Assembly (NCBI GenBank): GCA_018645405.1
Contig: JABGOQ010000055.1
Coordinates: 1 to 44,799 of the forward strand
Source: Anaerolineae bacterium
Lineage (GTDB): Bacteria; Chloroflexota; Anaerolineae; Anaerolineales; Villigracilaceae
Length of the DNA: 44,799 nt
Reading direction: 5' to 3'
Below are positions 1 through 44,799 of the stretch, in pieces; position 1 is the first letter of the stretch, and every line of letters starts with the position of its first letter. A program made the translations under genes and the position numbers. The notes below the pieces were generated by a model. It searched no databases, was not told the origin of the DNA, and saw only the letters and a program-made list of their open reading frames with translations.

Positions 1-300
1 GAAGAAATTTGTACAAATATTATTCAATATGGATATGAGGGAGAAAATTCAGGTTTGATTTCGTTGGCATTTGAATGCGGTGATCGCTCAGCCATATTGA
101 CCATTAAAGATGATGGGAGATATTTCTCACCTGATCAGGCTGAGGCTCCTGATCTTGGAGAGAATTGGGAAGAAAGAAAAATCGGAGGTTTGGGCATTCA
201 CTTTGTCAAAGAGCTAATGGATCATGTATCCTATAGTAGAGATGAGAAGAATACGAATACCCTTATTTTAGAGAAGATATTAGAGCCTACAGAAGAGTAG
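1..300 (+). CDS. Anti-sigma factor serine kinase, RsbW/SpoIIAB-like (5' end missing)
   Basis: The frame is open from base 1, so the gene begins before the window; about 99 C-terminal residues are visible. The fragment opens with an N-box of the GHKL ATPase fold (EEICTNIIQYGYEG), followed by a G1-like IKDDGRYFSP and a G2-like GGLGIHFVKELMD. This is the layout of the small HATPase kinases that bind a sigma factor or another partner and phosphorylate an STAS-domain antagonist. The antagonist gene follows 6 bp downstream, which supports a partner-switching pair. The target (sigma factor, PP2C phosphatase or other) is not visible. The family call is firm; whether it controls a sigma factor is inferred. 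Confidence 0.85.
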   Translation, partial: EEICTNIIQYGYEGENSGLISLAFECGDRSAILTIKDDGRYFSPDQAEAPDLGENWEERKIGGLGIHFVKELMDHVSYSRDEKNTNTLILEKILEPTEE

Positions 301-306
301 AAAATT

Positions 307-642
307 ATGGATATATATGATAAACAAATCGAGGATGTTACCATCATCACAATTGATGGCAATATTGATACCCTGACTGCCCCAAGAATCATGAAGCATA
401 TTAAAGGATTGATTTCCAATGGCAAGGCTAGATTAGTTGTTGATTTTAGTGCTGTTGATTACACCAGCAGTGCCGGCTTGCGGGTGTTATTGGGAACGGT
501 TAAGGAAACCCGTGCCAAAGGCGGTGATCTATTTCTTTTTGATGTTCAACCAGACGTAGAGAGAGTCCTTAGTCTGAGCGGCTTCACGAGCATCTTGGAA
601 ATCGTTCCTGATATTGATACTGCTGTAAATAAATTTTCTTAG
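307..642 (+). CDS. STAS-domain anti-sigma factor antagonist, RsbV/SpoIIAA-like
   Basis: This 111-residue protein is a single STAS domain, the usual size for the family. It has the conserved core VVDFSAVDYTSSAGLRVLLG; Ser54/Ser55 of the SSAGL motif lie where the upstream kinase would phosphorylate it. In this scheme the unphosphorylated antagonist sequesters the kinase and frees its partner. The start ATG lies 6 bp after the kinase stop, so the two are almost certainly co-transcribed and possibly translationally coupled. The gene ends 31 bp before the convergent SLC13 gene with no clear terminator between them. Confidence 0.9.
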   Translation: MDIYDKQIEDVTIITIDGNIDTLTAPRIMKHIKGLISNGKARLVVDFSAVDYTSSAGLRVLLGTVKETRAKGGDLFLFDVQPDVERVLSLSGFTSILEIVPDIDTAVNKFS

Positions 643-673
643 AAAGCTATCTCATGAATGATATACGGGGGAA

Positions 674-2545
674 TTAAAAGGGCCATAATAAAGGCAACAC
701 TAACATCGTAATCGCCATCGAAATTAAGATCATCGGTGCGCCGATTTTCATATAGTCGCTGAAGCGATAATTCCCCGCACCCATGACGAGGGTGTTGACG
801 GGCGAGGCGACGGGTGACGCAAATGCCATCGAAGCCGCGATTGCCACAGACATCAGCAAAGCATGAGGTTGGATGCCTAAATTTTGTGCAATCGCAAAAG
901 CGAGCGGGGCAATCAGCACCGCGGTGGCAGTATTCGAGAGCACTTGGGTGAAAATAGATGTGGTGATAAATAATCCACCAATAACCCAAATGGGGCTGAG
1001 CGCACCAAGTGCGATAGTCAGATTTGATGCGAGCAAATCAATAAGGCCAACGCTTACTAAAGCCGCGCTCATGGGCAACATCCCTGCGACGAGAACGATG
1101 CTTTTCCAGTTGATGAAATTATAGGCTTCATCTATGGTGAGGCAGCCTGTTAATATCATCAAGACAGCGGCAAGCATGGAGGATGTTGTTAGTGGCATAA
1201 ACTCACCAACCATCATAATTAACATGCCCAGCAGAATAATTCCTGCCAGTGGAGCTTTATCTTTTTGCGGTGGTCCTTGCATCTCTTCAGGATGCCCCAT
1301 CACGACAAAATCGCGACGTTTTTTGCGCAAGGAAAGGATATTTTCCCATGAGCCTTGCACAAGCAGGATATCGCCAAACTGCAAAGGTGTGGTTTTCAAA
1401 TTAAGAGTTTCTTTTACACTGGGGCGTTGAATCCCGAGAACCGTCAGCCTATATATACGCCCGAAACTCAAATCTGTCAGTGTTTTGCCAACCAAGCGAG
1501 AGCGTTGCGGAAGCAAAACTTCGGCGATGCCTACTTCTTCGTTGCTGATGGCGTGTTCATCGGCGCGTTTGGCGGGTTGCACGCCCAAATTCCACGAAGC
1601 GGCAAGATGAGTTATATCGGTTGTTTCTCCTTGGATAATGAGCAAGTCATTGGGTTGGAAAGTGGTCTCAACAGAGGGTTTCATCCCTTTGGCTTTGTCG
1701 GCTTGCCAAACTAAACTCGTTTCGCCTAATTTGACCATTGTGCGGGCTTCGGGTTTGCGCCGAATTTCGAGAACAGTTATATTGAAACGTGCGCCCAAAT
1801 CTGCTTCGGCGATGCTTTTGCCAACCAGCGTAGATGCCGCTCGGACACGCAGACGATAAAGATTATCGGGGAGGCGATAACGCTCGGCAATCTCCTCCGG
1901 TGTCTCAAAGCGTAGCAAGCCCCTCGTCCGCGCGCGATCCGGCAACATCTTCTTCCCAATCGTGACCATGAAAAGAATCCCGCTCGCGATCAGGATCAAT
2001 CCAATCGGAGAATAATCAAAAAACTGAAAAGGCTCTAGCCCATTTTCATGCAAAAGATCGCTGACGATGATATTTGGCGGCGTGCCAATGAGCGTAGCAG
2101 AGCCACCGAGTAGCGCGCCAAAAGAGAGGGGGATGAGTAATTTGGATGGGCTGAGTTGGATGCTGGATGCCATGCTGATGACGGCGGGGAGCAAAACGGC
2201 GACTGTGCCCGTATCGCTCATGAACGCAGACAGGATTGCCACCGTGAGCATGACGGCGGTCATTAGGCTTGCTTGCCCGCCCCCTGCGACTTTGAGAATC
2301 TGCCTGCCAATAGACGCGGCGAGACCCGTTTGTAAAATTGCGCCGCCAATGACGAATAGCGATGCAATAGTGAGAACAACCGGGCTGGAAAAACCAGCAA
2401 TTGCTTCGGATGGTGTGAGTAGTTTTGTGACCATCAGCGTGATGACAACGATGAGTGCAACTACATCCACGCGTAACCATTCGGTGATGAAAAACAGAAT
2501 GGCAAAGGCGAGTATGCCGAGGGTGATGAGCATTTGGGTTGTCAT
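674..2545 (-). CDS. SLC13/DASS-family permease with two TrkA-C domains
   Basis: This 623-residue protein has an N-terminal membrane half (about residues 1-200), a cytoplasmic middle (about 205-400), then a second membrane half ending in LVLPLLWPF. This is the layout of SAC1/YfbS-like anion or citrate-type carriers. The middle contains two TrkA-C-like units, near residues 228-250 (RVRAASTLVGKSIAEADL) and near 345-365 (RSRLVGKTLTDLSFG), which in relatives bind regulatory ligands. Membrane halves contain typical family stretches such as GALLGGSATLIGTPPNIIV and MAFASPVASPVNTLVMGAG. The substrate could be sulfate, a dicarboxylate or another anion and cannot be told from sequence. No Shine-Dalgarno is seen; a TATAAT lies 7 nt before the ATG, suggesting a leaderless mRNA. 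Confidence 0.88.
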   Translation of the reverse strand: MTTQMLITLGILAFAILFFITEWLRVDVVALIVVITLMVTKLLTPSEAIAGFSSPVVLTIASLFVIGGAILQTGLAASIGRQILKVAGGGQASLMTAVMLTVAILSAFMSDTGTVAVLLPAVISMASSIQLSPSKLLIPLSFGALLGGSATLIGTPPNIIVSDLLHENGLEPFQFFDYSPIGLILIASGILFMVTIGKKMLPDRARTRGLLRFETPEEIAERYRLPDNLYRLRVRAASTLVGKSIAEADLGARFNITVLEIRRKPEARTMVKLGETSLVWQADKAKGMKPSVETTFQPNDLLIIQGETTDITHLAASWNLGVQPAKRADEHAISNEEVGIAEVLLPQRSRLVGKTLTDLSFGRIYRLTVLGIQRPSVKETLNLKTTPLQFGDILLVQGSWENILSLRKKRRDFVVMGHPEEMQGPPQKDKAPLAGIILLGMLIMMVGEFMPLTTSSMLAAVLMILTGCLTIDEAYNFINWKSIVLVAGMLPMSAALVSVGLIDLLASNLTIALGALSPIWVIGGLFITTSIFTQVLSNTATAVLIAPLAFAIAQNLGIQPHALLMSVAIAASMAFASPVASPVNTLVMGAGNYRFSDYMKIGAPMILISMAITMLVLPLLWPF

Positions 2546-2552
2546 AGTGAGA

Positions 2553-2558
2553 ATTATA
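2553..2558 (-). promoter_or_regulatory. -10 element (TATAAT) of the SLC13 gene
   Basis: On the minus strand a perfect TATAAT ends 7 nt before the ATG at 2545. No convincing -35 hexamer lies 16-18 bp upstream. The spacing predicts transcription starting at or next to the start codon. Confidence 0.5.
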
Positions 2559-2696
2559 CTTTTTTATCACGAATGTGGCGAATTGAACAAATATTGCAAA
2601 TAAGTACTTAGTCTTTTAATGTAGAGGTGTTTATGATGCAACTCTCTCTGTTGAACAGGGTTTTATCACTCAAGCCCATTCAAAAGAAGGTGAAAA

Positions 2697-3377
2697 ATGC
2701 GTAAAGTGAAAGAAATCTCAGCCTTTGATATTATTGGCCCGATCATGATCGGGCCCTCCAGCTCTCATACTGCGGGGGCAGTCTTTTTGGGGAAAGTTGC
2801 CAGAGCGGTTTTGGGACAAATGCCCACTAAAGTTGAAATCAATTTACATGGTTCTTTTGCAAAAACAGCAAAGGGGCATGGAACAGATAAAGCCCTGATC
2901 GCTGGTTTACTTAATCTCTCTGCACATGATGAGCGCATTAAAAGCAGTTTTGATTTGGCAAAAGAAGAAGGTCTGGACTATCAATTTAATAGTGTCGATC
3001 TAGGCGATGTGCACCCGAATTCAGTTCAATTTTTACTTTGGGGTGAAGATAAAGAAGCACAGGTTGTTGGGGCATCTGTTGGGGGTGGGGCTATCAAAGT
3101 TAATCGTGTGCAGGGGCGCAAAGTGAATTTTAACGGAGATCATGCAACCTTACTTATTTTCGGAAGAAACCAATCCGGCACCACCAATGATGTGACGGGC
3201 GCATTTGTTGAAAATAAAATTAATATTGCCTATTTGCGTGTTGAACGGCTTCGCCGTCAAAAGGAAGTTGTGATGGTCTTTGAAACGGATGAGCCAATCC
3301 CACTGAGGGGTATTAAAGCAATTCGCGCTCTCCCGTGGGTTGAGTGGGTTTGTCAGATAGATAAGATCGAGAGGTAA
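2697..3377 (+). CDS. sdaAB: L-serine dehydratase, iron-sulfur type, beta subunit
   Basis: This is the small subunit (226 aa) of the two-subunit Fe-S L-serine ammonia-lyase that converts L-serine to pyruvate and ammonia. It contains the family signature GPIMIGPSSSHTAGAV near the N-terminus and an ACT domain at about residues 148-222 (HATLLIFGRNQSGTTNDVTG onward), which is the C-terminal layout expected for SdaAB. A purine-rich stretch (AAGAAGGTG) precedes the ATG. The alpha subunit begins 4 bp after its stop, so the two are co-translated. In relatives the ACT domain senses serine; here that role is inferred. Confidence 0.93.
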   Translation: MRKVKEISAFDIIGPIMIGPSSSHTAGAVFLGKVARAVLGQMPTKVEINLHGSFAKTAKGHGTDKALIAGLLNLSAHDERIKSSFDLAKEEGLDYQFNSVDLGDVHPNSVQFLLWGEDKEAQVVGASVGGGAIKVNRVQGRKVNFNGDHATLLIFGRNQSGTTNDVTGAFVENKINIAYLRVERLRRQKEVVMVFETDEPIPLRGIKAIRALPWVEWVCQIDKIER

Positions 3378-3381
3378 TCCT

Positions 3382-4263
3382 ATGTTTGAATCTCTACAAG
3401 TATTAGTCTTAGAAGCCGAAGAAAAGAAAAAAAGCCTTGCTGAAATTGTAATTGAAACCGAGACAGTAGCGTCTAATCTGTCTATGGAAGATGTACGCTT
3501 AGAAATGAAAAAACGCTTGCAGATAATGAAAGAAAGCACGCAACAAGGTTTGGAGCGCCCAGTCAAGTCGGTTAGCGGTATTAGCGGGGGGAGCGCGTTC
3601 ACCTTTTGGCGTTGGTTGGAAGATGGGAATAAGCCCGTCTCTGGCTCAATATTGAGCCGCGCGATGGCCAGAGCCTTATCGGTGAACGAAGTCAACGCCG
3701 GGATGGGATGTATTGTCGCCACACCCACAGCGGGATCAGCAGGCATTTTGCCGGCGACTCTCCTTACTTTGCAGGAGAGCCATCATTTTTCAGATGATGA
3801 AATTATAGATGCCCTTTTTGTCGCTTCTGGGATTGGGATGGTGGTCGTTAATCGCGCAAATGTATCAGGGGCGATGGGGGGCTGCCAGGCCGAAACGGGA
3901 AGCGCAGCAGCGATGGCGGCTGGGGCGAGTGTTGCGCTTTTGGGCGGGACTCCACGCCAATCCGCCCACGCCGTCGGGATCACGCTTAAGAATATGTTGG
4001 GTCTCGTTTGTGATCCAGTAGCCGGATTAGTGGAAGTTCCCTGCGTTAAACGGAACGCAGCTGGGGTGGCACAATGTTTTGTGGCGATTGATCTTGCTTT
4101 GGCAGGCGTGGAGAGCATCATCCCACCTGACGAAGTGATCGACGCGATGGCAAATATTGGCAAAGTGATGGATAAAAACCTAAAAGAGACCGGGATGGGT
4201 GGCTTGGCTGCCACCCCAACAGGGAAGCGTTTGGCGGCAAAGGTTTGGCAAGATTCCAAATAA
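3382..4263 (+). CDS. sdaAA: L-serine dehydratase, iron-sulfur type, alpha subunit
   Basis: This is the catalytic 293-residue subunit of the bacterial two-chain L-serine dehydratase. Cysteines 168, 210 and 221 form the spacing C-x41-C-x10-C expected for the three ligands of the [4Fe-4S] cluster that activates serine; a further Cys110 sits in GMGCIVATPTAGSAGI. The conserved SGISGG and GAMGGCQAE stretches are present. A GAGGTAA Shine-Dalgarno precedes the ATG. The MFS transporter gene starts 1 bp after its stop and may be coupled to it. The enzyme should be oxygen-sensitive, which fits an anaerobic or microaerobic lifestyle. Confidence 0.94.
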   Translation: MFESLQVLVLEAEEKKKSLAEIVIETETVASNLSMEDVRLEMKKRLQIMKESTQQGLERPVKSVSGISGGSAFTFWRWLEDGNKPVSGSILSRAMARALSVNEVNAGMGCIVATPTAGSAGILPATLLTLQESHHFSDDEIIDALFVASGIGMVVVNRANVSGAMGGCQAETGSAAAMAAGASVALLGGTPRQSAHAVGITLKNMLGLVCDPVAGLVEVPCVKRNAAGVAQCFVAIDLALAGVESIIPPDEVIDAMANIGKVMDKNLKETGMGGLAATPTGKRLAAKVWQDSK

Positions 4264-4264
4264 T

Positions 4265-5524
4265 ATGAGAAAAGAAAAATTACTTCGCCTATTTACCTTT
4301 AACCAAAGCTTTCACTGGTTCATGACGGGATTGATCATTCCAGTTCTCACACTTTTGCTATTGAAAAAAGAATTAGACCTTTTTCAAGTCGGGATTGTTT
4401 TGGGTATCTACTCTGGCTTTGCGATTTTATTTGAGCTTCCAACCGGAGGCTTGGCTGATTCTATTGGCAGAAAACGAGTTTATTTAATTTCTTTGGTCGT
4501 ATCTTTTGGCGCGATAATATGCCTTCTTTTTGCTCAAGGCTTTTCGGTACTTTTAATTTTTGGCTTTATGCTCATGGGCGCTGCGCGTGCACTCTCTTCA
4601 GGGACTTTAGATGCCTGGTTTGTGGATGAATTTCGCAAGATCGAGCCTGATGGCAATTTGCAGGCAGCGCTGGCCAAGGCTGGGATATTTATCCCGATTG
4701 GTCTGGGCATTGGGGCATTACTGGGCGGTGTCTTACCGATGACTTTGGGTAAGCTTACAACTCAGGTACCGGGTTTTGATATTTATTCATCCAATTTGTT
4801 GGTCGTGCTTTTTTTTCAAATTCTTCAGTTCTTCCTGACTACTAAATTGATCTCTGACCCAAGGTCTACAGCAAGCAATGGCGGGATAATAGACGGGTTT
4901 AGGCAATTTCCTACGGTTATTTCAGGTTCAATTCAGTATGGCTTGAAAAACAGGATCGTCTTTTTGCTCGTACTTTCTACTACGGCCTGGGGATTTGGGA
5001 TTTCAGGGGTTGAATTATTATGGCAGCCACAAACCAAGAGTATTCTGGGCTCTGACTCTCAAACATGGATATTCGGTGTGATGAGTGCCGGATATTTTGT
5101 TGCGAGTGGTTTAGGTAGTTTCATCGTCACCCCAATCTCTAAGCTTTTCAACGACAATTACCAAAATCTTTTGGCCTTCTTTCGTTTTCTGATGGGGGCT
5201 ACTTTAGTTATCTTGGCGATGCAGGCAAATATAACCTCCTTTATTGGGCTTTATTGGTTGCTTTTCATTTTTAACGGCGTGATGAATTCTCCCCACGCGG
5301 CATTATTGAACGACAATATTCCTGAAGAACAGCGCTCCACTTTACTTTCTTTTGAAGCATTGATGCTGCAAATTGGAGGGCTGCTTGGCTCTGTGGGCTT
5401 GGGCTATCTTTCGGATAATTTATCCATTCCCACAGCATGGTTCGTTGGTGCTGGGATATTGATCTTATCCAGTTTTTTCTATATTTTCCTGCCAAGGCAA
5501 AAGGAGAAAATACAAGCTATCTAA
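4265..5524 (+). CDS. MFS transporter
   Basis: A 419-residue membrane protein with about 12 hydrophobic segments. The loop after TM2 holds the MFS motif-A-like GGLADSIGRKRVY (about residues 62-74). A longer frame opens at 4199 inside sdaAA, but the ATG at 4265, directly after the sdaAA stop, gives the natural N-terminus (MRKEKLLRLF); no separate Shine-Dalgarno is seen, which suggests translational coupling. A long central loop (about residues 190-235) separates the two six-helix halves. Linkage to serine dehydratase hints at amino-acid or metabolite export or uptake, but the substrate is not predictable. It converges with the PuuD-like gene, leaving only 5 bp between the two stops. Confidence 0.85.
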   Translation: MRKEKLLRLFTFNQSFHWFMTGLIIPVLTLLLLKKELDLFQVGIVLGIYSGFAILFELPTGGLADSIGRKRVYLISLVVSFGAIICLLFAQGFSVLLIFGFMLMGAARALSSGTLDAWFVDEFRKIEPDGNLQAALAKAGIFIPIGLGIGALLGGVLPMTLGKLTTQVPGFDIYSSNLLVVLFFQILQFFLTTKLISDPRSTASNGGIIDGFRQFPTVISGSIQYGLKNRIVFLLVLSTTAWGFGISGVELLWQPQTKSILGSDSQTWIFGVMSAGYFVASGLGSFIVTPISKLFNDNYQNLLAFFRFLMGATLVILAMQANITSFIGLYWLLFIFNGVMNSPHAALLNDNIPEEQRSTLLSFEALMLQIGGLLGSVGLGYLSDNLSIPTAWFVGAGILILSSFFYIFLPRQKEKIQAI

Positions 5525-5529
5525 GGAAA

Positions 5530-6255
5530 CTAGACTTTTATAGCCTCTTGCACCAGCGCATCAAAAAGCTTTTGTTGCGTCGGGTCACTCGCAGCCGTGA
5601 TTTCTGGATGCCACTGCACGCCGAGCATCCAGGGTAATGTTGTGTGTTCGATACCTTCAATAATGCCATCGGGGGCAAGAGCGGATACATGTAGATCGGG
5701 CGCGAGTTCTTTGATCGCTTGATGATGGCCAGAGTAAGTAGAAACGAGATTGCTTCGCATTATTTTTGCTGACAATGAATCAGATTGAAGATTGACTTCG
5801 TGTACTCGCCAGACTCCATCATCGCCGCGATGAATATCTTTGGGGATTGTATCCGCTACATGCTCGTGGAGTGAGCCTCCCAAGGCAATGTTGAGAACCT
5901 GCATCCCACGACAAATGCAGAGGGTGGGGATGTTTTTTACCGCAAGAAGATGACTAGCGAGAGCAAGTTCAAATTCATCGCGTTCTTTATCGTGTTTCGT
6001 AAGTTGCGGATGTTCGGGATCGCCACCATAAACCGAAGGGTGAATATCTGCCCCACCTGTCAGAATTACTCCATCTACCCTTTCTAAAACTGACTCAATA
6101 TTTTTCTGGCCAGGGGGAAGCAAGATCGGCATCCCACCAGCACGTCGTACGGCATCAATATAGAGGGCGGGTAGCGAATAATGCTCTTTATACCAGGCAG
6201 TTGAGATATCTTTTTCATAGCGTCCGTAAGTTGTTAGGGCAATAATTGGTTTCAT
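5530..6255 (-). CDS. Gamma-glutamyl-GABA hydrolase-like class I glutamine amidotransferase (PuuD family)
   Basis: 241 residues, the usual length for the peptidase C26 / PuuD family, which hydrolyses gamma-glutamyl amides such as gamma-Glu-GABA. The catalytic triad is visible: Cys115 in the nucleophile elbow LCICRGMQVLNIALGG, and His216 with Glu218 in LGVQWHPE. The oxyanion region ILTGGADIHPSVYG is also present. The gene has a good Shine-Dalgarno (GAAGGAAG) and a TATAAT on the minus strand at 6295-6290. No putrescine-pathway genes are next to it, so the real substrate is uncertain. Confidence 0.88.
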   Translation of the reverse strand: MKPIIALTTYGRYEKDISTAWYKEHYSLPALYIDAVRRAGGMPILLPPGQKNIESVLERVDGVILTGGADIHPSVYGGDPEHPQLTKHDKERDEFELALASHLLAVKNIPTLCICRGMQVLNIALGGSLHEHVADTIPKDIHRGDDGVWRVHEVNLQSDSLSAKIMRSNLVSTYSGHHQAIKELAPDLHVSALAPDGIIEGIEHTTLPWMLGVQWHPEITAASDPTQQKLFDALVQEAIKV

Positions 6256-6289
6256 TTTCTTCCTTCTTGGATAATTAGTTTTAGGGGGT

Positions 6290-6295
6290 ATTATA
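6290..6295 (-). promoter_or_regulatory. -10 element (TATAAT) of the PuuD-like gene
   Basis: A perfect TATAAT on the minus strand lies about 35 nt before the ATG at 6255, leaving a short leader that contains the ribosome binding site. The -35 region is AT-rich with only a weak TTAAAA match. Confidence 0.45.
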
Positions 6296-6310
6296 CTTTT
6301 TTAGACGGAA

Positions 6311-6338
6311 ATTTTTAACATGAATTACGCGAATTTGG
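6311..6338 (+). repeat. Short dispersed intergenic repeat, copy 1
   Basis: A 28-bp stretch starting ATTTTTAACATGAATTACGC matches positions 7994-8021 at 26 of 28 bases. The two copies flank the tandem lipoprotein genes in direct orientation. Confidence 0.5.
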
Positions 6339-6368
6339 AATGTGATTCTACGCTTTCATGATAAGTGC

Positions 6369-6396
6369 TTGATTTTGCAAAGCGAGTCTGTATAAT
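6369..6396 (+). promoter_or_regulatory. Sigma-70-type promoter of the tandem lipoprotein genes
   Basis: TTGATT at 6369-6374 and a perfect TATAAT at 6391-6396 are separated by 16 bp. They lie 38 bp before the ATG of the first lipoprotein gene, which has a strong TAAGGAGG ribosome binding site at 6419-6426. Confidence 0.6.
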
Positions 6397-6433
6397 GGAT
6401 ATTGAATGCTATCTGACGTAAGGAGGTAGGAAT

Positions 6434-7264
6434 ATGTCTGTATATAGAACTCGTTGGTTGCGTTTCTTGTCTATTTTGATTGTTTTTAGTCTACTTATTG
6501 CTTGTAATTTGCCCCAAAATACGATTAATTTCTGGGTGGAATATCTTACAGAGCCATTTGCTGATTCGAATGTGGCGAAATGCAAAGAGGAAGGAGGCGT
6601 TTGGGATGTTCATACAGAGAAGTGTATCCCTCTCTCGACTTTGCCATCTGTTGTTCCTCCAAATAAAAATGATAATCTGGACCCGCCCCCTCCAGAACCA
6701 TTGCCAGATGAGGAGAGCGATGCCGCGCCTTTGCTGGCTCTTGATGAAGAACTCCCTGGTGATGTGACGATGGTTGGCGCGCTGACCGTGCGCTTGATCC
6801 CGCTTGATGTACGTGTGCTTGATAACCCGCCTGATACCATTGCAATTGCTCAATATAGCACAACACCTCCTCCCGCAAATGTGATCATTGAAAGCGCAGG
6901 TGGTTTATGGAAATCTGGTGATGGTGAGAAAATCGCCCTCTATGGTGGCGGGGATTGGATCTCAGCAACATGCAGCGACCAAAACGTGACGGCTGTTGGC
7001 GTGCGTTTTGAATCGGATGAGAATGATGGTTGGGTGCGCGTTTTAGTAGACGGTGCAGAAGTATGGCAAGGCAGCATTTACGGCGGGAATCCCGGCTCTG
7101 CAGAGGGGATGTTCCTTTATTATCTCGAAATTTCGGGGCTTGTACCCGGTGTGCATACGATCAAAGTCGAGAATTTGGGCATCAATGGAAAAGGTGGCGG
7201 TGATGATGCCGCTATGCGCTACTTCGGCTTCTCATCTACTCCGGTTTCTGGTTATAGTCCTTAA
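6434..7264 (+). CDS. Predicted lipoprotein with C-terminal beta-sandwich-like region
   Basis: 276 residues. The N-terminus has a positively charged start, a hydrophobic core and the lipobox LLIAC with Cys24, so the product is probably a surface-anchored lipoprotein. After the anchor comes the motif CKEEGGVWDVHTEKC, then a Pro/Asp/Glu-rich linker (about 75-100). The C-terminal ~125 residues (from NVIIESAGGLW) are Gly- and aromatic-rich and read like a jelly-roll or carbohydrate-binding-like fold, although no family is recognised. A TAAGGAGG Shine-Dalgarno decides the start. It is followed 27 bp later by a second lipoprotein with a similar anchor and cysteine motif, so the pair looks like a diverged duplication. 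Function unknown. Confidence 0.75.
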   Translation: MSVYRTRWLRFLSILIVFSLLIACNLPQNTINFWVEYLTEPFADSNVAKCKEEGGVWDVHTEKCIPLSTLPSVVPPNKNDNLDPPPPEPLPDEESDAAPLLALDEELPGDVTMVGALTVRLIPLDVRVLDNPPDTIAIAQYSTTPPPANVIIESAGGLWKSGDGEKIALYGGGDWISATCSDQNVTAVGVRFESDENDGWVRVLVDGAEVWQGSIYGGNPGSAEGMFLYYLEISGLVPGVHTIKVENLGINGKGGGDDAAMRYFGFSSTPVSGYSP

Positions 7265-7291
7265 TTAATAATTTATCTAAGGAGGTTGGAT

Positions 7292-7993
7292 ATGTCTACT
7301 CAGGGAACTCGGCGTTTCAATTTATCAATCATCCTGATCGTTTTTAGCTTATTAATGGCTTGTATTTTGCCTCAGAAAATGGAAGAAACCTTTGTGGATA
7401 TTTTTATTGATACAGAGGAAGAACGTTGTATCCAAGAGGGTGGAGATTGGCACTACGCCGAAAAGATAAAGAGATGGGTTTGTTTAACGGATATTGCCCC
7501 GTTCATGCCTCTCGACGAAAGCGAGGATAATGCGGAAGCACCTTCACAGGTGGAGGCGCCATCAGAAGTGGATACCTCCGTCCCCGATGGCACCTATATC
7601 GGGACAACGACGCTCCCTGACTATTGGGATAATCTTAACTGGGCGGGAACCATCGAAGAAAACGCGATCACGATCATCGTTGCTGCCGATGGGAGTGTGA
7701 GCGGGGTCATGATCGCTGTAGGAAAAGGATATAAATCTGACCCCATTGATGGTTGTGTATCGCAAATTAATTTCTATACAGAAGCTGCACTCAGTGGGCA
7801 GCTCACAGAAATAGGTGGGCCGATTGATTTTCAGATAACACGCACAAAGGAGATTTGGCGTAGCGGTTGCCCCTCTGGTACGGAAACAACAACAGAAAGC
7901 GGAAATATGCAAGCACAGGTGTCTATTATTGATAATCAGATCATCAGAGGAGCTGTGCCGAATTATTTTAGCATCGAGACAAGGAAGCGGTGA
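7292..7993 (+). CDS. Predicted lipoprotein, paralogue of the preceding gene at its N-terminus
   Basis: 233 residues. A TTG codon at 7286 is in frame, but AAGGAGG at 7279-7285 sits 6 bp before the ATG at 7292, which is therefore the better start. The signal peptide ends in the lipobox LLMAC. The segment RCIQEGGDWHY, followed about 8 residues later by a second Cys, repeats the C-x-E/Q-E-G-G-x-W pattern of the upstream lipoprotein. The C-terminal part (DGTYIGTTTLPDYWDNLNWA onward) looks like a beta-sandwich with two cysteines that could form a disulfide. No catalytic motif is visible. Function unknown; likely co-expressed with its neighbour. Confidence 0.75.
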   Translation: MSTQGTRRFNLSIILIVFSLLMACILPQKMEETFVDIFIDTEEERCIQEGGDWHYAEKIKRWVCLTDIAPFMPLDESEDNAEAPSQVEAPSEVDTSVPDGTYIGTTTLPDYWDNLNWAGTIEENAITIIVAADGSVSGVMIAVGKGYKSDPIDGCVSQINFYTEAALSGQLTEIGGPIDFQITRTKEIWRSGCPSGTETTTESGNMQAQVSIIDNQIIRGAVPNYFSIETRKR

Positions 7994-8021
7994 ATTTTTA
8001 ACACGAATTACGTGAATTTGG
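7994..8021 (+). repeat. Short dispersed intergenic repeat, copy 2
   Basis: Second copy of the 28-bp element at 6311-6338, in the same orientation, with 2 differences. It starts at the stop codon of the second lipoprotein gene. Confidence 0.5.
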
Positions 8022-8147
8022 CGAATATCACAAATGAAACCACTTCATAATGAAGTACCTTACTTGGGGAACACCTGAAATATGATAATATAGGTAGACA
8101 AAAGCGCAATATCTTGGAGTTTAAATTTTAGACTAAGGAGAAAGACG

Positions 8148-8465
8148 ATGAGTCAATATATTATTACTTACCTCGGTGGCAATCAGCCATCTACCCCTGA
8201 AGAAGGGAAGCAACATTTCGCAAAATATCAAGCGTGGTTATCTTCATTGGGAGAAGCAGCTCTTAGCCCGATGAATCCTTTTAAGGATACGCACACTGTA
8301 AACCCTGACGGGACTGCCAGCGCTGGAAGCACCACGTCAATGTCTGGTTATACCATCATAGATGTTGATTCTATGGAGAAGGCACTGGAGATTGCAAAAG
8401 CTTGTCCTTTTCTTGATATTGGCGGCTCGTTAGAAGTCTCGGAACTGGTACAGATGCCAGACTAA
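8148..8465 (+). CDS. YciI/DGPF-like dimeric alpha-beta barrel protein
   Basis: A 105-residue cytosolic protein with the beta-alpha-beta pattern of the YCII-related (DGPF) family: an N-terminal strand MSQYIITYLGG, a helix with a HFAKYQAWLSSLG segment, and the late motif MEKALEIAKACPFLDIGGSLEV, which matches the conserved A-x-x-x-A-x-x-C-P segment of the family. Members are often found near ECF sigma factors or as small uncharacterised enzymes. AAGGAGAAAGACG precedes the ATG. It stands alone between a repeat and a strong terminator; its role is unknown. Confidence 0.75.
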   Translation: MSQYIITYLGGNQPSTPEEGKQHFAKYQAWLSSLGEAALSPMNPFKDTHTVNPDGTASAGSTTSMSGYTIIDVDSMEKALEIAKACPFLDIGGSLEVSELVQMPD

Positions 8466-8491
8466 AAATAACGGTAGCCAAGTTAAAGAGC

Positions 8492-8532
8492 AAACACGGA
8501 TTTTGCGTTTTTCCTACAAAATCCGTGTTTTT
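8492..8532. terminator. Bidirectional intrinsic terminator between the YciI-like gene and tnaA
   Basis: A perfect 14-bp stem (8492-8505 paired with 8517-8530) with an 11-nt loop is followed by a T-run on the plus strand and has A residues on the other side. It lies between two convergent genes. Confidence 0.8.
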
Positions 8533-8571
8533 CATCTACAGAGCTATTACGCAATACGGAATACGCAATAC

Positions 8572-9948
8572 CTAAAGCGGCTCAAACCTCGCCGTAAAAT
8601 GTTTCAAAAACTGTGGGGCATAGGTGAATTTATAACCACCAATCTCATCAGCGCGGGCAATGATTTTTGCAACTGTCTCAACGATATAGTCGAGATGGCT
8701 CTGCGTATAGGTTCTGCGCGGAATTGCCAAGCGTACCAACTCCAGATCAGGATAGACCATCTCGCCGGTGTCGGGGTCTTCGTAGGAGAACATGACTGAG
8801 CCAAGTTCCACGCCACGGATTCCGCCTTCGCGGTAAAGTTCTACGACGAGAGCCTGATCGGGGAGATCGGCGTGTGAGAGATGGGGAAGCAATTTGCCAG
8901 CATCAAGATAGACCGCATGTCCGCCTGCGGGTTGGATAACGGGGACGCCTATTTCAAGCAGGCGTTCGTTCAGGTAGGCAGTTTGTCCAAGACGGGATTT
9001 GAGATAATCTTCGTCTAGCCCTTCGCGTAAGCCGACTGCCATTGCATCCAGATCGCGTCCTGCTAAACCGCCATAAGTGGGGAAACCTTCGCGCATGATC
9101 AATTCGTTGCGTGCATTTTGGAAGAGAGTCTCGTCGTTCATACAGAGCAAACCACCGATGTTGACAATCGCATCTTTCTTCGCAGACATGGTCATCCCAT
9201 CGGCGAGGGAGAAGAGTTCCTGAGTAATTTCTGTGGTGCTTTTATTCTCGTATCCCGGCTCACGCATCTTCACGAAATAGGCATTTTCGGCATAGCGGGC
9301 TGCATCAATGAAGAAGGGGATTTCATAAGATTTATAGACTTCAGCCACCGCGCGCATATTTTCCATAGAAACAGGTTGACCGCCGCCGGCGTTATTCGTG
9401 ACGGTCATCATCCCAAAGGGGATATTTTCTACGCCAACCTCTTCAATGAAGGCTTTCAACTTGACTATATCCATATTCCCTTTAAAGGGATGTGGATTGG
9501 CAGGATCATAGGCTTCTTCGATCACTAAATTGGTCGGCCTGCCACCGCGTGAGCGGATGTTGGCATCAGTGGTATCGAAGTGCATATTATTGGGGACGTA
9601 GTTCCCTTCTTTGACGAGCATCGCACTCAAAATTCCCTCAGCGGCACGTCCTTGGTGGGTGGGGAGCCAATGTTGAAATCCGAAGATGTCGTTTACCGCC
9701 TCAGCAAGCCTAAAATAAGAGCGCGCCCCGGCGTAGCTTTCATCCCCGAGCATCATTGCTGCCCACTGATGCTTGCTCATCGCACCCGTCCCTGAATCCG
9801 TCAGCAGATCAATGAAAACATCTTCGGCTTTGAGCGCAAAAACATTATAGCCAGCTTCTTTGAGTGCGTTTTCGCGGGCTTCGCGGTCTAGTAATTTGAT
9901 CGGTTCGACCATTTTAATTCTGTATGGTTCTGGCAAGTGTTTGGGCAT
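8572..9948 (-). CDS. tnaA: Tryptophanase (beta-eliminating lyase)
   Basis: A 458-residue PLP enzyme that would cleave L-tryptophan to indole, pyruvate and ammonia. The opening HLPEPYRIK, the segment FIDLLTDSGTGAMS and the PLP site MTMSAKKD (Lys258) are canonical. The protein resembles tyrosine phenol-lyase in several stretches (HQWAAMM, GYENKS, GGLAGRD), but the specificity positions point to tryptophanase. Asp125 in HFDTTD and His450 in LKHFTARF match E. coli TnaA Asp137 and His463, and the phenol-binding arginine of tyrosine phenol-lyase (Arg381) is replaced by Leu382. Shine-Dalgarno TAAGGAGAT precedes the ATG. No Trp-containing TnaC-like leader peptide was found. No adjacent tryptophan permease. 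Confidence 0.88.
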   Translation of the reverse strand: MPKHLPEPYRIKMVEPIKLLDREARENALKEAGYNVFALKAEDVFIDLLTDSGTGAMSKHQWAAMMLGDESYAGARSYFRLAEAVNDIFGFQHWLPTHQGRAAEGILSAMLVKEGNYVPNNMHFDTTDANIRSRGGRPTNLVIEEAYDPANPHPFKGNMDIVKLKAFIEEVGVENIPFGMMTVTNNAGGGQPVSMENMRAVAEVYKSYEIPFFIDAARYAENAYFVKMREPGYENKSTTEITQELFSLADGMTMSAKKDAIVNIGGLLCMNDETLFQNARNELIMREGFPTYGGLAGRDLDAMAVGLREGLDEDYLKSRLGQTAYLNERLLEIGVPVIQPAGGHAVYLDAGKLLPHLSHADLPDQALVVELYREGGIRGVELGSVMFSYEDPDTGEMVYPDLELVRLAIPRRTYTQSHLDYIVETVAKIIARADEIGGYKFTYAPQFLKHFTARFEPL

Positions 9949-9971
9949 TTTATCTCCTTAGTATTTTAAAT

Positions 9972-9990
9972 TCTCCCCCAAAGGGGGAGA
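9972..9990. repeat. GC-rich perfect hairpin upstream of tnaA
   Basis: TCTCCCCC-AAA-GGGGGAGA is a perfect 8-bp stem with a 3-nt loop, 24 bp upstream of the tnaA start and within its probable leader. It resembles a short dispersed hairpin repeat more than a terminator because no T-run follows on the minus strand. Confidence 0.5.
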
Positions 9991-10124
9991 TGTCCGAGGG
10001 ACAGAGAGGGCAAGAAACAAAAATTGCCAAGGAAAGCGTAAAAGCTTATACCTTGACAACTGGGTGTGCCCCTGGGCGTATTCGAATGTGAACTACTCGT
10101 GAAATTCTAACACAAAAAATCTTG

Positions 10125-10130
10125 TATAAT
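10125..10130 (+). promoter_or_regulatory. -10 element (TATAAT) before the small membrane protein gene
   Basis: A perfect TATAAT ends 6 nt before the ATG at 10137. No good -35 is seen. The spacing predicts a leaderless transcript. Confidence 0.45.
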
Positions 10131-10136
10131 GAAGCT

Positions 10137-10304
10137 ATGAGAAAAATTCGCCTTTTACTTGCCGCTTTTATTTTGCTGCTCTCCTTAAGCCTGCTGATTT
10201 GGGCATCGCTACCAACACTGGATGAGAGTCGCGTTTTGCCCATCCCGCCCACCGATCTGCAACTCCCAACGCCGAGCGTATTCATCTACTATGGGGAGAT
10301 TTGA
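10137..10304 (+). CDS. Small single-pass membrane protein, unknown
   Basis: 55 residues: two or three positive residues at the start (MRKIR), one long hydrophobic segment (about residues 5-26), then a short proline-rich tail. There is no lipobox cysteine. The ATG has no Shine-Dalgarno, but a perfect TATAAT lies 6 nt upstream, and the next gene starts 1 bp after its stop, so it is probably the first gene of a two-gene unit. A TTG codon further upstream is in frame but would lie inside the promoter. Function unknown; the call rests on context and composition only. Confidence 0.5.
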   Translation: MRKIRLLLAAFILLLSLSLLIWASLPTLDESRVLPIPPTDLQLPTPSVFIYYGEI

Positions 10305-10305
10305 A

Positions 10306-11055
10306 ATGACACGGAAATGGATTTTTGTTTTTCTGGGATTGGGATTTCTGTTTTTGATTCTCGGTTGTGGTGTAGCCGCTCCAGCGGGAGAAGCTCCTGC
10401 CGCTGAAGAGCCAGCCGCAGAAGCCCCTGCAGAGGAAGTGATGCCGCCGAGTGCGCTCCCAACCCAGGGCTTGCCCGTTCCAACACAGGCAGTTGCCGCC
10501 ATTCCACGTATTCCCGAAAAACGGCTTCTGACGCTTGAGTTCCCGCCCAAAATTCGTGCCGGTGATTCTGATCTCATCCGCCTAACCCTCGAAGTGGACG
10601 ATTTAGGCAATATCACCCCCACAGCCGAGATCGATGGTCATGAGGTCAGTGGGGAGGTAATCGAAATCCCTGATCTATACGAAACGCATAATATCATCGC
10701 AGAGTCTCGGCTCGATATGGCCGGGGTGCAAATTATCCCGACAGAGCTGATCAGCGAGCCGCTTCTTCGTGGGGAATCGGTCACCTTTTATTGGAGCATC
10801 AGCGCAGAAGATGCGGGCGAATATAGAGGTATCGTTTGGCTTTATTTGCGTTTTCTGCCCAAAGAGGGTGGCGAAGAGATGACTCGCACCATCTCAGCCC
10901 AACAAATCGAAGTAAAGGCGACCAAGCTCTTTGGTATTCTGTCTGCCAGCCCCGCAAAAAAGTTGGGAGCAATCGGCTCTTTTTTCGGAGCACTTTTGGG
11001 CTTCCCATTTGTGGATGATGTGTTTAAGTTTTTATGGAAGAGGGTGAAGAGGTAG
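10306..11055 (+). CDS. Predicted lipoprotein with Ala/Glu/Pro-rich linker
   Basis: 249 residues from the ATG at 10306; a longer frame opens at 10222 but overlaps the upstream gene in a different phase. The N-terminus MTRKWIFVFLGLGFLFLILGC has the lipobox LILGC. A low-complexity APAEE-type linker follows (about residues 23-50). The main body (about 75-215) has alternating beta-strand character with several acidic patches and no recognised domain. The last ~25 residues contain a hydrophobic, glycine-rich stretch followed by KRVKR, which might be a second membrane anchor. Probably a cell-surface protein co-expressed with the small membrane protein before it. Confidence 0.65.
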   Translation: MTRKWIFVFLGLGFLFLILGCGVAAPAGEAPAAEEPAAEAPAEEVMPPSALPTQGLPVPTQAVAAIPRIPEKRLLTLEFPPKIRAGDSDLIRLTLEVDDLGNITPTAEIDGHEVSGEVIEIPDLYETHNIIAESRLDMAGVQIIPTELISEPLLRGESVTFYWSISAEDAGEYRGIVWLYLRFLPKEGGEEMTRTISAQQIEVKATKLFGILSASPAKKLGAIGSFFGALLGFPFVDDVFKFLWKRVKR

Positions 11056-11108
11056 TGGGTTTAAGGTTGGATGTTGAAGGTTTAAAGTTGGAGATAACTA
11101 AAAGTAGC

Positions 11109-11235
11109 GGCGATTGAGTAGAGTGACAGTATTATCGTCACCCGTAGAAAAATCAAAGCGGGTTCAAAAGATATATTTTTCTTATAAACTTGCTTTGATT
11201 TCGGTACGGCGAAGAGCACCGCCCACTCAATCGCC
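11109..11235. repeat. Imperfect foldback / MITE-like inverted repeat
   Basis: Outer arms GGCGATTGAGT (11109-11119) and ACTCAATCGCC (11225-11235) are perfect inverted repeats of 11 bp. Inner arms AAATCAAAGC (11150-11159) and GCTTTGATTT (11192-11201) are perfect over 10 bp. The parts between are only partly matched. Confidence 0.5.
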
Positions 11236-11421
11236 ACTATCATAATGATGCTCAGCTCTAAGTAGATAGTCAAAACATGATCTCAAAAGGCCAAAATCTT
11301 TGACGAGCAACTTATCCACAATATAGGGGTTATTTTTGCAAGAAACGTACCTTTTTTCTGTGCATATTTTCACAATAGGATATATATGACAAACATCATA
11401 CGAAAAGCGGACGTGGGTTAG

Positions 11422-11450
11422 TTGGGCTAAAAAAAGCCCTATGGTAGAAT
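11422..11450 (+). promoter_or_regulatory. Candidate promoter of the nuo operon
   Basis: TTGGGC (11422-11427) and TAGAAT (11445-11450) are spaced by 17 bp. The leader to the nuoA ATG is about 40 nt and holds a GGAG ribosome binding site at 11487-11490. Confidence 0.5.
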
Positions 11451-11495
11451 CTTTTCGCTATCTTGGCAGTGTTTATTTTAATAAATGGAGTGTTT

Positions 11496-11852
11496 ATGCA
11501 AAGTCCATGGATTTACGTTGGTATATTTGTTTTAGTCGGGATGCTGATTCCCATTGCGGCGATTGTGATTGCCCGATTTTTGGCACCTCGCAAGCCAAAT
11601 GCGATCAAGCAAAGCACTTATGAGTGCGGTATTGAGACGGTAGGCGATAGCTGGATTCAGTTCAAAGCGCAATATTATATTTTTGCGTTGGTTTTTCTGA
11701 TTTTCGATGTTGAAACTGTTTTCCTTTTCCCTTGGGCAGTTTCTTTGAATAAATTACCGCTTTTTGCTGTTTTTGAAGGAATTATTTTTATCCTGATCTT
11801 GCTCGCTGGGTTAATCTATGCTTGGAAGAAAGATATGCTAGAGTGGGTATAG
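11496..11852 (+). CDS. nuoA: NADH-quinone oxidoreductase subunit A
   Basis: 118 residues with three membrane helices. It carries the family loop STYECGIETVGDS with Cys44 and the acidic TM2 segment FLIFDVETVFLFPW. A TTG at 11463 would lengthen the frame, but the ATG at 11496, 6 bp after GGAG, gives the usual NuoA length. NuoA helps form the quinone-site region at the junction of the membrane and peripheral arms. It is followed by a 74-bp gap with a hairpin and then nuoH; the usual nuoB, nuoC and nuoD are missing between them. Confidence 0.94.
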   Translation: MQSPWIYVGIFVLVGMLIPIAAIVIARFLAPRKPNAIKQSTYECGIETVGDSWIQFKAQYYIFALVFLIFDVETVFLFPWAVSLNKLPLFAVFEGIIFILILLAGLIYAWKKDMLEWV

Positions 11853-11870
11853 CACCTGCGAATGAATTTC

Positions 11871-11909
11871 AAAGGCTGATAGGAAAAAACTACCTTTCAG
11901 CTTTTTTTC
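11871..11909 (+). terminator. Terminator-like hairpin between nuoA and nuoH
   Basis: GGCTGATAGG pairs with CCTTTCAGC, with one internal mismatch and an A-rich loop, and is followed by a run of seven T. It sits inside the operon, so it would act as a partial terminator or attenuator that lowers expression after nuoA. Confidence 0.5.
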
Positions 11910-11926
11910 TGTGTAAGGAGTAACTC

Positions 11927-13117
11927 ATGGAATTTTGGAACGATCCAATTACTACGATCTTTAACTCGCTTTTGAAATCTTTCACGAGCGGGGGGATGTC
12001 TGAAGGTTTGGCAACTGTCCTGATTTATCTAATCGGGATTTTGCTTTTTGTTACCTTCGCGATGGTTTTAGACATTTTCCTGGTCTGGATCGAGCGCAAA
12101 GTGGTGGCACGTTTTCAAGATCGCTTAGGACCAAATCGCTTGGGTCCTTTTGGCATTTTTCAGCCCTTTGCTGATATTGTCAAATTGCTGATTAAAGAAG
12201 ACATCACCCCCGTTGGTGCAGATGTGATCATGTTCAATCTTGCCCCAATTTTCTCGATGATGTCTGTCCTTTTGCTTTGGGCGATTATGCCCTTTGCCCC
12301 GAAAATGGTCGGCGTAGACTTGAACGTGGCGATGCTTTATCTCGTTGCTGCGGGATCAATCGGGACGCTCTCCGTGATTATGGCTGGCTGGGCTTCGAAT
12401 AATAAATACGCGACAATGGGCGCGTTCCGTACCGTTGCACAGATGGTCTCTTACGAAATCCCGATGGTTGCCGCGATTTTGGTTATCACCGTACTTTCTG
12501 GAACGATGGGCGTAGTTGGGATCGTTGAAGCGCAAGAATTTCTGCCCTTCATATTTTATGCCCCGTTGACAGCCATCATCTTTTTGATTTCTGCCATCGC
12601 CGAGCTGGGACGCTCTCCCTTCGACTTGAACGAAGCTGAATCAGAAATTGTGGCTGGTTTTCATACCGAATATACTGGGATGAAATTTGGTCTCTTCTAT
12701 GCAGGTGAATTGCTCCACTCTTTCACCTTTGGTGGTTTCATCGCTTTGCTTTTCTTCGGCGGTCATCGCTTCTTTGGGCTTGAGAATTTGGGGCCGATTG
12801 TTGGGGCACTCATTTTCATCGGTAAAGCTCTCTTCTTCTATTGGGTGATCATGTGGGTGAAATACACCGTTCCACGTATTCGTATTGACCATATGCTCGC
12901 TTTCAACTGGAAGTTCCTGACCCCACTCGCTTTCATTCTCTTGATGGTGACTGCGTTGGTAGGCCGCTTATTGCTGGATAGTGTTTGGCTAGTCCCAGCT
13001 TTATTTTTATCAAATGTTTTTGTTGGCTGGATGACAGTGCTATATCTTAAGTCTCATGAGCGTAAAACACGTGAGGCAGAAGACGCTAAATCTGCTGTGC
13101 CAGTAGCGCAACACTAA
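11927..13117 (+). CDS. nuoH: NADH-quinone oxidoreductase subunit H
   Basis: 396 residues, slightly longer than E. coli NuoH (325), with extra residues at both ends. The first conserved loop ERKVVARFQDRLGPNRLGP (about 56-74) and the second, RSPFDLNEAESE (229-240), form the quinone channel and the link to the peripheral arm. Eight or nine membrane helices are visible. GTAAGGAG precedes the ATG. It is encoded directly before nuoJ; nuoI, which usually follows nuoH, is absent. The C-terminal ~20 residues are charged and variable. Confidence 0.96.
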   Translation: MEFWNDPITTIFNSLLKSFTSGGMSEGLATVLIYLIGILLFVTFAMVLDIFLVWIERKVVARFQDRLGPNRLGPFGIFQPFADIVKLLIKEDITPVGADVIMFNLAPIFSMMSVLLLWAIMPFAPKMVGVDLNVAMLYLVAAGSIGTLSVIMAGWASNNKYATMGAFRTVAQMVSYEIPMVAAILVITVLSGTMGVVGIVEAQEFLPFIFYAPLTAIIFLISAIAELGRSPFDLNEAESEIVAGFHTEYTGMKFGLFYAGELLHSFTFGGFIALLFFGGHRFFGLENLGPIVGALIFIGKALFFYWVIMWVKYTVPRIRIDHMLAFNWKFLTPLAFILLMVTALVGRLLLDSVWLVPALFLSNVFVGWMTVLYLKSHERKTREAEDAKSAVPVAQH

Positions 13118-13134
13118 GCGGAGGAGAAAATAAT

Positions 13135-13647
13135 ATGACAACTATGCAAGTTCTCTTTCTGATTTTTGCCGCCATCATTCTTGGCTCAGCCTTCAAGGTT
13201 GTGACTACGAAAAAGATGATCCATGCGGCGTTTTGGCTCATCGTAGTTCTTTTTGGGGTTGCAGCCCTCTATGCAATGCTCAACGCTGGATTTATGGCGA
13301 TGGTGCAGGTTGTAGTCTATGTCGGCGCGATTGCGATTCTATTCATTTTCGCCGTCATGCTTACCCGCAAAGAACTTTTAGATAAAGGCCCCGCATTGAA
13401 TGATAATAAATCTATTGCGGCGGTATTGAGCCTTTTATCTTTTGGTGGGCTTTATATGCTTTTGAGAAATTGGTCAGGTTTTATGAATATGGCTCCCGCT
13501 CTTCCTGAAACAGATATGGTCGAGGAATTGGGGACAGCTTTAGTCACCCCAGATATGTATCTCCTGCCCTTTGAAATTGCTTCTGTTCTGCTCTTAGCCG
13601 CCCTAATTGGTGCGGTATATGTAGCCAACGAAGCAAGAAGCGAATAG
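13135..13647 (+). CDS. nuoJ: NADH-quinone oxidoreductase subunit J
   Basis: 170 residues with five hydrophobic helices. The TM3 segment AMVQVVVYVGAIAILFIFAV matches the conserved pi-bulge helix of NuoJ that takes part in the coupling path. A CGGAGGAG ribosome binding site lies 11 bp before the ATG. The gene is 17 bp after nuoH and 13 bp before nuoK, in normal nuo order. Confidence 0.95.
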   Translation: MTTMQVLFLIFAAIILGSAFKVVTTKKMIHAAFWLIVVLFGVAALYAMLNAGFMAMVQVVVYVGAIAILFIFAVMLTRKELLDKGPALNDNKSIAAVLSLLSFGGLYMLLRNWSGFMNMAPALPETDMVEELGTALVTPDMYLLPFEIASVLLLAALIGAVYVANEARSE

Positions 13648-13660
13648 GAGACTGAATATA

Positions 13661-13975
13661 ATGAACTCTATTCCTATTTCCTGGTATTTAGTTTTATCGG
13701 CTGGACTTTTTAGTCTTGGTCTTTTCGGCGTTTTGGCACGCAAAAATGCAGTCGCCATTTTGCTCGGAATCGAACTGATGCTAAATGCAGTCAATCTTAA
13801 TCTGGTCACATTTTGGCGATATAACAACCCCGCTGAAATGACCGGACAAGTTTTCGCAATTATCGTTTTTGCAGTCGCAGCCGCAGAAGTGGCAGTTGGT
13901 TTGGCGTTGATCATTTCGATCTATCGCAACCGCAACACTGTTATGGCAGACGACATTGATTTGATGAAGTGGTAG
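13661..13975 (+). CDS. nuoK: NADH-quinone oxidoreductase subunit K
   Basis: 104 residues with three helices. The membrane glutamates needed for proton transfer are present: Glu38 in LLGIELMLNAVNLN and Glu76 in AVAAAEVAVGLALI, equivalent to E. coli Glu36 and Glu72. The start ATG follows AGGAGACTGAATATA. Length and order are normal. Confidence 0.95.
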   Translation: MNSIPISWYLVLSAGLFSLGLFGVLARKNAVAILLGIELMLNAVNLNLVTFWRYNNPAEMTGQVFAIIVFAVAAAEVAVGLALIISIYRNRNTVMADDIDLMKW

Positions 13976-13984
13976 GAGAAAAAT

Positions 13985-16156
13985 ATGGCAACTACTAACC
14001 TAATTTGGTTACTCCCTCTCCCGCCGCTGCTGGCTTTCTTCATTATTGTTCTCTTTACGAATAAGAGCAATAAATTAAGTCATATAGTTGGTGTAAGTGC
14101 AGCCGCTCTCTCATGGGCTGGCGCAATGGTCGTTTTCTTCCGTGCTTTGGGCGTGGATCATTTCGGCGAGCATCCTTTTACAGACTCTGTCCCCTGGCTT
14201 CCACTAGGTGATGGGTGGCTGGAAATCGGCGTGCGCATTGACCCCCTCTCCGCAGCGGTATTGTTTTTTGTTGGCATCACTATCTTCATGATTTTCCTAT
14301 ACTCGGTTGGCTACCATAATTTTGGCCAGCCCAAGGGTGATCATGATAAGCAGGGGCTTCCCCCACATGGTGCAACCGTTGAAGATGAACACGGTCATAA
14401 ACACACCGTTCCCTCTGTTGAGCCGATGTACGCGCGTTTCTTCGCTTTTATCGGTCTCTTCGCTGCTGGGATGTACACCCTCGTTATCTCCGATAACCTG
14501 CTGACCCTCTTCGTCGGCTGGGAAATCATGGGTTTATGCTCCTACTTGCTGATCGGTTTCTGGTTTGCCAAAAAATCTGCTCGCAACGCTGGCATCAAAG
14601 CCTTTATGACCACCCGTATTGGTGATGTTTTCATGCTTTTGGGCTTGGCTTTCCTTTATACAGCCACTGGCTCACTTTCTTATGAAGTCATCTTCTCTCA
14701 TGAGGTTTTACATGCCTTAGCCGAAACCCCTGCATTCTGGGGGCTTTCAGCGGCAGGTGCAATTGGGCTTCTGCTCTTTATCGGCGCAGTGGGTAAATCC
14801 GCGCAGTGGCCTCTCCACGTTTGGCTTCCTGATGCAATGGAAGGTCCCACCCCTGTTTCGGCGATGATTCATGCCGCAACAATGGTTTCGGCTGGCGTTT
14901 ATATGACCATCCGCATCTTCCCGCTTTTCTCAGCAGGTTGGGATGGACACGCTCTCACGCCCACGATGAGCATCATCGCTTTTATCGGTGCGTTTACGGC
15001 TCTTTTCGCTGCTACCATCGCTATTGCCCAAAATGATGTCAAAGGCGTTCTCGCTTATTCGACCATTTCACAGCTTGGTTTCATGATGGCTGCCATCGGC
15101 ATCGGTGCTTACGTTGCCGCCGCTTTCCATCTGATTACCCATGCTTTCTTCAAGGCTCTGCTCTTTCTCGGTTCTGGCTCGGTTATTCACGGTATGGAAC
15201 ACGGCGTGCTTCACACCGGCGACCACAGCGTAGACCCGCAAGATATGCGCAATATGGGCGGTCTGGCAAAGAAAATGCCCATCACTTTTTGGACTTTCCT
15301 GATCGGCGGGTTCGCCCTTTCTGGTTTCCCAATTGTGACGGCAGGCTTCTGGTCGAAAGATGAGATTTTCGCCGATGCTTGGGCACATGGTCACACCGCG
15401 GTTTTTGTCACTTTGGCTCTTGCCGCTTTCTTGACCGCTTTCTACACCATGCGTCAAATCACGATGACTTTCTTGGGAGATGCGAAAACCCCCGAAGCGG
15501 AACACGCTAGTGAGAATACTTGGACAATGACGACACCTCTCGTTGTTTTGGCATTTTTCGCTCTTGCTTATGGCTGGGTCGGTATTCCTGAAAGTTTCCC
15601 GATCATTGGCGGATTGCTGCCAAACTGGTTCCACGATTTTGTTGGGCATACCCTCGAACACCCGATGGCAGCCCCAGAATTTAGCTGGATTCCGCTGCTG
15701 ACCTCTTTAACGGTAGCTCTCGGAGGACTGGCTCTAGGTTGGGTAACGTATCGCAACTTCAAAGCAGGAGCGGTTGATCCTATGAGAAAACTTTTGGGTC
15801 CCGTTTATCACTTTATCGAGAATAAATACTATTTCGATGAGGCTTACGACGTCCTCTTTGTTAAACCTGCCATCTGGATTTCAGAAGTCTTCACCAATAA
15901 AATGGATCAGGGTGTAATTGACAGCATTTTGCATGGTTTCGGGACAGTTTCTTTCGCGATTGGTAAATTTATTCGCGAGAAATTTGATACGCCCGTTATC
16001 AACCGTTTCATTGGCGATGGCTCTGCCGAAGTGGTGCAAATTTTCGGACGTAAACTGCGTAAAGTACAGACCGGCAGAATTCAAGAATATATGCTTTCTG
16101 CACTGGGCGTTCTCTTCATTATCTTTATTGCGCTGTACTATTTGGTGCTGGCGTAG
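13985..16156 (+). CDS. nuoL: NADH-quinone oxidoreductase subunit L with lengthened lateral helix
   Basis: 723 residues, about 110 longer than E. coli NuoL. The antiporter core is intact: Glu180 in LFVGWEIMGLCSYLL (TM5), Lys271 in VGKSAQWPLHVWLPDAMEGP (TM7), Lys390 in THAFFKALLFLGSG, Lys458 in GFWSKDE (TM12). Two additions stand out. A His- and Asp-rich loop of about 30 residues (around 111-142) lies between helices before the WE motif. The C-terminal lateral-helix region is about 37 residues longer than in E. coli, and residues 643-669 and 670-696 look like a tandem duplication (VIDSILHGFG versus VINRFIGDG, both ending in a basic helix). A longer lateral helix is expected if one more antiporter subunit must be spanned. 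Confidence 0.95.
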   Translation: MATTNLIWLLPLPPLLAFFIIVLFTNKSNKLSHIVGVSAAALSWAGAMVVFFRALGVDHFGEHPFTDSVPWLPLGDGWLEIGVRIDPLSAAVLFFVGITIFMIFLYSVGYHNFGQPKGDHDKQGLPPHGATVEDEHGHKHTVPSVEPMYARFFAFIGLFAAGMYTLVISDNLLTLFVGWEIMGLCSYLLIGFWFAKKSARNAGIKAFMTTRIGDVFMLLGLAFLYTATGSLSYEVIFSHEVLHALAETPAFWGLSAAGAIGLLLFIGAVGKSAQWPLHVWLPDAMEGPTPVSAMIHAATMVSAGVYMTIRIFPLFSAGWDGHALTPTMSIIAFIGAFTALFAATIAIAQNDVKGVLAYSTISQLGFMMAAIGIGAYVAAAFHLITHAFFKALLFLGSGSVIHGMEHGVLHTGDHSVDPQDMRNMGGLAKKMPITFWTFLIGGFALSGFPIVTAGFWSKDEIFADAWAHGHTAVFVTLALAAFLTAFYTMRQITMTFLGDAKTPEAEHASENTWTMTTPLVVLAFFALAYGWVGIPESFPIIGGLLPNWFHDFVGHTLEHPMAAPEFSWIPLLTSLTVALGGLALGWVTYRNFKAGAVDPMRKLLGPVYHFIENKYYFDEAYDVLFVKPAIWISEVFTNKMDQGVIDSILHGFGTVSFAIGKFIREKFDTPVINRFIGDGSAEVVQIFGRKLRKVQTGRIQEYMLSALGVLFIIFIALYYLVLA

Positions 16157-16172
16157 GCGACAGGAGTGAATA

Positions 16173-17693
16173 ATGGATTTTCTTTCTAATCACTTACTGA
16201 GCGTAATTCTCTTCTTCCCTGTCTTTGTGGCGTTGGTTATTTGGTTCTTGCCCAAAGAGGAAGAAACACTCATCCGCTGGACGGCTTTTATTGGCAGTCT
16301 GGTTCCCTTTGCGTTGACTCTGGTAGTTTGGTTTAGTTTTGACCAAAGCATGAGCAGTGTCTTCCAATTTGAAGAGAATTATATTTGGTACGAAACAATC
16401 AACTCGAATTTTCATATTGGCGTTGACGGGATTTCTCTCAGCATGGTCTTGTTAACTACCTTGCTGACCCCCTTGGCGATTTTGGCATCTTTCAGTGTAA
16501 AAGATAAAATAAAACCCTATATGATGCTCTTCCTCTTTTTGGAAATGGGCATGTTAGGCGTTTTCTTGGCAATGGATTTGCTGATCTTCTTCGTCTTTTG
16601 GGAGATTGGCCTTGTGCCAATGTATTTCCTCATTAACCAATGGGGCTCCAAGAACAGAAATTATGCCTCACTGAAGTTCATGATTTATACAGTCGGTGGC
16701 TCTTTGGGCTTGCTCTTGGCTATCCAGTTGCTCGGTGTTCTTTTTGGCACTTATGATATAGCCGCGGTTACCGAAGGTTGGACTGCTCTGAGCGGAACAA
16801 CGATGGGCATGGATGTAGACACTGTCAAGAATATAACTTTCTGGGCATTTGTAGTGGCTTTCGCCATCAAAGTTCCTGTGTGGCCCTTCCACACTTGGTT
16901 GCCCGATGCGCATACCGAAGCCCCCACAGCTGGCTCAATGATTTTGGCTGGCGTTTTGCTCAAATTGGGCGCCTACGGTTTCATCCGTCTTGTGCTTCCG
17001 CTTTATCCTGAGCAATCGGCGCATTTTGCTGGCTGGCTGGCTTTCCTTGCTGTGATGGCAATAGTCTTTGGTGCATTCGGTGCTTATGGTCAATGGGATT
17101 TCAAACGTCTCGTGGCTTATTCCTCCGTCAATCATATGGGATTTGTGCTGCTCGGTATCGCTGCCGCCGCCAAAGCTTATGGCACAGCCAATGCGCATAT
17201 CGCTATGAACGGCGCAATTTTGCAGATGTTTAATCACGGTCTCTCCGCTGCGGGGATGTTCTTCTTGGTCGGTGTGATTTACGAACGCACACATACCCGT
17301 GATTTGCGCAAATTTGGTGGTCTTTTCCCGTTGGTTCCGATTTACGGTGGTATCTTGATTTTCACCAGTATGGCATCCCTTGGTTTGCCCGGCTTGAACG
17401 GTTTCGTCTCTGAGTTCCTCGTGGTACGAGGTGCATGGGGCGAGTTAGCTGGATACACCGCGGCTGGTATGCTCGGTTTGCTCTTTACAGGTGCTTATAT
17501 TCTCAAAGGTGTCAAAAACGTGCTACATGGACCCATGAACGAAGAATGGGCGCATGGCGAGCATAAATTGACCGAAATTAACACCCGTGAAATCGTTGTT
17601 ATGGTTCCCTTGATGGTACTGATGCTTGTTTTAGGCATTGCGCCCGCATGGTTGCTTTCAGTCATCAATAATGCTGTAACAGCGTTGTTCTAA
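16173..17693 (+). CDS. nuoM: NADH-quinone oxidoreductase subunit M, first copy (canonical residues)
   Basis: 506 residues, 14 predicted helices. All proton-path residues of the MrpA/MrpD-like antiporter family are seen: Glu144 in FFVFWEIGLVPMY (TM5), Lys233 in AFAIKVPVWPFHTWLPDAHT (TM7), Lys264 in GVLLKLGAYG (TM8) and Glu414 in NGFVSEFLVV (TM12). The PTAGSMILAG signature of NuoM is intact. GACAGGAGTG precedes the ATG. It is followed after 11 bp by a second, more divergent NuoM gene. This copy should be an active pumping subunit. Confidence 0.95.
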   Translation: MDFLSNHLLSVILFFPVFVALVIWFLPKEEETLIRWTAFIGSLVPFALTLVVWFSFDQSMSSVFQFEENYIWYETINSNFHIGVDGISLSMVLLTTLLTPLAILASFSVKDKIKPYMMLFLFLEMGMLGVFLAMDLLIFFVFWEIGLVPMYFLINQWGSKNRNYASLKFMIYTVGGSLGLLLAIQLLGVLFGTYDIAAVTEGWTALSGTTMGMDVDTVKNITFWAFVVAFAIKVPVWPFHTWLPDAHTEAPTAGSMILAGVLLKLGAYGFIRLVLPLYPEQSAHFAGWLAFLAVMAIVFGAFGAYGQWDFKRLVAYSSVNHMGFVLLGIAAAAKAYGTANAHIAMNGAILQMFNHGLSAAGMFFLVGVIYERTHTRDLRKFGGLFPLVPIYGGILIFTSMASLGLPGLNGFVSEFLVVRGAWGELAGYTAAGMLGLLFTGAYILKGVKNVLHGPMNEEWAHGEHKLTEINTREIVVMVPLMVLMLVLGIAPAWLLSVINNAVTALF

Positions 17694-17704
17694 GAGGTGC
17701 ACAA

Positions 17705-19177
17705 ATGACATTTCCTATTCTTAGTGTAATTATCTTTAGCCCGCTTGTGGCGGCTCTCATCATCTTATTGATGCCCGCCGACCGCAAGACGGAAATCCGC
17801 GTGGCGGCGTTGGTGACAGCAACTTTTGCTCTCATTCTTTCGCTTTGGGTCTATCTGAGTTATGACCAAGCCGCTGCTGGTTACCAATTCATCGAGAAAT
17901 ACAGTTGGATGCCCCAGTTCGGCATCAGCTTACATCTCGGCGTGGACGGTATCAGCACCCCGCTTGTCCTTCTGACAGGCGTGGTCATGTTCACAGGCGT
18001 AATTATCTCTTGGGGCATTGAAGATCGTCCTCGTGAGTTCTTTGCCTTCCTTTTCCTCTTGGCGAGTGGCGTTTTCGGCGTTTTTGTTGCGCTTGATTTA
18101 TTCATGCTCTTCTTTTTCTACGAAATCGCCGTATTCCCGATGTACTTGCTCATCGCCATTTGGGGCTGGGTCAAGACCCGCGAATACGCCGCCATGAAGT
18201 TGACACTTTATCTCTTTATTGGCTCAGTCATCGCTCTTGTGGGTGCGCTGGCAATGTACTTCGAAAGTGGCATGGGGACGTTCAATATGCTCACACTCGA
18301 AACCGCCAATTTCTCCCCCGAATTCCAGAAAATTTGGTTCTTACCCGTTTTCATGGGCTTCGCAGTTTTGGGCGGTATTTGGCCCTTCCACAACTGGTCG
18401 CCAGATGGACACGTTGCTGCACCTACAGCCGTATCCATGTTCCACGCAGGTGTATTGATGAAGCTCGGCGCATTCGCCGCTCTTCGCGTAGGCATTATGT
18501 TGCTTCCTGTAGGTGCAAAAGAATGGTCTTGGCTTATCTTCGCTTTTGCAACAGTTAACGTAGTCTATGGCGCATTCATCGCCATGACCCAAACCGACCT
18601 GAAATATATGATCGGTTTCTCCTCTGTCTCGCACATGGGCTTGGTCGTTCTCGGCTTTTCAACCCTCACCGCAGATGGCATGACTGGCGCAGGCGTGCAG
18701 ATGTTCTCTCACGGCGTCATGACAGCCCTCTTCTTTGCCGCAACCGGCATGATATACGATCGAGCGCATACTCGCCATATCCCCGAGCTGGGAGGTATGA
18801 TGAAGCCCCTCCCATGGGTCGGTACCGCCTTTATTGTTGGTGGTCTTGTCTCAATGGGTATGCCCGGTTTTTCTGGCTTTGTTGCCGAATTCCCCATTTT
18901 TATGGGTGTATGGCAAGTCACACCTTGGGTCGCCATCCTCGCCGTTATTTCAATCGTTATTACTGCCGCATATATTATGCTCGCAATCCGCCGCACCTTT
19001 TTTGGCGAAATGCCTGCAGCATTTGAAGGGCATATCACCCCTATCAAAGCCATCGATAAAATCGCTCTCGTTTTATTGGCAGGCTTAATGATTGGCTTGG
19101 GCATGTTCCCCTCAATCATGGTGCCGATGGTCGCAACCGGCGTAGAAAATGTACTCCGTATCTTAGGAGGTGCATAA
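17705..19177 (+). CDS. nuoM: NADH-quinone oxidoreductase subunit M, second copy lacking the TM7 lysine
   Basis: 490 residues, full length, co-directional and 11 bp after the first nuoM. Glu140 (FFFYEIAVFPMY, TM5), Lys253 (GVLMKLGAFA, TM8) and Glu395 (SGFVAEFPIF, TM12) are kept. The TM7 segment reads GFAVLGGIWPFHNWSPDGHV, so Leu222 (TTG, 18368-18370) stands where the first copy has Lys233 and E. coli NuoM has Lys234; there is no lysine between residues 209 and 253. The usual TWLPDAH is also altered to NWSPDGH. The frame is unbroken, so this is not a pseudogene. It is probably the fourth antiporter-like subunit, modified in its pumping chemistry. Confidence 0.93.
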   Translation: MTFPILSVIIFSPLVAALIILLMPADRKTEIRVAALVTATFALILSLWVYLSYDQAAAGYQFIEKYSWMPQFGISLHLGVDGISTPLVLLTGVVMFTGVIISWGIEDRPREFFAFLFLLASGVFGVFVALDLFMLFFFYEIAVFPMYLLIAIWGWVKTREYAAMKLTLYLFIGSVIALVGALAMYFESGMGTFNMLTLETANFSPEFQKIWFLPVFMGFAVLGGIWPFHNWSPDGHVAAPTAVSMFHAGVLMKLGAFAALRVGIMLLPVGAKEWSWLIFAFATVNVVYGAFIAMTQTDLKYMIGFSSVSHMGLVVLGFSTLTADGMTGAGVQMFSHGVMTALFFAATGMIYDRAHTRHIPELGGMMKPLPWVGTAFIVGGLVSMGMPGFSGFVAEFPIFMGVWQVTPWVAILAVISIVITAAYIMLAIRRTFFGEMPAAFEGHITPIKAIDKIALVLLAGLMIGLGMFPSIMVPMVATGVENVLRILGGA

Positions 19178-20617
19178 ATGTTTAGTTCCTCTATGATTAT
19201 GGCAATCCTGCCAGAAATTCTTCTCCTTGTCTTGGGATTACTCGTCCTCGTCTTCGATATTATTTGGAAGAAGCGAGACGGACGTGATTTGGGCTGGCTC
19301 ACTGCGGGTGGACTTCTCTTCATCCTCATCTTAAGTGCCTTCCTCGTCAGACCTGCTACATCTACCGAGGTCTTCGGTGGGATGCTCCGCTACGATATGA
19401 TGGGCTTTGTCTTCAAGATGCTCTTCATCTTTGGAGCGATGATTACCTCCCTCTTCATGATGGATTCTGAGAAGCTCGGCAATCGTGGCGAATCCTATAT
19501 CCTTTTACTGACCGCCACCATTGGTATGAGCCTCATGGCTTCTGCCGCCGATTTGGTGATGCTCTACCTCGCCATTGAAACCACCTCCATCCCCATGTAT
19601 GTCCTCGCTGGTTTTATGCGTGATGATAAAAAATCAACCGAAGCTGGACTTAAGTACTTGCTCTTTGGCGCAATGGCATCTACGATCATGCTCTATGGTT
19701 TTAGCTTGATTTTCGGCTTCACTGGCTCAACGGATTTAGTTGCCATCACTGGCTTCTCTATGCCTTTGGCTATCGGTATTATCATCTTGATCATGGTCGG
19801 GATTGCTTTCAAAATTTCGCTGGCTCCCTTCCATTTCTGGGCCCCCGACGTTTATGAAGGCGCGCCCACACCCATCACCGGCTTCCTTTCCACTGCCTCC
19901 AAAGCGGCTGGATTTGCCGTCCTGATGCGTCTTTTCTTGGGCTTATTCCCAGCAGGCGGTGACTATGCCCCCATGTGGACAATGGTAATGGCAGTCCTTG
20001 CCACAGTTACCATGACGCTCGGCAATGTAGTCGCTTTATCGCAGACAAATATCAAACGCATGTTAGCCTACTCTTCTGTAGCTCACGCAGGATACGCCCT
20101 AGTCGGCGTAGTTTCCCTCTCTGAGTTGGGTGTTGGCTCTGTAACTTTCTATCTCATTGCCTATGTTATGACCAACCTTGCTGCATTTGGTATTATTGCC
20201 GCTTTCAGCAAAATTGTAGGCTCAGACGAAATCTCTGCCTACGCAGGGATGAGTAGACGCAATTACGGGCTTGGACTCGTGGCGTTGGTCGCCTTCCTGT
20301 CGTTGACAGGGATGCCCCCATTTGGCGGATTTGTTGCCAAAGTCTTCGTCTTTGCCGCCGCTGTCGAAGCCGGTATGATTTGGCTGGCAATAGTTGGTAT
20401 CCTAAACTCCATCGTAGGGCTTTACTACTACCTCACATTCCTGAAAGTAGTCTATCTCCACCGTATGGAAGGGGAAAATGAAGAAGCACATCCCATTCCG
20501 CTTACACGTCCCTATGCCATTGCATTGACAGTTTTATCTTTCGCAATTCTCCTGATTGGTGTAATCTTTGGCCCTTGGTTCAATATCGCCAGCTCTGCGG
20601 CGCAGGGATTATTCTAA
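19178..20617 (+). CDS. nuoN: NADH-quinone oxidoreductase subunit N
   Basis: 479 residues, usual size. Glu134 in LYLAIETTSIPMYVLAGF (TM5), Lys212 in IAFKISLAPFHFWAPDVYEG (TM7) and Lys242 in STASKAAGF (TM8) are the expected NuoN residues. The ATG directly follows the nuoM stop (TAAATG), with GGAGG upstream inside nuoM. It is the last gene of the operon; a strong hairpin terminator follows. Confidence 0.96.
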   Translation: MFSSSMIMAILPEILLLVLGLLVLVFDIIWKKRDGRDLGWLTAGGLLFILILSAFLVRPATSTEVFGGMLRYDMMGFVFKMLFIFGAMITSLFMMDSEKLGNRGESYILLLTATIGMSLMASAADLVMLYLAIETTSIPMYVLAGFMRDDKKSTEAGLKYLLFGAMASTIMLYGFSLIFGFTGSTDLVAITGFSMPLAIGIIILIMVGIAFKISLAPFHFWAPDVYEGAPTPITGFLSTASKAAGFAVLMRLFLGLFPAGGDYAPMWTMVMAVLATVTMTLGNVVALSQTNIKRMLAYSSVAHAGYALVGVVSLSELGVGSVTFYLIAYVMTNLAAFGIIAAFSKIVGSDEISAYAGMSRRNYGLGLVALVAFLSLTGMPPFGGFVAKVFVFAAAVEAGMIWLAIVGILNSIVGLYYYLTFLKVVYLHRMEGENEEAHPIPLTRPYAIALTVLSFAILLIGVIFGPWFNIASSAAQGLF

Positions 20618-20656
20618 AATTATAAGTCACGCTTCAAACGTGGCAAAATTTGAACA

Positions 20657-20696
20657 AAAAAAGGAGCGGACACAATATTGTGTCCGCTCCTTTTTT
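20657..20696. terminator. Strong bidirectional terminator after nuoN
   Basis: GGAGCGGACACAAT and its perfect complement meet at 20676/20677 with almost no loop sequence, flanked by A7 on the left and T6 on the right. It serves both nuoN and the convergent usp gene. Confidence 0.9.
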
Positions 20697-20704
20697 CTTT
20701 GTGA

Positions 20705-21619
20705 TCAAGCATCTTCATCATTACCTTTGACAACCAGCACTGAGCAGGGGGCATAATGCAGTAGTTTGCGAGAGACGCTACCTAAAATCCAGCTTCTGAC
20801 GGGACCCAGCCCACGCCCACCGCAGACAATTAAATCAATATCTTGGTCTTTGGCGTAATGGATTATTTCTGTTGCCCCATCTCCGCTGATGAGACTGATT
20901 TGCGCGTCTATCCCTTTTTCTTGAAGGTTTTTACGCGCATCTGCTAATATTTTTTTACCGGCTTCTTCTTCTCTTTTTGCTCGTTTTTTAGTTTCTTCTC
21001 TGATTTTATCGATAGGAACAATGTAGGAAGCGTCCAGTGTGCTGGTTTGATACTGTAACTGCATAAGCTCTTGTTCGCTGGGGACAGGCGGAGAAATATG
21101 TAAAATATCGAATTTTGTATCTGCTGGGAAGGGGAAATCACCGATGCAATGAAGCATTTTATTGCTTTCTTCTGAACCATCAACGGTCAATAAAACACGC
21201 TTAAGCCCCGTATATGGGGCGCGAACGACCAGTATTGGGCGTTGAGCATGCTCTGTAACTTGTTGCACGACGCCGCCGAGTAAGATGCCGAGTGTGGCGC
21301 GCAAACCTTTTGCTCCAATAACTATCATGCTGGCTTGATGGTTTTTTGCCACTTCAATAATGGTTTCAGCGGGATGTCCTAGCAATAGTTTGCTACTAAT
21401 ACATTTCCCCTGATTTTTCAATTTCTCTACGGTAACTTCAAGCGCATTTTCTATAGCCCAGACTTTTGATGTATCAGTTGGTGTAAAAACACGCAATGCC
21501 ATGATGCAACTTTCTTCATCTAGTCGTAAGTCCTCAAGTAATTGGACGGCTGCTTGTGAATGTTTTGAGCCATCATCAGCGAGCAGGATATTGAGGGTGC
21601 ATAGCATAGGGATAATCAT
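20705..21619 (-). CDS. Tandem universal stress protein (two UspA domains)
   Basis: 304 residues from the ATG at 21619, which is preceded by AAAGGAGG; an upstream ATG in the same frame (21652) has no ribosome binding site. Two Usp domains are visible, about residues 6-145 and 148-300. Both keep a nucleotide-loop motif: IGAKGLRATLGILLGG in the first and CGGRGLGPVRSWILGSVS in the second; the latter fits the ATP-binding G-2x-G-9x-G-S pattern exactly. Such tandem proteins act in stress or growth-arrest responses. It lies between the nuo and atp operons and has a long leader (about 130 nt) with a hairpin. Confidence 0.92.
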   Translation of the reverse strand: MIIPMLCTLNILLADDGSKHSQAAVQLLEDLRLDEESCIMALRVFTPTDTSKVWAIENALEVTVEKLKNQGKCISSKLLLGHPAETIIEVAKNHQASMIVIGAKGLRATLGILLGGVVQQVTEHAQRPILVVRAPYTGLKRVLLTVDGSEESNKMLHCIGDFPFPADTKFDILHISPPVPSEQELMQLQYQTSTLDASYIVPIDKIREETKKRAKREEEAGKKILADARKNLQEKGIDAQISLISGDGATEIIHYAKDQDIDLIVCGGRGLGPVRSWILGSVSRKLLHYAPCSVLVVKGNDEDA

Positions 21620-21643
21620 TTTTTCCTCCTTTTCCAAAAGAAA

Positions 21644-21679
21644 ATAAGCCAAGAGCTACGATGTCTTCACTTGGCTTAT
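21644..21679 (-). promoter_or_regulatory. Leader hairpin, possible attenuator of the usp gene
   Basis: On the minus strand, ATAAGCCAAG and CTTGGCTTAT form a perfect 10-bp stem with a 16-nt loop, followed by TTTCTTTT and then the AAAGGAGG ribosome binding site. A terminator-like structure directly before the ribosome binding site suggests attenuation or RNA stabilisation. Confidence 0.45.
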
Positions 21680-21758
21680 CTTTGATGGTTTATATTGAAA
21701 GGAACGGTGTGCGCAGAGATGAAACCAAGTTTCCCCTGCTTTGATTCACTCTATATTC

Positions 21759-21787
21759 ATTCTAGCATTAAGAAAGTGCGATTGCAA
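21759..21787 (-). promoter_or_regulatory. Promoter of the usp gene
   Basis: On the minus strand TTGCAA (21787-21782) and TAGAAT (21764-21759) are spaced by 17 bp. Transcription would start about 130 nt before the ATG. Confidence 0.5.
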
Positions 21788-21981
21788 ATTTTTGGACGAT
21801 TTGTGCGTTTTAAGACACTGTCTATATAAAATGCATGAGGGTGAGATAAATACCGCACTCCTCTCAACATGGATAAAAAACCAGAGATGTGCTCTATTCC
21901 AACGCGAATCATGAAAGAAGCTATTTTAACGGAATCAAGCCCAAATTCGCGCGCGAATCGGCTTTTTATCCCACAAATTAA

Positions 21982-22010
21982 TTGACCCATCAAAACCCCT
22001 ATGTTATAAT
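21982..22010 (+). promoter_or_regulatory. Promoter of the atp operon
   Basis: TTGACC (21982-21987), a 17-bp spacer and a perfect TATAAT (22005-22010). The -10 ends 8 nt before the atpI ATG at 22019, so the mRNA should start at or next to the start codon. A 14-bp palindrome at 21945-21958 lies just upstream. Confidence 0.75.
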
Positions 22011-22018
22011 CGGCACTT

Positions 22019-22309
22019 ATGAGTCAACTTGAAAATCAGTCAAATAATCAGTCAAATAATCGTTTTAATGCAATAATTATGACGGTTGTTGGGCAAGTAG
22101 GTTGCTTAACCCCCATGATTATTCTGGTTGCTCTTTTTACAGGATTATGGCTAGATGGTTATTTTGAGACGAAGCCATTATTTACCATTCTTTTTATCGT
22201 TGGGAGTGCGCCGGTTTCAATTTTTGCTCTTTACAAAATTGTTAAAACGGCAACTACTAAATTGAAAATAGATGACGAAAGTTTGAAGGAGGATCTAAAT
22301 CGTGAGTGA
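22019..22309 (+). CDS. atpI: ATP synthase accessory protein, AtpZ/AtpI-like
   Basis: 96 residues with two hydrophobic helices joined by a short loop (GLWLDGYFETKPLFTILFIVG), the usual AtpZ/AtpI pattern found at the head of atp operons. The protein is thought to help c-ring assembly or Mg2+ uptake. No Shine-Dalgarno is present; the consensus promoter ends 8 nt upstream, so translation probably starts on a leaderless mRNA. Its stop overlaps the GTG of atpB by 8 bp. The N-terminal NQSNNQSNN is a short low-complexity run. Confidence 0.8.
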   Translation: MSQLENQSNNQSNNRFNAIIMTVVGQVGCLTPMIILVALFTGLWLDGYFETKPLFTILFIVGSAPVSIFALYKIVKTATTKLKIDDESLKEDLNRE

Positions 22310-23339
22310 ACAAAAAACCGAAGAACGGGTTTGGGCACGATGGGTAGTTCTGGGCGCAATTTTGCTCGGGGCATTCTTGTTTACCGGTTTCTTTGGAATC
22401 GGTCTAAATATTAAACCTATTATGCCCGAAGTCTTTTTGCCCGGTGAAGTCTTGAGTGATACGCCCTTATTTGGCATTCCTGGACTTTATCTGACCAATA
22501 CCTTCGTAGGAATGATTGGCGCAGATATAGCCGTTTTCTTGATTGCTTTTTTCATTTATCGTGGCGTGAAAAGCGGTGCTATGGCATTATCTGGTGTTAG
22601 TGGGGCAGTTGAAGCCTTGCTCGAAGCCTTACAAAATATGACCGAAGGTACCGCCGGAAAATGGACGAAGGATATTTTCCCTTGGTTTGCTACAATTACC
22701 TTATTGGTTTTATCGGCTAACTGGCTTGGTTTATTACCCGGTGTTGAAACCATTGGCTTGCTCCATGAAGGACATGGCGAATACTCTGTTCGTACCGTTG
22801 CTGGCATACAGACCATTTGGGATGACTCTGCTGAGATGGCAGATGCTCATGGTGAAGCAGCTGTTGCAGAACATGGCGAAGCAGAAGAACATCATGGCGC
22901 AGCCATAGTACCTTTCTTCCGCCCGGTATCCACTGATTTGAACTTTACCTTTGCTTTAGCGTTGGTTGCAGTTGTGATGGTGCAAGTAATTGGCTTCAAA
23001 GCATTGGGGTGGGGATACTTAACCAAATTCTGGAACACAAAACACTTTTTTGATAAACCAATTTTTGGGTTTATCGACTTTGGCGTAGGATTGCTGGAAC
23101 TGGTTTCTGAGATTTCAAAAATCCTTTCTTTTGCCTTCCGTCTTTTTGGTAATCTTTTTGCAGGAGCAGTCCTGATTTTTGTTATGGGCTCTCTTGTGCC
23201 TTTCTTCGTTCCCGCAATGTTTTATATGCTTGAACTCTTCGTTGGTATGATTCAGGCAATTGTTTTCGGTATGCTAACCATGACCTTTATGGCACAAGCT
23301 ACTCAAAGCCACGGCGATCACGACGAGGCTCACGCGTAA
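22302..23339 (+). CDS. atpB: ATP synthase Fo subunit a
   Basis: 345 residues, longer than E. coli subunit a (271). It starts with GTG, preceded 9 bp earlier by AAGGAGG. The essential arginine is Arg280 in ILSFAFRLFGNLFAG, and the C-terminal helix holds the expected GMIQAIVFGMLTM. A His/Glu-rich insert (about residues 178-200, DAHGEAAVAEHGEAEEHHG) lies in the loop after the WLGLLPGVET helix, and the C-terminus ends in HGDHDEAHA. The translation reaction is proton transfer with the c-ring. It overlaps atpI and is followed by an 80-bp structured gap before atpE. Confidence 0.95.
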   Translation: MSEQKTEERVWARWVVLGAILLGAFLFTGFFGIGLNIKPIMPEVFLPGEVLSDTPLFGIPGLYLTNTFVGMIGADIAVFLIAFFIYRGVKSGAMALSGVSGAVEALLEALQNMTEGTAGKWTKDIFPWFATITLLVLSANWLGLLPGVETIGLLHEGHGEYSVRTVAGIQTIWDDSAEMADAHGEAAVAEHGEAEEHHGAAIVPFFRPVSTDLNFTFALALVAVVMVQVIGFKALGWGYLTKFWNTKHFFDKPIFGFIDFGVGLLELVSEISKILSFAFRLFGNLFAGAVLIFVMGSLVPFFVPAMFYMLELFVGMIQAIVFGMLTMTFMAQATQSHGDHDEAHA

Positions 23340-23347
23340 AAATTTAA

Positions 23348-23399
23348 TTTCGGGCAATATGCTCGGGAAACTATTTAGAGGCGGTTACCCCGCCCGAAA
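23348..23399 (+). promoter_or_regulatory. Structured leader before atpE
   Basis: TTTCGGGC (23348-23355) pairs with GCCCGAAA (23392-23399); inside it GGCGG and CCGCC can form a second hairpin. The element GAAACTATTT-G/A-GAGG occurs twice, once in the loop and once just downstream where it supplies the atpE ribosome binding site. It may boost or balance atpE translation. Confidence 0.4.
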
Positions 23400-23419
23400 C
23401 TATTTGGAGGTTTTTTAAA

Positions 23420-23659
23420 ATGGATTTAGCAGCTGCTACTATTCTCGGAAAATTGATCGGTGCTGGATTGGCTATGATTGGCGCAATCGGCGCAGGTGCT
23501 GGTATCGGTATCGTTACCAGCGGTGCTGTTCAGGCTATGGGTCGTAACCCAGATGCGGCAGGCAATATCCAGACAAATATGATTCTCGGCATCGCATTTG
23601 CAGAAGCCGTTGCTATCTATTGTCTCGTTGTTGCTCTTCTTATTCTCTTTGTTTTCTAA
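23420..23659 (+). CDS. atpE: ATP synthase Fo subunit c
   Basis: 79 residues forming the two-helix hairpin of the c-ring. The ion-binding carboxylate is Glu62 in GIAFAEAVAIY, and the polar loop is GRNPDAAG. The Na+-type residues are absent: no Gln in the first helix (GAGAGIGIVTSG) and Ala rather than Ser/Thr after Glu62, so a proton-driven enzyme is expected. The ribosome binding site TTGGAGG is strong, consistent with high copy number of c. Confidence 0.96.
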   Translation: MDLAAATILGKLIGAGLAMIGAIGAGAGIGIVTSGAVQAMGRNPDAAGNIQTNMILGIAFAEAVAIYCLVVALLILFVF

Positions 23660-23688
23660 AATTAAGAATAAAATAAGAGGAGATATAA

Positions 23689-24423
23689 ATGGAAGCTCTA
23701 GGTATTAACTTACCCTTTTTACTAGTCCAAATTGTCAATCTACTTATTGTTTACACAGTTGTAGCCAAGTGGATTGTTGGTCCCGTCGGCAAGATGCTAG
23801 AACAACGCCGTGAGACTATTGCACAAGGTGTGGAAGATTCCCGCGTTGCTGCTGAAGCTCGCGCAAATGCTGAAGAAGAAGCCGCGAAAATTAAAGCCGA
23901 GGCTCAAGGTGAAGCAAGCAAAATTGTCAGCGATGCAACTGAGCGAGCTCAATCTGCTGGTGCAGAAGTAAAAGCTGCTGCTGAAGCAGATGCTGCCAAA
24001 GCGAAAGAAAAAGCTCTTACAGACGTAGAAGCCGAACGCAATCAGATGCTCGGCGATTTACGCGGTCAGGTTGCTGCTCTCGCTATCTCTGGTGCACAGA
24101 AATTGGTTGGCGAAGCTCTTGACGAGAAAAAACAACACGCTCTTTTAAGCGATTTCTTTGCTGGCGTAAAATCTGGTAAGGTCATTGTTCTTGGAGACGC
24201 TGATCTCAAAGGCGATGCTGCTGAAATTACCAGCGCACTGCCCCTCACTGACGCTGAAGAAGCTACTGTCAAAAAAGACGTGCTTGCCAAATCTGGTGCA
24301 GAAGACGTATCTTTCCTCGTTGATCCCGCCATTCTTGGAGGCTTGGTCATCAAAGTTGGCGATAAAGTCGTAGATGGCTCTGTCGCTGGGAAACTTGAAG
24401 GCTTGCGCCAGAATATGCGTTAG
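23689..24423 (+). CDS. atpF: Fused ATP synthase subunit b and C-terminal domain of subunit delta
   Basis: 244 residues. Residues 1-30 form the membrane anchor (LPFLLVQIVNLLIVYTVVAK), and about 35-145 a long Ala/Glu/Lys-rich helix typical of the b stalk. About 150-244 match the C-terminal part of delta, ending in DPAILGGLVIKVGDKVVDGS and GKLEGLR. The N-terminal helical domain of delta (about 105 residues, which binds the top of alpha) is missing, unlike the mycobacterial b-delta fusion, which keeps a full delta. AGAGGAGAT precedes the ATG. It is the last gene of this cluster; F1 genes do not follow. Confidence 0.92.
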   Translation: MEALGINLPFLLVQIVNLLIVYTVVAKWIVGPVGKMLEQRRETIAQGVEDSRVAAEARANAEEEAAKIKAEAQGEASKIVSDATERAQSAGAEVKAAAEADAAKAKEKALTDVEAERNQMLGDLRGQVAALAISGAQKLVGEALDEKKQHALLSDFFAGVKSGKVIVLGDADLKGDAAEITSALPLTDAEEATVKKDVLAKSGAEDVSFLVDPAILGGLVIKVGDKVVDGSVAGKLEGLRQNMR

Positions 24424-24443
24424 GCTTTTTAGATTTAAACTTG

Positions 24444-24479
24444 AAAAGGGTTTTGGTGGAGACATCAAAGCCCTTTTTT
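24444..24479 (+). terminator. Terminator of the atp Fo cluster
   Basis: AAAAGGGTTTTG pairs with CAAAGCCCTTTT (one wobble pair) around a 12-nt loop and is followed by a T-run. It ends the atp cluster after the b-delta gene. Confidence 0.8.
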
Positions 24480-24493
24480 GTTATCATTAAGCA

Positions 24494-26065
24494 ATGAAAA
24501 CTCTTGCCCAACTCTTTTCTCAATTCCCCTTAAAAATTCTTAGGGGTACGCCCATAGATACCCCCATTAACAAAATCACCTTTGATTCTCGCAAGGTAGA
24601 GAAAAATGATCTCTTTATTGCCATCTCTGGTGAATACTTTGATGGTCATGATTACATCTCAAAAGCCATTCAGCAGAGTGCAACCGCCATCATGGGCGAG
24701 CGTGAAATCACAAATCTTCCCATTTCCTACATCCAGGTTGAAAACGCACGCCAAGCTTTGGCTCATTTAGCTGCCGCCTATTATGATTATCCCAGTCAGC
24801 ATCTGACCATGATTGGCATCACTGGCACTGATGGCAAGACCACCACTGCCAATTTCCTCTACCAGATTTTACGCACAGCGGGAGTCAAGGCAGGCATGAT
24901 TTCCACCGTCAATGCTATTATCGGGGATGAAGTTCTGGATACCGGTTTTCATGTCACAACCCCTGATGCCCTCGACACTCAACGCTATCTTGCCCAAATG
25001 CGTGCTGCTGGCCTCACCCATGTCATTCTCGAAACCACCTCGCACGGCTGGGCGCAATATCGCGTGGATGCCTGTAATTTTGACATTGGCATCATCACCA
25101 ATATCACCCACGAACACCTTGACTACCATGGCTCCTACGAAGCCTACAGAGCTGCTAAGGGACGTTTATTTGAGAGTTTAGGAGATACAGTGGACAAAGG
25201 GTTGGATACCCGCCGAATGGCGATTCTCAATCGTGATGATCAATCCTTCGACTACCTCTCCCGTCTCGCTCTTGTCCCAAAACTTGCTTACGGCATGGAT
25301 GCATCTTCTGCACCCCGAGCAGTGGATATCCGCTACCTTCCCGATGGTATCGAATTTGCCATTGATGGCAACGCTCCTCAACGCAAGGGTTTTAGCCCAT
25401 ATAAAGTTAAAACCAAAATCAATCTTGCTGGTGGCTACAATATCTCAAATGCTCTTGCCGCCTTCTCTGCGGCAGTCTATGGACTCGGCATTGCCCCAGA
25501 AACTGCGTCAAAAGGAATCTCTGCTCTTAAAGGTATCCCCGGAAGAATGGAACGAATTGATATGGGGCAAAAATTTACTGCAATTGTAGACTTTGCTCAT
25601 ACCCCCAACGCGCTCAAAGGCGCCATCCAATCCGCACGAGAGATGACAGAGGGGCGCGTGATTGCTCTCTTTGGTTCAGCAGGATTGCGAGATAAAGAGA
25701 AACGCCGCCTAATGGCAGAAATCTCTGCTGAATGGGCGGATTTGACTGTCTTGACTGCAGAAGATCCACGCACCGAGTCTCTTAGGGAGATTCTGTCTGA
25801 GATGGCAGAAGGGGCTATCGACAAGGGTGGTACGGAAAATGAGTCTTTCTGGCGGGTAGAAGATCGGGGTGCTGCAATCGAGTTTGCGTTGCAGTTGGCG
25901 AAGCCAGATGACATCGTCCTAATTTGCGGAAAAGGACATGAGCAATCTATGTGCTTCGGTGAAACCGAATATGCTTGGGATGACCGTATAGCCACACGGG
26001 CGGCTCTAGGCAGGTTTTTGGGCGAAGATGGCCCAGAAATGCCTTATTTGCCAACGCAGGATTAG
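24494..26065 (+). CDS. murE: UDP-MurNAc-tripeptide ligase
   Basis: 523 residues, three Mur ligase domains: substrate-binding N-terminal part with FDSRKVEKNDLFIA (30-43), ATP-binding GITGTDGKTTT (108-118), and C-terminal domain. The lysine usually carbamylated is probably Lys222 (YRAAKGRLFE). The residue-3 specificity motif, DNPR in meso-DAP enzymes, is EDPR here (423-426), so the amino acid added may be DAP, lysine or ornithine; ornithine is known in some Chloroflexota. No Shine-Dalgarno is seen; a TATCAT lies 6 nt before the ATG. No other mur genes adjoin. It overlaps the convergent membrane gene by 4 bp. Confidence 0.92.
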   Translation: MKTLAQLFSQFPLKILRGTPIDTPINKITFDSRKVEKNDLFIAISGEYFDGHDYISKAIQQSATAIMGEREITNLPISYIQVENARQALAHLAAAYYDYPSQHLTMIGITGTDGKTTTANFLYQILRTAGVKAGMISTVNAIIGDEVLDTGFHVTTPDALDTQRYLAQMRAAGLTHVILETTSHGWAQYRVDACNFDIGIITNITHEHLDYHGSYEAYRAAKGRLFESLGDTVDKGLDTRRMAILNRDDQSFDYLSRLALVPKLAYGMDASSAPRAVDIRYLPDGIEFAIDGNAPQRKGFSPYKVKTKINLAGGYNISNALAAFSAAVYGLGIAPETASKGISALKGIPGRMERIDMGQKFTAIVDFAHTPNALKGAIQSAREMTEGRVIALFGSAGLRDKEKRRLMAEISAEWADLTVLTAEDPRTESLREILSEMAEGAIDKGGTENESFWRVEDRGAAIEFALQLAKPDDIVLICGKGHEQSMCFGETEYAWDDRIATRAALGRFLGEDGPEMPYLPTQD

Positions 26066-26400
26066 GAAAGAAATACCCCCGAAAAAGCCATCCCTGCAAT
26101 TACTAAAGAAATAATTAATCTTACGATATGATGCTTGGGATTGATTTTTCCATGCATTGCTAGGTCATTTTTTATTGCCACGATATGCAAAGCGATTAAT
26201 CCCGCAAGAAGTGCGTAAAAGGCAAGTTGAATTTGAAAGGGGATAAATAATGATGAAAACATGATGATTAGCCCAATAAAACCCATCAGGGCGGCAGAGC
26301 TGAGTGAAAGTTTTTCTTGACGCATTGCTTTGAGTGCATCAAAGGCTGTGAATGCACCGTAGATTAGAGCTATAGAACCTGCGAGCAAAAGAGTAAGCAT
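26062..26400 (-). CDS. Small membrane protein, unknown
   Basis: 112 residues with four hydrophobic segments, at about 4-18, 35-53, 58-78 and 94-111, and a basic loop (KNDLAMHGKINPKHH) before the last. No family recognised. It overlaps murE tail-to-tail by 4 bp. Upstream TAACAGGAGGC gives a clear ribosome binding site before the ATG at 26400, which supports that the gene is real. Confidence 0.6.
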   Translation of the reverse strand: MLTLLLAGSIALIYGAFTAFDALKAMRQEKLSLSSAALMGFIGLIIMFSSLFIPFQIQLAFYALLAGLIALHIVAIKNDLAMHGKINPKHHIVRLIISLVIAGMAFSGVFLS

Positions 26401-26453
26401 TGAAAAGCCTCCTGTTAGATAAAGAAAGTATATGAATTATAGAGCATTAAATG

Positions 26454-26495
26454 AAAAAGCCATAAAAGAATTTAAAATTCTTTCATGGCTTTTTT
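26454..26495. terminator. Terminator downstream of the MFS gene
   Basis: A nearly perfect 20-bp inverted repeat (AAAAAGCCATAAAAGAATTT and its complement with one wobble) is flanked by A- and T-runs. On the minus strand it follows the MFS stop codon at 26517. Confidence 0.75.
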
Positions 26496-26516
26496 GAAAG
26501 TAAGATGATGAGGCCC

Positions 26517-27737
26517 TTAAAGGGTAGATGCTTCTCTTCGACGACTCTGTATGGTGAGCAGTAGCAAGCCAAAAGACGAGAGTGTCCCGATAATAAATCC
26601 GCCGTACCAAATTGAGACGGGACCAAAAGAATCGCTGAGAAATCCACCAAGCAAAGGGCCTACACCTCGTGCAAAGCTCCAGGAGAAATTATAGATGCCC
26701 ATATAGCGTCCACGCATTTCGGGGTGGGCGCGATTGGCAACGTAGGCACTGGAGGTGGGGACAATAATGAGTTCGCCGATAGTGACGATGATGATGCTGA
26801 GGAGAAACCCAAAAAACCCTGTTGAAAATGCCACGCTACCTGTACCGAGTGTGTAAAGGAACATCCCCAGAGTAATCATGGAGAGGGGGCTAAAATGCTT
26901 TGTGCGTTTGGTGACGAGTACTTGAAAGAAGATAACCATTAGCCCATTGGCAGCAGGAATTAGCCCATATTGATTTTCGGGAATACCATATTGCTGGTTG
27001 GCGTAGACGGGGAGAAGTATCCAGATAAGTGCGACGAGTATCCAGCCTAAAGTGTAGAGAGAAATCATGGAGACAAACTCTTTGTCTTTGAACATCTCTC
27101 TATAACCTTGTGGTTCTGACGAGATGATAATGGTTGGCGCGCCTTTTGCTTTTCTTGGGAGAGTTTCCTTGACAAAGAAGATGACTATAATGCTGAAGAA
27201 TGCCATCCCGCTGGCGGCAGTGATAAAGGAGATATTATAGGAGATGCCTGCGAGAATGCCGCCGATAGCAGGCCCCATAGAAACCCCGACATTTTTTGCC
27301 ATGCGGGTTAAGGCAAAGGCATCGAGGCGTTGTTTTTCGGGGATGATATCCGTAAGCATGGCATCTGCCCCAACGCGGAAGAGAGGGTTTGAAAAGCCTG
27401 TCACGACCATGAGAATTGCAAAATAGGCGTAACTATCTGCCCACATCATAAATAGATAGCCGCTAGCGTTGACAATAAGCCCAACGACCATAATCCATTT
27501 TCGCCCTATTTTATCGGCGAGGGGACCTGCGACAAAAGTAAAGGCTACACCAACCACAGCGTTGATGGTCATTAACGAAGCGATTTGGGTAAGCGGCATA
27601 GATAGCCTTTTGCTGACGTAAATCAACAAGAGGGGCCAGATCATTGTGCCGGTGAGCATGGCGATGAACATGCCGCTGAAAAGTAGCCAGAATTGTTTGG
27701 GGTACTTGAGGAAGATGGTTTTTAGTTTTGTGAGCAT
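26517..27737 (-). CDS. MFS transporter (drug/metabolite exporter type)
   Basis: 406 residues with 12 hydrophobic segments and a central loop near residues 195-215. The loop after TM2 has the MFS motif A, VAGPLADKIGRKWIM (about 64-78), and TM5 has VGVSMGPAIGGILAG, resembling the motif C of antiporters. The repeat of motif A in the second half (LGGFLSDSFGP) is also recognisable. Likely an exporter; the substrate is unknown. It is monocistronic with its own terminator. Confidence 0.85.
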   Translation of the reverse strand: MLTKLKTIFLKYPKQFWLLFSGMFIAMLTGTMIWPLLLIYVSKRLSMPLTQIASLMTINAVVGVAFTFVAGPLADKIGRKWIMVVGLIVNASGYLFMMWADSYAYFAILMVVTGFSNPLFRVGADAMLTDIIPEKQRLDAFALTRMAKNVGVSMGPAIGGILAGISYNISFITAASGMAFFSIIVIFFVKETLPRKAKGAPTIIISSEPQGYREMFKDKEFVSMISLYTLGWILVALIWILLPVYANQQYGIPENQYGLIPAANGLMVIFFQVLVTKRTKHFSPLSMITLGMFLYTLGTGSVAFSTGFFGFLLSIIIVTIGELIIVPTSSAYVANRAHPEMRGRYMGIYNFSWSFARGVGPLLGGFLSDSFGPVSIWYGGFIIGTLSSFGLLLLTIQSRRREASTL

Positions 27738-27770
27738 GGGAAATGCGTAAAACGTAATTCAGTTCGTAAA

Positions 27771-27866
27771 GAAACTCGGTTTTTCCTTGATGGTTATGAA
27801 TTCTTTTCTGGTTTGATACCTTAATTTGCAAAGGCACCTTGCTTTCCGAGAAAAAACAGAGTTTCT
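27771..27866. repeat. Inverted pair of an AGAAACTC-GGTTTTT-type element
   Basis: AGAAACTCGGTTTTTCC (27771-27787) recurs in inverted and slightly longer form as CCGAGAAAAAACAGAGTTTCT (27846-27866). A related degenerate version is seen near 32410-32432. It looks like a dispersed palindromic element. Confidence 0.35.
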
Positions 27867-27886
27867 CCGATGGTAGTGTATAAAAA

Positions 27887-27913
27887 AAGGGCGACTCGTA
27901 ATGAGCCGCCCTT
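27887..27913 (-). terminator. Terminator of pnp
   Basis: On the minus strand AAGGGCGGCTC pairs with GAGTCGCCCTT around a 5-nt loop, followed by seven T. It lies 22 bp after the pnp stop codon. Confidence 0.85.
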
Positions 27914-27934
27914 CAAGATTAAAAGATGTTTTTT

Positions 27935-30076
27935 CTAGCGTCTTCCGCCGCCACGTGGTTGATCATTGGCTTTTGCTTCTTCTAGCGACCAGCCTTCGAG
28001 TACGGCTTTGCGCGAGAGACGGATTTTGCCATCGGGGCTGACTTGTGTGACCATGACAGTAATTTCGTCACCGACTTGGGCTACACTTTCTACGCTTTCG
28101 ATGCGTTGTGTATCCAATTGGGAGATATGAACTAAGCCATCTTTGCCGGGGAGAATTTCGACGAATGCGCCGAAGTTGACCACGCGAACAACGCGACCGG
28201 TGTAGATGCGTCCTTCTTCTGCGCTTTCGGTGAGAGCTTCTACGCGAGCACGAGCGGCGGCTTCAGCTTCACCATCTGCGGCGGCAATGAATACAGTACC
28301 ATCATCTTCAATATCAAGACGTGCACCAGTTTCTTCTTGAATTTCACGAATCATCTTTCCACCAGGTCCGATAATTGCGCCAATTTTTGAAACGGGGATT
28401 TTTATCGCAGTCACACGCGGGACGTGGTTCTTCATCTCTGGGCGAGGGGTCTTGATGGTCTTCATCATCTCGTCCATGATGTGCATACGCGCTTCATGGG
28501 ATTGTTCGAGGGCTTCTGTCATCAACTCAGTGCTGAGACCAGAAATCTTGATATCCATTTGCAAGGCGGTGATGCCTTTGGTGGTGCCAGTTACTTTGAA
28601 ATCCATATCACCGAGATGATCTTCAGTGCCGAGAATATCACTGAGGATGTGGTAACGCTCACCATCAGTCACCAAGCCCATCGCCACGCCCGATACGGGA
28701 GCTTTGATGGGTACACCTGTATCCATCAAGGACATGGTTGAGCCACAGACAGATGCCATCGAAGATGATCCGTTGGATGCCATGATCTCAGAGACGACAC
28801 GAATAGTATAGGGGAATTCTTCTTTGCTGGGGATAACGGGCAAAAGCGCACGTTCTGCCAATGCGCCGTGACCAACTTCTCGGCGGGATGTGCCGCGCAA
28901 CATTTTGGTCTCGCCAGTGCAGAAGGGTGGGAAGTTATAGTGGTGCATATAACGGGCTTCTTTTTTCGGATTTAGGCCATCGAGCATTTGAGAGTCGCGG
29001 AGGGTGCCAAGCGTAGCAACTGAGAGAGCTTGAGTTTCACCACGCGTGAAAATTGCAGAGCCATGCGCACGGGGGCTGGTATCTACTTCGCACCAGATGG
29101 GGCGCACATCTTTGGGGCCACGTCCGTCAATACGAACGCCTGCGCTGAGCATACGCTCACGGATAATTTTCTTTTCTGCCGCACCAAAGGCTTCTTTGAT
29201 GTCGCTGGTGGGGAGGTCTTCGTCTTCAGCGAGCATGGCTTCAACAGTTTTGGCTTTCAGATCGTCAATGCTACCGTAAAAGGTATCTTTGTCGAGCGGT
29301 TTTGAAATCAATTCGGTCAAATCTGCGCTGGCAAAGTCATAAACTTTTTGTGCTAATGCTTCATCAGCTTTGTCTATAATTGGTTCATCTTTTTCTTTAC
29401 CAATTTCTGCTGCCATTGTGCTAATGGCGGCGATAATCGGTTGAATGGATTCGTGCCCTAATTCAAGGGCTTTTGCCATTACATCTTCGGGAACTTCGTC
29501 CGCACCGGCTTCCACCATCAGAATTGCTTCTTTGGTGCCTGCCAAGCGTAAATCCAAGTCCGATTCTTCGAGTTGTGCATAGGTTGGGTTGACGATGAAT
29601 TCTTCACCAATCCGTCCGATGCGTACCGCGCCTACAGGTCCATCCCAGGGGATATTGGAAATGCTAACTGCTGCAGAAGCGGAGTTGATCGCTAAAATAT
29701 CGAGGGGGTTATCATCCGCAGAAAGCGAATAAATGAGCACCTGAATATCGTTGCGCATTCCTTCGGGGAAGAGAGGGCGCAAGGGGCGGTCGGTGAGTCG
29801 GGAGGTGAGAATTGCATCGGTGTGCGGACGACCTTCACGGCGGAAGAAAGAGCCGGGGATTTTCCCACCAGCATACATGCGTTCTTCGTAATTCACGCTC
29901 ATCGGCAAGAAATTGACAGGGCGAGCATTTTTGCTCATGGTTGCGGCACAGAAGACCATTGCGTCTTCAAGTTGCACCGTTACAGCACCACCAGCCTGAT
30001 GGGCAAGTTTGCCTGTCTCAAAGGTGATAGTACGACCGCCAACCTCGGCGGTATAGCTTTTTACTTCTGGTTTCAT
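27935..30076 (-). CDS. pnp: Polyribonucleotide nucleotidyltransferase
   Basis: 713 residues, the full-length PNPase: two RNase PH domains (about 10-225 and 310-545), a linker helix domain, a KH domain with GAIIGPGGKMIREIQEETG (about 570-590) and an S1 domain (GRVVRVVNFGAFVEILPGKD, about 635-655). The phosphate-binding GSSSMASVCG is present. It degrades RNA 3' to 5' by phosphorolysis. The gene lies after rpsO, the classic rpsO-pnp order, with a hairpin in the gap. Confidence 0.97.
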   Translation of the reverse strand: MKPEVKSYTAEVGGRTITFETGKLAHQAGGAVTVQLEDAMVFCAATMSKNARPVNFLPMSVNYEERMYAGGKIPGSFFRREGRPHTDAILTSRLTDRPLRPLFPEGMRNDIQVLIYSLSADDNPLDILAINSASAAVSISNIPWDGPVGAVRIGRIGEEFIVNPTYAQLEESDLDLRLAGTKEAILMVEAGADEVPEDVMAKALELGHESIQPIIAAISTMAAEIGKEKDEPIIDKADEALAQKVYDFASADLTELISKPLDKDTFYGSIDDLKAKTVEAMLAEDEDLPTSDIKEAFGAAEKKIIRERMLSAGVRIDGRGPKDVRPIWCEVDTSPRAHGSAIFTRGETQALSVATLGTLRDSQMLDGLNPKKEARYMHHYNFPPFCTGETKMLRGTSRREVGHGALAERALLPVIPSKEEFPYTIRVVSEIMASNGSSSMASVCGSTMSLMDTGVPIKAPVSGVAMGLVTDGERYHILSDILGTEDHLGDMDFKVTGTTKGITALQMDIKISGLSTELMTEALEQSHEARMHIMDEMMKTIKTPRPEMKNHVPRVTAIKIPVSKIGAIIGPGGKMIREIQEETGARLDIEDDGTVFIAAADGEAEAAARARVEALTESAEEGRIYTGRVVRVVNFGAFVEILPGKDGLVHISQLDTQRIESVESVAQVGDEITVMVTQVSPDGKIRLSRKAVLEGWSLEEAKANDQPRGGGRR

Positions 30077-30196
30077 TTTTTCTCCATTTCCCGCCTGTTA
30101 GGGACTGAAAGCTGGTGACAATCTGTGTTTATCAACACCTTTCAATTCCCAACTGACGGAACGATTAAGGCAGACCACTCTGCCTATATAAAAGAC

Positions 30197-30229
30197 AACC
30201 TTGCGAGCATTCTAAACACTCGCAAGGTT
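30197..30229 (-). promoter_or_regulatory. rpsO-pnp intercistronic hairpin
   Basis: On the minus strand AACCTTGCGAG and CTCGCAAGGTT form a perfect 11-bp stem, followed by a short interrupted T-run (GTCTTTTAT). It may terminate part of the rpsO transcripts or serve as an RNase III-type processing site, as in the E. coli rpsO-pnp gap. Confidence 0.6.
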
Positions 30230-30240
30230 TTGAACAATTT

Positions 30241-30513
30241 TTACTTCCTACGTAACTTCAGCTCTGTTGTAAGCGTCAGATAACGTGCATAATCTTTGCG
30301 GCGTAAATAAACCAACAAACGGCGGCGGCGGCCGACCATCTTCAACAATCCGAGACGGCAAGCTTCATCGTGCTTGTTGATGCGCAAGTGATCGGTAAGG
30401 TTAATAATACGGTTTGTCAAAACTGCAATCTGCACCTCTGGTGAACCAGTATCCTTTTCATCTCGACGATATTCTTCAATAACCTTTGTTTTTGCTTCTT
30501 TTGTAATAGTCAT
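30241..30513 (-). CDS. rpsO: 30S ribosomal protein S15
   Basis: 90 residues, the usual length. The signature [16 protein letters not shown] and the RNA-binding segment [21 protein letters not shown] are canonical. AAAGGAG lies 8-9 nt before the ATG. S15 binds 16S rRNA early in assembly and often represses its own leader; the sequence from 30536 to 30600 upstream contains short inverted stretches (GTCTC/GAGAC) but no well-known S15-binding leader could be assigned. Confidence 0.97.
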
Positions 30514-30707
30514 GACATATGCTCCTTTATTTTTTTGCAGGTCTCCATGCCCATAGCCGAAACCACGAGACAGGACCAGTCATTTAGTGGGGCAAATTAT
30601 ACCAGATGTGGGGATGATGGCAAGTTTTTTCCGGGATAAAAAACCGCAACGCACGTGATTTTAACTTGCTGAGGCTTCGAGAAAGATTTTCTTGAGAGAA
30701 GCATTTT

Positions 30708-31799
30708 CTACCACCCCCGTGCATCTGCCTCAGCTTTCAATCGCCCATATGCAGATTTCTCGCTCCCGTCATAATTCAGAAATCCTATAGAGCCAAGGTA
30801 CGCCGCAAAACCACGATTTTCAAAACCATAATACTCTTCATGGCCTTTTACAGTATCAGGAGATACCTCATATAACCATGCAAAGTTTATAACTTTGATT
30901 TGCTCGGCATGCGTATCCCATGCCTGAAAAGTTTCGCTAATAAATTGAGCTTGTTTTGTCTCTGTGCTATCGCAAACTTCACTAGATGGGTATCCTAACT
31001 CAAGCAAATAAATCTCTTTTTCGGGGTATAGATTTACCAATTTTTCAAAATCTTCATGAACAGTATTTGGATCTCGGACGGTGAAAACGCTATTAAGGGG
31101 ATAATAAGTCACAAAAACTGCATCGCTATATTGATTGATTTCTTGAAAATAATCTGCGCTATCCCCTGTCACACCATCAAACATCCCTTTTGTGCCAACA
31201 ACCAAATTGGGACGTAGGGTGCGAGCGTGTGCAGATGTTTCAGCGTAAAAAGTGGTGAATGCTGCCCATTTTTGTGCATCTGTGCCAAGTGATGCGTCTA
31301 TCTCGTTGCCGATGGAGAGTGAGACCAAGTCCAGGTCGGGGATTTTGGCAAAGGCGTAGTCGAGCATCTTGTTGAAGCGGGTAATCACTTCGGGGTCGTC
31401 AATGGGGAGGTCTTTTAGGTCGGCAGGGACGCGGTTTTGATTGGTATCTATGGGCGTGATGACTAAATCTAGCGCGATATTTCGTGTGGGGTAATAGGCA
31501 TTGGCTATCTCTAAGAAGGTAGGATTTGGGTTATATTCGTTGGGGGAAATTTCAATATCATCCCAAAAAAGGCTTAGACTAACGGCTTCTGCGCCAGCGT
31601 CGATGGCAGTGCTGATGGCGGCATCGTAGTCTCCATCGGCGGGCTCGGTCACGTCTATGGCGAGGATGCGATCGCCTTTGGGCTGGGCATCCGTTATTTT
31701 GACGGGAGCAAGTGTAGGGTCAGGAGCAATATCGGCACTCTCATCACAGGCAAGGGCGATGAGGGCAAGAATCAAGATGAAAAATGTGGCGCGCTTCAT
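30708..31799 (-). CDS. Lipoprotein with TIM-barrel glycoside hydrolase-like domain (clan GH-A type)
   Basis: 363 residues; signal peptide with lipobox ALAC (Cys18). The rest reads as a beta/alpha barrel. LVSLSIGNEIDASLG places Glu166 after Asn, as for the acid/base of clan GH-A, and IYLLELGYPSS places Glu267 as the nucleophile; spacing of about 100 residues is normal. The nearest families by pattern are GH53/GH5-like, but none is certain. It begins at the base after the stop codon of the four-helix membrane gene and is the last member of the ECF sigma operon. A related lipoprotein is encoded two genes upstream. The substrate is unknown; it may act on a surface polysaccharide. Confidence 0.75.
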   Translation of the reverse strand: MKRATFFILILALIALACDESADIAPDPTLAPVKITDAQPKGDRILAIDVTEPADGDYDAAISTAIDAGAEAVSLSLFWDDIEISPNEYNPNPTFLEIANAYYPTRNIALDLVITPIDTNQNRVPADLKDLPIDDPEVITRFNKMLDYAFAKIPDLDLVSLSIGNEIDASLGTDAQKWAAFTTFYAETSAHARTLRPNLVVGTKGMFDGVTGDSADYFQEINQYSDAVFVTYYPLNSVFTVRDPNTVHEDFEKLVNLYPEKEIYLLELGYPSSEVCDSTETKQAQFISETFQAWDTHAEQIKVINFAWLYEVSPDTVKGHEEYYGFENRGFAAYLGSIGFLNYDGSEKSAYGRLKAEADARGW

Positions 31800-32306
31800 C
31801 TAATCTTTCTGTAAATTTTCTTTTTTTGCCTTGCGAAGAATGGCAGAAATCGCCGCGCCAAAACCAGTCCAGAGAATTAGTGGTGTGAATATGAACCAGC
31901 CAATATAGGGGGCTAACCCTGCCAGGAGCAATAATGCTCCGCCGCGTAAATTGGACGCGAAGGGCGTTTTGCCGCCACCCATGCGCTCACCGAAAATATT
32001 GGCGAAGGCGGTTAATCCTAGAAGGGTGAAAATTATCAGCCCGAGCAGAATAATGCCCGCAAGAAGATAGAATAATGCGCCTAGCAGGTCGCCACCATTT
32101 TCTGCGACTGAAATCAGTAGGGCGGCAACGAGGGCGAAAAATATGAAGTTGACTAAACCGAGCAGGAGTGACCGCCCGAGCGAGATTTCTATATTTTGGC
32201 GCGTTTTTTCTATGGGCGCGGGGAAGAGCAAAATCAGCGCGACGAAAAGCGCGATAATTGTGATGCCTCCGAGAGGGACGATGAGGATAATACCTAGAAT
32301 TTCCAT
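31800..32306 (-). CDS. Four-helix membrane protein, unknown
   Basis: 168 residues with four hydrophobic blocks (about 3-29, 46-68, 77-105 and 123-157) and a charged tail (RKAKKENLQKD). A glycine-rich loop (GERMGGGKTPFASNLRGG) separates helices three and four. AAGGAGTAAAAC precedes the ATG. It sits between the two hydrolase-like lipoprotein genes of the ECF operon, its stop directly adjoining the next start. It could be a channel or scaffold in the same envelope process; nothing more can be said. Confidence 0.7.
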   Translation of the reverse strand: MEILGIILIVPLGGITIIALFVALILLFPAPIEKTRQNIEISLGRSLLLGLVNFIFFALVAALLISVAENGGDLLGALFYLLAGIILLGLIIFTLLGLTAFANIFGERMGGGKTPFASNLRGGALLLLAGLAPYIGWFIFTPLILWTGFGAAISAILRKAKKENLQKD

Positions 32307-32446
32307 GTTTTACTCCTTGTATAAGGATGATTAGCAGACATTTGGTTTTTTCTTCTTTACTCCTGTATCTCTGGTTTTAAAAGTGTCAAAAGTGAGAAAG
32401 ACGGCTTTTTTTCGAGAGAAAAACGAGTGTCTTGGGATTAGATTTT

Positions 32447-33553
32447 TTACTGCCCGCGTATCTCATTCCATTTTTCAAGCGCAGGCTTGGGCGTGCCGTC
32501 AAATTCACGCAAGCCTAGTGATGCAAATAAGCTCAGCGTGTCGAGATCACGATGGTTTTGGCCCATCTCTTTGGCATAGGAATCTAAGTTGAAGTCGTTC
32601 AGTAAAAGATAGACCCAAAAACTGAGACGCTCGCCACCGAGTTGTTCGTTGATGGTGTTCAAATAGTCAACTTGGCTTTGCTCATTGCCGCCAAAATTAT
32701 TTTTCTCAAGTGAAGGAAAACCGCCCTCGGCAATAGCAATTGGCTTAGATGTTTCTTCCAAAAGCGGGGTGTAATAATCGGTGGGAATATCTGCGCCCTC
32801 AGAAAAAATAATAAAGGGATAAGATGAAATTACCCAAACATCTAAATTAGGCTCAAAGGCTTTTATTTGCTCCCAATTTGTGTCGTAAGCCTTGCGCCCT
32901 TCGGTAGAAAAAACGCCCAAATTATTTAAATCTTCCCATTGAAAAGTCGCAAAAACTTGCGTTTCGGGAGCTTCGGCTTTGACCAATGCGTAAACTTCGT
33001 TATATAAACTTATATAATTTTTCGCATCATCTGGGTATGCATCAAGGTAGGTATTTACCTCAGATCCTAACCCTAAATACTGCGGATGAAATTCGCGTAG
33101 TACCCAGAGCGTATAATTTTTGATAGCAGCACGCACATTTGGGTTGGCAAAATTCGCATCCCAGCCCGCTGGCAACTCCATAAATTCACGCCAATTTAGT
33201 CCGTTGAGCGCATCCACAATAAAAATCGAATTCAGCCTATTTTGGCGCGCCAAAGTCATTTGGTTGCGAATATCAGTCCGTTTTTGTGATTCACCCGCTA
33301 CACTTTCTACAAAATCTTTCCACGGTATAGGGTGCTGAAAAAGCACAAAATCGCCATATTCTCCCATATCCTCATAATGCCCCATCACGCTTTCTAAAGT
33401 GATTTCTGGGGGAGATGGAAAGAATCCGTAGCTCGTTTCTGCATCATCAAAAGAAGTTTTTTCTGGTGTGGGGAAAGGCGTAGGCGGCGCGCTTTTTCCG
33501 CAGGCGAGTGTTGTTAGAATAAGTAAAAGAATAATTGGGATTATGCGTTTCAT
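32447..33553 (-). CDS. Second lipoprotein with glycoside hydrolase-like TIM-barrel domain
   Basis: 368 residues from the ATG at 33553, which overlaps the anti-sigma gene stop by 4 bp (ATGA); an upstream frame start at 33604 lies inside that gene and would spoil the signal peptide. The lipobox is TTLAC (Cys18). The barrel has YLGLGSEVNTYL with Glu165 and IAIAEGGFPS with Glu276, in the same places as Glu166 and Glu267 of the related lipoprotein at 30708-31799; the anchor Cys is at 18 in both. The Asn before the acid/base in clan GH-A is Ser here. Related architecture implies duplication within the operon. Enzyme activity is inferred only from the Glu pair. Confidence 0.75.
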   Translation of the reverse strand: MKRIIPIILLLILTTLACGKSAPPTPFPTPEKTSFDDAETSYGFFPSPPEITLESVMGHYEDMGEYGDFVLFQHPIPWKDFVESVAGESQKRTDIRNQMTLARQNRLNSIFIVDALNGLNWREFMELPAGWDANFANPNVRAAIKNYTLWVLREFHPQYLGLGSEVNTYLDAYPDDAKNYISLYNEVYALVKAEAPETQVFATFQWEDLNNLGVFSTEGRKAYDTNWEQIKAFEPNLDVWVISSYPFIIFSEGADIPTDYYTPLLEETSKPIAIAEGGFPSLEKNNFGGNEQSQVDYLNTINEQLGGERLSFWVYLLLNDFNLDSYAKEMGQNHRDLDTLSLFASLGLREFDGTPKPALEKWNEIRGQ

Positions 33554-34107
33554 CCCTGGATCTCCGGCTTGCTTTTGAGCAAAGAGTAGTTTCCGATCCC
33601 CCACAGGATGCTTGCCGAAAGAGCCAACATCAACAGGGCATTTACATCCGAACTGACGGGGACTGTGGGCAGGGTTGGCATCGAAAAAGTGAGTTCAGGC
33701 ATTGTGAATAAGATGCTGAAATCCCATGCAAAGAAAGGTATGAGCATTTTTCTTAGTGTAATATATGAAGCTGCGGGGAGCAGCGTCGCTAACTTTGTGC
33801 TTAGGATTGGTATCCCTAATGCTAAAAGAATAATGGTAAGAACCGATTGAATTAAGAAGGCTGGCTCTTTCCACAAAACGGGTATTCTGATAGGTTTTGG
33901 GAGACGCACCAAAATATTGGGCGTTAAATTACGTGTGAGTGGAATTTCGGGCAGTTCGTCTAAGGTAGAGAAAAGAGTCTTAAGGTCGTTGACTTGTGCG
34001 CGACATTTCTCACAGTCAGCAAGGTGGGCTTCTACCTTTTTCTGTGTAGCCTTATCAAGCATTTGATCGAGATATTCGTTAAGTTCTATTTCGTTTAGAT
34101 GATTCAT
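33550..34107 (-). CDS. Zinc-finger anti-sigma factor
   Basis: 185 residues. The N-terminal ~50 residues form an anti-sigma zinc-binding domain with His28, Cys32 and Cys35 (HLADCEKC). A membrane segment follows at about 83-102 (FLIQSVLTIILLALGIPIL), with one or two more hydrophobic stretches near the C-terminus. Its ATG overlaps the ECF sigma stop by 4 bp (ATGA), as expected for a co-translated sigma/anti-sigma pair. It would hold the sigma factor at the membrane until an envelope signal frees it. Its own stop overlaps the downstream lipoprotein gene in the same way. Confidence 0.9.
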   Translation of the reverse strand: MNHLNEIELNEYLDQMLDKATQKKVEAHLADCEKCRAQVNDLKTLFSTLDELPEIPLTRNLTPNILVRLPKPIRIPVLWKEPAFLIQSVLTIILLALGIPILSTKLATLLPAASYITLRKMLIPFFAWDFSILFTMPELTFSMPTLPTVPVSSDVNALLMLALSASILWGIGNYSLLKSKPEIQG

Positions 34108-34649
34108 TTTCTTAACTCTTTTAGCTTTTCTGCTAAGATTTTTCTGGCGCGAAATAAATCGCTTTTGACAGTGCTGAGGGGTTTATCTAAGCTCTCGGCA
34201 ATTTCTTCATAATTTAAATCTTGGAAATGCCTTAATTCAATGACGGCTCTATAGCCTGGTTTGAGTAATAAAATTGCGGCGCGGATTTGTGCATCTTGCT
34301 CACTATTAGCGGTCTGTGCTTCGGGACCGGGATTCGGTTCTTTTGGCGGTGGCAAGTCGTTTTCTAGCGAGAGTGTCGGTTTGTGGCTATTTATTCGATT
34401 CAGGCAAAGATTGGTCGTAATTTGTTTAATCCACGGGCGGAAGGATCTTTTCGTGTCAAATTTATCGAAGGCTTTATAGGCACGAATGAAGGCTTCTTGA
34501 GCGGCATCTTCGGCATCACGGCGATTGCCGAGCATCCTATAGGCGACGTTAAATGCCGCAGACTGATGAAGCTGAACGAGTTCGCCGAACGCGTCCATAT
34601 CACCCTGCGCAGCAAGTTTTATTAGGCTGCGATCGTTTACGATATTCAT
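34104..34649 (-). CDS. ECF-family RNA polymerase sigma factor
   Basis: 181 residues, typical ECF size. Region 2 spans about 10-80 (FNVAYRMLGNRRDAEDAAQE and RSFRPWIKQITTNLCLNRI); a Pro-rich linker follows (LPPPKEPNPGPEAQ); region 4 is about 120-175 (LNYEEIAESLDKPLSTVKSD). It is the first gene of an operon with its anti-sigma factor and envelope proteins. A candidate self-regulated promoter (GCAACTT-16-TACTAT) lies upstream, ending 9 nt before the ATG. Confidence 0.95.
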   Translation of the reverse strand: MNIVNDRSLIKLAAQGDMDAFGELVQLHQSAAFNVAYRMLGNRRDAEDAAQEAFIRAYKAFDKFDTKRSFRPWIKQITTNLCLNRINSHKPTLSLENDLPPPKEPNPGPEAQTANSEQDAQIRAAILLLKPGYRAVIELRHFQDLNYEEIAESLDKPLSTVKSDLFRARKILAEKLKELRK

Positions 34650-34658
34650 TTCTATTTA

Positions 34659-34687
34659 ATAGTACAGTGTTTGTTGGGAAAAGTTGC
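34659..34687 (-). promoter_or_regulatory. Candidate ECF-type autoregulated promoter
   Basis: On the minus strand GCAACTT (34687-34681), a 16-bp spacer and TACTAT (34664-34659) resemble ECF promoters with an AAC-containing -35. The -10 ends 9 nt before the sigma gene ATG. Confidence 0.4.
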
Positions 34688-34708
34688 AGTGAGTTTGGGG
34701 CAATTGTT

Positions 34709-34735
34709 CTAATAAAACCCGAAAGGTTTTATTAG
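34709..34735. repeat. Perfect hairpin with AAACCCGAAAGGTTT core
   Basis: CTAATAAAACC (34709-34719) and GGTTTTATTAG (34725-34735) form a perfect 11-bp stem with loop CGAAA. A second copy of the core occurs inverted at about 34799-34815 (AAACCTTTCGGGTTT). Both lie between the ECF sigma gene and the HEAT-like gene. Confidence 0.6.
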
Positions 34736-34817
34736 AGGACATTTTTTATGGGATGATTTTTTAGTGTATAGATTTTGGTTTAACTGTTGCGCGATTAAAA
34801 CCTTTCGGGTTTCTAAT

Positions 34818-35615
34818 TTATCTCGTCTTAAGTTCTTTTTGTAAACTTTCTTCGAGAGCCTTAGGGAGCGATGGAGAAATTCTTCTCAAGAGCACTTTTG
34901 TTTGTGGATTTTCACTTTTCTTAATAATACTCTTTAGAAAATAACTGGTTTCTGTGGGTGCATCGTGATAAAGAGCGATGATGATATTTTGAATGTCTTT
35001 TTGGAGGCGTGTATGCGCGGCGATGATAATTGGCTCAATGAGATTGAATATAGGAGGGAGGTTTTCAAAATTGGGGTTTTTGACAAGCGGAAGTAGGGCT
35101 TGTAGCCCATTTCCCCAAAATTGCTCACGGTGTGGGTAGAGCCATTCGGTGACAAGAGCGAGAAATTGATCGGGCGTTTCTTTGCGCAAACGAGTGAGGC
35201 TGTGAGTAAGCAATGATGTTCGTACGCTTGCATCGCGGACTTTTTGCGTCCAGACGGTGAGACGGGCGAGGAGACGATCTTCTTCTGGAGAGATATGCCC
35301 AAGTAAGAAAGCTGCAAGGAGATGGGTTTCGAGATGCCCTTCATCCCAAAGTTGGTCGGCGAGTTCGAGAGCTTGGTCGGCGTCTTCTTTGGCGAGGGGA
35401 GATAGCTCGCTTTCGATTCTGCGTAAAATTACGGGAGGGGTGCGGTAGGTCGGTAATGTAGATGACGGGGCAACCGCATCTCGTGTGCGCAGGGTACGAT
35501 TGACGTAGCTTTCTAGTACCTCGCGCAATTCACGAATAAAAGCCGCGGGCTGGTCGAATAAATCGGCGAGCTGCGCGGCTTGGGTTTTGAGTTTTGCGAG
35601 GTCTATTGCGGGCAT
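34818..35615 (-). CDS. HEAT-repeat protein, DNA alkylation repeat (AlkD)-like
   Basis: 265 residues, nearly all alpha-helical. The segment LADQLWDEGHLETHLLAAFLLGHI (about residues 85-108) matches a typical AlkD-type HEAT unit, in which short helices stack to cradle DNA. In AlkD proteins this scaffold excises positively charged alkyl bases, but many relatives have lost the catalytic residues, and no catalytic Asp/Trp pattern could be assigned with confidence here. The N-terminal ~70 residues are a helical extension not usual in AlkD. It may be an unrelated HEAT scaffold. A 34-bp palindrome separates it from proS. Confidence 0.5.
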   Translation of the reverse strand: MPAIDLAKLKTQAAQLADLFDQPAAFIRELREVLESYVNRTLRTRDAVAPSSTLPTYRTPPVILRRIESELSPLAKEDADQALELADQLWDEGHLETHLLAAFLLGHISPEEDRLLARLTVWTQKVRDASVRTSLLTHSLTRLRKETPDQFLALVTEWLYPHREQFWGNGLQALLPLVKNPNFENLPPIFNLIEPIIIAAHTRLQKDIQNIIIALYHDAPTETSYFLKSIIKKSENPQTKVLLRRISPSLPKALEESLQKELKTR

Positions 35616-35623
35616 GATTTTAT

Positions 35624-35657
35624 ATTGTAGGGGCGCAGCATGCTGCGCCCCTACAAT
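35624..35657. repeat. Perfect 34-bp palindrome (GC-rich REP-like element), copy 1
   Basis: ATTGTAGGGGCGCAGCA and its exact complement meet at GCATGC. The same sequence recurs at 37829-37872. It lies between the proS stop (35664) and the HEAT-like gene start (35615). Confidence 0.8.
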
Positions 35658-35663
35658 GAGATA

Positions 35664-37109
35664 TTAATACGCTTTCGCGAAATAAACTTTCTTCTCAGCT
35701 TTTTCGCCGCAGACGATACATTTGCCTTCACCACCGGGTTGGTCCTGCTCAAGGGGGATGACGCGAGTGGTGGCTTTGGTATCTTCTTTGACTTTTGCTT
35801 CACATTCAGCAGATTCACACCACCAGCTTAATGCCCAACCTTTTTGGACGACTTCTTTTAGTTCGTCGTAATAGGCAGGGTCGTGGATATTATCATCGCG
35901 GAATTTCTTGGCGGCTTCGAACATGGCTGTTTGGATAGAATCTAACCTGTCCACAACGGTATCAAGTAGACCCACGCGCGGCTCGAAGGTTTTTCCATCC
36001 CGACCCGGCACATCTCGTCTAGCCAACGCAACAGACTCTTTCTTCACGTCACGAGGTCCAATTTCAATCCGCAAGGGGACGCCGCGCAACTCCCAATCAT
36101 TATATTTGAAGCCAGGCGAGAAGCCTTCTCTATCATCCACTTTGACGCGGATACCGCCTTCTTTGAGTTCGGCGAAGACCTCATCTACCGCCACCATGAC
36201 CTTTTCTTTCTCGGCATTTTTGCGGTAAATAGGCACAATCACAACTTGGATTGGGGCGATTTTTGGGGGCATTTTCATACCCTGATCGTCACCGTGAACC
36301 ATGATGAGCGCACCGATCATGCGTGTAGACATTCCCCACGAGGTGGTGTAGGCATGTTCGAGTTCGTTATCTTTGTTGAGAAAATCAATATCGAATGCGA
36401 TGGCGAAATTTTGCCCAAAATAGTGCGATGTGCCGCTTTGCAGGGCTTTGGTATCGCGCATCATGGCTTCGATGCCGGTGGTCATTTGCGCACCAGCGAA
36501 ACGCTCGGTATCCGATTTATAGCCTTTCACAACGGGGATGGCGCAATCCGTTTCGGCGAAATCGGCGTAAACATCGAGCATTCTGTAAGTTTCTTCTTTG
36601 GCTTCATCGGCTGTGGTGTGCGCGGTGTGACCTTCTTGCCAATAAAATTCGGCAGTGCGGAGGAAGAGCTTGGTGCGTAATTCCCAGCGCATGACGCTGC
36701 CCCATTGGTTGATCAAAATCGGTAGATCGCGCCAAGACTGCACCCATTTGCTATACATATGGCCGATAATGGTCTCGGATGTAGGGCGAATGGCGAGTTT
36801 TTCTTCGAGTTCTTTGCCGCCGCCGTGCGTGACGACTGCGAGTTCGGGTGAGAAGCCTTCAACATGCTCTTTTTCTTTCTCAAAAAATGACATCGGGATC
36901 AGTGTGGGGAACGCCGCGTTGACATGACCGGTTTCTTTGAAACGGCGGTCGAGTCCAGCTTGCATATTTTCCCAGAGTGTCCAGCCGTAAGGGCGCACGA
37001 CCATGCAGCCGCGCACGGGGGCGTAATCGGCGAGTTCGGCGCGCAATACGAGTTGGTTGTACCAGTCGGAGAAGTTTTCAGATTGGGGGGTAAGTTTTTC
37101 GTCAGCCAT
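35664..37109 (-). CDS. proS: Prolyl-tRNA synthetase, archaeal/eukaryotic-type
   Basis: 481 residues. The short form lacks the bacterial insertion domain and has the C-terminal zinc-binding extension (CESAEC and CIVCGEKAEK), both typical of the archaeal-type ProRS also used by Chloroflexota and some other bacteria. Class II motifs are visible: AIRPTSETI (motif 2 area), RWELRTKLFLRTAEFYWQEGHT and a late GMSTRMIGALIM. AAGGAAAA precedes the ATG. It charges tRNA-Pro. The protein ends in the conserved aromatic tail (YFAKAY). Confidence 0.96.
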   Translation of the reverse strand: MADEKLTPQSENFSDWYNQLVLRAELADYAPVRGCMVVRPYGWTLWENMQAGLDRRFKETGHVNAAFPTLIPMSFFEKEKEHVEGFSPELAVVTHGGGKELEEKLAIRPTSETIIGHMYSKWVQSWRDLPILINQWGSVMRWELRTKLFLRTAEFYWQEGHTAHTTADEAKEETYRMLDVYADFAETDCAIPVVKGYKSDTERFAGAQMTTGIEAMMRDTKALQSGTSHYFGQNFAIAFDIDFLNKDNELEHAYTTSWGMSTRMIGALIMVHGDDQGMKMPPKIAPIQVVIVPIYRKNAEKEKVMVAVDEVFAELKEGGIRVKVDDREGFSPGFKYNDWELRGVPLRIEIGPRDVKKESVALARRDVPGRDGKTFEPRVGLLDTVVDRLDSIQTAMFEAAKKFRDDNIHDPAYYDELKEVVQKGWALSWWCESAECEAKVKEDTKATTRVIPLEQDQPGGEGKCIVCGEKAEKKVYFAKAY

Positions 37110-37163
37110 TATTTTTCCTTGTTTGAATGTTTGCAGGTTCTAAAGTTTGAAGGTTACAAGTTT

Positions 37164-37257
37164 TTACCACGGAGATCACTGAGATTACTGAGAAAAACTT
37201 TTTGTTTTTCTCTTTTTTCTTAAAAAACTCTGTGTTCTTTGTGTACTCTGTGGTGAA
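37164..37257. repeat. Large imperfect inverted repeat between proS and the LOG-like gene
   Basis: Left arm 37164-37198 begins TTACCACGGAGATCACTGAG and right arm 37224-37257 ends TGTACTCTGTGGTGAA; they pair imperfectly. This CCACGGAG/CTCTGTGGT type of repeat is common as a dispersed intergenic element. Confidence 0.6.
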
Positions 37258-37267
37258 TTTATGTCTT

Positions 37268-37801
37268 TCAACTTTTTAGTAATTTCACAGCAGATTGAAC
37301 ATCGGGCGCGAATTGGAGATAGTCGCGTTGAGATTGGGGAACGTAGCTTCCCAAATTCTCGTAAAAAGCCTGATTGAAGAGACTCTGCCAGCCCTCCCCA
37401 ATCAGGATAAGAGGTGTAGGAGGCAATGCTTCGATGATGAGTTGATTCCACATCAGCGATATTTCTGTCAGCGTGCCGGGACCGCCGGGGAGGGCGTAGG
37501 CGGCATCGCATTTTTCGATGAGGGCGTTGAGGCGTGCTTTGAGAGTCGGGTATCGCCACTCATCTGTAATCCATTGGTTAGGCTTTACATCTCGCCAAGA
37601 TTCGATTTCTTCGCAAGTCACGCCGATGACCTTTCCGCCAGTTTCATTTGCGCCACGCGAGACGGCTTCCATTGTGCCGATATATCCGCCAGTCATGACG
37701 CTGTGTCCACGCTCCGCAAGGAGTTCTCCCAGCGTGAGGGCATCGTTATAAGCGGGAGAGTTGGGTTTCGGGGCTGAGCCGCCGAAGATAGTTATGTTCA
37801 T
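37268..37801 (-). CDS. LOG family (TIGR00725/00730) nucleotide 5'-monophosphate phosphoribohydrolase-like protein
   Basis: 177 residues with a Rossmann-like start (MNITIFGGSAPKPNS), VMTGGYIGTMEAVSRGA (35-51) and the family motif PGGPGTLTE (105-113), equivalent to the PGGxGTxxE of LOG/lysine decarboxylase-like proteins. Such enzymes release the base from cytokinin-type or other nucleotides; bacterial members are often of unknown substrate. It has no adjacent nucleotide metabolism gene except the MazG-like one upstream, from which it is separated by a palindrome. Confidence 0.85.
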   Translation of the reverse strand: MNITIFGGSAPKPNSPAYNDALTLGELLAERGHSVMTGGYIGTMEAVSRGANETGGKVIGVTCEEIESWRDVKPNQWITDEWRYPTLKARLNALIEKCDAAYALPGGPGTLTEISLMWNQLIIEALPPTPLILIGEGWQSLFNQAFYENLGSYVPQSQRDYLQFAPDVQSAVKLLKS

Positions 37802-37828
37802 AATAAATACTCGTTATTTTGTGTTCTG

Positions 37829-37872
37829 TTTTGATTGTAGGGGCGCAGCATGCTGCGCCCCTACAATCAAAA
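37829..37872. repeat. Perfect 44-bp palindrome (REP-like element), copy 2
   Basis: Same core as the 34-bp palindrome at 35624-35657, extended by 5 bp per arm (TTTTG/CAAAA). It occupies the gap between the MazG-like and LOG-like genes. Confidence 0.8.
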
Positions 37873-37873
37873 T

Positions 37874-38194
37874 CTAATCCCATTCACGGGATGCATTCAC
37901 TTCCAATTTATCCAAAATCGCCTTCTCCAAATCAATCTCGGCAACATCCGCCAATTGTAGCAGATAGAGGGCCACATCGGCGAGTTCTTCGGCTAAATTT
38001 TCCTTAACAAATTCTTCGTTCCACTGGAAGTGTTCGAGGATTTCGGATACTTCTAAATTCAACGAAATGGCTAAATTTCTCGGTGTTTGGGGGCGTTTGC
38101 TGTCTTCCTCGTACCATCCCTTTGAGCGGACGAAGTTATTCATAAGAATGGTCAGTTGCTCGATGGTCTTATTGGTCATTTTGTCTTTGTCCAT
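37874..38194 (-). CDS. MazG-like nucleotide pyrophosphohydrolase
   Basis: 106 residues, all-alpha, the size of the short MazG/RS21-C6 relatives. The metal site EXXE...EXXD is visible: Glu48/Glu51 (LNLEVSEILEHFQW) and Glu70/Asp73 (EELADVALYLLQLAD). Such enzymes hydrolyse non-canonical NTPs or dCTP to the monophosphate. There are two possible starts: 38194, which directly follows a T-run of a hairpin, and Met6 at 38179. The C-terminus stops short after EWD, without the KNxxKYP extension of many relatives. Confidence 0.85.
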   Translation of the reverse strand: MDKDKMTNKTIEQLTILMNNFVRSKGWYEEDSKRPQTPRNLAISLNLEVSEILEHFQWNEEFVKENLAEELADVALYLLQLADVAEIDLEKAILDKLEVNASREWD

Positions 38195-38199
38195 AAAAA

Positions 38200-38226
38200 A
38201 ACGGCTCCCAGATTTGGAGAGCCGTT
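38200..38226 (-). terminator. Terminator-like hairpin directly before the MazG-like gene
   Basis: On the minus strand AACGGCTC and GAGCCGTT form an 8-bp stem followed by seven T that run straight into the ATG. No minus-strand gene lies just upstream, so it could attenuate the MazG-like gene rather than end another transcript. Confidence 0.6.
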
Positions 38227-38359
38227 AGCTGACGTACAAAAGCGAACCTATCCAGATATGGATGGTGGAAATTTTAGCGGGGTAGGGACTGGGTTCATTA
38301 ACATGGTGGGGATTATAACAGCTAAAGTGAATGATACGAATCGAATATCAAATATGCGA

Positions 38360-38365
38360 TAGAAT
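38360..38365 (+). promoter_or_regulatory. -10 element (TAGAAT) before the gene at 38372
   Basis: TAGAAT ends 6 nt before the ATG; no convincing -35 is present. The spacing is again that of a leaderless gene. Confidence 0.35.
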
Positions 38366-38371
38366 AGGATT

Positions 38372-38911
38372 ATGCTTTCTCCTACAGATTTAATCCTTGT
38401 CTGCTTAATTCCTTCTCCACGGGATATGGAAATCGCTCGCCTTTTAGGTTGGTACCGTATCCCGCTCCGCACTGCCCCCAAAGTTGTTTCCGTTGATTAT
38501 TTAGCACTATACCAACCCTCATCTTTTGGTGCGCGTGGTGGACAGATTGAATTCGTCATCCCTGTGCATGGACACGAACTCGCCTCCCGGGCCGAACTTC
38601 TGCGTGATGAAGCCGAGCATCCCCGTGCACATGAAGAGTATTATAAAATTCAACTTGGAGCCTTAGAGAAGTTGCCGAATCCCATTTTGGCAAAAAAATG
38701 GAAGCGATTAACATTCCTATATACAACTGGTGAGTATCTTCTCGAAGCCAAGACGTTAAATGATCTTGTTGTGCAAAATGACGAGCGCAAGCTACTCCGG
38801 AAATCTTTGCGAGAGCGAGCAGAGAATTCGACCCTATACAAGACTGATTTGCCAGAAGTAGATATTGACCCTGCGTTATTAGTGGCATTATTGGGAATAA
38901 AGGAATTTTAA
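38372..38911 (+). CDS. Conserved-looking hypothetical protein
   Basis: 179 residues. It begins with PTDLILVCLIPSPRDMEIAR, then LGWYRIPLRTAPKVVSVDYL; the middle holds VIPVHGHELASRAELLRDE, and the C-terminal half is rich in charged helices (KRLTFLYTTGEYLLEAKTLN). No signal peptide or membrane helix. Composition and codon use match the neighbours, so it is likely a real soluble protein. No family is recognised. It has no Shine-Dalgarno; a TAGAAT lies 6 nt before the ATG. The DUF2270 gene follows 27 bp later. Confidence 0.65.
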   Translation: MLSPTDLILVCLIPSPRDMEIARLLGWYRIPLRTAPKVVSVDYLALYQPSSFGARGGQIEFVIPVHGHELASRAELLRDEAEHPRAHEEYYKIQLGALEKLPNPILAKKWKRLTFLYTTGEYLLEAKTLNDLVVQNDERKLLRKSLRERAENSTLYKTDLPEVDIDPALLVALLGIKEF

Positions 38912-38938
38912 GCATCGTATAACGGAAAAGGATAGATA

Positions 38939-39988
38939 ATGACAGAGAACTCTTCAAAACCTGACCACACTCACGAACCCGTCTGGACATACCGCGGCTA
39001 CGAACTCCATGCTGGTGAATTCAATACTGCCATGGTGCATCTTTTTCGTGCCGAAGTCTCTCGTGCCAATGTCTGGCGGCAACGGCTAGATGCAACAACA
39101 AATTGGGCCGTCATCACCACTGGTGCGGTTATCTCGCTGGCTTTCACCCAGAAAGTTAGCCATCTTGTAATCTTGTTAAATTTATTGCTCGTGACGATAT
39201 TCCTGATTATCGAAGCACGCCGCTATCGCTACTTTGAGCTCTGGTCGTCTCGAATCCGTATGATGGAAACAGATTTCTTCGCCGCCATGCTCGTGCCTCC
39301 TTTTAAACCCTCCTCAGATTGGGCAGAGGGGATGGCAGAAACCCTCTTGCATCCCGAGTTTCCCATCTCTGAGTTGGAGGCACTTGGTCGTCGTCTACGC
39401 CGTAATTACCTCTGGATTTATCTCATCGTTGGTATAGCGTGGCTTGGCAGGTTGGCTTTATTCCCCACGCCTACAAATTCTTTTTATAAAGTTATTCAAA
39501 ACGCCGCGATTGAAAATATTCGCGGTGAATGGATCATGACCGCCGTTGCCATTTTTTATATCCTTGCCTTTTTATTAGCCTTTGTGACCATTGGTTTACG
39601 GCGCGCATCAGGAGAAGTCCTTGCGAACCCAGATATTATCGGATTTGATAAAGACGATGCCGATGAAATCGAAAAAGCTGTTTCCGAGAAAAAAGCCTGG
39701 TTTCGACGCTCACGTAAAAGGCAAGAATTGGTTACGCTCATTATCACCGACCAACCCAAAGAAGTTGCCCAACGTATTAACGAGCAAATGCACAGGGGCG
39801 CAACCATTCTTTCTGGTGAAGGCGCGTATACGCATGAAAAACATTCTGTACTGATGGTCGCTGTCACAAGTACCGAAATCTCTGCACTAAAAGAGATTGT
39901 CTCTGAAATTGCCCCCAAATCCTTTGTGATGGTTGTCCCTGCAAAAAATATCTTAGGACGCGGATTTATGCCGCTGGAGGAAGAGTAA
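38939..39988 (+). CDS. DUF2270 membrane protein fused to a C-terminal DUF2179 domain
   Basis: 349 residues. The N-terminal part (about 20-230) resembles DUF2270 integral membrane proteins: YRGYELHAGEFNTAMVHLFR, two helices at about 55-70 and 75-92, the segment RYRYFELWSSRIRMMETDFF, then helices at about 156-174 and 199-220. After a basic linker, residues 262-344 match a DUF2179 domain (QRINEQMHRGATILSGEGAY and KNILGRGF), usually found at the C-terminus of YitT-type membrane proteins and thought to bind a small ligand. Function unknown. Its stop and the dihydropyrimidinase ATG overlap (TAATG), implying co-translation. Confidence 0.75.
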   Translation: MTENSSKPDHTHEPVWTYRGYELHAGEFNTAMVHLFRAEVSRANVWRQRLDATTNWAVITTGAVISLAFTQKVSHLVILLNLLLVTIFLIIEARRYRYFELWSSRIRMMETDFFAAMLVPPFKPSSDWAEGMAETLLHPEFPISELEALGRRLRRNYLWIYLIVGIAWLGRLALFPTPTNSFYKVIQNAAIENIRGEWIMTAVAIFYILAFLLAFVTIGLRRASGEVLANPDIIGFDKDDADEIEKAVSEKKAWFRRSRKRQELVTLIITDQPKEVAQRINEQMHRGATILSGEGAYTHEKHSVLMVAVTSTEISALKEIVSEIAPKSFVMVVPAKNILGRGFMPLEEE

Positions 39989-41406
39989 TGTCAACATTAA
40001 TTCAAAACGGAACAATAATCACAGCCTCTGAAACTTTTAAAGCGGATATTTTGATAGAGGACTCTGGACGCATCTCTGCCATTGGACGCGATTTACACGC
40101 TCCCAAAGCGGAGCGAATCGACGCAACCGGGAAGTTGCTACTGCCTGGGGGCGTGGATCCGCACACACACTTCGATCTGCCAATGTTTGGCACAGTCTCA
40201 TCTGACGACCATTACACGGGTCATAAAGCCGCAGCTTTTGGTGGCACGACGACTGTGATCGACTTCATCAACCAAGACTTCGATTCGCTTAAGCAATGTG
40301 TAGACGCTTGGCATAAAAAAGCTGACGACAAAGCCGCGATTGATTATTCTTTTCACATGAATATCGTCAATTTTAATGAAAAGATAGCTAAAGAAATCCC
40401 CAGTTTACTGGATGAAGGTATCACAACCCTGAAAATTTTCACAGCCTATAACGGCGTTTTACGGATTGGCGATAATAGTATTTTCAAGGTTCTGCGAACA
40501 GCAGCCGAAAATGGGATGCTGACTCTGCTCCACGCCGAGAATGGGGATGTGATCGAGACTCTCGTTGACGATGCATTGAAGGCGGGTAACACGTCAACGG
40601 AGTGGCATGCTTTAACGAGACCAAGTTGGGGCGCAGGCGATGCTATTTTAAGGGTAGCAGGTATGGCACAAGCAGCGGACGCGTCGCTATATATCGTCCA
40701 CATGAATACTGCCATTGGGGCAGATATGCTCAAATATTCCCGCGAGCAGGGAGTCAAGATCATGGGAGAAACCTGCCCCCAATATTTATTTTTCACTATC
40801 GATAATATGCGTCAACCCGATGGTGCGAAATGGGTTTGTTCTCCACCGATGCGTAACAAAACAGATAATGCGCGGCTCTGGCAAGCAGTTGAACGCGGTG
40901 AAATGCAGACGATTGGCACTGATCATTGCCCATTTTTCTTCGACGGTACGCAGCCGATACTTTATGAAGGGCAGGAGATTGCAATCTCCGGCAAGGAGTT
41001 GGGTGTCGAAGATTTCACCAAAACCCCGAATGGATTGCCTGCTGTGGGCGACCGCCTGCCCGTGATGTGGACGGAAGGTGTTGTCAAGGGGCGCATCACG
41101 CCGAACCAATTTGTGGCGATGAATAGCACGAACCCCGCCAAGATTTTTGGCATGTATCCGCGTAAAGGCGCGCTGCTCCCCGGCTCAGATGCGGATATTG
41201 TGATTTGGGACCCCGAGCGTAAAGTGACGCACGGTGTGGCGATGTCGCATCAGCGAACGGATTACAATTTGTTTGAGGGCTGGGAATTGACAGGGTATCC
41301 CGAAAAGGTCTTCTTGCGCGGCGAGCTCATTGTTGACGGTGATGAATGGCTTGGCAAGCGAGGGGAAGGGGAGTTCATAAAGAGAAAAGAAGGAGAGATA
41401 CTGTAA
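39988..41406 (+). CDS. hydA: Dihydropyrimidinase / hydantoinase
   Basis: 472 residues, an amidohydrolase of the cyclic amidase group. The metal ligands are seen: His59 and His61 in PGGVDPHTHFD, the lysine to be carbamylated Lys149 (TTLKIFTAYNG), His182 (LLHAENGD), His238 (YIVHMN) and Asp312 (GTDHCPFF). The pattern fits D-hydantoinase or dihydropyrimidinase, which opens dihydrouracil or hydantoin rings. No other pyrimidine-degradation gene is in the window, so the real substrate may differ. It is coupled to the DUF2270 gene and followed at once by the carbonic-anhydrase-like gene. Confidence 0.92.
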   Translation: MSTLIQNGTIITASETFKADILIEDSGRISAIGRDLHAPKAERIDATGKLLLPGGVDPHTHFDLPMFGTVSSDDHYTGHKAAAFGGTTTVIDFINQDFDSLKQCVDAWHKKADDKAAIDYSFHMNIVNFNEKIAKEIPSLLDEGITTLKIFTAYNGVLRIGDNSIFKVLRTAAENGMLTLLHAENGDVIETLVDDALKAGNTSTEWHALTRPSWGAGDAILRVAGMAQAADASLYIVHMNTAIGADMLKYSREQGVKIMGETCPQYLFFTIDNMRQPDGAKWVCSPPMRNKTDNARLWQAVERGEMQTIGTDHCPFFFDGTQPILYEGQEIAISGKELGVEDFTKTPNGLPAVGDRLPVMWTEGVVKGRITPNQFVAMNSTNPAKIFGMYPRKGALLPGSDADIVIWDPERKVTHGVAMSHQRTDYNLFEGWELTGYPEKVFLRGELIVDGDEWLGKRGEGEFIKRKEGEIL

Positions 41407-41407
41407 A

Positions 41408-41779
41408 ATGTCAGGAAAAACTACAGACGCTATTGTTGTACATTGTATTGATTTTCGTTTGCAAAAATATCTTGATCCGTGGTTGCAGAAAAATATTGGG
41501 CATGATAATTTTGATCGAGTTTCGCTAGCTGGATGTGTTTTCGATTTTTATGCTGTTTTACGGCAAGTGGAAATTTCAGATAGATTACATGATATTAACA
41601 GAATTATCCTTATCAACCATGAGGATTGTGGAGCGTATGGAGCGGAAGGGAATTACGCACGTCATAAATCTGACTTGGAAGAAGCAGAGCGAAAGCTGGA
41701 AGCTTTATTCCCCCATTTGAAAGTGAAAACGTATTACCTGCATTTAGATGGGGAGTTTGAGCAACTTTCTCAAACGTAA
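41408..41779 (+). CDS. Short beta-carbonic-anhydrase-like protein
   Basis: 123 residues. The zinc motifs of beta-carbonic anhydrases are present: HCIDFR (Cys13-x-Asp15-x-Arg17) and NHEDCGAYG (His71-x-x-Cys74). The protein is much shorter than the usual ~200 residues; the N-terminal helical arm and the C-terminal part are missing. A strong AAGGAGA precedes the ATG, and a strong terminator follows, so it is an intact small gene and not a fragment. It may be a small relative with bicarbonate or another zinc-dependent role. It forms the end of an operon with the dihydropyrimidinase, whose pathway releases CO2. Confidence 0.7.
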   Translation: MSGKTTDAIVVHCIDFRLQKYLDPWLQKNIGHDNFDRVSLAGCVFDFYAVLRQVEISDRLHDINRIILINHEDCGAYGAEGNYARHKSDLEEAERKLEALFPHLKVKTYYLHLDGEFEQLSQT

Positions 41780-41780
41780 A

Positions 41781-41818
41781 AAAAGAGCAATGCACCCAAA
41801 AGTGCGTTGCTCTTTTTT
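41781..41818. terminator. Bidirectional terminator
   Basis: AAAAGAGCAATGCAC pairs with GTGCGTTGCTCTTTT (one wobble) around a 6-nt loop, with A- and T-runs outside. It serves the carbonic-anhydrase-like gene and the convergent SAM hydrolase gene. Confidence 0.9.
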
Positions 41819-41835
41819 TGTTCTTATTGCTCAAA

Positions 41836-42627
41836 TTAACTAGAAGGGGAAATTACCACTTCGACCAAATCGCCTACTTTTGCGTCCACTCTTTTTTCTG
41901 CATTTCCGTTTACAACCGCGATTTCGAGATAGCCTTCACTGTCTTTTAGCGCGACCAAATCGCCAACCTCATGATGTCCGTAGGATTTTGAGATGCTGTC
42001 AATTTCTTGACCCAGGATATTGACTTTTGCTTCGCCTTTAATTCTATCGGTATGTAGATCTGTGCGTAGGTTGCCGAAAGTGTCGATCAGGCTGATATGC
42101 GCGTTCCAGCCAGAATCTGTTTTCTCGGGTTTTGAGAAGGGTAGCAGAATAGGATCGTCTATTGGCTTTCCTAGATTTTTTAGGGGGACACTCGCTGCAA
42201 GATGCGCCCCAACCGGAGCGAAGATGTCGCGCCCGTGGAAGGTGCTGGTGACCTGATTGAGCCAATATTCACGTTTATTTAGTTCGACGAATTTTAACGG
42301 AAGTTGTTTTTCTTCGGCATCCTGTATGAGTAACGTGAGCAAGCCGTTATCAGGTGCGACGTAGAGTTGTGTCCCCAATTGTGCGGCAATCGCTCGTCGA
42401 TGTGTTCCTACGCCCGGGTCAACCACCGCGACGTGGATCGTCCCATCCCCAAAAAAAGGAGCAACGCGAGAAAGTGTGATAGCACCTTGAATCAGATTTT
42501 GGGGTTGAATCTGATGAGAGATATCTGCGATTTGGACTGTTGGGCAAATGCCCCAGATAACGCCTTTCATTACGCCGACGAATCCGTCTTGGGTCCCGAA
42601 ATCAGTTAGAAGAGTGAGTACGCTCAT
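41836..42627 (-). CDS. S-adenosyl-L-methionine hydrolase / hydroxide adenosyltransferase (DUF62)
   Basis: 263 residues in two domains: N-terminal TLLTDFGTQDGFVGVMKG and a C-terminal beta-barrel (from about 175). The catalytic Asp-Arg-His set of the hydroxide adenosyltransferases is present: Asp70 in VAVVDPGVGTHRR, Arg77 or Arg78, and His131 in TSTFHGRDIFAP. This favours SAM hydrolysis to adenosine and methionine rather than halogenation. AAGGAGAT precedes the ATG. It stands alone. The physiological role in bacteria is unsettled. Confidence 0.9.
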   Translation of the reverse strand: MSVLTLLTDFGTQDGFVGVMKGVIWGICPTVQIADISHQIQPQNLIQGAITLSRVAPFFGDGTIHVAVVDPGVGTHRRAIAAQLGTQLYVAPDNGLLTLLIQDAEEKQLPLKFVELNKREYWLNQVTSTFHGRDIFAPVGAHLAASVPLKNLGKPIDDPILLPFSKPEKTDSGWNAHISLIDTFGNLRTDLHTDRIKGEAKVNILGQEIDSISKSYGHHEVGDLVALKDSEGYLEIAVVNGNAEKRVDAKVGDLVEVVISPSS

Positions 42628-42701
42628 TTTTTATCTCCTTGATGTATACTTATTCAATAGTAGTATAAAGCATTTTGGCAGACAAGCCTTTGGAGGAATT
42701 T

Positions 42702-44799
42702 ATGCCCGAAGTTGAAAAAACACCTGCAAGTATTCTTTCTGAAATTCAGCAAGGGTTGAAAAAAACACAAGCTGAAGAGCGACTAAAGGCGATTGAGAAG
42801 CTAAGCGGATTGGCTTATAGTAGCGAGACGATTTTGCGCCAACTTGAAAAAATGGCAGCCAAAGATCGCAGTGCAGTCGTGCGCACAGCCGCTTTAAGCG
42901 CATTAGATTTGCCCGTGCATAGGCAGATTTTTAAGCGGATATCAAAGCTCCCGCAATCTATACGTGAAGTTTTGGTAAAAGAAATCCATCGCTGGGAGAA
43001 AGAAGGTTTACTAAAAGAAGAGGTTGCCGAGGCTTTGGAAAGACGTTATGCTTTTGATTTCAAGTTCTCTGCTAAGAGTAAGGTAGCTTCGCCTGTTCTT
43101 ACTGCTAAACCTGCAAAAGTTCCCCCTCCTAAACCTTTAAAACCCAAGAAGCCAAAGCGATCTCTGGCGCAAGTTTTATTTAGCGAATCCAGTATTAAGA
43201 TCGCTTTATATTTGGGGGCGTTTTTTGTAATTGCAGCAGCATTGATTTTTGCCGCTGCGATTGAAGAACTGCGATTACCGATTCTTTTATTTGTGACGAT
43301 AGGGTTTTTATTGGGCGCGCTTTCTCTTAAAAAAAGATTGCCGCAACCTAGCTTTACGCTTTTTATTGTTTTCTCTACGCTTTTAGCTGTGGATGCTGGT
43401 GTTCTCTCTGATATGCTCAACCTTCGTGGTGACGCGAATCATTTTTATTGGGCGGTTGTCTTTTTCTTTATCGCCGCTGTATGGGGATTTAGCATTTGGT
43501 TTTATCAATCTCGTTTTTTTAGTGTGATGGCATTTGGTGCATTACTGTTGAGTGTGCTTAACTTTGCTGACCCATTTGATGTGCCGCCCGCCTTAGATGC
43601 TTTGTTGATTTCTCTTGCTGCCTGGGGAGCATTGCTTGGTGTTAAACTTTTAATAAAATGGAAGGACAAAAGTTTTGCAAAGCCTCTTTTCTTTGCCATC
43701 CAAATTTCCTTAGTAAGCGTTCTTCTAATATCCTTTTTTTCCTTGCCCTTTATGGAATCCCGTTGGAGCGATGGCTGGTGGTTTGCTGGCGGGCTGACGT
43801 GGCTTCTGATTGCTGCAGCATTTATCTACAGCAACATGATCTGGCAGATGCCAATCTTCCCCTATTTGGCTGTTGGCGCACTAATCCCTGTACTCTGGAT
43901 GATGGTCAATAGTTTTGGCGAGATTGCGAGCTCCATGCAAGTCTTCCTGGCTTGGTTTTGGGGAACTTTTTTTCTTGCTGCAAATGTTGCTTTTTCTGAT
44001 TTCATCAAATCAGAAAAGTGGAAGAAATATAGTTTGCCATTTCTTCTTGGATCTGGGGTTATTTTTACAGGGGCATTATCTTTGGCCTCTATTCGAGCCT
44101 TTGACGTAGACCATACTACCCCTCTTTTCTTGGTCTTGATAGGGATTGCGATTAGCTACGTAGCTTTCCATATTTACAGACCACAACTTATCTTTTGGTC
44201 TATTTCCTTGACCTCAGTCACCATCGCGTATTTCTTCTTTTTTGAACTCCCCTTCATGGAGAATATCGAGTTTTTTATCGGATATAAGCTTGCTTTAGCG
44301 AGTCTTTTGCTTCTTCTGCCTGATTCTCTTTTACCGCGCGAGACAAAAGAGAATCCTTGGAGAATTCCATTGCAAATTTTGGGTGGCTTAATGACATTCT
44401 CTTTTATGATAACCATTTTGGAAGGAAGAGAAACTGATTTACAAGCCGCGTTACTCTTTGGTCTGATGGCGGTATTTTTCTTTTTCTATGCAATGCGCCT
44501 GCGCGTTTATCTGGCGTATATCGCAACAACTTTTCTCGTGCTTGCCATATTCTTTGCAAGCGAAATTTATGGCTCTGATCTATGGTTGCCTGCCTTAATG
44601 ACATTAGCTGTAATTTATTACGGTCTTGGTCTTTTATTAAAAAAACAGGAAAAGTGGACAAAGGTCTTCCGTTTCAGCTGTCTTATTCTTGGTAGTCTTC
44701 TTGTATTCACGGGGTTGGTAGATGCTCAAGCAGGAACGGGATGGTACAAGGGCTGTTCAGTTCTGGAGTATTCCTTCGTAATTAAGGACGTATTCAAGC
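42702..44799 (+). CDS. Large multi-pass membrane protein, DUF2157-like N-terminus (3' end missing)
   Basis: The frame starts at the ATG at 42702 (TGGAGGAATTT upstream) and stays open to the last base, so at least 699 residues are encoded and the end lies outside the window. Residues 1-125 are helical and soluble; the stretch REVLVKEIHRWEKEGLLKEE and following resembles the 'tail-anchor' motif of DUF2157 proteins. A Lys/Pro-rich linker follows (about 126-150), then about 18 hydrophobic helices. No transport or catalytic motif is seen. Codon use matches neighbours. Function unknown, maybe a polytopic sensor or scaffold. Confidence 0.7.
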   Translation, partial: MPEVEKTPASILSEIQQGLKKTQAEERLKAIEKLSGLAYSSETILRQLEKMAAKDRSAVVRTAALSALDLPVHRQIFKRISKLPQSIREVLVKEIHRWEKEGLLKEEVAEALERRYAFDFKFSAKSKVASPVLTAKPAKVPPPKPLKPKKPKRSLAQVLFSESSIKIALYLGAFFVIAAALIFAAAIEELRLPILLFVTIGFLLGALSLKKRLPQPSFTLFIVFSTLLAVDAGVLSDMLNLRGDANHFYWAVVFFFIAAVWGFSIWFYQSRFFSVMAFGALLLSVLNFADPFDVPPALDALLISLAAWGALLGVKLLIKWKDKSFAKPLFFAIQISLVSVLLISFFSLPFMESRWSDGWWFAGGLTWLLIAAAFIYSNMIWQMPIFPYLAVGALIPVLWMMVNSFGEIASSMQVFLAWFWGTFFLAANVAFSDFIKSEKWKKYSLPFLLGSGVIFTGALSLASIRAFDVDHTTPLFLVLIGIAISYVAFHIYRPQLIFWSISLTSVTIAYFFFFELPFMENIEFFIGYKLALASLLLLLPDSLLPRETKENPWRIPLQILGGLMTFSFMITILEGRETDLQAALLFGLMAVFFFFYAMRLRVYLAYIATTFLVLAIFFASEIYGSDLWLPALMTLAVIYYGLGLLLKKQEKWTKVFRFSCLILGSLLVFTGLVDAQAGTGWYKGCSVLEYSFVIKDVFK

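Follow-up and report, generated by a model that had tools for sequence, protein, structure and literature searches.

Complexes I with two NuoM subunits, the 2M complexes, were reportedly defined by Chadwick et al. in 2018. They would contain four antiporter subunits and are assigned five protons per cycle, and the papers that cite them, in the parts consulted, take the added NuoM of the Chloroflexota and Nitrospira enzymes to pump, without mention of the lysine that such subunits are held to need for pumping. No structure or biochemistry of any 2M complex was found in the same parts of this citing literature; for Chloroflexus aggregans, transcription of the 2M operon in a hot-spring mat is described (PMC8004040). 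The lysine lies on TM7, its pairing with an acidic residue on TM5 is stated for each antiporter-like subunit in the relevant sections of two papers (PMC10212512, PMC9271201), and the TM5 Glu-TM7 Lys ion pair is treated in the literature as a functional hallmark of NuoM. The NuoM lineage described here departs from this general statement, since it has no lysine on TM7. A natural absence of the TM7 lysine was not reported among the titles and abstracts listed in our searches, and the 2018 paper on 2M complexes may hold such a report.

The window, a stretch of 44,799 nucleotides from an Anaerolineae genome (contig JABGOQ010000055.1), contains a membrane operon on the forward strand with the order nuoA-H-J-K-L-M1-M2-N, in which two nuoM genes lie between nuoL and nuoN. 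Sequence and gene order gave the names of nuoA (11463-11852), nuoH (11927-13117), nuoJ (13135-13647) and nuoK (13661-13975), the last three also matching the corresponding genes of other loci. These are followed by nuoL (13985-16156, 723 amino acids), by nuoM1 (16173-17693), a NuoM-type gene whose product matches TIGR01972 with 518.4 bits and carries the TM7 lysine as Lys233, by nuoM2 (17705-19177) and by nuoN (19178-20617), which keeps its TM7 lysine. Compared with E. coli, NuoL has a long-helix (HL) insertion of about 31 to 32 residues at roughly residues 638 to 668 (15896-15988), the signature of 2M complexes. On the 3' side of the operon, the frames at 22019-24423 are presumably ATP synthase genes, and the 244-residue frame at 23689-24423 may encode a fused b/delta subunit. 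No frames for nuoB, C, D, E, F, G or I were seen within the operon of the window. A protein search found a second NuoB and NuoI of this genome on another contig (C98), where a frame named NuoD by resemblance lies just before NuoI, and we infer that these three proteins serve the 2M complex. The window and its genome thereby share with the 2M complex I of Chloroflexi, as outlined in the consulted part of PMC7117926, both the two nuoM genes between nuoL and nuoN with the long NuoL helix and a location of nuoB, nuoD and nuoI away from the genes of the membrane arm. A third contig of the same genome (C103; most names by resemblance) carries a further nuoA-N operon, whose single NuoM has the lysine. 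The NuoL of this operon (L344, 4319-18764) has a long-helix insertion of +33 even with a single lysine-bearing NuoM, and a second genome (G009, L196/L345) likewise combines one lysine-bearing NuoM with an insertion of +34, so the long helix can also occur where the operon encodes a single NuoM.

The nuoM2 frame is open throughout and encodes a NuoM/ND4-type antiporter-like subunit of 490 amino acids, which scores 462.3 bits against TIGR01972 (NuoM/ND4), above the curated cut-off of 263.8, and also matches PF00361. A sequence-only reading of this DNA had placed Leu222 (codon TTG, 18368-18370) at the TM7 lysine site, opposite Lys233 of NuoM1 and Lys234 of E. coli NuoM, and phmmer and MAFFT agree with that placement. 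In the phmmer alignment, Leu222 stands at the TM7 lysine in all five NuoM/NdhD chains listed, two of which are E. coli NuoM with its Lys234, and the alignment runs on to the WPFH..W motif without a gap; in the MAFFT alignment Leu222 and Lys233 of NuoM1 share one column. From residue 200 to residue 260 the sequence has two lysines, K209 and K253, which bears out the earlier statement that none lies between those two. The intact frame and the other key residues claimed in that reading are present as well, namely Glu140, the TM5 acid of the ion pair (GAA, 18122-18124), Lys253, the central TM8 lysine (AAG, 18461-18463), and Glu395, the terminal TM12 glutamate (GAA, 18887-18889). The TM12 residue is thus Glu and not Lys, and Glu is found there throughout the final set of 474 sequences described below. 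An AlphaFold model of NuoM2 (mean pLDDT 95.3, pTM 0.94) superposes on Paracoccus ND4 (8qby_M) with a TM-score of 0.96 at 1.5 A, and in this model the first half of TM7 ends at residue 222, the kind of helix break at which the consulted text of PMC10212512 places the key lysine. An alignment artefact behind Leu222 was rejected on the basis of phmmer, MAFFT, an alignment of the antiporter-like subunits and the predicted structure. The TIGR01972 profile does not require the TM5 Glu-TM7 Lys pair, of which NuoM2 has Glu140 and, in place of the lysine, Leu222; because the lysine of the pair is replaced, we class NuoM2 as a variant and not as a canonical NuoM.

All 112 NuoM2 sequences of loci L001-L115 (with some genomes occurring twice) have E140, L222, K253 and E395. 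A wider set of 545 NuoM sequences, from which 3 short or gapped ones were dropped and in which identical ones were merged, gave 474 distinct sequences (L344-L353 stand outside this tally), and these divide into 226 with the TM7 lysine and 248 without it (240 Leu, 7 Thr, 1 Met). A change in a single strain is rejected by both counts. The sequences tallied are the fetched part of all matches; those added to L001-L115 came from 109 of 400 genomes in a phylum sample (E<=1e-120), 106 of 396 in a sample of the class of the window (E<=1e-110), 22 of 40 in the class of G288 (E<=1e-95) and 250 of 294 in the class of G436, perhaps Dehalococcoidia (E<=1e-70), together with 20 further chosen genomes. For other phyla, the sampling covered plasmid records, E. 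coli and solved structures. A lysine-bearing NuoM is present in the same locus for 180 of the 248 lysine-less sequences and absent from it for 68, some of which come from cut contigs.

The lysine-less NuoM is often the only NuoM of its cluster. In 57 of the 74 loci that have lysine-less sequences only, nuoL, a single nuoM and nuoN lie in a row, the other 17 being cut, or 2M loci in which the lysine-bearing sequence is missing or short, or loci outside that tabulation. The length of the NuoL helix follows the same division: among loci with a NuoL of more than 560 amino acids (some genomes counted twice, and L005 of the window genome left unassigned), those with both NuoM types have an insertion of +28 to +33 (130/130) and those with the lysine-less type only have one of +4 (31/31), and where only the lysine-bearing type is present it is +3 or +5 in 17 of 19 loci and +32 or +34 in two. 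One cluster with the lysine-less NuoM (L347) runs nuoD (partial)-H-I-J-K-L-M-N, and a search of its genome, G995, which is 91% complete, gave no further NuoM at E<=1e-70. Outside the Chloroflexota, plasmid records of Phocaeicola, Prevotella and Bacteroides have a lysine-less NuoM as the sole NuoM of a nuoL-M-N cluster with a NuoL helix of +4, and these three Bacteroidota records are the only ones in the plasmid collection that are at least 60% identical to the Bacteroides NuoM. Four genomes read at both loci (G313, G788, G790, G814) encode two three-antiporter complexes with a single NuoM each, one lysine-less and one lysine-bearing, and in family f31 the lysine-bearing single-NuoM type is the sole one in each of the four genomes read. 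An unusual gene order was seen in a fetched stretch of 9 kb (L346, G848:C33), where a lysine-less nuoM directly precedes nuoA-B-C-D-H.

In a tree built without the TM7-TM8 columns, the lysine-less sequences form one clade (SH-aLRT 100) with one change of the TM7 state, and in a second tree, without distant outgroups and without TM5-TM8, a branch with 100/100 support sets them apart, adjoined by the lysine-bearing single NuoM of other Chloroflexota. The tree shows a single origin of the lysine-less lineage, from a NuoM of the ordinary kind with the lysine. Within it, 13% of the bootstrap trees have a branch that sets the sequences from 2M loci apart, and the Bacteroidota fall among them on a long branch. 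NuoM1 and NuoM2 are 37% identical and belong to different clades, and a recent tandem duplication was rejected on these grounds. From its place in the tree, NuoM2 is therefore orthologous to the ordinary NuoM found in those three-antiporter clusters and not a decayed NuoM1. The sequence-only reading had called NuoM2 the extra subunit, a label that may be the wrong way round, as it is NuoM1 that belongs to the other lineage. What speaks for the label is one locus (L194, G046:C82, 1627-6980) that lacks NuoM2 next to a NuoL of 2M type (+32) and a NuoM1; 32 bases separate its nuoM1 frame from nuoN, and no NuoM2 was found in this genome at E<=1e-20. The lysine-less subunit seems to have been deleted naturally here, and since the long NuoL helix and NuoM1 are kept, the locus indicates that a 2M complex can lose its NuoM2.

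The loss of the lysine goes together with a basic residue elsewhere. A histidine at position 247 on TM8 (CAC, 18443-18445 in nuoM2), the candidate replacement, is present in 233 of the 248 lysine-less sequences and in none of the 226 lysine-bearing ones, where the sister sequences have Leu. It stands six residues before the TM8 lysine, in the column of E. coli NuoL His254 in the alignment of antiporter-like subunits. The remaining 15 lysine-less sequences have Lys146 on TM5 (10) or His170 on TM6 (5), so that a basic replacement residue is found in 248/248, although these two residues were chosen after scanning the exceptions for new charges; Lys146 was the sole new charge common to all five Leu247 sequences first seen, and the His170 sequences carry several other new charged residues. 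At less than 90% identity the counts are 187 with His247, 4 with Lys146, 2 with His170 and 0 without a replacement, against 173 lysine-bearing sequences without His247. On the tree, the Lys146 sequences occur at three places and the His170 sequences at one, and His247 was lost four times, each time with the gain of Lys146 or His170; an independent-pairs test gave 3/3, which is too few events to reach 0.05. About 60 other columns also separate lysine-less from lysine-bearing sequences, and the mutual exclusion of Lys222 and His247 therefore tracks clade membership and counts as one event, not many.

The rest of the proton axis is retained in the lysine-less lineage. Residue 140 is Glu in 241 of the 248 sequences, Asp in 6 and Gly in 1, and the TM8 lysine occupies position 253 in 224 sequences and position 252, one residue earlier, in 24. 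The shifted position was seen in L137, L151, L154, L155, L159, L160, L184 and others. In a 74-sequence alignment, His310 and Glu395 do not vary, and His336 is conserved to at least 90%. Against eight relatives, the dN/dS of NuoM2 is 0.050-0.085, within the 0.03-0.13 found for NuoL, NuoM1 and NuoN where it was computable, synonymous sites being saturated or the value incomputable in some comparisons of those three.

We consider it somewhat more probable than an even bet that the lysine-less lineage still works and that the partner of the TM5 Glu has moved from the TM7 lysine to another basic residue, usually the TM8 histidine. In this lineage the lysine of TM7 was lost and a histidine near the base of TM8 was gained; Glu140, normally the partner of the TM7 lysine, would now have a basic partner outside TM7, in most sequences His247 on TM8 and in a few families Lys146 on TM5 or His170 on TM6, and the ion-pair switch would survive in a new geometry. 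With the TM8 lysine, the two histidines and the TM12 Glu all kept, protons could still be passed on. The kept axis, the new basic residue, the constraint on the sequence and the role as sole NuoM together make it most likely that the lineage is functional, which suggests a pump that is rebuilt and not broken. The wider claim, to which we would give even odds, is that this NuoM lineage pumps its full complement of protons, with the partner of the TM5 Glu moved to the TM8 His, the TM5 Lys or the TM6 His depending on the family, and that the four-antiporter enzyme of Chloroflexota holds two differently switched NuoM subunits side by side. A point of caution comes from NuoL, which has both the TM7 lysine and the TM8 histidine, so that a TM8 histidine need not be an ion-pair partner; in a B. 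subtilis complementation assay, according to the sections consulted, NuoL H254A was near the control, as was K229A (PMC4938563).

The partner of Glu140 might instead lie in the neighboring subunit, with the TM12 lysine of NuoN neutralizing it and the TM8 histidine doing something else. NuoN does keep its TM12 lysine, the gene order L-M1-M2-N suggests that NuoM2 adjoins NuoN, and the TM5 and TM12 sites have been proposed to exchange protons across the subunit interface (PMC10212512). Canonical complexes have the same NuoN lysine, however, and still need the TM7 lysine (PMC9802314). The gain of a basic residue inside every lysine-less NuoM would also be left unexplained, and we regard this arrangement as unlikely.

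Reportedly, work by Euro and colleagues in 2008 found the TM7 lysine to be involved in energy conversion by E. coli NuoM, which we count in favor of the suggestion in the sequence-only reading that NuoM2 may be a non-pumping spacer. NuoM1 would then have taken over its function, and NuoM2, having lost the lysine, would only lengthen the membrane arm. The genome without NuoM2 that keeps the long NuoL helix and NuoM1 would fit such a role, and the TM7 lysine is required in Paracoccus ND4, where the purified K232Q and E141Q variants showed no NADH:UQ oxidoreduction (PMC9802314). In the consulted parts of that study, no catalytically competent variant lowers the H+/2e- ratio, so that turnover should cease with a dead NuoM, which would not simply idle. 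A lower H+/e- ratio was reported for E. coli NuoM E407K (PMC9271201; disputed in PMC9802314), so that a changed NuoM might alter the stoichiometry without stopping turnover. What counts against the spacer is the lysine-less NuoM being the sole NuoM in 57/74 loci, with the +4 helix in 31/31, and in the three Bacteroidota clusters, as well as by the conserved axis residues, a dN/dS about as low as that of the neighboring subunits and the new basic residue in 248/248; we find it improbable. The other option raised in that reading, that the subunit uses another path, fits the basic residue gained wherever the lysine is absent.

It is also conceivable, but quite improbable, that there is no ion pair at all, the TM5 Glu being simply protonated, the TM8 lysine gating alone and His247 acting as a relay. 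In isolated Thermus modules, E123Q opens the pair and gives faster proton conduction (PMC11496545), and residue 140 is Asp or Gly in the few sequences noted above. In the parts of the literature consulted, however, coupled turnover of intact enzymes needs the pair (PMC9802314, PMC11496545). The TM5 acid is moreover kept in 247/248 sequences, which argues for a charged partner. That the lineage carries Na+ and not H+ through NuoM2 is highly improbable, for although a TM8 His with a Lys six residues on is Mrp-like, MrpA having a TM8 His-then-Lys motif and the first MrpD-like subunit of a rhizobial complex the same spacing, no Na+-site residue was identified in the lineage.

If the relocation of the ion-pair partner is correct, the TM7 lysine, held to be universal, would be dispensable in many Chloroflexota, Bacteroides and their kin. 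A lineage in which the lysine-less subunit is the sole NuoM would offer a test, set by nature, for the ion-pair, electrostatic-wave and domino models and may show which part of the proton switch can move, and a NuoM of this type bears on the H+/2e- estimates for 2M complexes.

Compared with the canonical NuoM, ND4 and Nqo13 of E. coli, Paracoccus and Thermus, NuoM2 shares the fold, the TIGR01972 match, the TM5 Glu, the TM8 Lys, the axis histidines and the TM12 Glu, and differs in the absent TM7 Lys and the new TM8 His; other charges conserved in the canonical NuoM are also lost in the lysine-less type, for example at columns 208, 301 and 400. NuoL and ND5 have a TM8 histidine at the aligned position, as NuoM2 does, but keep the TM7 Lys, and NuoM2 is a NuoM by its profile and its TM12 Glu. 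The TM8 histidine of MrpA is presumably comparable to that of NuoM2. The rhizobial "green" complex I, as described in the consulted part of PMC9040806, has two MrpD-like subunits, one of which also lacks the TM7 lysine: the second MrpD-like subunit on rhizobial plasmids (L204 at about 4198, L352 at about 4173, L353 at about 4216) has Asn at the TM7 site in 3/3, and another four-antiporter complex therefore holds one subunit without this lysine. There, however, the lysine-less subunit is MrpD-like and takes the place of NuoL, and the NuoM has its lysine. Set against the 2M literature, the second NuoM of the window is a member of a lysine-less NuoM lineage that elsewhere serves as the sole NuoM.
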